Shown one piece after another: positions 1-41,367 of a DNA stretch of 41,367 nt (position 1 is its first letter; every line of letters starts with the position of its first letter). The position numbers were made by a program, and so were the translations under genes. Origin of the DNA: a bacterium (GTDB taxonomy: Bacteria; Vulcanimicrobiota; Xenobia; Xenobiales; JADMJV01); the NCBI GenBank assembly GCA_030149525.1, contig JASBRJ010000157.1, positions 1-41,367 on the forward strand, given 5' to 3'. Under the pieces are notes generated by a model that was not told the DNA's origin, did not search any database, and was given only the letters and a program-made list of their open reading frames with translations.

Positions 1-2
1 CT

Positions 3-452
3 GCTCACCAGGCAACCCTCGATGCGAAGGGCGAAACGATGGCTGTTGTCGGTACCGGAATCACAAGATATTTTCCGGCCAAGAATCGGGCGCTACAGGA
101 GCGACTGGAAAAAGAAGGGGCTGTCTTGTCTCAGTTTTTTCCAGATCACCCCCCTCAGAAACACAGCTTTCCGATGCGAAACTTGGTGATGTCGGGAATT
201 GCGCTGGCCACGGTTGTAGTTGAGGCCACCGAAAAAAGCGGGACGAAGAGCCAGGCGAAGGGTGCCCTAAAGCATGGCAGGATGGTCTTTTTCACGAAGT
301 TTGCGCTTGCAGGCGCCAAGTGGGCCCAGGAGATGGTGGGGCTTCCGAGTGTTTATGTGATTAAGTCGCCTGGCGATTTGTACGGCCCCCTGGAAGAGGC
401 GCTGAATCCGAAGACCCCGTCAGACTTTGAGCAACTCGCCCTTAACATTTGA
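3..452 (+). CDS. DprA/Smf-like protein, 5' end missing (ShosA-like antitoxin candidate)
   Basis: This is the C-terminal part of a DprA/Smf Rossmann-fold protein. The reading frame is open back to position 3, where it reads AHQATLDAKGETMAVVGTG, matching the DprA 'AH..AL..GG.TIAVLGTGID' block. The first internal ATG (39) is therefore not the real start. Further family marks are the RYFPAKN segment, the FPMRN motif (canonical FPxRNRIISG), VVVEATEKSGT and the A-x-x-GR stretch. After that the tail departs from chromosomal DprA: there is no PG..G.N..I..GA block. Its stop overlaps the start of the phosphoribosyltransferase gene by 4 bp, so the two are probably translated together. Housekeeping DprA protects incoming DNA during transformation. 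The pairing with a PRTase instead suggests the ShosA role, the antitoxin of ShosTA defence systems (recalled from the literature, not checked here). The fold is clear; the role is inferred. Confidence 0.75.
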   Translation, partial: AHQATLDAKGETMAVVGTGITRYFPAKNRALQERLEKEGAVLSQFFPDHPPQKHSFPMRNLVMSGIALATVVVEATEKSGTKSQAKGALKHGRMVFFTKFALAGAKWAQEMVGLPSVYVIKSPGDLYGPLEEALNPKTPSDFEQLALNI

Positions 453-1189
453 GCACGTTTAACGAGCAATATCACCGAATCTGCAATGCCTTTGCCGAGT
501 TCCGTCTTCGATGTCCCCCGAAGATTAGACAATGCAAAGTCTGCCACGGCCCCCTATTCAATCCGGATTACTCAAGTTGCTATCTCTGCGAGCACCACTC
601 GAGCTATTTAGCCGGTCACTGCCTAGACCTGCTTACCACGGTCTCCATCTGCTTTGACGATGAGCAGTTCTACCAGGACTTGATGAACTACAAGTCAACC
701 CTGTTGACCAATGAGCAACTCCAGGAGCTAAGGTTCAACCTCAGCATCGTCTTGCACCGCTTCCTCGCAGAGAACCCATCCTTGTACCAACAGATGGCCC
801 CGGACCTAATCTGCTGGATTCCATCGACCAGACGCGAGTACGATCCGATGGAGACCATTGCGAAGTCTATCTTCCCAAATCACGCTACCCAACTCCTTGC
901 CTCGACTGGACTCATCGCCAATCGCAGAAATCCGGACCTGACAAGGTTCAGCGTGTCGCAGGATGTCAACGGAAAGAGTGTGCTGATATTAGACGACCTA
1001 ATGACGTCAGGTTCGCACCTCTTCAGCGCGGCTGGCGTATTGAAGCAAGCCGGAGCATCCAGGGTGAGCGCAGTGACGCTTGGGAGGTTTGTAAGGGCAT
1101 CAGACCACCCCGGATACAAACGAGTGGTTCAGACGACTTCGTATAGGTGGAACTGGCCGACCGAAAGGGCCGATGGATTTCTTTTTTAA
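449..1189 (+). CDS. Zinc-ribbon phosphoribosyltransferase, ComF-like (ShosT-like toxin candidate)
   Basis: This 246-residue protein starts at a TTG inside the 3' end of the DprA-like gene. An N-terminal four-cysteine zinc ribbon (C29, C32, C44, C47) precedes a type-I phosphoribosyltransferase domain. The PRPP-binding loop is VLILDDLMTSGS at residues 178-189, with the paired acids at D182 and D183. This architecture matches the ComFC family. ComF proteins normally act in DNA uptake, but comF is not usually overlapped by a dprA-type gene. DprA-like plus PRTase is the composition of ShosTA, in which the PRTase is the toxin. The next feature downstream is a probable terminator near 1407, so the pair looks like a complete two-gene unit. 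The biochemical substrate cannot be told from sequence. A competence function remains possible. Confidence 0.75.
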   Translation: MSTFNEQYHRICNAFAEFRLRCPPKIRQCKVCHGPLFNPDYSSCYLCEHHSSYLAGHCLDLLTTVSICFDDEQFYQDLMNYKSTLLTNEQLQELRFNLSIVLHRFLAENPSLYQQMAPDLICWIPSTRREYDPMETIAKSIFPNHATQLLASTGLIANRRNPDLTRFSVSQDVNGKSVLILDDLMTSGSHLFSAAGVLKQAGASRVSAVTLGRFVRASDHPGYKRVVQTTSYRWNWPTERADGFLF

Positions 1190-1406
1190 GCGGCTGCAAG
1201 TCTTTTGTCCGAGTTAGATTTACTTTTGCCCAGTTTTGCCGCTTATTGCTGGGGTTTTACTGAACGTTGCAACGGCGGCGTTTGTAGCCTCTTTAAAGAC
1301 CATTTCCCCCTTTTTTCCCTTTTGTCCTAGAGATCTGAGGCTAGGGAAGGGCACGTATGCAGAGCATTGAACCTCTCTCAAGAAAAACACCGCTCTAGAA
1401 ACAGAA

Positions 1407-1456
1407 GAGCACCGGGGCCAACTTGCTGGTTCGGGAACCCGGTGCTCACATTGTTT
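1407..1456 (+). terminator. Rho-independent terminator after the DprA-like/PRTase pair
   Basis: GAGCACCGGG (1407-1416) is perfectly repeated in inverted form as CCCGGTGCTC (1438-1447). A 21-nt loop lies between, and a TTGTTTTTT tract follows. It sits about 220 bases after the PRTase stop and would end that transcript. Confidence 0.65.
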
Positions 1457-1485
1457 TTTGACAACAGGATACTTTACCCGACTCC

Positions 1486-1522
1486 CCGCTCACTCCTGGT
1501 TTTCGAGGTCCGGAGTGGGCGG
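1486..1522. other. 11-bp stem-loop upstream of tRNA-Sec
   Basis: CCGCTCACTCC (1486-1496) pairs with GGAGTGGGCGG (1512-1522), with one G-U pair, around a 15-nt loop. No T-run follows, so it is not a standard terminator. It could be a structural element of a transcript or of a recombination site; nothing in the sequence decides this. Confidence 0.4.
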
Positions 1523-1599
1523 TTGAGAGTTGTTTCGGCATAGAAAGGTGGAACATTTGGTGGAACACTCCGAGGCAAGATTTCTTCCAGTCCCGTAGT

Positions 1600-1691
1600 G
1601 GCAACGGTTTGAGCCCGTGCCTAAACGGTCTTCAAAACCGTTGTTGCGCTTCACAGCGCTGGGAGGGTTCGACTCCCTCGCGTTCCCGCCA
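1600..1691 (+). tRNA. selC: Selenocysteine tRNA (anticodon UCA), imperfect acceptor stem
   Basis: The anticodon arm is ACGGT-CTTCAAA-ACCGT (1625-1641), placing UCA at 1632-1634. A long variable arm forms a perfect 5-bp stem GCGCT/AGCGC (1646-1659). The T arm is GAGGG/CCCTC with loop TTCGACT. The gene encodes discriminator G and CCA (1688-1691). The D arm has a tRNA-Sec-like 4-nt loop (CCGT), but its stem contains an A-C mismatch. The 8-bp acceptor pairs GGCAACGG (1600-1607) with GCGTTCCC (1680-1687) and shows two mismatches, C-C at the third pair and G-G at the eighth. It would deliver selenocysteine at UGA through SelB. The acceptor defects could mean decay, or replacement of the 3' end by recombination; the repeats just downstream support the second. 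No selenoprotein gene is evident in the window. Confidence 0.72.
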
Positions 1692-1747
1692 CTTCGAGGG
1701 AGGCGAAGCCCCGGGTTCGTAAGGCGAAGCCGCTACGAGGTCTTCCG
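1670..1747 (+). repeat. Direct repeat copy A, beginning within the tRNA-Sec T loop
   Basis: From CGACTCCCTCG through the tRNA CCA and on to GAGGTCTTCCG, this 78-base unit recurs almost unchanged at 1884-1960, with only about four differences. The shared part includes the last 22 bases of the tRNA gene. This is the kind of duplication left when an element integrates at a tRNA 3' end. Confidence 0.8.
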
Positions 1748-1750
1748 AGT

Positions 1751-1775
1751 CTCCTTCGCGTTCCCGCCATTTGAG
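1751..1775 (+). repeat. Short third copy of the tRNA-Sec 3' end
   Basis: CTCCTTCGCGTTCCCGCCA followed by TTTGAG repeats the acceptor-CCA part of the tRNA with one change in the CTCCCTCG segment. It lies directly after copy A and lacks the downstream part of the longer repeat. Confidence 0.65.
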
Positions 1776-1842
1776 CTGTTGAAGTTGCCAGCTAGCAGAG
1801 AAGTCCCACTTGAGTCCTCCTGTCTGACAATTCGTTAATAAT

Positions 1843-1883
1843 GGGAGGGTGGCTCCGCTTCGCTCCGCGTTGGCTTCGCCAAG
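1843..1883 (+). repeat. T-arm copy interrupted by a 33-bp GC-rich insert
   Basis: GGGAGGGT (1843-1850) matches the 5' side of the tRNA-Sec T arm (1661-1668). CGACTCCCTCG, which should follow it, resumes only at 1884. The 33 bases between (1851-1883) contain TTGGCTTCGCCAA, a 13-base near-perfect palindrome. The arrangement looks like a small insertion into the T loop of a duplicated tRNA end. Confidence 0.55.
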
Positions 1884-1960
1884 CGACTCCCTCGCGTTCC
1901 CGCCACTTGAGGGAGGCGAACCCTCGGGTTCGTAAGGCGAAGCCGCTACGAGGTCTGCCG
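1884..1960 (+). repeat. Direct repeat copy B of the tRNA-Sec 3' end
   Basis: This is the 77-base second copy of the unit at 1670-1747, starting 214 bases after the first. It reproduces CGACTCCCTCG and GCGTTCCCGCCA and the flanking CGGGTTCGTAAGGCGAAGCC segment. It is consistent with an att-type duplication. Confidence 0.8.
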
Positions 1961-2059
1961 GAAAGGCTGAAATCGCCGACGCCTCTCGAAATGTAGCAAG
2001 TTGAAATTAATTGGCTCCAACCCATTATTTATCCGGCAAACGGCCGATACGGTAAGGGT

Positions 2060-2251
2060 ATGGACCCCAACAAACTCACAATCAAGCCATCACCCTTTGT
2101 TGCTATTCGCACGATTGACTCTGTGGACCCGGACTTGGAGGTCACCTGGTCTATCCCCATTTGCCCCAACGAAATGCCCCTGGACGACGCTTTGGAGACA
2201 CTTGTTCTGTTTGAGCGCACCCTCAGAATCACCAGTATGGTCTGGAATTAA
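2060..2251 (+). CDS. Small hypothetical protein (63 aa)
   Basis: A 63-residue open frame begins at an ATG preceded by GGTAAGG at very short spacing and ends 19 bases before a strong terminator hairpin. The composition is ordinary for a soluble protein: mixed hydrophobic and acidic residues with a C-terminal helix-like segment (LDDALETLVLFERTL). I recognise no family. The terminator directly after the stop is the main argument that it is real. The poor ribosome-binding spacing and short length argue against it. Confidence 0.4.
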   Translation: MDPNKLTIKPSPFVAIRTIDSVDPDLEVTWSIPICPNEMPLDDALETLVLFERTLRITSMVWN

Positions 2252-2270
2252 CTCTCAGGCCGCCCAAACG

Positions 2271-2299
2271 AAAAAGACCGCCTTTGAGGCGGTCTTTTT
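2271..2299. terminator. Bidirectional rho-independent terminator
   Basis: AAAAAGACCGCC (2271-2282) and GGCGGTCTTTTT (2288-2299) form a perfect 12-bp stem with a 5-nt loop. T-runs are present in both directions. It separates the small plus-strand ORF from the end of the minus-strand beta-lactamase-fold gene. Confidence 0.9.
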
Positions 2300-2317
2300 G
2301 CTCGTTCTGCCCTGTTC

Positions 2318-3826
2318 TTAGTTCTTGGAAGCCGGCAGAACAGCGCCCTCTCCAGGCTCGCCAAGGCGGACCTGAAGCCCGTCCACAACACCTTCGGTGT
2401 CTGTGGTAAAGAGCACGGAGCCCCCTTCATCCCAGCCGATTTTGTTCATCCAGCCCTGCTCGAAGACCAGCCTGAAGGATAGTCCGTCGTGGGGAATGAG
2501 ATGAGCTTTCTGGCCCGGTTTGGTGAAGTTGAGGTAGAGTTGCCCGCCCTGATTTTCAACCACCAGGTCGCCGAGTGCTTCGCAGGTATACCGTCCGGAA
2601 AGCTTGCTCGCCGCAGGTGCGGGTCTTGCGCCTGCCGGGGAACGTCGAAACTCTTCCGCGGCCTTTTGCCCCTGAAGATGTCTCTCCAAGAAGGCGGCAC
2701 TGTAGTCCATTCTGGCTTTCCCGTGGACCTGTTCGAAGAAGTAGAAGCCCACAGCGTCAGGCATTTGAGTCCCACCAAGATTGCTCAAGACAACGATGCC
2801 GAGTTGCTCATCGGGCTGGAACCCCACGAAGGTCGTATGACCCGGAACGCCTCCGTTATGCCACAGCATAGAGTGACCGTCCCAATAGTGGAGGATCCAT
2901 CCCAAACAGTAAAAGTTTTCGGAATTCAAGACCGTTTGAGGGGTCCAGGTGTAGGCGAGATTCTCCGCCGAGACCAACCGCTTGCCCTCGAACTCCCCTC
3001 GACCGATTTGCAGACGAACCCAGTTTGACATATCGGCAAGAGTGGAGTTGAGGGCGCCTGCCGGTCCGAACTGATAGGGAAAAGGACCCGCTTCCAGAAC
3101 CTGAATTTTCCCCTTCACACGGGCGTGTCCGGGGGCTCGATTGGAATCGCCGTCCAAGCCTTCCGGGGTCCAACTGGTACGGGTCATCCCGAGCGGTTTC
3201 AGGATTCTCGCGGCCAACACATCCTGCCAACTGTCAGCCTTGGCCCATTGAGCCACCATTTGGCCGGCCACGATGTGAAGGGCGTTAACATAGGCAAACT
3301 TGGTCCGGAAGCTGGAAATCGGTGGAGCCCAGCGGAGGGCCCGAACAATCTCCTCGGGGGAGTAGCCCAGCCCACCCATGGTGCTGAGTGCCTGCTTGGC
3401 TATTCCGGGGTGTTGAGCCAACAGATCGTGGACTCTCATCTCCCTGGTTACCCAGGGATCGGCCATTTGAAAGTCTTCGACCTGATCGCAAACCCGGGCA
3501 TCCCAATCAGGGCCGCCGCCATCGACCATCATCGCCTGAGTGGTGGAACAGAACGCTTTGGTGGTCGAGCCTACGGCAAACACCGTGTTCAGGTCGGGAG
3601 GACCGGAAATTCCGCCACCTCGGTCACCAAAACCTTTCCACCAGAGGATTCTGTCTTGGTGGATGACGGCCACGGCTGCCGACGGTACATCCCATTCCTT
3701 ACGGGCTTTCTCCACATAGGCTTCGAAGTCCGGGAGCATTTGCTTTATCCGTTGCTCGCTCACCGGTTCGGAGAGAACCGGCAGGCTGAGCGCGAGAAGG
3801 AAAAAGCTGAGGATCAATTTTTTCAT
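2318..3826 (-). CDS. Exported serine hydrolase, beta-lactamase/class C fold
   Basis: This 502-residue protein starts with a Sec signal peptide (MKKLILSFFLLALSLP). The start at 3826 is chosen over a longer frame because GGAG lies 8 bases upstream and the signal begins there. The class C beta-lactamase/DD-peptidase catalytic set is complete: STTK at 87-90, YVN at 179-181 and HNGG at 323-326. The domain ends near residue 400. A lipocalin-like C-terminal region (about 420-500) resembles the DUF3471-type tails of PF00144 hydrolases. Relatives include esterases, D-amino-acid peptidases and, rarely, true beta-lactamases, so the substrate is open. It should act in the periplasm or outside the cell. 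It is transcribed alone and diverges from the lipoprotein gene at 3935. Confidence 0.85.
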   Translation of the reverse strand: MKKLILSFFLLALSLPVLSEPVSEQRIKQMLPDFEAYVEKARKEWDVPSAAVAVIHQDRILWWKGFGDRGGGISGPPDLNTVFAVGSTTKAFCSTTQAMMVDGGGPDWDARVCDQVEDFQMADPWVTREMRVHDLLAQHPGIAKQALSTMGGLGYSPEEIVRALRWAPPISSFRTKFAYVNALHIVAGQMVAQWAKADSWQDVLAARILKPLGMTRTSWTPEGLDGDSNRAPGHARVKGKIQVLEAGPFPYQFGPAGALNSTLADMSNWVRLQIGRGEFEGKRLVSAENLAYTWTPQTVLNSENFYCLGWILHYWDGHSMLWHNGGVPGHTTFVGFQPDEQLGIVVLSNLGGTQMPDAVGFYFFEQVHGKARMDYSAAFLERHLQGQKAAEEFRRSPAGARPAPAASKLSGRYTCEALGDLVVENQGGQLYLNFTKPGQKAHLIPHDGLSFRLVFEQGWMNKIGWDEGGSVLFTTDTEGVVDGLQVRLGEPGEGAVLPASKN

Positions 3827-3934
3827 AGGCGACTCCGGTTCTCGGCCTGTAGGGGGTCCCACCTTTCGAAAGGTGCCGATCCGTTACGTTAGCATCAAAG
3901 GGTTCAAGCCACACAAAGCTAATGATCACGAGCT

Positions 3935-4696
3935 ATGACACTCAAACAACTCGTACTCACAGGTATCGCACTCAACGTTATGCTCTCAGGTTGTTCTCAG
4001 AACCCCCGAAGCATAACTGTGCAGAGCGAGGACGGCTCCCACACGGCTAACATTCAGATGACCTCGGACGGAGTCAAAGTGGAAGCCCAGGGAGAGGGTG
4101 GAACCAGTAAGATCGATATCTCTCAACAAGGTCTTGAAGTGCAGGCTAACAACGGCGGGGCCACAACCGACGTTTCGGTCAACCAGGAGGGGGTCAAGGT
4201 CGACGTGGATCAGCAAGAGCCGGCCTCCTCTCAAGCTGACGAGCTAAAGTTCGGGGTAGGCTCGGTCAATGGTCAGGTTCAGCAGGGATTGGATGCGGCA
4301 AAAGATGCCCGAGTTTCCATCGATGCCGGCGGAGTGAAAGTCAACGCCGGACAGGGCGGTGCCGATGTGCAGATTGACGGCAGCACCGGCCAGGTCCAGG
4401 AGTCGGGGGCCGTGGCTCAAGTCGAGGGCGACACGGTCGTGCTCTCGGGAAACAGCGAAGAAAAAGTGGTAGACGGTGAGGGCAAGAAAGTTGTCGTCTC
4501 CGGAACGGCCAACGACTACACCCTCACCGGCCATGTTCTCCAACTCACGGTAAGTGGCACCAGCAACGATATTATGCTCGACTCGGCCGACCGGATCATC
4601 GTCTCCGGGACCTCCAACGACATAACGTTTCGCAACGGAAGCCCTCAGATCGTTAACTCCGGGGTGAGTAACGATGTGAAGAAGTTGGGAGAGTAG
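3935..4696 (+). CDS. Lipoprotein with beta-repeats and a DUF3060 C-terminus
   Basis: The 253-residue product has a lipoprotein signal ending in a lipobox (LSGC, Cys at about 20). The middle is made of imperfect repeats of the form 'GVKVEA...GGTSKIDISQQGLEVQAN...TTDVSVNQEGVKVDV', alternating hydrophobic and polar residues as in a beta-solenoid. The last 75 residues carry three VSGTSNDI-type repeats (SGTANDYTL, SGTSNDIML, SGTSNDITF) typical of DUF3060. It is probably surface- or periplasm-facing. Its stop lies 8 bases before the zinc-ribbon gene at 4705, suggesting co-transcription. No molecular function is known for the family. Confidence 0.75.
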   Translation: MTLKQLVLTGIALNVMLSGCSQNPRSITVQSEDGSHTANIQMTSDGVKVEAQGEGGTSKIDISQQGLEVQANNGGATTDVSVNQEGVKVDVDQQEPASSQADELKFGVGSVNGQVQQGLDAAKDARVSIDAGGVKVNAGQGGADVQIDGSTGQVQESGAVAQVEGDTVVLSGNSEEKVVDGEGKKVVVSGTANDYTLTGHVLQLTVSGTSNDIMLDSADRIIVSGTSNDITFRNGSPQIVNSGVSNDVKKLGE

Positions 4697-4704
4697 TTCA
4701 GGAA

Positions 4705-5052
4705 ATGCACTGTCCAGCCTGTCGAAGCGATCTCGAGAAATTTGTCTTCAATTCTGTGGAGGTCGATCAGTGCAAGGGCTGCTCTGGTGTATGGCTCGAC
4801 TTTCGGGAAATCGACGAACTCTTTCAAAACATCGAGCTTCCCCGGCGGCTCCTGGAGGGGGAGGTGAAGTCTTCCGGACAAGTCATTCCCGAGGGGCACC
4901 GGACCTGTCCCCACTGCAAATGCTTCCTGACTCTGGTGGAGGTGGACGACGTGAAGCTCGATGTCTGTCCGGCTTGCCACGGTTTCTTCTCCGACTTGGG
5001 GGAGCTGAAGAGCTTGGCTGAGGCCGCCGAACGCCGATTTCAAGAGGAATGA
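4705..5052 (+). CDS. Small double zinc-ribbon protein (zf-TFIIB type)
   Basis: This 115-residue protein carries two TFIIB-like zinc ribbons. The first has C3, C6, C23 and C26 (CPAC...CKGC) followed by SGVWLDFREIDEL. The second has CPHC...CPACHGFFSDLGEL. The 'C-x-GC-x-G-x-W-D-x-x-E' pattern is characteristic of bacterial zf-TFIIB (PF13453) proteins, and here it is duplicated in tandem. A helical linker (about 38-65) joins them. It is probably cytoplasmic and may bind nucleic acid or protein; the family has no settled function. It lies between the DUF3060 lipoprotein and the receiver-cyclase gene on the same strand. Confidence 0.8.
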   Translation: MHCPACRSDLEKFVFNSVEVDQCKGCSGVWLDFREIDELFQNIELPRRLLEGEVKSSGQVIPEGHRTCPHCKCFLTLVEVDDVKLDVCPACHGFFSDLGELKSLAEAAERRFQEE

Positions 5053-5128
5053 GGCCGGAGAGGATTAACCCTTTCAAGCGGTGATAGATCCAGTCGACGA
5101 TAGCGGTATTCTGTCCAGGGAATACTCC

Positions 5129-6292
5129 ATGCTCCTGGTGGGCGCGAGAGTTCTGGTGGCCGACGACTGCATGGTAACCCAAGCCATGCTACAGGCCTCC
5201 CTCTCCGAGTGGGGGATAGAGGTTGTTTCCGCCACCGACGGACACCAGGCCCTGGAAATACTCACCTCGCCAAACCCTCCTAGATTAGCTCTACTGGATT
5301 GGGTCATGCCTGGCTTCAACGGTCCGGAAGTGTGTCGAAGGGTCCGCCATCAAAAGGCCGACCGCTATGTCTACATGCTGCTCCTCACCTCCATGGGAGA
5401 CAAAGAGCACCTCATCAAAGGGTTGAAGAGCGGTGCCGATGATTATCTGTTCAAGCCGTTCGATCCTGACGAACTCAAGCTTCGCCTTCAGGCAGGCGCT
5501 CGAGTGGTAGCTCTTCAGGAAGAGTTGGAAAAGAAAACGGCGATCATCCAAGAGAAGAACCAGGAACTGGAAAAACATAACCAGTTCGTGAGAGAAGCTT
5601 TCGGCCGGTTTGTGACCGACGAGGTCGCTCAGCAGCTCCTCGACACTCCTGAAGGACTCCGTCTCGGTGGGGAGAGTCGAACCGTCACGGTCTTAATGAG
5701 CGATCTTCGAGGTTTCACTCCCATGTCGGACAAGTTGGAACCGAGCCAGGTAGTGGGGATGCTCAATCTCTATCTGAGCAAAATGGTCGATGTGATCATG
5801 AAATACGGTGGAACCATCGACGAATTCATCGGCGACGCCATTCTCGTTATTTTCGGTGCTCCCATGACCGAAGGGCCTAAAAAAGATGCCGAACGGGCGC
5901 TTGCCTGTGCGGTGGAGATGCAGCTTGCCATGAAGGACGTGAATCGAGATGTCATGGCTATGGGGATGCCACCGCTAGGCATGGGAATCGGACTGAACAC
6001 CGGTGAGGTGGTGGTGGGGAACATCGGGTCGGAGAAGCGGATGAAATATAGCGTGGTGGGCAGTCATGTCAATCTCACTTCACGCATAGAGTCCTTCACT
6101 CTAGGCGGCCAGATCCTCATTTCAGGAAGCACTCTCAGCCATGTGGGCAAAAAGGCTCGGGTAGACGGACGTCTTCGGGTCAAGGTCAAAGGGCTCGACC
6201 ACGCCGTTTCGATCTTCGAGATTGGCGGCATTGCAGAGCCGTACAATCTGTATCTTCCAGACGTCGACTACTCGGTGGAAGAGCTTCAATAG
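5129..6292 (+). CDS. Response regulator-class III nucleotide cyclase fusion
   Basis: The 387-residue protein has a receiver domain (1-125) with acidic pair D12/D13, phospho-acceptor D57, T87 and K109. A coiled-coil linker (about 125-165) leads to a class III cyclase domain (about 175-360). Metal-binding aspartates are in SDLRGFT and in IGDAILVIFG. In the adenine-recognition positions it has E (DEFIGD) where adenylate cyclases have K, and S-H (GSHVNL) where they have D-T. This points toward GTP or relaxed specificity. ATG 5129 is preferred because AGGGA lies 9 bases upstream; a GTG at 5081 would add 16 residues. No cognate histidine kinase is present in the window. The last 7 bases overlap the convergent ADP-ribosylglycohydrolase gene. 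Confidence 0.87.
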   Translation: MLLVGARVLVADDCMVTQAMLQASLSEWGIEVVSATDGHQALEILTSPNPPRLALLDWVMPGFNGPEVCRRVRHQKADRYVYMLLLTSMGDKEHLIKGLKSGADDYLFKPFDPDELKLRLQAGARVVALQEELEKKTAIIQEKNQELEKHNQFVREAFGRFVTDEVAQQLLDTPEGLRLGGESRTVTVLMSDLRGFTPMSDKLEPSQVVGMLNLYLSKMVDVIMKYGGTIDEFIGDAILVIFGAPMTEGPKKDAERALACAVEMQLAMKDVNRDVMAMGMPPLGMGIGLNTGEVVVGNIGSEKRMKYSVVGSHVNLTSRIESFTLGGQILISGSTLSHVGKKARVDGRLRVKVKGLDHAVSIFEIGGIAEPYNLYLPDVDYSVEELQ

Positions 6293-7269
6293 GGAATCAT
6301 TCTCCCCAGGACATGGGCTGCGACCCCGGCCTTGATCACACACTCGCGAAAGCGAAGAGCCAAAAATCCTGGCCGTTGCACCTCTCCCGATCCCGCCACC
6401 AACTGATCGGCAAGCCTCTCCAAACGGCTCCGTCCGTGGCATTGTTCCAAAGCGTTGAGAAGAGATTCCGGTATGCCGCCGGCCCCGAACCAAGCTCCTA
6501 GAAGAGCCCCTGCAACAGCTCCGTTGCTGTCGGCATCACCCCCCTGAAGAACCACTTTCTGCAGGCCTTCCAGGAAGGTCCGGGGCTTGCTCCAGAGGGC
6601 AGCGAAGGCGAGCGGCACAGTATGGAGGACGTAGCCGGAAGTTCCCACCGCGTCGGCAATCGTGTCAAAGTCTTTCCCAGCTTCACACATTTCCCAGGCT
6701 TGCTTGAGAGCTTCTGAGAGCCGCTGATCAAGTTCCGGCAGACAGTGTAAGGAGCAGTCCTTGCCCCGAACCAGTCGAGACACTGCGTAGGCAACGGCCA
6801 CTCCGCCGTCCACACCCCGAGGATCGGTATGGGTGACGCGGGCAAGAATCTTCGTCAGCTCCTCCGGTTGCTCCCTAAAGAGCCCCACGGGGGCCATCCT
6901 CATGGCGGCGCCGTTGCCGGCAGAGGCGATACCGGACTCCATTCCCAGAGTGAGTCGAAGACAGGCTTTCAGAGTGGAAGCACCGAGGCCGGGTGGAAGG
7001 GTCCAGAACCATCCACGGAGCTTCCTACCAAAAATCCGGGCGGCTTTCTCCGGCTCTCCGTGGGACTCCAGTAGAGCCTCCGCCGTGATGATGGCCTGTT
7101 CGGTATCGTCGGAAACGTAGCCGGTGTGCCCTAAAAAACGGTATCGGTCGATGCCTGAGTAACGACGTCGGGCTCGTTTGCGATTCAGTCCCTCCACCGG
7201 AAATCCCAGAGCGTCTCCAACGGCTAAGCCCAGGAGGGTTCCTCTTGAGCGGTCCTTCAGCTCGTCCAC
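6286..7269 (-). CDS. ADP-ribosylglycohydrolase family protein (DraG-like)
   Basis: This protein of about 327 residues belongs to the all-helical ADP-ribosylglycohydrolase family, which removes ADP-ribose from proteins or small molecules using two Mg ions. The N-terminal RGTLLGLAVGDALG block, SDDTEQA (metal-binding D-D-T), GNGAAMRMAPVG and the C-terminal GGDADSNGAVAGALLGAWFG are all present, so the catalytic set looks intact. GTG 7269 is preferred over TTG 7272 because GGAG sits 6 bases ahead of it. The upstream nitroreductase gene ends at 7273, so the two form a minus-strand operon. The ADP-ribosylated target is unknown, and no ADP-ribosyltransferase gene lies nearby. Confidence 0.88.
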   Translation of the reverse strand: MDELKDRSRGTLLGLAVGDALGFPVEGLNRKRARRRYSGIDRYRFLGHTGYVSDDTEQAIITAEALLESHGEPEKAARIFGRKLRGWFWTLPPGLGASTLKACLRLTLGMESGIASAGNGAAMRMAPVGLFREQPEELTKILARVTHTDPRGVDGGVAVAYAVSRLVRGKDCSLHCLPELDQRLSEALKQAWEMCEAGKDFDTIADAVGTSGYVLHTVPLAFAALWSKPRTFLEGLQKVVLQGGDADSNGAVAGALLGAWFGAGGIPESLLNALEQCHGRSRLERLADQLVAGSGEVQRPGFLALRFRECVIKAGVAAHVLGRMIPY

Positions 7270-7272
7270 CAA

Positions 7273-7725
7273 CTACTCCACAGGTTCTAGAATAACGAGA
7301 GGGATAATACGATCGGTCCGCTCCTGATAAAGATTGTAAGACGGGTAGTGTCTCACAAAAACCGGCCATAAAACTTCTTTCAGCTCCTCAGGAGCCTGGC
7401 GAGCCTGAACTTCGAAGGTGCGGTCCCCAACCTGAACCCAACCGATGGGATCGGCCTGAAGATTTTTCCACCACAGCGGGGCTTTGGGATTTCCCCCGTA
7501 TGATGCCACCACAACAAAGTTCTCACGATCCGGAAGATAGAAAAGAGGTGTGGTGCGCTTCAGCCCCGACTTGCGTCCTGTGGTTGTCAAAAGTAGGTTT
7601 GGCATTCCCGATACCAGTCCACCGACCCAGCCCTGGGTTAAGCGATAGAGAAGAATGTGGAATCTGGTGCTCAGGCGTACCAAACTCTTTTTTCGCAGCA
7701 CAAACATAGCGATCTTTTCGAACAT
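7273..7725 (-). CDS. F420-dependent (DDN-family) nitroreductase-like protein
   Basis: The 150-residue protein fits the deazaflavin-dependent nitroreductase family (PF04075) in length and motifs. These include a basic N-terminus, LLLTTTGRKSGLKRTTPLFY, FVVVASYGGNPKAPLWWKNL, and VQVGDRTFEVQAR. Such split-barrel proteins use reduced coenzyme F420 to reduce quinones, nitro compounds or other electrophiles, although some members are F420-binding without known activity. It is probably cytoplasmic or peripheral to the membrane. It is the first gene of a two-gene minus-strand operon with the ADP-ribosylglycohydrolase and diverges from the riboswitch-controlled operon at 7765. Confidence 0.85.
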   Translation of the reverse strand: MFEKIAMFVLRKKSLVRLSTRFHILLYRLTQGWVGGLVSGMPNLLLTTTGRKSGLKRTTPLFYLPDRENFVVVASYGGNPKAPLWWKNLQADPIGWVQVGDRTFEVQARQAPEELKEVLWPVFVRHYPSYNLYQERTDRIIPLVILEPVE

Positions 7726-7764
7726 AGGACGTACTTCGAGTAGCCTTAAGGATCTCCGGCTCAG

Positions 7765-7952
7765 CCGGTCGGTTCCTTCAAATTAGCTACTTTAAGTGGC
7801 TAAACTGTACCATAGAGTCAGGAAGGTCGATCCCCCCGCAACTGTAGAAGTTTAAAGGGCGGTCGGCTGTTTGCGCCCTAGAAAAGGAAAGTAAAGGGAA
7901 CGGGGCCTGCGTGCCAGAAGGTGCGCTCCCGAGAATTATCTAGGAACCTGCC
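7765..7952 (+). promoter_or_regulatory. Cobalamin-riboswitch-like leader before a metallophosphoesterase operon
   Basis: The core word CCCCCGCAACTGTAG (7832-7846) matches the most conserved block of cobalamin riboswitches. It is preceded by GGAAGGTCGATCC, a shortened form of the GGGAA...GGTG..A..CC part. The 3' end AGGAACCTGCC resembles the B12 box (AGGAGACCTGCC). It can close a long-range stem with 5' GGTCGGTTCC: 7767-7776 with 7943-7952, 10 positions, one mismatch and one G-U. Internal helices are visible: AGGGCG/CGCCCT, and GCGTGCC-AGAA-GGTGCGC. The closing stem contains the AGGA ribosome-binding site of the gene starting at 7953, so ligand binding could block translation. The canonical GCCACTG word is not exact, so this is a variant or an aberrant member. 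Confidence 0.7.
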
Positions 7953-9008
7953 ATGGATACAGAAGTGAAAGAACCAAAGGAAGAAGAGCCGGTCGAGGAA
8001 TCTTCCGAAAGCCCTAAGGATACGCGCCTACTTGTAGCGATTGGTGACCTCCATGGCGACTACTACCGTCTTGAGCGTTTGCTGCGTGAAAGCGAACTGA
8101 TTCTGCCTGGAACGGCAGCTTGGAATCCCGAGGCTTCGAACGTAGATCTCATTCTCATCGGTGACTATGTGGACTGGCGGAATGAACCTCTGGAGGGCCC
8201 TCAGTCAGAATGGGTCCAGGGAGCAAAGCGTATTCTCGATACGCTCTATTCGCTTCATCATCAGTTGGAGACCCTAAGGGAACAGAACAAGGCTTTCGAT
8301 TCTCATATCTACACCATCCTCGGTAATCACGATGAGATGATGCTGGAAGCTCACACCGTTTTCTCCTTCTTGGAGATGGGCCAACTCAAAGAATTTTTAG
8401 CAGCAGTGGGCCAAAATCGCCATGTGCGCCACGCCATCGCAGGGCTCGGTCTAGAGCAAAATCAGATAGAGCGGCTCTTGAAGTTCCTGAACTGGTATGT
8501 TCAGGGGGGGCAGGCCACCGTTGAGGGATACGGCGAGCTGGAAGACTGGAAGCAGGCCATGGACACCGAAATGGGTGATTTCTTGCGCCAGCACCTGCGT
8601 CTCGGCGTGAAAGTCAACGATCGTCTCTTCGCCCACACGGCCCCGGACCCGAAGCATTTTTGGCTCCCCATCGATGAGATCATCGAGCTTCCCATGGAGC
8701 AGTACAAGTTAGCCAAAGAGTCGTTTCTCTGGAGTCGCAAGATTTGGGGATACGATTATTGCACCGGATCCCGCACTGTTCCGTTCACTCCCGAGGAGAT
8801 GGATGAGATGCTGGAAGGCATGGGTGTGAAGGGCGTCGTGGTCGGTCACACCCCTCTTCCTCATGACGGAAAGCCGGTGGTGGCCTATGAGGGCCGGGTG
8901 ATCAACATCGACCTCCATGCATTCCCCGGTAGCGAGGCTTTCATCGAGCGCTATGTCCCCGAGGGCAAGAAGCTCACTCCTCTCAGAGACCTTTCCAAAG
9001 GCCGCTAA
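7953..9008 (+). CDS. Calcineurin-like metallophosphoesterase
   Basis: The 351-residue protein carries the complete metallophosphoesterase signature: GDLHGD (31-36), GDYVDW (from 70), GNHDE (124-128), and a C-terminal GHTPLPHDG followed by NIDLHAF. It belongs to the PPP-like/ApaH branch that uses two metal ions. Substrates in this branch include phosphoproteins and dinucleoside polyphosphates. A 23-residue acidic, disordered N-terminus (KEPKEEEPVEESSE) precedes the fold. There is no signal peptide, so it acts in the cytoplasm. It is the first gene of an apparent operon with the MoxR ATPase 9 bases downstream, and sits directly behind the cobalamin-riboswitch-like leader. The actual substrate is unknown. 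Confidence 0.88.
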   Translation: MDTEVKEPKEEEPVEESSESPKDTRLLVAIGDLHGDYYRLERLLRESELILPGTAAWNPEASNVDLILIGDYVDWRNEPLEGPQSEWVQGAKRILDTLYSLHHQLETLREQNKAFDSHIYTILGNHDEMMLEAHTVFSFLEMGQLKEFLAAVGQNRHVRHAIAGLGLEQNQIERLLKFLNWYVQGGQATVEGYGELEDWKQAMDTEMGDFLRQHLRLGVKVNDRLFAHTAPDPKHFWLPIDEIIELPMEQYKLAKESFLWSRKIWGYDYCTGSRTVPFTPEEMDEMLEGMGVKGVVVGHTPLPHDGKPVVAYEGRVINIDLHAFPGSEAFIERYVPEGKKLTPLRDLSKGR

Positions 9009-9017
9009 CTGACTCTC

Positions 9018-9953
9018 GTGTCATCCGCCGCTGTGGGAGCCAATGCTCAGGCTCTTCTGGATAACATCCGTCTGGTCGTGAAAGGCGACAGCCCGGCCGT
9101 AGAGCATGTTGTGATCGCTCTTTTGGCTTCAGGTCATGTTCTGTTGGAAGATGCTCCCGGAGTGGGCAAAACCGTTTTGGGCCGAAGCTTGGCTAAGAGT
9201 ATTCATTCCGATTTTGCGCGAGTCCAGGGCACTCCCGATCTCCTCCCGAGCGATCTGACAGGCATCCAGATCTACAATCAGAAGGAGGGCTCTTTTGAGT
9301 TTCGACCCGGACCGCTTCATCGACAGATCATTTTGATGGATGAGGTGAACAGGGCCACTCCGAAAACTCAGAGTGCTCTCCTTGAAGCGATGGAGGAGCG
9401 GCAAATCTCCGTCGACGGCGTGACTCACACTCTTCCCCAGCCTTTTCTTGTGGTGGCCACTCAAAACCCCATCGAGCAAGAAGGGACCTATCCCTTGCCG
9501 GAAGCTCAGTTAGACAGATTTCTGCTCAAATCTTCGCTGGGTTACCCCGAACGAGAGTCGGAAATCACGATTCTCAGAGAGCAGACACTTCGCCACCCCA
9601 TCGACGACCTCAAGCCCGTCCTCACTTCCGAACAGGTTTTGGAGTTGCAAACGGAGGTGCGCAAAGTTGAGGTCTCCGAGGTTTTGCTCGGCTATATTGT
9701 GGACCTTGTTCGATTCACTCGTGAGCAGAATCGCGACATCACAGGGGTCTCGCCTCGTGGTGGCCTTGCTCTCAGGCGAGCTTGTCAGGCGAAAGCATTT
9801 CTGGAGGGACGAACTTACGTCACTCCCGAAGACATTCAGCAACTGGCCGCCGTAACACTCGGTCACAGAGTCTACTCTCTGACCGATGCGACCGGGCGAA
9901 TGGGTCTGGAAGTGGTGGCCGATGCTTTAGAGAAGGTGAAGGTTCCCGTATGA
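9018..9953 (+). CDS. MoxR-family AAA+ ATPase
   Basis: This 311-residue AAA_3 protein starts at GTG. It has Walker A (DAPGVGKT, ending near 52), Walker B (ILMDEVNRA) and sensor 1 with the MoxR-specific ATQNPIEQEGTYPLPEAQLDRF stretch. The C-terminal lid contains SPRGGLALRRACQAKAFLEGR and VTPEDI. MoxR ATPases act as chaperones or assembly factors, usually with a DUF58 or VWA-domain partner encoded next door. Here neither is adjacent: the following gene encodes an acidic 134-residue protein that overlaps by 4 bases (ATGA). The partner may therefore be that protein or the upstream phosphatase. Confidence 0.92.
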   Translation: MSSAAVGANAQALLDNIRLVVKGDSPAVEHVVIALLASGHVLLEDAPGVGKTVLGRSLAKSIHSDFARVQGTPDLLPSDLTGIQIYNQKEGSFEFRPGPLHRQIILMDEVNRATPKTQSALLEAMEERQISVDGVTHTLPQPFLVVATQNPIEQEGTYPLPEAQLDRFLLKSSLGYPERESEITILREQTLRHPIDDLKPVLTSEQVLELQTEVRKVEVSEVLLGYIVDLVRFTREQNRDITGVSPRGGLALRRACQAKAFLEGRTYVTPEDIQQLAAVTLGHRVYSLTDATGRMGLEVVADALEKVKVPV

Positions 9954-10354
9954 AGTCCGAGAGATTAGTTCGAAGAGTAGAGCAAATTCATTTGGGCGAC
10001 GACCGCTACCTTGACGCGCGAGCTATCGAAATGGAATGGTTCGGTGGTGGTGCGGACGAGGCCGAAGAAGACTTCGAGGATTTCGATGAGATGGAGACCC
10101 TGGCGATCCTTCGGTTCGATGTCGATACAGCGGAGTACGCTCAACTGGCCAAACTGGGCATGGTCGACTCTGTTCCCGGAGGGGATGACGAAACCGATCG
10201 CTCCTGTCGTGTCTCCTTTCGTACCGACTCCGATCTTCTCGATGACGCCGAGGAAACACTGCGGGAAGAGTGGGAGGCCAGTCTTGAGGAATCGGATGAA
10301 GAGCCCACCATTTGGAACGATTTGGATTATTGGGAACTTCTCTCGATCGATTGA
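9950..10354 (+). CDS. Acidic hypothetical protein coupled to MoxR
   Basis: This 134-residue protein begins at ATG 9950, overlapping the MoxR stop by the ATGA arrangement that implies translational coupling. A longer in-frame extension upstream would run inside moxR and is rejected. It is strongly acidic, with runs such as DEAEEDFEDFDEME and EEWEASLEESDEEP, and ends in an aromatic patch (WNDLDYWELLSID). The middle (TLAILRFDVDTAEYAQLAKLG) could form a small alpha-beta unit. I recognise no family. The coupling suggests a substrate, adaptor or regulator of the MoxR ATPase. Confidence 0.75.
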   Translation: MKSERLVRRVEQIHLGDDRYLDARAIEMEWFGGGADEAEEDFEDFDEMETLAILRFDVDTAEYAQLAKLGMVDSVPGGDDETDRSCRVSFRTDSDLLDDAEETLREEWEASLEESDEEPTIWNDLDYWELLSID

Positions 10355-10366
10355 CTGTTAACGTAA

Positions 10367-10424
10367 TTTCAAAGTCTTGGCTTGGCTAGGCGAGTAGGCT
10401 TGAGTCCTACTCACTGACTTTTTT
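10367..10424 (+). terminator. Compound hairpin with T-run between the MoxR operon and 10436
   Basis: GAGTAGG (10392-10398) pairs with CCTACTC (10406-10412). An outer AAAGTC (near 10369) can pair with GACTTT, running into a TTTTTT tract at 10419-10424. This may end the MoxR operon transcript or attenuate the next gene, whose GGAG site follows immediately. Confidence 0.5.
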
Positions 10425-10435
10425 GGAGACCGACT

Positions 10436-11116
10436 ATGCCTGTGCCGACTTCTGCCCGCCCCAATATCATGGTGGGCGTCCCAGTAGGGTATCTCAGCCC
10501 TCGTTTGCCTTTTCCGCCCAATGCCGATTACAACTGTTCCGTAGGGGTGGAGATCGCCCCCGGACTAGGAGTGAGTCTTGACGGCAAGGCTTTGCTGGTG
10601 GGAGCCGAGGGGCATCAGGGCAAGACCGATGTGCTCGGTCGCCTGGAAGACGGCACCTATCCTCAGCGAGATACTGTTGTTCTGCGATCGGGCGACCAAA
10701 CGGACGTTGATGGAGCCGACACTTGGCGTGACTTTAGCCTCAAAGGTAAGGCCAGAGACTTTCTGGCCGCAGGAGACTCCGATCGACAGAACTTTACCGT
10801 GAAAGAAACCGAAAACGGGTTGCGGGTCGGGAGTCAGTTCGCCGGTCGAGCCTGGACGGTGGAGAACACGGCCGACGGAGTGAGTGTTCGATCCGACTTC
10901 GCCGAGGGAGAGAGCTTTCATGTTTCTGTGAAGGACGGTGTCACCACGGTGGACTCCAGCCTCCCCGAACAAGACTTCACCGTGCAGCGAACGGAGAGCG
11001 GAGCTGTTATCGACGGCCACTACGCCTTCGATGATTTTCAGTTGAGTCACACCGATGACGGATACGAGTTTAAGGGGCATTACCCTCAGCAGAAGTTTCT
11101 CATCAGTTACTCCTAG
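10436..11116 (+). CDS. Beta-repeat protein of unknown function
   Basis: The 226-residue protein has no signal peptide or membrane segment. From about residue 115 to the end it is built of five to six tandem units of 19-20 residues, aligned as QNFTVKETENGLRVGSQFAG, RAWTVENTADGVSVRSDF, ESFHVSVKDGVTTVDSSL, QDFTVQRTESGAVIDGHYAF and DDFQLSHTDDGYEFKGHYPQ. Each has the pattern F-x-V...GxxV, as in beta-solenoids or antiparallel beta-hairpin repeats. The N-terminal third is proline- and glycine-rich (MVGVPVGYLSPRLPFPP) and different in character. GGAG lies 10 bases before the ATG. I recognise no family. It may be a structural or surface protein exported by a signal I cannot see. Confidence 0.75.
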   Translation: MPVPTSARPNIMVGVPVGYLSPRLPFPPNADYNCSVGVEIAPGLGVSLDGKALLVGAEGHQGKTDVLGRLEDGTYPQRDTVVLRSGDQTDVDGADTWRDFSLKGKARDFLAAGDSDRQNFTVKETENGLRVGSQFAGRAWTVENTADGVSVRSDFAEGESFHVSVKDGVTTVDSSLPEQDFTVQRTESGAVIDGHYAFDDFQLSHTDDGYEFKGHYPQQKFLISYS

Positions 11117-11207
11117 AAAACCTCACTAGTACTTTTGCAACAAGTCCCGAGGAGCTTGGAAGGCTACTCAGAAAGGCTAGTCCAACAAGCTGCTTTGAGG
11201 AGTTACA

Positions 11208-12659
11208 GTGACTAGAGTTCGATTTGCCCCCAGCCCAACCGGCTATCTTCATGTCGGTGGATTGAGAACCGCCTTTTACAACTGGGCTTTTGCCCGGGCC
11301 ACCGGTGGAACATTTCTTCTTCGTATCGAGGATACCGATCGGAGCCGACTGGTGGAAGGTGCCATGGAGAACCTCATCGAGTCCCTTCGTTGGGCCGGCA
11401 TCGAGGCCGATGAAGGCCCGCACAAAGGTGGAGAACACGGACCCTACGTTCAGTCCGAGCGCCTGGCCATCTATCGCGAGCATGTGGACAAACTGGTGGC
11501 GGAAGGCAAAGCCTACCCTTGTTTTGCCACCCCTGAAGAGCTGGAAGAGATGCGTCAGAAGCAGATCGAGGCTAAAGAGAATCCTCGCTACGACGGTCGA
11601 TATCGAAATCTCGATCCGGCAGAGGCGAAGCAGCGAGTCGAAGCGGGCGAAAAGCATGTGATCCGTCTCAAAGTCCCGGCAGGCGAGGATATCGTTTTCG
11701 ACGACGTGGTTCGTGGCACCGTCTCCATCAACACCGACACGGTGGACGATCAGGTTCTTATGAAGTCCGACGGTTTCCCCACCTACCATCTGGCCGCCGT
11801 GGTGGACGATCATCTCATGGAGATAACTCATGTGATCCGGGGTGAGGAGTGGCTCAGTTCCACCCCTAAACACATTCTATTGAACCGCGCTTTCGGTTGG
11901 AATCCTCCCAAGTACGCTCACCTGCCTCTCATCGTCAACGAACAGAAGAAAAAGCTTTCCAAGCGCGACGGCGACGTCTCGGTGGAGTCCTATCGAGACA
12001 ACGGGTTTTCGGCCATTGGCCTTGTCAACTTCCTGGCTCTCTTGGGTTGGAGTGCGGGTGACGACAAGGAGTATTATGAGTCCCTGGACGAGATGGCTCA
12101 GGCCTTCACCTTGGAGCGAATCAGTAAGGCACCCTCGGTTTTCGATGTGGCCAAGCTCAAGCACATCAACTTTCAACACCTGCGGGTGATGCCGGCAGAA
12201 GAGTTGGCAGAGAAGCTGACGCCCTATTTTGAGAAGGCCGGATTGCCCAAGCCCAGCGATGAGAAGCTCCACGCCGTGATCGAGGTTATGCGGGAGCGAG
12301 CCAACGTCTACCCGGACTACGTGGAAGGTTGTGATTATTTCTATAAAGCCCCCGACAGCTACGACGAAAAAACGGTGAAGAAGCGTTGGAAAGACGATTC
12401 TCCCGCCCTTCTGGCGGCCTACCGAAAGCGTTTGGAGACTTGCCACTGGGACATGGAGACTCTGGAGACGGAGTTGAAGGCCGTCACCGAAGAGGCCGAA
12501 TGTGGAGCGGGTCGACTGATCCATCCGGTTCGTCTGGCTGTGTCCGGTGTGGGTGGAGGTCCAGGCCTCTACGATCTTCTTTATCTGGTGGGCCGTGAGG
12601 AGTGTTTGTCCCGCATCGACACCGCTCTTGAAAAGCTACCGGGACAGGTCACTGCATGA
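11208..12659 (+). CDS. gltX: Glutamyl-tRNA synthetase
   Basis: The 483-residue enzyme charges tRNA-Glu with glutamate. The class I HIGH signature appears as SPTGYLHVGG at 9-18, and KLSKR is at 249-253. The RIEDTDRSR and IRGEEWLSSTPKHILL blocks are typical of the GltX family. Length fits bacterial GluRS (about 470-490), and the C-terminal anticodon-binding region is present. The start is a GTG preceded by GAGGAG. The next gene begins inside the gltX stop (ATGA), so a HAD hydrolase is translationally coupled. Sequence alone does not show whether the enzyme is discriminating (tRNA-Glu only) or also charges tRNA-Gln. Confidence 0.95.
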   Translation: MTRVRFAPSPTGYLHVGGLRTAFYNWAFARATGGTFLLRIEDTDRSRLVEGAMENLIESLRWAGIEADEGPHKGGEHGPYVQSERLAIYREHVDKLVAEGKAYPCFATPEELEEMRQKQIEAKENPRYDGRYRNLDPAEAKQRVEAGEKHVIRLKVPAGEDIVFDDVVRGTVSINTDTVDDQVLMKSDGFPTYHLAAVVDDHLMEITHVIRGEEWLSSTPKHILLNRAFGWNPPKYAHLPLIVNEQKKKLSKRDGDVSVESYRDNGFSAIGLVNFLALLGWSAGDDKEYYESLDEMAQAFTLERISKAPSVFDVAKLKHINFQHLRVMPAEELAEKLTPYFEKAGLPKPSDEKLHAVIEVMRERANVYPDYVEGCDYFYKAPDSYDEKTVKKRWKDDSPALLAAYRKRLETCHWDMETLETELKAVTEEAECGAGRLIHPVRLAVSGVGGGPGLYDLLYLVGREECLSRIDTALEKLPGQVTA

Positions 12660-13402
12660 ATAAGAAGGTCCTCGCCCTCGACTTCGATGGGGTTATTTGG
12701 GATTCGGCCGGGGAATGTTACCAAGTTGGCTGGCGAGCATATCAAGAGATGACCGGTCGAGCGCTCGACGGCCGTGTCTACGAACGGGGATTCTTGAGAG
12801 GGAGACCACTGGCTCGGACCGGTCACGACTTTTTTCATCTCCTCCGCATGATGGAGGAGAACCCCGAGCGGGATCTAGCGCAGGTCACGGCTTCTGAATT
12901 TATGTCGGAGCGCTCTCATCACCATGAGGAGGCTGTGAAGTTTGACCGGATTTTCTATCTCTTGCGGGCCCACTATCGCGACAATGAGCATGCTCTCTGG
13001 GTCTCCTGGCAGCGGCCTTACCCGGAGCTTCTCGCGGTCCTGGAGGATTGGGAAGGAAAGTTCTCCGGATTGGCTCTTGCCACTACTAAAGATACCGACT
13101 CGGCCCAGAGTTTGCTTGCCACTACCGGGCGTCACTGGCCCGTTTTCGGCAAAGAGTTCTCCGAACATAAGGCCGATCAGATCCACGGGATTGCCCAGCA
13201 CTATAAGGTGAAGCCGGAAGAGGTTCTCTTCATCGACGATCTGCTGGAGAACCTGGAACAAGTGGTTCCCACCGGAGCCACGGTGGCTCTGGCCAATTGG
13301 GGATACAATCTCTCTGATTCGGCTCACAAAGCTCAAGAGAAGAATTATCCAGTGGTGGGCTTCGACAGTCTCTCCGCTCTTTTTCAAGACTTTCTGAGGT
13401 AG
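12656..13402 (+). CDS. HAD-superfamily hydrolase, coupled to gltX
   Basis: This 248-residue protein has the HAD motifs: LALDFDGVIWDS (nucleophile D and general acid D replaced in part by the D-G-V-I form), LALATTKDTDS (motif II threonine), and VLFIDDLLENLEQV (acidic motif IV). The cap region between motifs I and II is helical and long, as in C1-type phosphatases of the phosphoglycolate-phosphatase kind. The start overlaps the gltX stop by 4 bases. Substrate is unknown; coupling to an aminoacyl-tRNA synthetase suggests housekeeping rather than a special pathway. Confidence 0.85.
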   Translation: MNKKVLALDFDGVIWDSAGECYQVGWRAYQEMTGRALDGRVYERGFLRGRPLARTGHDFFHLLRMMEENPERDLAQVTASEFMSERSHHHEEAVKFDRIFYLLRAHYRDNEHALWVSWQRPYPELLAVLEDWEGKFSGLALATTKDTDSAQSLLATTGRHWPVFGKEFSEHKADQIHGIAQHYKVKPEEVLFIDDLLENLEQVVPTGATVALANWGYNLSDSAHKAQEKNYPVVGFDSLSALFQDFLR

Positions 13403-13407
13403 CGCGG

Positions 13408-14100
13408 TTGAAGAATCTGATCCTATTCGATATCGACGGAACACTGTTGCAATGTGGAAGCGTCTCTCGGGAATGTCTATCGGCCGCCTTTGAGAAGGTG
13501 ACCGGCCACACGTTTCCCCACGAAGTGACTTTCGCCGGGAAGACGGATCCTCTCATCGTACGGGAGGCTTTCCGGGCCGTCTCCATCGGCAAATCCGACT
13601 GGGTAGAGATGGAGCAGAAAATCCTGCGTACCTATCCTCGCTATTTCGAGGAAAGAATGGAGGATCTCAGAGATCAGAGCCGGCTTCTTGAAGGCGTCAC
13701 GGAACTGCTGGACTTTCTGGCCCACCGGCGCTTCCCCATGGCCCTTCTCACTGGCAACCTGGAGAACACGGCACGCCGCAAGCTCGATGTTTTTGATCTC
13801 AACCGGTTCTTTCCGGTAGGCGGCTTCGGTTCCGACTGCGCCGACAGAAATCGCCTGGCGCGTATCGCTCTGGAGAGAGCTTGCCGCCACTTTGACCAGC
13901 GCTTTGAGCCCGCCCGTTGCTGGGTTGTGGGCGACACGCCTCGAGATCTGGAAGCGGCCAAAGCGGTGGGGGCGCGGAGTCTCGGAGTGGCCACAGGGCC
14001 GTTTGCCGAGCCGGTCTTGGAAGAGTTTTTCCCCGACGCCACGGCGGCCGATTTGAGTTCGCTGGGTGACATCGTCAAGCTTTTGAGCAGCAACCCATGA
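13408..14100 (+). CDS. HAD-superfamily hydrolase, phosphoglycolate-phosphatase-like
   Basis: The 230-residue protein has clear HAD motifs: LILFDIDGTLL (motif I), ALLTGNLENTARRKL (motif II threonine), RKLDVFDLNRFF, and WVVGDTPRDLEAAKAVGARSLGVATG (motifs III/IV). This is the pattern of the Gph/PGP group that dephosphorylates small phospho-compounds. The start is TTG at 13408, with GAGG about 8 bases upstream and only 5 bases from the previous stop. It overlaps the following DUF503 gene by 4 bases. It is unrelated in detailed sequence to the adjacent HAD protein, so the pair is not an obvious recent duplication. Confidence 0.88.
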   Translation: MKNLILFDIDGTLLQCGSVSRECLSAAFEKVTGHTFPHEVTFAGKTDPLIVREAFRAVSIGKSDWVEMEQKILRTYPRYFEERMEDLRDQSRLLEGVTELLDFLAHRRFPMALLTGNLENTARRKLDVFDLNRFFPVGGFGSDCADRNRLARIALERACRHFDQRFEPARCWVVGDTPRDLEAAKAVGARSLGVATGPFAEPVLEEFFPDATAADLSSLGDIVKLLSSNP

Positions 14101-14387
14101 ATGTTCTTATCTGGAAGGCTCGCTGCCGCATTCTCACTGAGCCTCAAAGCCTCAAAGAGAAGAGGGGGGTCGTGAAGTCGGTGCTGGCCCGAATTCGCAA
14201 TAAGTTTCCCTTCTCGGCCGCCGAAGTGGGCCAACACGATATGCTCAATGTGCTGGAGATCGGCGTGGTAGGAGTGGCGGTGGAACGCTCCGATTTGGAA
14301 CGGCAGGTGGAACGGATGCGGGTGGCTCTGGAGCGGGACTTCCCGGTAGAGTTTTATGAGGAAGATCTGTCCATAGAGACCGCCTAA
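14097..14387 (+). CDS. DUF503 family protein (YlxP-like)
   Basis: This 96-residue protein matches DUF503/YlxP in length and pattern. It has an N-terminal beta strand (NVLIWKARCRI), SLKEKRGVVKSVLARIRNKFPFSAAEVG, and a C-terminal helix (LERQVERMRVALERDF). The family has a ferredoxin-like fold. YlxP members are found near nusA-infB and are linked to ribosome or translation functions, though their exact role is not settled. Here the gene instead ends a gltX-HAD-HAD-DUF503 run, still in a translation context. The start overlaps the previous stop (ATGA). Its stop overlaps by 4 bases the end of the convergent gene at 14384. Confidence 0.88.
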   Translation: MNVLIWKARCRILTEPQSLKEKRGVVKSVLARIRNKFPFSAAEVGQHDMLNVLEIGVVGVAVERSDLERQVERMRVALERDFPVEFYEEDLSIETA

Positions 14388-15166
14388 CCCATCATCCAGG
14401 TCGACGGGTCACGAAACTCCGGCGGCAACTGCTCCGACTTGAGATACGCTTTTTCAAAAACTTTTTCGAACGCCTCCACCGGCATGATCTGATGACCCTT
14501 ACCATCTAGCTTCGAGCCCTCAAACGGCGTGGCGAACTCGCCTTCCGGGTCTCGAAGAGTGACGACCCCGTCGGTGATATCCGTGAGAAGCATCTGATGT
14601 CCACGACCCTTTCCCGTCTTAAGAACGACCGGAATCGGCTCTTCATCACATGCCCGGTCGAGAACTGTGGAGTCGGGATTGGACTTGGTCCAGGTGGGGT
14701 CGTTGGTGAGTTGGCGCAACATTTCTTGAGTCTGCCAGGTGCCCAGGCCGCTAGCTTGGACCCCGTCATGAGTGTGGTTAAGGCTGGAATAGCTGCCTCG
14801 TAGAGCTCCTGCAGCCCGCTCGGCCCCGTCGAAAATGGCCGCCTGCACCAGTCGCTCCATCAGATTGCGGTCGGTGCCGTCGTCCAGGAGGGAGTCTTCG
14901 ATTCGAAAAAGAGAATGCCCGGAGGCGGTTTCGGCTACGCCCTCGGGTGAGGCTAACTCTCCCACCAGTTCCACGAACTCTTCAGGGTCGGTCTGAGCCA
15001 GATAGCTCTGCAACACGGCTGGAACACACATGTGGGGATGGAGACCCTGGTCCACCTTGTCGGGGTTTTCAAGAGCTTCTTCCACCTGGCTCACCAACTC
15101 GTCTCGGTTGATCCCTGGAGCAAACGGTTGGATTCTTAGCCTATTGAGAGCAGGATTGACTTTCAC
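14384..15166 (-). CDS. Possible papain/C39-like cysteine peptidase or effector
   Basis: The 260-residue protein starts at GTG and has no signal peptide. A candidate catalytic cysteine lies in LHPHMCVPAVLQSYLA (about residue 48). A candidate histidine lies in GKGRGHQMLLTDITDG (about 194), followed by VTLRDPEG. Cys ... GHxxLxxxI ... RDP is the layout of papain-like C39-type folds, in which C-x-P-A resembles C-x-P-A/C-G-P-A. The region between is mostly helical. I do not recognise a named family, and nothing in the sequence shows how it might be exported. It is monocistronic on the minus strand and divergent from the gene at 15262. Confidence 0.6.
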   Translation of the reverse strand: MKVNPALNRLRIQPFAPGINRDELVSQVEEALENPDKVDQGLHPHMCVPAVLQSYLAQTDPEEFVELVGELASPEGVAETASGHSLFRIEDSLLDDGTDRNLMERLVQAAIFDGAERAAGALRGSYSSLNHTHDGVQASGLGTWQTQEMLRQLTNDPTWTKSNPDSTVLDRACDEEPIPVVLKTGKGRGHQMLLTDITDGVVTLRDPEGEFATPFEGSKLDGKGHQIMPVEAFEKVFEKAYLKSEQLPPEFRDPSTWMMG

Positions 15167-15261
15167 AGCCCCACTTAACCCTATCTACCTGAAATTTCGA
15201 TGAAAGGTGTTCGGCTCATGTTCGGTGGGAAGGATGAAGATAGGCGAGAAGGGACTTTCCC

Positions 15262-16107
15262 GTGAGCACAACCTTTTTTAGCAAGATCGAACGAACAGGT
15301 AAGGGAGATCTGACTCTCTTTCGCGATGCCGTAATCACTTACTGCGCGGCACTGCGCGCCAAGAAGCCCTTCCACTGCGAGGCTCACCCTGAAGCGGTCC
15401 CTTTATTGAAGTGGCTGGGGGTGGAGTTTCAAGCTGAGGGACAGGGAGAAAAGAGTTATGCCGATCCAAGCCGGGTCGCTCTTTACACCAATCCCACAAG
15501 GCTGCCGCAAACAGGAGGTCTCCCCACTTGCTCTTTAGCCGATTTTCGGGAACGGGGGCTGCTGGGAACAACTCTCTTTGCCGCTCTGGTGCGCTCCAGT
15601 TACGGTCCCGACGAGCCGGGATACTTCCCCACACAATCGGAGCTCGGTTTCTATTTTGAGGACTCTCTCATCCGAGACGGCGAGGTTCTGTGGGATGAAG
15701 ATTACCTCACCGAATGTCAGGAGTTCTTCTTCGAGGAGTTGACTCCGGACGAACTCCTAGCCAACACTCTGGATGCTTGTCAGGGGGTAGGCGAAGACGT
15801 CGAGAACTACCGCGCCGAACTGAAGGGAGTTCTCTTTTTGATCGGCGAGCGGGAGCAAAACCTGAAGCCTCTCAAAGGCTTCCTTGAACGACTTCTTCAG
15901 CCCGGCTCTCAGATGCCTCAGCTCCAGGAGTTCCTCAACGGCATTTCCCAATGGGACAGAGAGACGGTTCATCAAGCCTGGGTCGCTCTGAGCTCCGAGT
16001 CTAAGGAGTCGATTGAGCGCGAGCTTATCGGCCAGGCGCAAGTCGAACCGCAAGACATCTTACTGGCCTGTGGTCGTGACCTGCTCCATCGGAGAGCCGG
16101 CCGATGA
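15262..16107 (+). CDS. Hypothetical protein coupled to recJ
   Basis: This 281-residue protein begins at GTG 15262 with GAAGGGA upstream. It is soluble and mostly helical in its second half. The first 120 residues mix beta and loop segments (LTLFRDAVITYCAALRAKK; VPLLKWLGVEF). I recognise no domain. Its last 4 bases overlap the recJ start, implying translational coupling and a possible role with RecJ in DNA repair or recombination. The coding frame has no internal defects. Function is unknown. Confidence 0.75.
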   Translation: MSTTFFSKIERTGKGDLTLFRDAVITYCAALRAKKPFHCEAHPEAVPLLKWLGVEFQAEGQGEKSYADPSRVALYTNPTRLPQTGGLPTCSLADFRERGLLGTTLFAALVRSSYGPDEPGYFPTQSELGFYFEDSLIRDGEVLWDEDYLTECQEFFFEELTPDELLANTLDACQGVGEDVENYRAELKGVLFLIGEREQNLKPLKGFLERLLQPGSQMPQLQEFLNGISQWDRETVHQAWVALSSESKESIERELIGQAQVEPQDILLACGRDLLHRRAGR

Positions 16108-18497
16108 TCTCAGGCTCAACACTCCGTTTTCGTCGAGCCACTCCAGAGGCGGTAAAGCGGCTGCGCCGGCAGGTTCCCACCCTCACCCCACTGGTGGCCG
16201 AAATGTTGGTGGCCAGAGGATACGAGACCCCAGAAGCCGTTCACGGCTTTTTTCATCCCTCCCCCGAGGCTCTCCACGACCCCATGCTTTTCCAGGATAT
16301 GGAGAAGGCGGTGGACTTGCTGAGAAACGCTCTGGGAGACGGGCAAAGAGTCCTCATCCAAGGCGACTACGACTGCGACGGTGTATGCGGCACGAGTCTT
16401 CTCGTGGAGGCGCTTCAGGAGATCGGAGCCGATGTGGACTATCACGTGCCCGACCGCTTCGCTGAAGGCTACGGTCTCTCAATGAAGGCGGTAGAGCGAT
16501 GCCGAGACGAAGGTTTCGGCCTTCTTCTCACGGTGGATTGTGGTTCTTCGTCTCACAACGAAATCGAGGCAGCCAAGGAACTCGGCGTCACGGTCATCGT
16601 CACCGACCATCACCACGTTCCCGAGAATCCGCCTCAACCTCATGCGTTCATCAATCCGCAGCGACCGGACTGCCCCTATCCTTTCAAGGGTATCTGCGGT
16701 ACCGGAGTTGCCTACAAGCTTATCCAGGCCTTGCGCAAGCAGAGCGGAGCCGAACCGGCTCATTTTCTCGATCTGGTGGCCCTGGCAACGGTGGCCGACG
16801 TGGTCCCGTTGATCGACGAGAATCGTGTTCTGGTTCAACTGGGTTTGCAGGAGTTGGGACGCTCTCGGCGAGAGGGTCTCACCGCGCTCCTGGAGGTTTC
16901 CGGCCGTTCCGGGCGCGACGTGGTTGACGCCTTTACGGTGGGCTTCACCCTGGGTCCACGACTCAACGCTGCGGGCCGTCTGGAGCATGCCAAGCACGGT
17001 GTGGAATTGATGCTCAGTCGCTCTCTTGCCGAATCACGAAAGCTTGCCACTCATCTCGATTCCCTCAACGAGCAGCGCAAAGAAGCTGAACGCGCCATCC
17101 AGGCCGAGATCGAGGAGCGCTTTTCTCGGGACCCCAAGAGGTTTCAAAACGGAGCCATTGTGGAGTGGGGAGAAGGCTGGCATGAAGGAGTCATAGGTAT
17201 CACTGCCGGACGCCTGGCCGAAAAGTACGGCGTCCCGACCCTCGTGATAGCCACCTCTGGCGAAAAGGCTAAGGGCTCCGGACGTTCCCCTGAGAATGTG
17301 GATCTCTACCAGGCCCTTCATCAATGCCGATCTGTCTTCTCCAAGTACGGTGGTCACCCCCGGGCTGGTGGCTTCTCACTCCCGGCGGAAAACCTGGAAA
17401 GCCTGAGAGAGAAATTCACCCAGGCCGCCCAGGAACTCCGAAACGGCGAAGCTCCCGTTTGGCTCGACGGATGTCTCACTCTTCAACAGGTGACTCTCGA
17501 TCTGGTCAAGGAGCTGGAGAGAATGGAGCCGTTTGGCGAGGCCAATCCCAAACCGAATTTCTTGCTGGAAGGCGTGGAGATTCTCCATCAACGTCTGGTG
17601 GGAGCCTCCGGGGATCATCTTCAGTTGGAGATTCAACAGGTGGGGGAGAGGCGAAGAGCCATCGCCTTCAGACAAGCCGACTCTGCCAACCAGATCAAGA
17701 CTCAGGACTACCGATATGATTTGCGCTGTGAACTGGGGCGCGATATGTTCCGCGGCCAAGAGCAGCTCAAGATTCAAGTCTCCGGTGTCGTCAGGCCGCC
17801 GTGCCAGGAGAGGCCTGAAAGAGAGCTTTCCGTCCACGATTTTCGTCACTTGCGAGGTCGCAGAAAAGCGCTGGAATCCTGGATGGCAGAGAGCCCCGAG
17901 CATCTGGCGGTTTGTCGGGACCCGGATAAAGCTGAACAAGCCTACCCCGAGATGGCCGGCCGATTTTTCACCTACGAAGACTGCCCTGAGGGGTGTCGAG
18001 GTCTGGCGCTCCTCACCCCTCCTGATGATCTCGCTCAACTGGAGCAACTTATGACAGAGGTTCAACCGGCACGGCTCGCCGTCATCTTCGGAATGAACGA
18101 GATTGAGCGCTCGCTGACTCAGATGAGAACTCGAACTTGGGGGCGCAAGCAAGCTGTGGCTCTCTGGCAAATGCTGCGAACCCTGGGGCCGAAGGAGATC
18201 GAGAGCCGAGTTCTCGTTCGAGAGGCAGCCGAAAAGTTGAGCTTGGACCCAACCGCCACAGCTCAGATCATGGCGGCTTTCGTGCAGACGGAGGCGTTGC
18301 GTGAGACCGGTCCAGGGCGTCTGGCTATCGGTCAAGCCAACGGCATGAAGCTCGAGGACACCGAAGCCTTCAAAAATCAGCCCGTCGCCCTGGAGAATCT
18401 TCTTGAGGTGAGAGCGTTCTTTTCCGGTCCTAATCTAGGAGAACGACTGGCTCAGCGTTGGCCATGTCTTGTGAGTCGAGAGTCGGTTGCGGTTTAA
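16104..18497 (+). CDS. recJ: Single-stranded-DNA exonuclease RecJ
   Basis: The 797-residue protein is a 5'-3' single-strand exonuclease for recombination and mismatch repair. The DHH phosphoesterase motifs are present: DYDCDG (88-93), LLTVDCG, TDHHH (167-171) and ATVADVVPL. The DHHA1 domain shows WHEGVIGITAGRLAEKYG and SGRSPENVDLYQAL, with GGHPRAGGF. Manganese-ligand aspartates and histidines are intact. An OB-fold region follows (about 455-570), then a C-terminal extension of about 230 residues. The total is longer than E. coli RecJ (about 577) and closer to the Bacillus and Deinococcus forms with a fourth domain. The last 68 bases overlap the convergent prsW gene. Confidence 0.93.
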   Translation: MISGSTLRFRRATPEAVKRLRRQVPTLTPLVAEMLVARGYETPEAVHGFFHPSPEALHDPMLFQDMEKAVDLLRNALGDGQRVLIQGDYDCDGVCGTSLLVEALQEIGADVDYHVPDRFAEGYGLSMKAVERCRDEGFGLLLTVDCGSSSHNEIEAAKELGVTVIVTDHHHVPENPPQPHAFINPQRPDCPYPFKGICGTGVAYKLIQALRKQSGAEPAHFLDLVALATVADVVPLIDENRVLVQLGLQELGRSRREGLTALLEVSGRSGRDVVDAFTVGFTLGPRLNAAGRLEHAKHGVELMLSRSLAESRKLATHLDSLNEQRKEAERAIQAEIEERFSRDPKRFQNGAIVEWGEGWHEGVIGITAGRLAEKYGVPTLVIATSGEKAKGSGRSPENVDLYQALHQCRSVFSKYGGHPRAGGFSLPAENLESLREKFTQAAQELRNGEAPVWLDGCLTLQQVTLDLVKELERMEPFGEANPKPNFLLEGVEILHQRLVGASGDHLQLEIQQVGERRRAIAFRQADSANQIKTQDYRYDLRCELGRDMFRGQEQLKIQVSGVVRPPCQERPERELSVHDFRHLRGRRKALESWMAESPEHLAVCRDPDKAEQAYPEMAGRFFTYEDCPEGCRGLALLTPPDDLAQLEQLMTEVQPARLAVIFGMNEIERSLTQMRTRTWGRKQAVALWQMLRTLGPKEIESRVLVREAAEKLSLDPTATAQIMAAFVQTEALRETGPGRLAIGQANGMKLEDTEAFKNQPVALENLLEVRAFFSGPNLGERLAQRWPCLVSRESVAV

Positions 18498-19185
18498 AAG
18501 CGTGAGGTGAAGCGGCCACACTTTTTCGAATCTTCCACAGTGCCAAGGCCCAGAAAATTCCCATCATGGGGAACACGGTCAGCACGATAAGGGGCACCTG
18601 AGTAAAAAGGACGAAATCGTACAAACCGTGGGCAAGTGTGGCGACAGCGACGGCGATGATTCTATAGCGGCGCTGATCTTCCGGGTGATCGGTGAATTTT
18701 GAAAGTCCTATAAAGTAGCCCATGAAAACGGCAAAAAACGCGTGGGCCGGCAGGGACAGGAAGGCCCTCATAATCCCCACTCCATAGCCGCCGCTGGCGA
18801 CATAGAGAATATTCTCCGCTATGGCAAACCCCAGTGAGGCCGCCACGCAGTAGACGATGCCGTCGTAAGGTTCGTCGAGCTCCGGATCATCATAGATCTT
18901 CTTCTTGACCACCCAGTACTTACACAGTTCTTCGCTCAATCCGATGACCAGGAAGGCACGAATAGCCAACCAGAGCATGCTTTTTTGGGACAGCCCTGAG
19001 ATCTTGAGGAGAGTTGGGTCGAGAATCAGTTCGAGAAGGATCGCGGGAAGGATACTCAGGGCTCCCCAACCCATAATTTTCATGACCAGTTCGGTGGGTT
19101 CCGGTTCGTGGCGGTCTTTCTTGTAGAAGTACATCATCAAAAGAACGCCCGGCATGACCGCCAGGGCGAGTAGGGGATTGCTCAT
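18430..19185 (-). CDS. prsW: PrsW-type intramembrane metalloprotease
   Basis: The 251-residue polytopic membrane protein has the PrsW/CAAX-protease-like signature. It includes E85-E86-x-x-K89 (LSEELCKYW), FAIAEN with E124 and N125, H148 (SLPAHAFFAVFMGY), and H186 with D190 (LAHGLYDFVLF). About seven membrane segments are visible. PrsW proteases cleave membrane anti-sigma factors in Firmicutes; relatives elsewhere have unknown targets. The start has AGGGAAG upstream. The 3' end runs 68 bases into the recJ coding region on the opposite strand, so the C-terminal tail (about 22 residues, beyond the last helix) is encoded antisense to recJ. Confidence 0.88.
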   Translation of the reverse strand: MSNPLLALAVMPGVLLMMYFYKKDRHEPEPTELVMKIMGWGALSILPAILLELILDPTLLKISGLSQKSMLWLAIRAFLVIGLSEELCKYWVVKKKIYDDPELDEPYDGIVYCVAASLGFAIAENILYVASGGYGVGIMRAFLSLPAHAFFAVFMGYFIGLSKFTDHPEDQRRYRIIAVAVATLAHGLYDFVLFTQVPLIVLTVFPMMGIFWALALWKIRKSVAASPHAFKPQPTLDSQDMANAEPVVLLD

Positions 19186-19203
19186 TGTGGAAACTTCCCT
19201 GTC

Positions 19204-19228
19204 AACAAAAAAGGGCCTTGCGGCCCTT
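19204..19228 (-). terminator. Rho-independent terminator for the minus-strand gene at 19255
   Basis: AAGGGCC (19211-19217) and GGCCCTT (19222-19228) form a 7-bp stem with a 4-nt loop. Read on the minus strand it is followed by TTTTTTG. It lies just beyond the stop at 19255 and shortly before the start of prsW. Confidence 0.8.
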
Positions 19229-19254
19229 GTCGTTGAGAGCTTCCGACCCGTCTT

Positions 19255-19623
19255 TCAGAAGAAGCCTCGGTTCTGAAAACTGTTGATGTTGATATTGAGG
19301 CCGCCTGGCTGACCGCCAAAACTTTGGCCGCCAGCTGCACCGCCGGATTGCATTTGGCCCATAAGGCGAATCATCATGGACATCAGCTGAAGCATCTGTT
19401 GCTGAGGAGATTTGGGGCCCTGATTGCGTCGTCCACGTTTGCCGCCGTGGCAAGCTTTGCCCTTGCCTTTTCCTTTGCCGGCGCCTTTCCCCTTACCGTT
19501 GTGACACGGAGTGGGCTGTTGGCAGCCGCCGGGAAGAATTCCCTGAGGCAGACCGGGAGGTCCTGGAAGATTGATATTGATGTTGAGGCCTGGGGGACGA
19601 TTGAGAGCGAGTGGTAGTGACAT
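19255..19623 (-). CDS. Low-complexity protein with GLNININ motifs at both ends
   Basis: The 122-residue protein starts at ATG 19623 with AAGGAG at good spacing. It contains PGLNININLPG near the N-terminus and PGGLNININSF near the C-terminus. Between them lie a Lys/Gly stretch (GKGKGAGKGKGKGKACHGGK) and a Gln/Met segment (QQQMLQLMSMMIRLMGQM). The C-terminal GGAAGGQSFGGQPGG is glycine-rich. The duplicated Asn/Ile motif could nucleate beta-type assembly; this is speculative. There is no clear signal peptide. A terminator follows the stop. I recognise no family. Confidence 0.7.
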   Translation of the reverse strand: MSLPLALNRPPGLNININLPGPPGLPQGILPGGCQQPTPCHNGKGKGAGKGKGKGKACHGGKRGRRNQGPKSPQQQMLQLMSMMIRLMGQMQSGGAAGGQSFGGQPGGLNININSFQNRGFF

Positions 19624-19773
19624 AGGTAAGTCTCCTTGTTATCTGTTGTTGACTTCACGCTACCAGAGTTTTTGACTCAATATTTTAGCACGGTTGTAAC
19701 AAATTGTTTTCAAATGCCAACAGTGTGTAAAGTTCTGTTAAACGGATGTAAAAGATCGCTTTGGGTCGCGCTG

Positions 19774-20559
19774 CTACAGCGTCCAGAGCTTTCGACGGTA
19801 GGCTCCATACGCCAGGACCGCGATCATCAGGAAGGCCAGCATAACCTTTGCTGTTGCTTTGAGGATTTTTACCGGGCCATCCTCATAGCGCCAAGGTTTC
19901 GTAAAGAAGTCTCGGATGAGATACTCAAACATGGCGGGAGTCACGAGGTCTCTTGCGTGGCGCTTGTTGAGATACTCGACGTCCCTCAACTTCTTCGACA
20001 TGTCACCTTCGTGATCTGGGATGCCGTCACCGTTATGGTCGTGCCCATCATGGTCGTCGTGATCATGACCGACATGCTCGGCTTCGCTGTGGTCAGGTTG
20101 CCCGTCTCCGTCGTGGTCGTGATCGCCATGCTCTTCGTCGGCGTGGTCTTGAAGGCCGTCCCCATCGTGATCATGATCGGTCTTTATCTGAAGTAACTCC
20201 ACTTCAAAGTTAAGAAACGAATCCCCCGGTATAACACCCTGGTCGATCGGCCCGTAGCCTAACTCCGGAGGGATGCGAGCCATTCGCCGCTCCCCGATCT
20301 GCATGCCGATCACGGCCTCGGAAAAGCCTGGGATGATACCGTCTTGACCGACGACAAATCGGAAGGGGTCCCGTTTACTTCGATTTTCGACGATAAGGTC
20401 GTTATCCAGAGTGAGCTTGTAGGCAACCACGGCGACCATGCCGGATTCAATTTTTGGGCCCTCTCCTTTTTCAAGAACCTTAATGGTGACTTCCGGGGCA
20501 GCCAGGGCTACCTGAAACGCCAGGAGCAGGAGAAAAAAGGAGGCGACTGTTGCCTTCAT
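19774..20559 (-). CDS. Membrane-anchored FKBP isomerase with Asp/His-rich metal-binding repeats
   Basis: The 261-residue protein starts with a signal peptide (residues 1-20). An FKBP-type peptidyl-prolyl isomerase domain follows (about 38-128; VGQDGIIPGFSEAVIGMQIGERR, IPPELGYG, SFLNFEVELLQI). Residues 128-185 carry repeated calcium-loop-like units (DHDGDGLQDH, DHDGDGQPDH, DHNGDGIPDH) mixed with many histidines (HVGHDHDDHDGHDH). A C-terminal transmembrane helix (about 232-253) ends in RRKLWTL. The FKBP domain would face the periplasm, folding exported proteins, while the His/Asp region could bind Ca, Zn, Ni or Cu, as the His-rich tail of SlyD binds Ni. It overlaps the upstream ABC permease gene by 4 bases. 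Confidence 0.87.
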   Translation of the reverse strand: MKATVASFFLLLLAFQVALAAPEVTIKVLEKGEGPKIESGMVAVVAYKLTLDNDLIVENRSKRDPFRFVVGQDGIIPGFSEAVIGMQIGERRMARIPPELGYGPIDQGVIPGDSFLNFEVELLQIKTDHDHDGDGLQDHADEEHGDHDHDGDGQPDHSEAEHVGHDHDDHDGHDHNGDGIPDHEGDMSKKLRDVEYLNKRHARDLVTPAMFEYLIRDFFTKPWRYEDGPVKILKATAKVMLAFLMIAVLAYGAYRRKLWTL

Positions 20560-21332
20560 AGGTCTCGGCTCCCGAAGAGGAAAGTGGCGATCAAAACTGA
20601 GACGGCCACCCAGGCCATGGCATAGAGCGTCATGCTCACAGGGTAGAGAGGATTGTAGTAAAGTTGGTGGACGACGGCGTCTTTTAGATTGAAGAGTGAC
20701 AGGTCGGGAACGATGGACTTGAGGAGTCGAGCAAAGCCGGCCGAGAATGGGCTGTCTCTGTCTTCGACCAGGAAGAATCGGATGAACGCTTGGGGTAGGA
20801 TACCCACTAGATAGACGAACGCCCCAGCCGTGCCGGTGAGGGCGGGACTCGCCTTGGTGGAGATAGCCAAACAGACGGCTGTTATCACCGCTCCCTGAAG
20901 GAAGAAGCCGTAGACGGCGACCAAAAGCGAAAGGTCTATTTTACCGGTCATGAAGGCCAGCGCCGTAGTAAAGGCTGCTCCCAGCAGCAACAGGCTGGCA
21001 CCAAGTATGGTGATATTGGCCACGAAATGAGACAGGATATACTGGTAACGTCTGACGGGTCGTACCAACAGAGTGTGAACACTCCGGTTCTCGAGTTCTC
21101 GTGGGATGGAGGAGGATGTCACAAAAATGGCTAGGCCCACTGCGAAGAAGTTCATGATGGTCAGCCCGAAATCGGTAGAGACTCTGGAAAAGCCGTTGGT
21201 TCCCAAACTGAACTGGTGCACATAGAGCGGCAAACCCATAAGCAGGAGGGCCAGCAGCAAGGTGGCCAGATGTATCTGTCGCCTTAGGCTACCGGCTAGA
21301 TTGAGTTTTGTCAGGGCTACAACGGCTCTCAT
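20556..21332 (-). CDS. ABC-2 type permease subunit
   Basis: The 258-residue membrane protein has six predicted hydrophobic segments. It has the ABC-2 permease features: an N-terminal helix, RELENRSVHTLLVRPVRRYQYILSHF, and the usual end segment. This family moves drugs, polysaccharides or lipids with a separate ATPase subunit. No ATPase gene lies adjacent in the window. Its stop overlaps the FKBP start by the ATGA arrangement, implying that a periplasmic isomerase is made with it. Substrate is unknown. Confidence 0.8.
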   Translation of the reverse strand: MRAVVALTKLNLAGSLRRQIHLATLLLALLLMGLPLYVHQFSLGTNGFSRVSTDFGLTIMNFFAVGLAIFVTSSSIPRELENRSVHTLLVRPVRRYQYILSHFVANITILGASLLLLGAAFTTALAFMTGKIDLSLLVAVYGFFLQGAVITAVCLAISTKASPALTGTAGAFVYLVGILPQAFIRFFLVEDRDSPFSAGFARLLKSIVPDLSLFNLKDAVVHQLYYNPLYPVSMTLYAMAWVAVSVLIATFLFGSRDL

Positions 21333-21390
21333 GAGTGCTGTTGTTCAAATACCTTGCCGTCGGTTGCTCTACCTGCCCAACTTTGTTTGC

Positions 21391-21951
21391 TTAGCGATTC
21401 TTTTGAAGTTCTTCGGCAATGGCGTTAAGGTCGCCCATAATCTGCTGAACATCCTGTTTGTCGATATTGGAGCTCACTAGAACGGACTGAGCGGAATTCA
21501 GTGCGGCCTGGACTTCCTCGGGCGGGATGTTGGCACTGTTCATCACGTCGGCCACCGACTGGGCGAGAAGAGCTTGCTCTGCTTTTGTCAGATTGCCGTC
21601 GGCGAGGGCGGTAGAAAGATCGTTTGCCAACTTGTCGACGCTTGCCTGAGAAGGCTTTTGAGTGCCCTGCGCCAGGGTTAGGAGGTCTGCCGAGAGTTGA
21701 TCTTTCTGAGCCTGTGTGACCTCCGACTCGCCCTTGATTCTCATCAAGTCCTGTTTCAGTTTACTGATATTTGCCTGTTGCTGGGCCGATGGAGTGGGCC
21801 CGCTTCTTGCTTCCGTGGAGCGTTCTCCAGAGGTGGCCGGTCGAGTGCGAGTCGTGCTCTGGACTTGACCACCCCGATGGGGGCGGGCATCGGCGGACCC
21901 GGCTATCAGGAGTAGCATCGACATGAAGATTGCAAGCTGTTTTCGTTTCAT
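21391..21951 (-). CDS. Secreted helical protein, hypothetical
   Basis: The 186-residue protein begins with a signal peptide (MKRKQLAIFMSMLLLIAGSADA) and a ribosome-binding GGAGA 5 bases upstream. A disordered Ser/Thr/Pro linker (RPHRGGQVQSTTRTRPATSG) is followed by helical repeats of about 35-40 residues containing the pattern 'DLS.AL.DG.LT..E...L'. Examples are LTLAQGTQ, DLSTALADGNLTKAEQALLAQSVADVMNSANIP and NSAQSVLVSSNIDKQDVQQI. I recognise no family. It precedes the ABC permease gene on the same strand by 59 bases, so it could be in the same transcription unit. Confidence 0.7.
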   Translation of the reverse strand: MKRKQLAIFMSMLLLIAGSADARPHRGGQVQSTTRTRPATSGERSTEARSGPTPSAQQQANISKLKQDLMRIKGESEVTQAQKDQLSADLLTLAQGTQKPSQASVDKLANDLSTALADGNLTKAEQALLAQSVADVMNSANIPPEEVQAALNSAQSVLVSSNIDKQDVQQIMGDLNAIAEELQKNR

Positions 21952-22141
21952 AAGGTCTCCAAGAAATCTGATGGCTTCATTAAACTGGTGATCTTTGAGG
22001 AATTTACCTCACTTTGTGAAGATTGTATGAATGCGGCACGTAGTTTTAGTAGTTAATATTTGCGCAAAAAGCTTTTTTGTGGCATTATCTACGAGCATTT
22101 GCCTGTTTCTCTGCGCAGATTATCCATTTTTATTGTTTGAG

Positions 22142-22170
22142 TTGAAATGGTTTTGTTTTCATGTTAAGAT
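22142..22170 (+). promoter_or_regulatory. Sigma70-type promoter for rpsU
   Basis: TTGAAA (22142-22147) and TAAGAT (22165-22170) are separated by 17 bases, with an extended TG two bases ahead of the -10. The start of rpsU lies 47 bases after the -10 box. The surrounding DNA is distinctly AT-rich relative to the flanking genes. Confidence 0.75.
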
Positions 22171-22216
22171 GGTTTAGAGATAAACTTAAATTTCATTCTT
22201 GAAGAAAGGAGAACTC

Positions 22217-22426
22217 ATGGAAGTCATAGTTAAAGACAACGACACCCTCGAAGATGCCCTTAGGCGATTCCGAAAAAAGTGTCAGAAAGCTGGACTCTTC
22301 AGCGAACTGAAGCAGCGAAGTCACTACACAAAACCCAGCGAAGAGCGTATCATCGCTCAGCGCAAAGCAGAGCGCCGTGAAATGAAGCGTCTACGAAAAC
22401 AGCGTCGACGAAGTCGTTTTTGGTAA
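22217..22426 (+). CDS. rpsU: Ribosomal protein bS21
   Basis: The 69-residue protein matches bS21: VKDNDTLEDALRRFRKKCQKAGLFSELKQRSHYTKPSEERI and an Arg/Lys-rich C-terminus (RREMKRLRKQRRRS). It is a 30S subunit protein involved in initiation with mRNA. The start at ATG 22217, with AAAGGAG 7 bases upstream, gives the usual bS21 length, so a longer frame starting at 22199 is rejected. Its promoter is at 22142-22170. It is followed in the same frame by the gene with the non-standard start at about 22466. Confidence 0.95.
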   Translation: MEVIVKDNDTLEDALRRFRKKCQKAGLFSELKQRSHYTKPSEERIIAQRKAERREMKRLRKQRRRSRFW

Positions 22427-22465
22427 AAAATTTCGCGGCCGCAGGCCGTACAGTTAAGGAGACTG

Positions 22466-22921
22466 ATTCACATCGTAATAGAAGAAGTAGATAGAACGAA
22501 ACAAGAAGATTGGCCCGAGGAGCGCACCACCTTCGCCGGAGTCATTGAATATAAGGTGGAGACCGAAGAGCAGGATGAGCCCGACACCGTCTTTGTCGAT
22601 TACAGTTTTGAAGAGAAGTACGGTCGTCGTCGAAGATACATCACTGTTTATAAAAAGAAATCGAAGCCCCTGGCTCGATTCATTGGAACCGACAAGTATT
22701 CCGTCTCGGGTCGAGTCGCCTGGACATTCCGTCATAACGAGGGAAGCTCTCTGGTCCGGGATCTCAATAATCTCCCCGACGAATACAGTGAATATAAGCC
22801 GGTTCGTTTTCGAAAGCTTGTTAACGGTTCGGGAGCCCCCTTCTGTTGGGCAGTCGCTATGCGCGAGAACCCGGAGAAACTGATCGAAGTAGGGTTGGCA
22901 AGAGAAGCAGCTAAGCTTTAA
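22466..22921 (+). CDS. Hypothetical protein downstream of rpsU, probable AUU start
   Basis: The frame from 22427 to 22921 is open and lies in the same frame as rpsU after its TAA. The first GTG (22556) would cut into a coherent sequence (Q-E-D-W-P-E-E-R-T-T-F-A-G-V-I-E-Y-K-V). A strong AAGGAG (22456-22461) lies upstream instead, with ATT at 22466 (spacing 4) and ATC at 22472 (spacing 10). No ATG, GTG or TTG is suitably placed. The product would be about 150 residues, basic in the middle (YGRRRRYITVYKKKSKP) with beta-like segments and a C-terminal helix. I recognise no domain. The exact start is uncertain, and CTG 22463 is too close to the site. Confidence 0.6.
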   Translation: MHIVIEEVDRTKQEDWPEERTTFAGVIEYKVETEEQDEPDTVFVDYSFEEKYGRRRRYITVYKKKSKPLARFIGTDKYSVSGRVAWTFRHNEGSSLVRDLNNLPDEYSEYKPVRFRKLVNGSGAPFCWAVAMRENPEKLIEVGLAREAAKL

Positions 22922-23018
22922 AGCGAAAGCTCCCGTTGCCATCACTCAGAGACGTCCGCCCCACCGGAAAAAAAACTTCCGCGGGTCATCGGCGGGCCAC
23001 CACTATAGCAATATGAAG

Positions 23019-23053
23019 AAAAAAGCCGCGAACATGTTGTTCGCGGCTTTTTT
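23019..23053. terminator. Bidirectional rho-independent terminator
   Basis: AAAAAAGCCGCGAACA (23019-23034) and TGTTCGCGGCTTTTTT (23038-23053) form a perfect 16-bp stem with a 3-nt loop, with T-runs on both strands. It separates the rpsU unit from the minus-strand gene at 23058. Confidence 0.93.
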
Positions 23054-23057
23054 TGTT

Positions 23058-23300
23058 CTAGCGTTTTGAATACTTGGCGGCCACCGTGGGCTCATGAAGA
23101 AAGAGATGGTCGTGGCCGTGAGATTCGGTCCACGGATTTCCAGAACTCTCCCGAGCCAAGTTGGGGAGGCTGAGGGCCAGCGAAACGAGGTCGTTCTTCT
23201 CCACGTCGTATGTTTCCATGAGAGCCTCAGCTCTCACAAATTCGGGTTCCGTTGGGAGTCGGGGATCCATTTTTGAGGTATCAATCCAGTCGTTAACCAT
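23058..23300 (-). CDS. Small hypothetical protein (80 aa)
   Basis: The 80-residue soluble protein begins at ATG 23300 behind a good AGGAG site (5-6 bases). Its sequence is acidic in the first half (DPRLPTEPEFVRAEALMETYDVEKNDLVSL, shown with gaps) and His-containing near the end (ESHGHDHLFLHEP). It ends at a bidirectional terminator. No family is recognised. Confidence 0.6.
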   Translation of the reverse strand: MVNDWIDTSKMDPRLPTEPEFVRAEALMETYDVEKNDLVSLALSLPNLARESSGNPWTESHGHDHLFLHEPTVAAKYSKR

Positions 23301-23495
23301 GAGAACTCCTTTCTAATTTTGTGATTTCTATTTCTAGTGTGTCACGGATCACCGGGGTTCTACGGACTCAGTCGATCCCAAGGTGGCTATCCGTTCGGAT
23401 AGGAACAGGTGTTTTTGTACCCGTTGCTATCTGCAAGCAGAAGTAGTTGCAGTTGTTTGCAGGAAGACGGGGGCGCTCATCGATTTCTTGAGGGT

Positions 23496-24488
23496 ATGTC
23501 ATTGCTTCGAAAACTGGGTTTGATTCTTACCCTTTGGTTTTTTTCGGTTCTTTCAGCCGGTGCCCATCACGGCGGCACGAGTATCTCCCAAGGCCCCGGA
23601 ACTCCGATAGAAACGAACACCCCCATAACGTTGCCGAAGGGAACGGCAGTGGTTTTTTCGAGGGCCGAGATCGCCGCCTTTCGCAAGTTCTCTCGGGAAG
23701 ATCCCAACAACATCGATTCCTTTCGATTCTATCAGTTGGGCGCGTCCTACGGGTTGACCGACAGTTTGATGGCAACCGTCATTCTGCCCTTCAACGCCAA
23801 GAGTCAGGATGGACCCGGTGGCGGAACCGCAAGAGGATTGGGTGATGTCACCTTCATGCTCAATCTGGGGATGAACTACGACGGGGTGGACGGGCTCAGA
23901 CTCAACACCGCCGAGGATGTGGCGGTGGATATCGGCGAGAGCGGTAAATGGTATTTCGGGGCGTACGGCGGTCTCACGGCCCCCAGCGGGAGAAGCGATA
24001 TCGACCTGGGCCTTGGAGTCGACGGCGGATTGCAACCCGGTTTCGGGAGTGTGACCGGGACCATCGGGCTCAACGCTCAGAAGGCTCTCTCCTCTCGTCT
24101 GAGTCTGCTGGCCGATACCAGCATCCAAATGTTCACACCGGTTTCAGGTGGAGATAAGTTCGGTAACGAGTTCAGGGCCAATCTTGCCGGAGTTTATAAC
24201 CTCCGCTCCAACAGTGATGAGGGGGCAACGCTAAAGCAGTGGGACGCTTCCTTGGAACTCAACTATTTGAAACTCTCCCGCGACGAAACTGCCGGTGTCG
24301 CCGATCTTGGAACAGGCGGGAGCATTCTTTACATCACACCAGGTATGCGTTTCCAGGTAGGCGAGGTCAATCTCGGCGCTGGTTTGAAGCTCCCCCTGCT
24401 CAAAGGGTTGAATGAGAGAAATCTCCAGCAGGGCTCCGAGGGGTTGGAAAAGTTTCGACTGATTCTAACCAGTTCTATCGCATTCTAG
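23496..24488 (+). CDS. Outer-membrane beta-barrel protein (MetA-degradation/transporter-like)
   Basis: The product of about 330 residues starts at ATG 23496 with a signal peptide (MSLLRKLGLILTLWFFSVLSAGA). A longer frame from 23409 is rejected because it only adds residues before the signal. The mature part is made of alternating hydrophobic/polar segments separated by glycine-rich turns. Examples are RFYQLGASYGLTDSLMATVIL, GLGDVTFMLNLGMNY and YFGAYGGLTAPSG, with the typical GLGDV sequence. It ends with F in SSIAF, like barrel proteins. The family pattern (PF13557-type) suggests uptake of aromatic or metal-related substrates, but this is uncertain. Confidence 0.8.
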   Translation: MSLLRKLGLILTLWFFSVLSAGAHHGGTSISQGPGTPIETNTPITLPKGTAVVFSRAEIAAFRKFSREDPNNIDSFRFYQLGASYGLTDSLMATVILPFNAKSQDGPGGGTARGLGDVTFMLNLGMNYDGVDGLRLNTAEDVAVDIGESGKWYFGAYGGLTAPSGRSDIDLGLGVDGGLQPGFGSVTGTIGLNAQKALSSRLSLLADTSIQMFTPVSGGDKFGNEFRANLAGVYNLRSNSDEGATLKQWDASLELNYLKLSRDETAGVADLGTGGSILYITPGMRFQVGEVNLGAGLKLPLLKGLNERNLQQGSEGLEKFRLILTSSIAF

Positions 24489-24528
24489 CTCTTTTGTCCA
24501 AGCGGCCAGCACTGGGATAAAGAAAGAA

Positions 24529-24572
24529 GCCGGTCCGCCTCGGTCGGGGGAGGGAGTGTGAGGCGTTCCGGC
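24529..24572. other. Imperfect hairpin between convergent genes
   Basis: GCCGG-TC-CGCCTC (24529-24541) pairs with GAGGCG-TT-CCGGC (24560-24572), with a 2x2 internal loop and an 18-base terminal loop. It lies between the beta-barrel gene and the end of the TRAP operon. No T-run follows, so factor-independent termination is doubtful. Confidence 0.4.
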
Positions 24573-24646
24573 TCCGTTATTTGAAGTATAGGCGAACTTC
24601 GTGAAGAAGTGTTGTTGGTAAATTGAAGATTGTGTGCAGATTCGCT

Positions 24647-25687
24647 CTACTGGGAGGCCGACTTTTCTAGTTGCTCCACTTTGGAGACGATGCTCTCAAG
24701 GAGGGTCGCCCCTCTAGGCCCGGCCATCTCGTCGAACATTTTCCGAACCGACTTAGAGGCTTCTCTGAAAACCCCGCGCTCGTTCTTCTCAAGATAAACC
24801 ACCTTAACGGAAGGGTTCTTGTCACGGATAGTCTTCAGTCGCTCCTCATTGAACTTGACCTGAGTCTCAAAAATATAGTCTCGGAGCTCCTCGATACTCT
24901 CGTCCACCCAAACCTTCTGCTCGGGAGTTAGCTTGTCATAGAATTTGCGGTTCACCAGGCAAGTTGTATAGAACTGGGCCTGGTTGGCGAAAATGAGATA
25001 GTCGTTGACCTCGTAGAAACTCATCTCCTCGATGGCGAAAACGGGATTCACCTGACCATCCACCATCTTGAGTTGGAGAGCGGAGTAGACCTCGGAGAAG
25101 GCCAGCGGTGTGGCGCTCGCTCCATAGGCTTCGTAGGCGGCCATAAGAAGGGGGCTGGTCATGACTCGAAACTTCACTCCCTCGAAATCCTCCGGTGAGC
25201 GCAACGGCTTGTTGGCGGTCCAGACTTGCCAGCCCTCACTGAAGATGCTCAGCAACTTAAAGCCCTTTTCGGCGAACAGGGTGTCGAACTGCTCTCGAAT
25301 CTCGGGACTGTTCAGAACTTCTCGATTGATGCTGGGATCATCGGAGAGAATGTAGTGGAGAAGCAAGACCTGAACCTCAGGTATCATCTTGCCGATGTGG
25401 CCGGGGCTTGCCATGGAGAACTGCAAAGAGCCGTTGTAGAGCAGTTCCGAAAGCTGGTCGGAGGTTCCCAACGTGCCGTAAGGATAGACCTTGACGCGCA
25501 CCGTGTCTCCGCTCTTTTCTTCGATGAGCTGTTTGAACTTTTGGGCGTAGGCGTCTTGAACGCTGCCACGGGTTTCTTCGATGGCAAAGCGCCACACCGG
25601 TTTTTGCTTGCCTCTTGAGCAGCCTGTGATCCAGAAGGCAGCCGTGAGGAGAGTGAAGAGCCATATATATGCGTATCGAGTTTTCAT
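24647..25687 (-). CDS. dctP: TRAP transporter solute-binding protein (DctP), lipoprotein
   Basis: The 346-residue protein begins with a lipoprotein signal (ITGC, Cys at about 23) and has the DctP fold. Features include RVKVYPYGTLGTSDQLSELLYNGSLQF, the substrate-carboxylate arginine in FRVMTSP, AYGASATPLAFSEVYSALQLKMVDGQVNP, and the long helical C-terminus. It should bind a carboxylate-containing solute in the periplasm and hand it to the DctQM permease encoded next to it. The operon context (EctC, M20 amidohydrolase) points toward an ectoine-like or N-acyl amino-acid substrate. It is the last gene of the operon; only one base separates it from dctM. Confidence 0.93.
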   Translation of the reverse strand: MKTRYAYIWLFTLLTAAFWITGCSRGKQKPVWRFAIEETRGSVQDAYAQKFKQLIEEKSGDTVRVKVYPYGTLGTSDQLSELLYNGSLQFSMASPGHIGKMIPEVQVLLLHYILSDDPSINREVLNSPEIREQFDTLFAEKGFKLLSIFSEGWQVWTANKPLRSPEDFEGVKFRVMTSPLLMAAYEAYGASATPLAFSEVYSALQLKMVDGQVNPVFAIEEMSFYEVNDYLIFANQAQFYTTCLVNRKFYDKLTPEQKVWVDESIEELRDYIFETQVKFNEERLKTIRDKNPSVKVVYLEKNERGVFREASKSVRKMFDEMAGPRGATLLESIVSKVEQLEKSASQ

Positions 25688-25688
25688 C

Positions 25689-26972
25689 TTAGAAGGCGAG
25701 GTCTCTCAAGAAAAGGGCTATCTGGGGAAAAGCGATCAAGAGGAATGAGACCAACAGGAGAATGGCTACAAACGGTGGCGTCCCCGCAATGACCTCCTTG
25801 TAGCGCTTTTGAAAAACGGCGATCGCCGTGAAGATATCGCAACCGAAGGGTGGAGTGGCAGAACCGATGGCTACCTGTAAAGTGACCAGAACGCCGGTCA
25901 ACACAGGATCCATCCCCACAGCCAGGGCGAGAGGATGAAAAATGGGGGTGAGGATGAGGATGACCACGATGGGGTCCACGAACATGCATCCCACGAAGTA
26001 GGCGAGAGCGATAGTGAGGGCCACCGTCCAATATCCTGAGTCGGCGCTCAGCCCCAGAGTGTCGTTGATGATCTGACTGGGGAGTTCGGCAAAAGAGATG
26101 ACCCAACTGAAAGCGGCTCCTGCACCCACCAGGATAAAAACGACTGCCGTCACCAGTCCGGTGGAGAGGGCGATCTTGGGCAGTTGCTTTAAGGCAAGCT
26201 TTTTGAAGATGAAGCATTCCAGGATGAGAGCGTAGAGGACGGAGACGGCGGCCGCTTCTGTGGGGCTGAAGAATCCCGCGTAGATCCCTCCGATGATGAT
26301 GGCGGGGAAGCCCAGTGGCAGAAGTGCTTTGCGAAACGCTTCTTTTCTTTCGCTCCAGGTGGCTTTCGGGGCGGGATCGACTTGAAATTTGTAGGTGGCG
26401 AGAACGCTGTAGGCGCAGAACAGGATGAGAATGAGTACGCCGGGGCCGATACCGGCGATGAAAAGTTCGCCAATCGATGTCCCGGACACCACGCCGTAGA
26501 CGATCATGCCGATGGAAGGTGGGATGAGAAGAGCTATGTCGCTGGCGTTGATAATGAGCGCGGTGGCGAAGTCGTCCGGGTATCCCGACTTGAGCATGCG
26601 AGGACGGAGAGGCTTGCCAATCGCTACAACGGTTGCCTGAGTGGAGCCGGAAATGGCTCCGAAGAGAGTGCAAGCGACAGCAGTCGTGATGGCAAGGCCA
26701 CCTCGAACATGGCCCACAAACGACTCCACCAGGGCAAGCAAGCGGTTGGCTGTTTGCCCCGCCGTCATGATTTCCGCTGCCAGAATGAACATGGGTACGG
26801 CAATAAGGGCGGCAGGCTTGATGCCGCCGATCATTTGCTGGACGACGACTTCCGGCGACACTCCGGGGAAGTAGGCTAGGAGACCCACGACGGTGGCGGC
26901 CAGCAAGGGGATCTTCATGGGATAGCCCAGCAGAAGCAAAAGAATCATGATGCCACTGAGTAGTAACGCCAT
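25689..26972 (-). CDS. dctM: TRAP transporter large permease (DctM)
   Basis: The 427-residue protein is a highly hydrophobic TRAP large subunit with about 12 membrane segments and the DctM features. These include FILAAEIMTAGQTANRLLALVESFVGHVRGGLAITT, GSTQATVVAIG, and PPSIGMIVYGVVSG, with late MFVDPIVVILILTPIFHPLA. It forms the sodium-driven membrane channel of the TRAP system together with DctQ. Its start overlaps the dctQ stop by one base (TGATG). Confidence 0.95.
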   Translation of the reverse strand: MALLLSGIMILLLLLGYPMKIPLLAATVVGLLAYFPGVSPEVVVQQMIGGIKPAALIAVPMFILAAEIMTAGQTANRLLALVESFVGHVRGGLAITTAVACTLFGAISGSTQATVVAIGKPLRPRMLKSGYPDDFATALIINASDIALLIPPSIGMIVYGVVSGTSIGELFIAGIGPGVLILILFCAYSVLATYKFQVDPAPKATWSERKEAFRKALLPLGFPAIIIGGIYAGFFSPTEAAAVSVLYALILECFIFKKLALKQLPKIALSTGLVTAVVFILVGAGAAFSWVISFAELPSQIINDTLGLSADSGYWTVALTIALAYFVGCMFVDPIVVILILTPIFHPLALAVGMDPVLTGVLVTLQVAIGSATPPFGCDIFTAIAVFQKRYKEVIAGTPPFVAILLLVSFLLIAFPQIALFLRDLAF

Positions 26973-27493
26973 CAGATACCGTCCTGAATAGCCTGGTCGC
27001 TTTGCACCGGCACGCTGTAAGCGAGGTAGATCTCTTCGCTTACACTATTTTTTATTCCGGCAAGCAGGTATTGGAGTGCGGCCAGGCCGAGCCCCAGAGG
27101 TGCGGAGAGGTAAACCCAGCTGAATGGAACTTGGAGAACAGGTGAGACGGTGCCCAGTGTTCCTACGGTCAGACAGTAACTTGCCGCATACCAGGCCAGA
27201 AACCCCAGCAGCGCCGAGGTACTGAAGCAGATGAAGATGGTGAGAATCTTCTTGGGCTTATGGGGGAGTTCGTCGTAGAGGGCTGTCATGCGGATGTGTC
27301 TGCCCTGAGCCGCTCCGTAAGAGAGACCCACGAAGGTCACCAGGATAATAAGAAATTGGGAAACCTCTTCGGCGAAAGCTAGACTGAATCCAAGAAAGGT
27401 CCGACAAAAGACATTGGCGATTGTCAAGAATGCGATCACTAGAATGCCGCCGGAGAGGATAGCTTCCTCCACCACGGTCAAGACCGAAGCCAC
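26972..27493 (-). CDS. dctQ: TRAP transporter small permease (DctQ)
   Basis: The 173-residue protein has four membrane helices and the small TRAP permease pattern. Marks are the N-terminal VLTVVEEAILSGGILVIAFLTIANVFCRTFL (shown here in two parts by feature: helix 1 then RTFL), EVSQFLIILVTFVGLSYGAAQGRHIRM and the WYAASY region. GTG 27493 is taken as the start; it begins 15 bases after the M20 stop. It partners dctM (overlap TGATG) and the dctP solute-binding lipoprotein. Confidence 0.87.
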   Translation of the reverse strand: MASVLTVVEEAILSGGILVIAFLTIANVFCRTFLGFSLAFAEEVSQFLIILVTFVGLSYGAAQGRHIRMTALYDELPHKPKKILTIFICFSTSALLGFLAWYAASYCLTVGTLGTVSPVLQVPFSWVYLSAPLGLGLAALQYLLAGIKNSVSEEIYLAYSVPVQSDQAIQDGI

Positions 27494-27507
27494 CTTTGAG
27501 GTGAATT

Positions 27508-28746
27508 TTAAGATGTTTCTTCTTCCAAATCCCAGTCCTCAAGGATAGAGAGCGCCACCTCTGTAAACATGGCGGTTCCGACCGGCAAACAGCGTTCGTT
27601 GATTCCAAAATTAGGGGTGTGCAAATCGCAGGTGATGCCTGGATTCTCGTATCCTGAGCCTACAAAAAAGATAGCTCCCGGAACCTCTTGGGTGACATGT
27701 CCGAAGTCTTCGCCCTCTAATCCGAAGGGTTGCTCTTTGAGTTCAAAATAGGGAAAAAGCTTCTGATAGGCGCCGATAATCCGTTCAGTAACAAGCGGAT
27801 GATTCTCCGTGACCGGTTCACCCCGAGTGAGAGTGAGGTCGAAATCTCCCCCCAGAGTCTTCGCCACCTCGAACGCTTTTTCCAGATGATAGATCATCAG
27901 GTCTCGACTCTCCGCGGAAAAGCTCCTGAGGGTCCCTGTGATGTGGACACTATCGGGGATGATGGAGTTCATGGTTCCGGCGTTGATGGTTCCTACGCTG
28001 ATGGCGCAGGCGTCAAGCGGCGGCGTGCGCCGCGCCACCACTCCGTGGAGTGACTGCATCACAGGGCCGAGTATCCAGGTGGGATCGACGGTGTTGTGAG
28101 GGGAGCCTCCGTGGCCGCCGGTTCCTCTGATGGTGGCGTCGAAATAATCCACGCTTGCCATGATCGGACCTTTTACGGTGAGGAGGCTGTCGGCGGGAAT
28201 TCTCGGGTTGACATGGATGGCAACCGCCGCATCGACGCCTTTGTAAACGCCCTCGTCGATCATGATTTGAGCCCCCGTCCGACCATCGGGGCCTGCGATC
28301 TCTTCGGCAGGCTGAAAGACGAACTTTACGGTACCCTTCAGGGGCGAAGCCTCGTGGATTCGGGCCAAGAGTCTGGCGGCTCCCAGCAACATGCTGGTAT
28401 GGGCGTCGTGTCCACAAGCGTGCATGACACCGTCGTCCTGGGACACGAAATCGTGTTCATTGATCTCTTGAATGGGAAGAGCGTCCATATCGGCCCTAAG
28501 GGCTACCACCGGCCGATGACCTGGGTTGAGGGTTGCCACGACGCCCGTCCCCGCAACCCCGGTTTTCACTTTCAGCCCGGGAATTTCTCGCAGGGCCTTG
28601 GCGACTTTGGCCGAGGTCTTGAACTCATGGAAGCTGAGTTCGGGTTCTCGGTGGAGGTCTCGTCGAAACTCTACCAACTCGTCGGCCATTAAATGGGCCT
28701 GGGCGGCCACATCGTGAAGGGAAGCGGGGGCGGCGTCTGTTGTCAT
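27508..28746 (-). CDS. M20-family amidohydrolase (N-acyl amino acid hydrolase)
   Basis: The 412-residue protein is an M20D-type peptidase/amidohydrolase. The motifs are RRDLHREPELSFHE, RADMDALPIQE, MHACGHDAHTSMLL (metal-binding Cys and His), FQPAEEIAGPDGRTGA, and GEDFGHVTQ. Relatives hydrolyse N-acetyl or N-acyl amino acids, including hippurate, N-acetylcysteine and auxin conjugates. Here it lies between the PLP enzyme and the TRAP genes, and overlaps the PLP gene by 4 bases. In the ectoine setting it could remove an acetyl group from N-acetyl-diaminobutyrate-like compounds, although the usual ectoine deacetylase DoeB belongs to another family. Confidence 0.92.
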   Translation of the reverse strand: MTTDAAPASLHDVAAQAHLMADELVEFRRDLHREPELSFHEFKTSAKVAKALREIPGLKVKTGVAGTGVVATLNPGHRPVVALRADMDALPIQEINEHDFVSQDDGVMHACGHDAHTSMLLGAARLLARIHEASPLKGTVKFVFQPAEEIAGPDGRTGAQIMIDEGVYKGVDAAVAIHVNPRIPADSLLTVKGPIMASVDYFDATIRGTGGHGGSPHNTVDPTWILGPVMQSLHGVVARRTPPLDACAISVGTINAGTMNSIIPDSVHITGTLRSFSAESRDLMIYHLEKAFEVAKTLGGDFDLTLTRGEPVTENHPLVTERIIGAYQKLFPYFELKEQPFGLEGEDFGHVTQEVPGAIFFVGSGYENPGITCDLHTPNFGINERCLPVGTAMFTEVALSILEDWDLEEETS

Positions 28747-29939
28747 ACGGAGGCGCCCGCCATATTGACAGACTCAAGGGCCTGGGACAGGTCGGCGATG
28801 AGGTCGTCGGGGTCTTCGATGCCGGCTGAGTAGCGAACCAGGCTTTCGGGGATTCCCATGGCTTCTCGCTGCTCAGGCGTGCTTTCCACGTGACTTGTGG
28901 TGCGGGGAACTCCTACCGTTGTCTCCACAGCACCCAGGTTGGCGGCCAGGTGAGCGTATTTGAGACTTGGGAGAATTCGCTTGAGCACATCAAATCCGCG
29001 TTTGTGGCTGAAGGCCAGCATGCCACCGAAGCCCTTCATCTGTTTGGAGGCGATGTCGTGTCCGGGGTGGCTTGGCAGACCCGGGTAATACACCTTGTCG
29101 ATGTCGGGATGGCCGGCCAGGAACTCCGCCACTTTTCGAGCGTTGGAATTTTGCCGTTCGATGCGCAGAGCCAGTGTTTTCATCCCGCGCAAAAGCATGT
29201 AGCCCGACATTGGGGCCAGGGTGGCTCCGTGGATCTCTCGATAGCCGTAGACCTTTTTTACCAGTTCCGCCGAGCCGGCCACCACGCCTCCCAGAGCGTC
29301 TGCGTGACCGCCCAGGAACTTGGTTGCACTATGGAGCACAAGGTCGGCGCCCAGGCTGAGCGGGTTCTGGTTGATAGGTGTGGCAAAGGTGTTGTCCACC
29401 ACAACTGTGGCCCCCACTTTGTGAGCCGCCTCGCTCAGGCGCTTAATGTCCACCACTTTCATGGTGGGGTTTGTGGGCGTCTCCAAGTAGAGAAGCTTGC
29501 AACCTTTGGCGATCTCTTTCTCAATTTCGTCGTGATCGGTGGTGGGGCAGAGCTTGACCTCGATATTCAGCTCGGGCAGAAAATCCAGAAAAATACGGTT
29601 CGTTCCTCCGTAAGTATCCTTGATGGACACAACCCGGTCTCCCGGTTTCAGGAAGGTGTGAAGAATGCCGCTGATAGCTGCCATCCCGGTGGCAAAAGCG
29701 GTGGCCGACTCGGCGCCTTCCAGTTCTGCAACCTTTCTTTCGAACGCTTGGACGGTGGGGTTGGTATTCCGGCTATAGATGTGGCCATGTCGTTTTTCCT
29801 GGGCTACCTCGTACCATTCGTCCAGGTCCTGGTAGCCGTAGCCGACCGACATGACAACCGGGATCTGGGTCGCCCCTTCCCACAGTTTTCGGGGCTCGCC
29901 GCCCCAAACGGTTTTTGTGGCTTTTGAAGGTTCTTTCAC
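28743..29939 (-). CDS. Cys/Met-metabolism PLP enzyme (cystathionine gamma-lyase/synthase group)
   Basis: The 398-residue protein belongs to the gamma-family PLP enzymes. It contains YSRNTNPTVQAFERKVAELEG, FATGMAAIS, DTYGGTNR, VVVDNTFATP and the PLP-lysine motif HSATKFLGGHADALGG. The family performs gamma-replacement or gamma-elimination on homoserine-derived amino acids, such as cystathionine or O-acetylhomoserine. It starts at GTG 29939 with GGAGG upstream and lies 2 bases after ectC. The placement next to EctC and an amidohydrolase is unusual. It may act on a four-carbon amino acid related to diaminobutyrate, but the exact reaction is unknown. Confidence 0.92.
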   Translation of the reverse strand: MKEPSKATKTVWGGEPRKLWEGATQIPVVMSVGYGYQDLDEWYEVAQEKRHGHIYSRNTNPTVQAFERKVAELEGAESATAFATGMAAISGILHTFLKPGDRVVSIKDTYGGTNRIFLDFLPELNIEVKLCPTTDHDEIEKEIAKGCKLLYLETPTNPTMKVVDIKRLSEAAHKVGATVVVDNTFATPINQNPLSLGADLVLHSATKFLGGHADALGGVVAGSAELVKKVYGYREIHGATLAPMSGYMLLRGMKTLALRIERQNSNARKVAEFLAGHPDIDKVYYPGLPSHPGHDIASKQMKGFGGMLAFSHKRGFDVLKRILPSLKYAHLAANLGAVETTVGVPRTTSHVESTPEQREAMGIPESLVRYSAGIEDPDDLIADLSQALESVNMAGASV

Positions 29940-29941
29940 GG

Positions 29942-30334
29942 TTAATCTTCCTCCGCAATCACGTAGGCGCCGTCCTCATCGTGGATTTCGGTGCCGGTTA
30001 CAGGGGGGTTAAACGCGCAAACGAGCTTCAGTTCGGTTTCAGCCTTCAGGGTGTGACGGTCATGCTTGTCCAGGGCATAAAGCGTCCCCGGCTCTATCAC
30101 AAATTCCTCGCCGGTATCGCGGTTGGTGAGCAGGCCTTTGCCTTTATAACAGTAGACGGCTTCGAAGTGGTGTTTGTACCACATATCAAACTCGAGTCCC
30201 GGGGGAAAAGTGGTCTCATGAAATGAGAATCCCATGCCGTCTTTCTTCAGAAGAAAACGAACGCTTGTCCAGCCGTCGGGGCTCACTACTTCACGTTCGG
30301 TTCCTTCAAGATCCTGTAATCTAATGACTTTCAC
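29942..30334 (-). CDS. ectC: Ectoine synthase (EctC), orphan
   Basis: The 130-residue protein matches ectoine synthase along its length. It has the segments DGMGFSFHETTF, WYKHHFEAVYC, IEPGTLYALDKHDRH and FNPPVTG.EIHDEDGAY. The metal/active-site residues known from the Paenibacillus lautus enzyme are present at the equivalent positions E58, Y86 and H94. EctC closes N-gamma-acetyl-diaminobutyrate to ectoine. GTG 30334 is chosen over the longer frame, as AGGAGA lies upstream and the length then fits the family. No ectA or ectB gene is in the window. EctC alone can make ectoine from imported or otherwise produced acetyl-diaminobutyrate, and a side reaction on glutamine is known. Confidence 0.94.
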   Translation of the reverse strand: MKVIRLQDLEGTEREVVSPDGWTSVRFLLKKDGMGFSFHETTFPPGLEFDMWYKHHFEAVYCYKGKGLLTNRDTGEEFVIEPGTLYALDKHDRHTLKAETELKLVCAFNPPVTGTEIHDEDGAYVIAEED

Positions 30335-30389
30335 AAATCTCTCCTTTCCAACCCCTTTGGGAGAAGGCTGAGAGACCCTCCCTCTCAGT

Positions 30390-30695
30390 TCAACGCGTGG
30401 GAGCGATGAACCAGTGGCGTTTCTTTTCGCCCGGCCGCTGGACAATGGCGCCTCGTTTGTGTAGCGTCACGACAACAGCGTCCTTCTCGCCGTCAAGTCT
30501 GTATCCGATGACTCGACTCTGAGTGACCCACCACCAGCGTCCCCTGGTCTGCTTGCCGTCTTGGTGACGAACCGTCATGGTTCCATTGGGTTGAAAGCTG
30601 AAGATGCTCCCCGAGGCGGAACGCCAGGTTTCGGCACGACCTGAGATAGAAAGCAAAAGCCAAACTTGAGCTAGTAGAACGAAATAACGCCGCAT
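30390..30695 (-). CDS. Small exported hypothetical protein
   Basis: The 101-residue protein starts with a signal peptide (MRRYFVLLAQVWLLLSISGRA) behind an AGGAGGT site. The mature part is basic and tryptophan-rich (SIFSFQPNGTMTVRHQDGKQTRGRWWWV) and looks like a small beta domain, ending in KRHWFIAPTR. It lies 55 bases upstream of ectC on the same strand and may share its transcript. No family is recognised. Confidence 0.65.
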   Translation of the reverse strand: MRRYFVLLAQVWLLLSISGRAETWRSASGSIFSFQPNGTMTVRHQDGKQTRGRWWWVTQSRVIGYRLDGEKDAVVVTLHKRGAIVQRPGEKKRHWFIAPTR

Positions 30696-30804
30696 AGAAA
30701 CCACGACCTCCTGATGGCAGAACTATACAGGAGTTCCCGTCCACCGAAGTCGCTCAGCCGACGAGAGGCGGAAATTTGGGAGTCAGAGGTCTGCGAGCAA
30801 AGCG

Positions 30805-31026
30805 CTAGAGTTGTCCGGAGAGGGCTATGCCCAGCAAAAAAACGGTCAGAATCGAATAGAAAACGACGTAACCCCAAAATTTCCCAGGCTCAGTCATGCG
30901 GTTTGCCCGGTTGTATCGACCTTCAGACCTGTTGTAACCATGGACGATGATTTCGCCGGTGAGGAGCCCCTGGATGATGTAGAACACGCAGAAGACCACC
31001 CCGACGATCACTGGTAAGAAATTCAT
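30805..31026 (-). CDS. Small two-helix membrane protein
   Basis: The 73-residue protein has two hydrophobic segments (FLPVIVGVVFCVFYIIQGLL near the start; WGYVVFYSILTVFLLGIAL near the end). A polar loop (HGYNRSEGRYNRANRMTEP) separates them. GAAGGATC precedes the ATG. No family is recognised. Confidence 0.6.
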   Translation of the reverse strand: MNFLPVIVGVVFCVFYIIQGLLTGEIIVHGYNRSEGRYNRANRMTEPGKFWGYVVFYSILTVFLLGIALSGQL

Positions 31027-31080
31027 AGATGATCCTTCGGTCCGAGGGGTCGGAAACCTTGGAAGCGAGAAGGCTTTACA

Positions 31081-31959
31081 ATGAAGAAACTCCTCCTGAT
31101 CACCCTCTTACTGTCTCTCACAGGGCTCTCTCAATCCCTGCCGGCCTATCTGACCATCGCCAGTTGGAATATTGAAAATCTAGATGGAGAGAGGAAGCAA
31201 GAGCCGGTAGAGCTTGCCCGTCATCTCGCCTTGACCGGAGCCCATGTCATAGCCCTTCAAGAGATTCACCACACGGGGCCCAATCTCAAGAACCCGAGGC
31301 TTGAGAAGGCACTCACTCAACTGGACGGAGAGTGGGATTACCGACTTTTCCCCAACAAGCCGCCCAACGAGAAGGCCAGGCTTTGCGGGGTGGCCTGGAA
31401 TAAAAATGTTGTGACTCCGGTGGGTGAATCGTTTCGGGTCCCCATTGTGGACGATCCCTCCGATGAATTCCCCATCTGGCATCGCCATCCCCACGCCACC
31501 AAATTTCGAAGCACAACTTCGGGCAAGACCGACTTCCTCCTCATCTCCATTCATCAAAAGTCGAACGGTCGGCCGAAGGGCAAAGACGAGTTTTTCACCC
31601 GGCGTCAACGGGCCTTGGAGGGTAAGACTCTGATGGAAGCTTTGCCGGTTGTTCAGAAGCATTTCGGGGGAGAAAAAGACATCATTATCGTGGGGGATAC
31701 CAACTGCCTGGATGCTGCTGAGCCTTCCCTTGCCAACTATCGAGGCGGTGGGCTCCGTGATCTCAATCTGCTTGATCACAATACCCACTTGAAGGGGCGC
31801 GCGCCCTTTGACCGTTTCTTCGTTTCGGAAGCTCAGCCTGAGTTTGCTCACAGTTTTCAGATGGTACTCAGCCCTTCCGACCCCCGTTCTCATGAAGAGA
31901 GAGTGTCCGATCATTACCTTATCTTGACCCAGATGGAGCTCATGGATGACGACGATTAG
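31081..31959 (+). CDS. Exported endonuclease/exonuclease/phosphatase-family protein
   Basis: The 292-residue protein has a signal peptide (MKKLLLITLLLSLTGLSQSLPA) and the EEP fold. Motifs are ASWNIENL, ALQEIHH (metal-binding Glu), SIHQKS, VGDTNCLD (Asp and Asn) and SDHYLI (catalytic His). Relatives cleave DNA, RNA or phosphoester-containing lipids and proteins; the exact substrate is open. It should act outside the cytoplasm. The last 14 bases overlap the next gene, so the GMC oxidoreductase is translationally coupled. Confidence 0.88.
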   Translation: MKKLLLITLLLSLTGLSQSLPAYLTIASWNIENLDGERKQEPVELARHLALTGAHVIALQEIHHTGPNLKNPRLEKALTQLDGEWDYRLFPNKPPNEKARLCGVAWNKNVVTPVGESFRVPIVDDPSDEFPIWHRHPHATKFRSTTSGKTDFLLISIHQKSNGRPKGKDEFFTRRQRALEGKTLMEALPVVQKHFGGEKDIIIVGDTNCLDAAEPSLANYRGGGLRDLNLLDHNTHLKGRAPFDRFFVSEAQPEFAHSFQMVLSPSDPRSHEERVSDHYLILTQMELMDDDD

Positions 31960-33757
31960 ACTTCTTTTCTTCGCTCTCTTACTGAGTTGGACGGCTCAGG
32001 CACAAAACACCATTGAGGAGGAGCTGAGAGAACAATTTGCACTCCCTGGTCAGGATTGTCCGACAGCAGAAGAGGCTTCGGCTCATCCGGCAGTCATCTG
32101 GGCCAGAGAGAACCTTCGCCCGGAGGATCTCGCTGAGACGCTCCTTACGATGGCCAATTCCCAGCGGGCCGAGCAGAGGTTTCTCTATCTGCTGCTTCGC
32201 CAAGCGTTCAATGTTCGAGAGGCCGCTCCACCGGTTTATCCGGGCCTCACCTGGCCTACCCAGCGCGCTCTTCAAGAGATCGATTATCTGATCATCGGCA
32301 GCGGTCCGGCGGGCTCGGTGCTGGCCTATGAACTGAGCCGCAACGGTTACAAGACCGTTCTGGTGGAGCGAGGCTCTTTAGTGAGGCCACGGGCGGTGGA
32401 CTCGAGAGCCCTCGGTTTTCTCAAAGAGGGTGGTGGGGCCGTGCCCACTGCCGATTCGTTTATGTTTTTGCGCAACGGCCGCGCCGTGGGAGGTGGGGCC
32501 ACGGTGAACGTGGACCTGGCTTTCGCGCCCACTTTGCCCTTTGTGCGAAAACAGTTGGACAAGTGGAATCAGCCTGGCTTTTCTGCGGAAAAAGTGGCTC
32601 GGGCCTACGCTTGGGTGAAAGAGACCATCGGTACCAGAACACCGCCTCTGGGTGAGGTGAATCGCAACAACCGAATCCTGCTCAACGGTGCCGAGAAGCT
32701 TGGTTTGAAACCGGCTTTTTACGATCTGAATACTCGCTCGCCTGGTCCTGGAGTTACCTTGGCGAACGACAAACTGGGTCCCGCCGAACGCCTTCTCCGA
32801 CGCGCCTTGCTGGAAGGGCAACCGCTGCAGGTTTTGTGGGATCTTGAGGTTCAAAAGATTCTGGTGGAGAAAGGGAGAGCCGTGGGGGTTGAGGTGAAGA
32901 GCCTCACTCCGCCGATTCACCCTGCTGTGGTGAAGCCGCAACCATCCAAGAATCGGATGATCAAAGCGAAAAATATCATCGTCAGTGCGGGTACCCTGGG
33001 AAGTGCCATCATCTTGTTGAAGTCGGGGCTGGGGGGCGAGCAGGTGGGCAAAGGCGTTTTGCTCCATCCGTCCATGCCTCTTATCGGTCACTTCCAGGAG
33101 CATATCGGGGTTCTAGACGGCACGGCAAGCACGGTTTACGCCACTGATCCCAAGCGGCCTCACCTGTTGTATGAATGTATGTCCGCGGGGCCCGACTACG
33201 CGGGTTTCATGCTTTTCGGAACGGCTGCCGAGAGGGCGCGTTTAGTGGAGCGCTTCGATCACCTTGGCGGTTTCGGGCTTCTGCTCATCGATGAGCCTCA
33301 CCCTCTCAATCGAATAGAGCTAGACGACGAGGGCAACCCGCAGGTTTACTACCAACTCAGGGGTGAGGACCGAGAGCGTTTCAAGGAAGGCGTTCGCCAG
33401 GGGATTGAGATGTTGTTGGCCGGAGGAGCCGAAGAGGTCTATCTTCCCACCACCGAGCCTCTAGACGGTTCCGAGAATTGGGACGGTCATCTTCAACCTC
33501 TCAAGGGCCCCGCCACAGTGGAGTGCATCCCTGGCCGGACCATCATAACCTCGGCTCACATGCAGGGGAGCTGCAAAATGGGTCACTCACCCAGAGACTC
33601 CGTCATCGGACCCGATTTCAAAGTCTGGGGCTACCACAACCTCTACGTCTGTGACACCAGCATCTTCCCCACCTCGGTGGGCGCCAATCCCATGCAGATG
33701 GCTTATACCACCGCTAAATTGTTGGCGGATCGGTTGGTCACCTCGGACAAACCCTGA
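31946..33757 (+). CDS. Exported GMC-family oxidoreductase
   Basis: The 603-residue flavoprotein has an N-terminal signal-like segment (MTTIRLLFFALLLSWTAQA) and an inserted N-terminal region before the FAD domain. The ADP-binding motif is IIGSGPAGSVLAYELSRNGYKTVLVERG. The GMC C-terminal block has the active-site histidine region HMQGSCKMG and the end pattern DTSIFPTSVGANPMQMAYTTAKLLAD. Members oxidise alcohols, sugars or sterols. Export through Sec with a flavin would be notable because flavin is usually attached in the cytoplasm. It follows EEP by a 14-base overlap and precedes PhoX by 35 bases, implying one operon. Confidence 0.88.
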   Translation: MTTIRLLFFALLLSWTAQAQNTIEEELREQFALPGQDCPTAEEASAHPAVIWARENLRPEDLAETLLTMANSQRAEQRFLYLLLRQAFNVREAAPPVYPGLTWPTQRALQEIDYLIIGSGPAGSVLAYELSRNGYKTVLVERGSLVRPRAVDSRALGFLKEGGGAVPTADSFMFLRNGRAVGGGATVNVDLAFAPTLPFVRKQLDKWNQPGFSAEKVARAYAWVKETIGTRTPPLGEVNRNNRILLNGAEKLGLKPAFYDLNTRSPGPGVTLANDKLGPAERLLRRALLEGQPLQVLWDLEVQKILVEKGRAVGVEVKSLTPPIHPAVVKPQPSKNRMIKAKNIIVSAGTLGSAIILLKSGLGGEQVGKGVLLHPSMPLIGHFQEHIGVLDGTASTVYATDPKRPHLLYECMSAGPDYAGFMLFGTAAERARLVERFDHLGGFGLLLIDEPHPLNRIELDDEGNPQVYYQLRGEDRERFKEGVRQGIEMLLAGGAEEVYLPTTEPLDGSENWDGHLQPLKGPATVECIPGRTIITSAHMQGSCKMGHSPRDSVIGPDFKVWGYHNLYVCDTSIFPTSVGANPMQMAYTTAKLLADRLVTSDKP

Positions 33758-33792
33758 AGGAGACCACTCCAGCCCGCACCAATCTCCATCCA

Positions 33793-35607
33793 ATGCCATT
33801 TCAACGTGTCCTGTCTTTCAACGAAGTTGCCGCCGCCCGATTTTCTCGTCGCAGTTTTTTGCAGGGAGCAACGACGGCGCTTTTGCTCTCGAGTTTTGCC
33901 GGTTGTTCTAGGAAAGTTTCTCCGGGAATACCGATCGGGAAAGCCGATCAGTTGAGTTTGCCGGAGGGTCACAGCGCCTTGCCTCTGCTTCGCTGGGGGG
34001 ATCCGCTCTTTGAGGGCGCGCCGGAGTTCGACCCTGTCAAACAGAGCTTTGAGTCGCAGTCTAAGCAGTTCGGTTACAACTGCGATTACGTGGGCTTTCT
34101 CAGTCGCTCGGAAAACTCGGGGCTTCTGGTGGTCAATCATGAATACACCAACACAGAGTTGATGTTCCCAAAGCTTGAAGTTCGCGACGGGCGTTTCTGG
34201 TTGACCCCCGACCAGGTAGAGACGGAGTGGGCGGCTATCGGGATGTCGGTGGTGGAGTTGGAAAAAGTCGACGGTTCGTGGCGTGTCGTCTTCGGGCCGC
34301 GGAACCGAAGAATCACCGTGAAGACTCCCATGAAAATCTCCGGTCCCGCGGCGGGCCATCCTCGCCTGAAAACGGGAGCCGACCCCAGCGGAAGCCGGGT
34401 GCTCGGAACCATGGCCAATTGCTCGGGCGGCAAAACGCCCTGGGGCACTGTGCTCTCAGGAGAAGAGAATTTTCAGGAGTATTTCGGAAACCTTTCCGGG
34501 CTTGCCGTTCTCGATCGGAGCCGAGAGAGTCTAGAACTCTTCCCTTTTGCCCAGGGGGCGTCAACGCGCGGTTGGGAGCGCTTCGACTCTCGCTTCGATC
34601 TTGCCAAGGAGCCCAATGAAGCCAACAGGTTCGGCTGGATCGTGGAAATAGATCCCGAAGACCCGAATTCCACACCGGTCAAGCGCACGGCCCTGGGTCG
34701 CTGCTGCCATGAGGCGGCCACTGTGACCCAATGTAAAGATGGTCGGATCGCCGTCTACATGGGAGACGACAGTAAGTTTCAGTTCGTCTACAAGTTTGTC
34801 TCCCAGGTCTCGGACTCGACCGCAGAAAGCCCGCTGGATAACGGCACTCTCTACGTCGCGAGATTTGAAGACGACGGAACAGGCTCATGGTTGCCGCTCA
34901 CATTCGGATCGGGGCCTCTGACCCCCGAAAACGGTTTTGAAGATCAGGGTGATGTTTTGATTATGACTCGTAAGGCGGCAAAACTTCTGGGCGCCACGCC
35001 CATGGACCGACCGGAAGACATCGAGGTGCAGCACGATACCGCACGAGTCTTTTTGGTTCTCACCAACAACACCTCAAGAGGTCATGGGCCCTATCCGGGG
35101 GCGGTACCCAGCAACCCCAGAGAGGAGAACCGTCACGGACATATTCTGGAACTTCAGGAAGAGGGGGGTTGCTCCTCGGCAACCCGCTTCCGATGGGAAC
35201 CGTTCCTCGTTTGCGGGAATCCCAACGATCCCACAACATATTTCGCCGGTTTTCCCAAGGAGCAGGTGGCCACTATTTCCTGTCCCGACAACCTCTGTTG
35301 GGGTCCTCAGGGTCGCCTTTGGATCGCAACCGACGGTATGCGTGCCTCGGTGGAGTCTCCCGACGGGCTCTTTTCTGTTCCAGTGGAAGGGTCGGAGAAG
35401 GGCAAGGTGACCGAGTTTCTCAGGACTGTTCCCGGCTCGGAAGTGTGTGGACCGGAGTTTACGCCGGACGGGGAGACCCTCTTCTTGGCGATTCAACACC
35501 CGGGGGAGGGGGGGACCTATCATCAGCCTTTGTCTCGCTTCCCCGACGGAAAAGGACCGCCCAGGCCGACGGTCGTGGCCATAAACATGCAATCGACTCG
35601 AGTTTAG
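33793..35607 (+). CDS. phoX: PhoX-type alkaline phosphatase (DUF839), Tat-exported lipoprotein
   Basis: The 604-residue protein begins with a twin-arginine signal (FSRRSFLQGA) followed by a lipobox (FAGC). It carries the PhoX/DUF839 beta-propeller marks NCSGGKTPWGTVLSGEENF, MGDDSKFQFVYKFVS and DNLCWGPQGRLWIATDG. PhoX removes phosphate from organic phosphoesters using iron and calcium, folded before export by Tat. The gene follows EEP and GMC on the same strand. No Pho box could be recognised upstream of EEP. The last 4 bases overlap the end of the minus-strand gene at 35604. Confidence 0.88.
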   Translation: MPFQRVLSFNEVAAARFSRRSFLQGATTALLLSSFAGCSRKVSPGIPIGKADQLSLPEGHSALPLLRWGDPLFEGAPEFDPVKQSFESQSKQFGYNCDYVGFLSRSENSGLLVVNHEYTNTELMFPKLEVRDGRFWLTPDQVETEWAAIGMSVVELEKVDGSWRVVFGPRNRRITVKTPMKISGPAAGHPRLKTGADPSGSRVLGTMANCSGGKTPWGTVLSGEENFQEYFGNLSGLAVLDRSRESLELFPFAQGASTRGWERFDSRFDLAKEPNEANRFGWIVEIDPEDPNSTPVKRTALGRCCHEAATVTQCKDGRIAVYMGDDSKFQFVYKFVSQVSDSTAESPLDNGTLYVARFEDDGTGSWLPLTFGSGPLTPENGFEDQGDVLIMTRKAAKLLGATPMDRPEDIEVQHDTARVFLVLTNNTSRGHGPYPGAVPSNPREENRHGHILELQEEGGCSSATRFRWEPFLVCGNPNDPTTYFAGFPKEQVATISCPDNLCWGPQGRLWIATDGMRASVESPDGLFSVPVEGSEKGKVTEFLRTVPGSEVCGPEFTPDGETLFLAIQHPGEGGTYHQPLSRFPDGKGPPRPTVVAINMQSTRV

Positions 35608-36236
35608 CTCTTCAGGCGGCTACGAATTTTTGCCAGGAGTCCTGGAGCAAGGCCGTTTCCTCCTTTGCCCCCTTTGGCCGCTCCGCCCTCAGGTTTGGCG
35701 TTGTCGTCTCCGCCGAACAAACGGTCTTCATATTTTGCCAGATCCTCTTCGCTCATATTCTTGTTTTGTTTGGCCAACTCAATCGCCTGATGAAGTATGT
35801 TTTGAAATTCCGGCCGTATCTTACCGGTTTTCTGCTTCTCGGCGACCCCCCAGGAGAGAAGTGAGTGGAGTGCACCGGCCGTTGCCATGCCGCCCGCATT
35901 TTTCATAGTGGAGAAGACCTGTTGAATGATGCCCATGGGCATCTGACCTGACTTAAGCACCTCGCTCCAGTTGCCGGCATTCGACTGTCCGGCCTCCGAA
36001 GCAGATGAAGCATTCTGCGGCCGGTTTTCGTGGCTGCCCCAGGACTCAAGGCCGTCGAGAAGACCCTCAAGACGGTTTGAGGGCTGGGAAGAGCGCCGGG
36101 CTTCAGGGGAGATGGTCACGGAGCCGTTTGTGTTCGCCTCGGCTTTTGAAGCCTGTTGGGCTGATGGCCGTCTTTCAGGGAGAGTTGAGAGTCCGAGTCC
36201 TCTGGTTCTGAAATGGGTCGATGTCTCTTTGATCAT
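35604..36236 (-). CDS. Hypothetical protein with disordered N-terminus
   Basis: The 210-residue protein has a Ser/Asn/Glu-rich disordered first half (about 1-90). A helical region follows (WSEVLKSGQMPMGIIQQVFSTMKNAGGMATAGALHSLLSWGV, shown here as 'GIIQQVF...LLSWGV' helices, about 92-150), then a Gly/Lys-rich tail. It has no signal peptide. It overlaps the stop of phoX by 4 bases, convergently. No family is recognised. Confidence 0.65.
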   Translation of the reverse strand: MIKETSTHFRTRGLGLSTLPERRPSAQQASKAEANTNGSVTISPEARRSSQPSNRLEGLLDGLESWGSHENRPQNASSASEAGQSNAGNWSEVLKSGQMPMGIIQQVFSTMKNAGGMATAGALHSLLSWGVAEKQKTGKIRPEFQNILHQAIELAKQNKNMSEEDLAKYEDRLFGGDDNAKPEGGAAKGGKGGNGLAPGLLAKIRSRLKS

Positions 36237-36367
36237 GGCTTTGCTCCTGTCTTGGTCTTGCTGTCAGCTTATGAAAGTGATGAGGATTCAAGATGGACTG
36301 TTTCATAGCAGTTGTTAGCAGGTTGTTAAAAATCGGTAGACCTGCCGCTGCCGAATTTTGAGGGAAT

Positions 36368-37933
36368 ATGCCTGCCCGCCACAAAGTCGGAAAAGTGTCT
36401 CAAAATCGCCGCAAACGGAATATTTTTCTTATTGTCTTCGGTCTTTTTGCCGCCATTGTTGCCGGCATGTTGGCTCCAGAAAGCCGCTCCCGGATAACTT
36501 TCCCCGAGCAAGAGCCGTTTCTAACCGACCAAAGCTTGCCGCTTCCTCCCATCGGTCCTCGGGAAAGTGGGTTCAATCCTTTGGACACGCCGTTTCTCTT
36601 TCGTCTGGGGAGTACCGACAAAATGACGGGTGAGGAGAGGGAGAGAATCCTTCAGTCGCAATATCACAGGATCTTGCAGAAGATAGACGGCGAAGTTCCC
36701 GAGGTCACTATCGACACCGTCTCCGGAATGACCGTTGTCACCATCGCCGACGAACCTTTTGCCACCGTGCTCCCCGCCGACGCTCCGGAGTACTACGAAC
36801 GCTTAGATGACGAGCGAAAAAAGAAGCTTGAATTGATGATAGCCCAGCGTTGGAAATGGCTCTTGCAAGTCGATCTCACTCAAGAGGCTCGAACTCGTTC
36901 CCCGGAATCCCTCGCGGCCTTCCCCTACATCGTCGGCGTCTTCTTTTTCATCTCTCTGGTCTTTCATGCTCTGGCCGATAGCTTTTCCCGTAAATACTTG
37001 AATTCTCCAGGCTGGTCGCTTAAAGCCTTCGTCTGGCTCGCCTTCTTGGCTCTGGCTTCCTGGATTCATCCTGTCTTCAAGCCGCTGGCCACGCCCATCA
37101 TTAAGGGGGGAGTCCTCCCGATCTTTTACTTCCTGATCATCGTGACGGCCTGCGGCATCGCCTACAGGCTGGGGTGTCGCGCTCTGGAGAACTATGCCAG
37201 GGCTTATATGGAGAGCCACCGGGCTCCCAATAAGCATTTGGAGCAAAGAATTCAGACCATCATCCAGGGGGGTCGGTTTCTCGTGGCAACGGTGGTGGCT
37301 ATCTGCGGATTTGCCTGGATGATGGGCGCGTTGGGGGTCGACGTCGGCAAAATTTTCGCCGGGGCCGGATTCGCCGGGGTGGCCCTGGGCGTGATCGGAA
37401 AGGATATCCTCAACGACTATTTCTTCGGACTCAACATTCTGGCCGAAGACCAGTTTACCATCGGTGACTTCATTGAAACGCCGGTGGCTACCGGCACAGT
37501 GGAGAGCTTCAATCTCAGAACTACCAGAATTCGGGAAACGGATGGCGGGCTTTCCATCGTGACCAATAGCCGATTGACCGTGGTGAAGAATCATTCGCGC
37601 GACTTTGCCAACGCCGATTTTCGGGTGGGTGTGGCTTATGGAAGCGACACCGATCGATGCATCGAGCTCATCTGTGACGAGGTCAGAAAGTTTGCTGAAG
37701 AGCATCCAGACAAGCTCGAGCCTAACCCTGTGTTCACCGGGGTTCACGAATTGGGCGACAGTGCGGTGACCCTTCGCGCTTTAATTCGAACAGCTGCCCT
37801 CGAGCAGTGGGGAGTTGGGCGGGAGCTCAATCGTCGCGTGCTTCATCGCTTCAAAACGGAAGGCGTCGATATACCCTTCCCTCAGCGCACGGTGTGGTTG
37901 AAAAAAGAGGCGGGGGATTCGGACTCAAATTAG
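36368..37933 (+). CDS. MscS-family mechanosensitive channel
   Basis: The 521-residue protein has an N-terminal helix and about five membrane segments. The MscS pore and beta domain follow, with FAGAGFAGVALGVIGKDILNDYFFGLNILAEDQFTIGDFIE as the glycine-rich pore helix (shown as contiguous features only in outline) and TVESFNLRTTRIRETDGGLSIVTNS as the beta domain. Residues about 50-160 form a large region before the membrane domain, absent from E. coli MscS (286 aa). It would release solutes upon hypo-osmotic shock, which fits the nearby ectoine-type genes only loosely. A GAGGGAAT site precedes the ATG. Confidence 0.92.
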   Translation: MPARHKVGKVSQNRRKRNIFLIVFGLFAAIVAGMLAPESRSRITFPEQEPFLTDQSLPLPPIGPRESGFNPLDTPFLFRLGSTDKMTGEERERILQSQYHRILQKIDGEVPEVTIDTVSGMTVVTIADEPFATVLPADAPEYYERLDDERKKKLELMIAQRWKWLLQVDLTQEARTRSPESLAAFPYIVGVFFFISLVFHALADSFSRKYLNSPGWSLKAFVWLAFLALASWIHPVFKPLATPIIKGGVLPIFYFLIIVTACGIAYRLGCRALENYARAYMESHRAPNKHLEQRIQTIIQGGRFLVATVVAICGFAWMMGALGVDVGKIFAGAGFAGVALGVIGKDILNDYFFGLNILAEDQFTIGDFIETPVATGTVESFNLRTTRIRETDGGLSIVTNSRLTVVKNHSRDFANADFRVGVAYGSDTDRCIELICDEVRKFAEEHPDKLEPNPVFTGVHELGDSAVTLRALIRTAALEQWGVGRELNRRVLHRFKTEGVDIPFPQRTVWLKKEAGDSDSN

Positions 37934-37995
37934 CCCATGGGATAGATGTGGCTTGCCAGGAAGGTGACCGATGAGATTTTCACCAAGCGCCAGCT

Positions 37996-38898
37996 ATGAA
38001 AATCGGCAAATTAGGTGTTTTTTATTTTCTTGATTCCCTTACGGCTCAGCAATCAGCAGATTTTGCACGCAGAGTCGAGGAGCTGGGATACGGAGCCCTC
38101 TGGTATCCCGAAGCCATAGGTCGCAACTCCATGGTCACGGCCGCCTGGCTCCTCAGCCAGACCGACAAGTTGGTCGTGGCCAGCGGCATTGCCAACATTT
38201 TCGCCCGAGATGCTCAGGCTGCCGCCGGTGCAAGACACGCTCTCAACGAACTTTCCGGTGGCCGATACCTTCTGGGGCTCGGTGTTTCTCATCCACCGCT
38301 GGTGGAAGCTATGAGGGGTCACAAATTTCAAAAGCCCTTGCAGCGGATGCGAGAGTATCTCGAAAAGATGAAAGAGGCGACCTACCAAGCCCCTATGCCG
38401 GAAAGCAGCGGGGAGATCGTTCTTGGCGCGCTGGGGCCCAAAATGACCAAGTTGTCGGGAGAAATGTGTGATGGAGCCCATCCCTATAACGTGACGCCTG
38501 AACACACCGCCAAAGCGCGCGAGATTCTTGGACCGGACAAGAAGTTGTACGTGGAGCACAAGGTCCTTCTGGAAACCGATGCCCACAAGGCCCGGGAGAT
38601 CGGGCGCAAAGCTCTGGACATGTATTTTGGCCTGGTCAACTATCAAAAGAACTGGGCTCGCCTGGGTTTCGAGGCGGCGGACTGGGAGAAACAGTCCGAC
38701 AGGCTGGTCGACGCCATGGTCTGGTGGGGAGACGAAGAGTCCATTCGAAAACGTGTCGACGAACATTTCGAGGCCGGGGCCGACCATGTGTGTCTGCAGC
38801 CCCTGGGCGACAATCCTCTGAAAACTCTAGAGGTGCTGGCGCCGGGAACAGGCGGCGACAAGGAAGACCCGCTGGAGCGGGGCTCTCTGCGACGCTAA
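37996..38898 (+). CDS. F420-type LLM-class oxidoreductase
   Basis: The 300-residue protein is a TIM-barrel bacterial-luciferase-like enzyme. The segments VEELGYGALWYPEAIGRNSMVTAAWLLSQTDKLVVASGIANI, ELSGGRYLLGLGVSHPPLVEAMRG and VVLQPLGDNPL-type C-terminal lines are typical of probable F420-dependent members (TIGR03620-like). The substrate is unknown. Together with the DDN-family gene at 7273 it suggests that the organism makes F420, although no F420 biosynthesis genes are present in the window. It lies between mscS and apt; an operon is not clear. Confidence 0.87.
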   Translation: MKIGKLGVFYFLDSLTAQQSADFARRVEELGYGALWYPEAIGRNSMVTAAWLLSQTDKLVVASGIANIFARDAQAAAGARHALNELSGGRYLLGLGVSHPPLVEAMRGHKFQKPLQRMREYLEKMKEATYQAPMPESSGEIVLGALGPKMTKLSGEMCDGAHPYNVTPEHTAKAREILGPDKKLYVEHKVLLETDAHKAREIGRKALDMYFGLVNYQKNWARLGFEAADWEKQSDRLVDAMVWWGDEESIRKRVDEHFEAGADHVCLQPLGDNPLKTLEVLAPGTGGDKEDPLERGSLRR

Positions 38899-38981
38899 CA
38901 GTTGCGAACGGCTCGACGGCCAGGAGTCCGGGTCCGGATCCAAAACAGAGCAACATCAAATTGAGAATTGAGGCGACCCCA

Positions 38982-39497
38982 ATGAATTTAGCGGAACACA
39001 TTCGTGACATTCCCGACTTTCCCAAGGAAGGCATCATCTTCAAAGATATAACGACCCTGGTGGGGAACGCCGAGGCGTTCAGAGCTTCGCTCGATCAGCT
39101 GCAAGAGAGATTCGCCGATACCGGTGCGACCGCGGTTGTTGCTCTGGAAGCTCGGGGCTACATTTTTGGTGCCCCTTTGGCCGACCGCATGGGTCTGAGG
39201 TTTGTTCCTGTTCGTAAACCCGGGAAGCTTCCAGCCGACACGATCCAGCAAGATTACGACCTGGAATATGGCTCCAATACGCTTGAGATCCACAAAGACG
39301 CTCTCAAGCCGGGTGAGAAAGTTCTCATTGTCGACGACCTCATCGCCACCGGAGGCTCGGCCGGCGCCACTGTGGCCCTGGTGGAAAAATTGGGCGCTGA
39401 AGTAGTGGGATTCGGTGCCATTATCGAATTATCGTTTTTAGACGGTCGCAGTAAACTGGGCAATATCCCGGTCGAGAGTCTTCTTACTTTTGATTAG
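38982..39497 (+). CDS. apt: Adenine phosphoribosyltransferase
   Basis: The 171-residue enzyme converts adenine and PRPP to AMP. It has IPDFPKEGIIFKDITTL near the N-terminus, ALEARGYIFGAPLADRMG, PVRKPGKLP and the PRPP loop VLIVDDLIATGGSAGA. ATG 38982 gives the usual Apt length; a longer frame starting at 38724 runs into the LLM gene and is rejected. In many bacteria apt neighbours relA, as it nearly does here. Confidence 0.95.
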   Translation: MNLAEHIRDIPDFPKEGIIFKDITTLVGNAEAFRASLDQLQERFADTGATAVVALEARGYIFGAPLADRMGLRFVPVRKPGKLPADTIQQDYDLEYGSNTLEIHKDALKPGEKVLIVDDLIATGGSAGATVALVEKLGAEVVGFGAIIELSFLDGRSKLGNIPVESLLTFD

Positions 39498-39528
39498 TGG
39501 ATTGCCGGAATTCAGGGGTTAGACGTTC

Positions 39529-41025
39529 TTGGCAGGAGAGCCATCTCGTAACTTGCTAGCACAGGCTGGTCTCATAACGAATGAGGCCGGTCGTGTTTTT
39601 GAGCCTCCCTGCGGGCGTTTGAACCTGCCCTGGCTCTTGCGGGTCAGTCCTGAGGACGCACGGCGAGCCCGGCAACACCTGGGGAAGACCAAGAGCGTGG
39701 ATCAGGTTACCCGAGTGGGTTGGTTTATCGCTTCCACCGAGAAAGAGTTTAAGGGGTTCGATTTCCTTCTCAAGAAAGATTGGCGACGGGCTCTCAAGGC
39801 GTGGGGCGGGGGCTCACTCTACAATGTCCACAATCGGGCAACCTTGCATCGCGCTCTTTTCTACTGCGAGGATGCCGAGCGACCTGAGGCCCATCTTCGA
39901 GAGTGTCTGAGGCTCTACCACCATCTCAGTGAATTGAATCCCTCCGAGAGCTACTATCGTGTTGTTCAAGAAGAGCTGATCGATCATCTTAAGACTTCGG
40001 TGGAACGGCATCAGGCCGACGGAAACGATGAGTCGGTCTCTAGAAGCTTGAAAGTTCTGTCTCAAACCGTCGGCATGGTGGCGGTCAGTCATTTTCAACA
40101 GCAGTTCTTCGGAAAAGAGCTGGACAGGTTGAAGATCAACTGCTCTAAAATAAGTAAGGAGCTTCTGTCTTATCAGGGCACGGCCACCCCGCCCCCCGAT
40201 GAGATCATGGACGCGGTGGAGAAGGGAATGGCAGAGCGGGTCTTGCCCTTAGCCTCTCGCTTTTCTCACAAGTTGGTGGAGGGCTCGAAGGAACGCAACG
40301 AAGTCGAGAAGGCGGTGGCTCTCGTTTGCGGCATTATCTCTCAAAGCTACGTCAAGCTTGGAGACAGCCGAGGTTCGAAAAAATGGCTGGGCGAAGCCCA
40401 TCGTTGGGAACCCTCGGCGGTTCAGGGCTGGAGTAGCCTGCCCGACGAAGACTTCGGAGAAGCGGCTTCGGCCGTCGTCTCTTTTCCCGAGCTAGAAGAA
40501 GATGAGGCTGTGACCCCTCGCAATATCGGAAGTTTAGCCTTGGGCGTTCAAGCCAGGGTCGTTCAGCGAATGATGGGGGAGTCCCGAGAAGAGTGGTTAG
40601 AGTCCCTCTATCTCGCTTTTCTGCCGATTTTTCCAACGGGTCGGTTTGCTGCTTACCGCAATCTGGACACCGACGAAGTGGGCTATTACATAAGAATTCC
40701 GCTCACCGCTCTCGATCATCTTCGCCAGGGTCTTGTGGTGCTTGTGTTTTCCTTTCTACTCGTGCTGGGCGGCATGGCGGCTGGGAACATTTTGGCCGAC
40801 TCTCAAAAAGGCAGCGCCGACCTCCAAGAGCAGCAGCAGATCAACAAAGAGATTAGCGTTCTGGTGGAAGACTTGAAGAGGATTGCTCAGGAGGAATCGG
40901 CCCTCACCAGTCAACGAAAACTTAATCCAAAGGAAACGAAGAGGCTTCAAGCACTTCAGGACAAAAGGTTAACTCTCATCAAAAAATTGGAAAAATTGGA
41001 AAAACGTAAAAGCCAGAGTGATTAA
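39529..41025 (+). CDS. Membrane protein with coiled-coil C-terminus, unknown function
   Basis: The 498-residue protein has a mostly helical soluble N-terminal part of about 400 residues. Its beginning (GRVFEPPCGRLNLPWLLRVSPEDARRARQHLGK) weakly recalls small helical J-like adaptor modules, but this is not secure. One membrane segment (about 407-425; LVVLVFSFLLVLGGMAAGNIL) is followed by a charged coiled coil (EEQQQINKEISVLVEDLKRI; ETKRLQALQDKRLTLIKKLEKLEKR). Start options are TTG 39529 and TTG 39553, the latter with AGGAG 12-16 bases ahead. It sits between apt and relA/spoT. No family is recognised. Confidence 0.75.
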   Translation: MAGEPSRNLLAQAGLITNEAGRVFEPPCGRLNLPWLLRVSPEDARRARQHLGKTKSVDQVTRVGWFIASTEKEFKGFDFLLKKDWRRALKAWGGGSLYNVHNRATLHRALFYCEDAERPEAHLRECLRLYHHLSELNPSESYYRVVQEELIDHLKTSVERHQADGNDESVSRSLKVLSQTVGMVAVSHFQQQFFGKELDRLKINCSKISKELLSYQGTATPPPDEIMDAVEKGMAERVLPLASRFSHKLVEGSKERNEVEKAVALVCGIISQSYVKLGDSRGSKKWLGEAHRWEPSAVQGWSSLPDEDFGEAASAVVSFPELEEDEAVTPRNIGSLALGVQARVVQRMMGESREEWLESLYLAFLPIFPTGRFAAYRNLDTDEVGYYIRIPLTALDHLRQGLVVLVFSFLLVLGGMAAGNILADSQKGSADLQEQQQINKEISVLVEDLKRIAQEESALTSQRKLNPKETKRLQALQDKRLTLIKKLEKLEKRKSQSD

Positions 41026-41034
41026 GATACCCGG

Positions 41035-41063
41035 TTCACCCTTGCAACCGACCATGATATAAT
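41035..41063 (+). promoter_or_regulatory. Promoter for the relA/spoT gene
   Basis: TTCACC (41035-41040) and a perfect TATAAT (41058-41063) are separated by 17 bases. A TG lies two bases before the -10, making an extended -10 element. Transcription would begin near 41070, only about 8 bases before the first ATG. Confidence 0.65.
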
Positions 41064-41077
41064 CGCCCTACCAGTTT

Positions 41078-41367
41078 ATGAGCCAGCAGGTCATGGAGGA
41101 AACACAACCCCCCTTGTTATGGGGAGCAGAACGCGAAGACACCCGGGACTCGCTCAAGGAACTCGTTGAGAGTCTCCAGACGTATCTCTCGGATGAGGCT
41201 TTAGCGACTGTTGAGAAAGCCTTTCGATTGGCTCAGGAGCGGCATCGCCCGCAAGTTCGAGCCTCCGGTGAGCCGTATATCCTTCATCCCATTGAAGTGG
41301 CAACGATTCTCGCTCAGTACAAGCTCGATCCTCCTACCATCGCTGCAAGCCTTCTTCACGACACGGT
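41078..41367 (+). CDS. RelA/SpoT-family (p)ppGpp synthetase/hydrolase, 3' end missing
   Basis: The 96 residues visible show the start of a RelA/SpoT protein: ALATVEKAFRLAQERHRPQVRASGEPYILHPIEVATIL and ASLLHDTV (HD-domain metal residues H and HD). Long RSH enzymes make and hydrolyse the stringent-response alarmone. ATG 41078 lacks a clear ribosome-binding site, whereas the in-frame ATG 41093 has AGG upstream; either may be used. An extended -10 promoter is at 41035-41063. The rest lies beyond the window. Confidence 0.9.
   Translation, partial: MSQQVMEETQPPLLWGAEREDTRDSLKELVESLQTYLSDEALATVEKAFRLAQERHRPQVRASGEPYILHPIEVATILAQYKLDPPTIAASLLHDT

Follow-up and report, generated by a model that had tools for sequence, protein, structure and literature searches.

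A second apparent tRNA-Sec beside a ShosTA-like gene pair: most likely the displaced 3' half of the chromosomal gene at one end of an integrated island

The selC islands of enterobacteria target the tRNA-Sec gene, which is reused by several islands, and their crossover lies at the 3' end of the gene. It is established that elements integrate into tRNA genes, whether through the anticodon loop, the T loop or the T/acceptor junction, that the gene is restored and that a fragment of it is displaced to the far end (PMC4383910); Islander includes 2083 islands with an anticodon-centred site (PMC4383910). The mis-annotation of tRNA gene fragments as whole tRNAs is also established (PMC9897764). A gene pair encoding DprA and a phosphoribosyltransferase, from a P2-like phage hotspot, protected E. 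coli against phages T7 and lambda, and in shosTA the DprA homologues serve as antitoxins (PMC9122126).

The window described here is the whole stretch of DNA that was analysed, 41,367 nt from the start of a contig (JASBRJ010000157.1) in an 8.27-Mb bacterial genome of the Vulcanimicrobiota. As with the selC islands, the target is tRNA-Sec and has been reused, but the latest crossover here was most likely at the anticodon loop and not within the last 22 nt of the gene. The locus resembles islands of the anticodon or 'A' subsite (Williams 2002; Islander, PMC4383910) in that a regenerated tRNA lies by an integrase and sequence identity runs from the anticodon loop and, as proposed here, in that a displaced 3' fragment lies at the other end in the same orientation; it is unlike them in having tRNA-Sec as the target, in the 8-Mb size of the genome and in the breaking of the island between two contigs. 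The type of event is familiar, and what is less usual is the anticodon-loop target in tRNA-Sec, its repeated use within a single class and a 3'-half exchange that can be seen directly. A literature search of open papers turned up no description of tRNA-Sec islands with an anticodon-loop site, a negative that carries little weight.

ARAGORN called a tRNA-Sec at window positions 1600-1691, and Rfam made the same call. The genome has a second, canonical tRNA-Sec on another contig (C119:9251-9344), for which the Rfam score was 73 bits versus 53.4 bits for the window copy, the latter passing the gathering score of 47. Upstream of the C119 gene are SerA, a 173-aa protein and a sigma factor, an order that is also found in G001, G002, G004 and G005 (sister genus) and is partly kept in G010 and G012, which belong to more distant families; this conserved synteny indicates that C119 holds the ancestral tRNA-Sec. 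A tyrosine integrase (C119:9469-10608; Pfam PF00589, 7e-22) is convergent with the gene and ends 124 nt past it. The preliminary description had suggested looking upstream of the window for an integrase gene; an integrase is indeed at tRNA-Sec, on C119, and the intact regenerated gene is the C119 copy and not the one in the window. When named genomes were searched with this integrase, only distant relatives in Bacillota were recovered, at 26-30% identity. Directly behind it, an ORF of 297 aa (C119:10605-11498) runs up to the contig end and had no match in Pfam, PADLOC or NCBIfam.

To compare the two copies, profile HMMs were built separately from the 5' halves and the 3' halves of 18 genuine tRNA-Sec genes. 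The 3'-half HMM scored the window copy and the C119 gene at 51.2 bits each, whereas the 5'-half HMM found C119 at 25.6 bits and did not find the window copy. The shared sequence of the two copies starts at CGGTCTTCAAAA, within the anticodon arm; downstream of CGGTCTTCAAAA the variable arm differs between them, and the last 32 nt are identical. In the window copy the acceptor carries a C3-C mismatch and the D stem is broken, so that the genuine 5' half, D arm and full acceptor pairing of a functional gene are lacking. From these comparisons, the 'tRNA-Sec' of the window is most likely a displaced 3' half of the chromosomal gene, extending from the anticodon arm to CCA (1627-1691, + strand) and representing a putative attR, which lies behind weakly tRNA-like island DNA that both ARAGORN and Rfam read as a 5' half (1600-1626, + strand). 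A native tRNA-Sec at this position was ruled out by synteny together with the 5'-half HMM.

The 27 nt preceding the displaced half are somewhat more tRNA-like than expected, with good acceptor pairing, and their similarity to genuine 5' halves was reached at 0.1-1.9% of random positions in a simple alignment. The window copy could instead be a second, formerly functional tRNA-Sec, either a tandem duplicate or an island-borne copy, whose 5' half has decayed; this would suit its position above the Rfam gathering score, an acceptor strand that is paired except at one or two positions and a 5' half closer to that of G012 than >99.8% of random positions. We consider such an origin unlikely, given the broken D stem and the failure of the 5'-half HMM, and given that both the arm site (see below) and the identity boundary in the window match those seen in relatives, where the sequence 5' of the displaced half is clearly not tRNA. 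Displaced copies elsewhere scored 34.6 and 29.7 bits with Rfam, below the 53.4 bits of the window copy. On the displaced-half reading, the window copy is comparable to the mis-annotated tRNA fragments described previously (PMC9897764), in that a displaced fragment with foreign 5' sequence was accepted by tRNA finders, and differs from them in being called as tRNA-Sec and in lying above the Rfam cut-off; a false second tRNA-Sec accepted by both programs would thereby be corrected.

The two contigs are linked by a 20-mer, GTGGAACATTTGGTGGAACA, of which there are exactly two perfect copies in the genome, one between the C119 tRNA-Sec and the integrase (C119:9445-9464) and the other 59 nt before the displaced half of the window (1548-1567, + strand). 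The simplest reading of these copies is that they are putative integrase arm sites forming the two arms of attP, with the window copy on the left (P) arm of the island, and paired TGGACAC motifs resembling the GTGGAACATTTGGTGGAACA pair occur in both arms of the tRNA-Sec insertions in G001, G004 and G006. Arm sites at both ends would place attL on C119 and attR in the window, as the two ends of one island, and we regard it as very probable, on the sequence evidence, that window positions 1-1626 are the attR-side end of an integrated island of which C119 is the integrase end. C119 has the features expected of an island end, with an intact regenerated tRNA and an integrase close by, and the displaced fragment at 1627-1691 comprises the 3' half only, its same orientation and its linkage holding only if the contigs are joined as proposed. 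We infer this joining through one island, as the assembly keeps the contigs separate and lacks the interior of the island.

Because C119 and the window contig are unjoined, in an assembly of 398 contigs with an estimated contamination of 4.5%, and because G001 shows that related elements are able to accrete at the tRNA-Sec site, the two could alternatively be ends of two different tRNA-Sec insertions, for example in a tandem array, or one contig could be a contaminant. This seems improbable to us in view of the arm site, which is identical at these two ends and confined to them, the identity of the last 32 nt of the two tRNA copies, the equal GC content of the flanks (0.553 vs 0.554) and the finding of no third displaced half in the genome. 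With C119 and the window as the ends of a single island, the integrase would pair attP with tRNA-Sec and recombine the two within the anticodon-loop segment, the island would bring a replacement 3' half (variable arm, T arm, acceptor strand and CCA) so that tRNA-Sec stays functional, and the old 3' half would be shifted to the far island end. The identity boundaries in five genomes agree with such a putative strand exchange at the anticodon loop; the exact crossover base and the present mobility of the island are points that we infer.

For comparison across the bacterial class, 18 genomes were used. Four of them, G001, G004, G006 and G017, carry a displaced tRNA-Sec 3' half, in each case starting in the anticodon arm or loop, and in three (G001, G004 and G006) an integrase adjoins the displaced half. 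The displaced half of G001 lies 26 kb from tRNA-Sec on one contig, and G002 has a relic of an integrase C-terminus beside its tRNA-Sec. An uninterrupted locus, which the preliminary description had proposed to seek in related genomes, was found in G005 of the sister genus, in which the gene just right of the G004 displaced half directly follows tRNA-Sec; the genomes available from the same genus offered no such site. Letter for letter, the displaced half in G004 is the tRNA-Sec 3' half of G001, G003 and G005, and the regenerated tRNA-Sec of G004 has a different variable arm, which indicates that one 3' half was exchanged for another by the insertion. The variable arms of C119 and the window would, by analogy, differ through the same kind of exchange, with the window holding the pre-insertion version.

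We lean towards the view that tRNA-Sec is a recurrent anticodon-loop site in this class and that islands repeatedly overwrite its 3' half, exchanging the long variable arm (outright in G004, presumably in the genome studied here). One tRNA-Sec gene would then have been split and re-supplied several times across the class, and the consequences of the natural 3'-half replacement for selenocysteine insertion would be testable. The earlier proposal of a reused integration site at tRNA-Sec is thus upheld by the occupied and empty sites in relatives and by the integrase, but the anatomy differs from the one that it assumed, and most likely the position of the latest crossover does too.

Three of the relatives showed further arrangements at this gene. 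In G003 (L054; G003:C85:47556-47647) the tRNA-Sec lies between conserved flanks in an orientation opposite to that of relatives, as if the segment had been inverted, and a displaced copy was not seen. The displaced 3' half of G017 (L059; G017:C38:18040-18101) lies only 1.1 kb past the intact gene, and no integrase was found near it; it has the appearance of a nearly emptied insertion and is called by ARAGORN as a second tRNA-Sec. The tRNA-Sec insertion of G006 (L061; G006:C343:2374-7705) encodes a Prim-Pol/DUF3987 protein together with an integrase that shares 34% identity with the C119 enzyme, an arrangement that recalls phage satellites.

On the island side of the putative attR, the window begins with a ShosA-like gene of the DprA family (3-452, + strand), cut by the contig start so that the C-terminal 149 aa remain (PADLOC ShosA, 2.1e-32; Pfam DNA_processg_A, 7e-29). 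It overlaps by 4 nt with a ShosT-like phosphoribosyltransferase gene (449-1189, + strand; PADLOC ShosT, 9.7e-11, a local match; Pfam Pribosyltran, 1.4e-6), of which no close second copy was found in the genome. PADLOC recognised adjacent ShosA and ShosT genes, with ShosA incomplete at the contig start, and we interpret the pair as island cargo next to attR and as a putative ShosTA-like defence system. Like ShosTA (PMC9122126), it has a DprA-like gene next to a phosphoribosyltransferase gene, carried by a mobile element; unlike that system, it has an incomplete ShosA and a local ShosT match, and its function is putative. The suspected link between this defence-like pair and the integration site is supported by its place on the island side, and a ShosTA-like pair would in this way be tied to a mobile element. 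When 10 proteins from the islands of G001 and G006 were run through PADLOC, no defence match was obtained, so the defence cargo belongs to one island and is not a rule at the site. Downstream of the pair, a 10-nt perfect inverted repeat, GAGCACCGGG/CCCGGTGCTC, followed by TTGTTTTTT (1407-1447, + strand), was read from the sequence as a possible terminator; it is absent from a simple terminator scan because its loop is long.

On the other side of the putative attR, the end of the tRNA is repeated. The last 22 nt of the window tRNA-Sec call and 56 nt of flank (1670-1747) occur again at 1884-1960, and this 78-nt repeat had 95% identity in a gapped self-comparison (E=3e-25; offset 213-214, with one 1-nt indel). 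Within it, CGACTCCCTCGCGTTCCCGCCACTT is an exact 25-nt match (1670-1694 and 1884-1908, 100%), and the 52 nt at 1696-1747 are 94% identical to 1909-1960. The first flank copy (1692-1747, + strand) adjoins the displaced half and has no genomic copy other than the one at 1909-1960. It is followed by a short diverged copy of the tRNA 3' end (1748-1775, + strand), with 84% identity over the 25 nt of 1748-1772, made up of the 3' strand of the T arm, the acceptor, CCA and TTTGAG; a third copy of the 3' end, from the T loop onwards, stands at 1884-1960 (+ strand) with the second flank copy. The preliminary description had noted the nearly intact downstream repeat and a third short copy at 1751-1775, and both were borne out, the latter to within 3 nt.

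Across the whole 8.27-Mb genome, with up to three mismatches allowed, the tRNA end (24 nt) matched only at C119:9321 and at window positions 1668 and 1882, and the flank (26 nt) had two matches only, both in the window; among 38 relatives the flank was not conserved. The two checks that had been suggested, for repeats occurring through the genome apart from tRNA-Sec and for repeats conserved unchanged in relatives, were therefore both negative. The repeats are real, far above chance and specific to tRNA-Sec. A genome-wide palindromic repeat family was ruled out by the confinement of the flank to these two sites, as was a simple 214-nt tandem duplication by the differing spacers between the copies. 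The repeat pattern and the C119 integrase were also sought in viral contigs, and neither was found. Within the flank repeat, a 17-nt stretch is a 94% match to the tRNA T arm in reverse complement (1663-1679 vs 1909-1925), so that base pairing between the tRNA 3' end and its flank is possible.

The exact repeat at 1884 begins in the T loop and continues into 52 nt of flank, and its start does not fit a crossover at the anticodon loop. We mildly favour the view that earlier insertions or excisions at this tRNA end left behind the 78-nt repeats and the short copy; in that case an older element at the T-loop subsite would have had its attachment sites at 1670-1747 and 1884-1960 and left 136 nt between them. 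A local duplication in hairpin-rich DNA, unrelated to integration, is a plausible alternative although in our judgement probably not the correct one: the stretch is rich in inverted repeats with GGCGAAGCC-type hairpins, the copies lie within 214 nt, and the DNA between them holds neither an integrase nor an element body, but each copy starts inside or at the end of the tRNA, in the usual register of attachment sites, the unrelated spacers argue against a plain tandem duplication, and G001 offers a parallel in a displaced half followed by ~96 nt with homology to the sequence that flanks the G001 tRNA-Sec. As for the successive insertions or excisions proposed earlier, the small repeats at 1748-1960 are probably scars of older insertions, though each need not stand for a separate one; what had been a puzzling repeat now stands beside a mapped island end. 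Upstream of the third copy, GTCTGACAATTCGTTAATAATGGGAGGGT (1821-1850) looks like a decayed tRNA-Sec from the anticodon arm to the T arm, and if it is one, the third copy would also have begun at the anticodon. The segment CCACTTGAG is found again at 1806-1814.

The island lies upstream of the window tRNA copy and the chromosome resumes to its right, with ordinary chromosomal genes that include glutamyl-tRNA synthetase and RecJ. A comparison of this right flank with relatives gave no matching neighbourhood and weak matches only, to a cyclase domain and an aminoacyl-tRNA synthetase. Just right of the repeats is a small ORF (2060-2251, 63 aa, beginning MDPNKLTIKPSP), followed by a perfect hairpin with a T run at 2271-2299.
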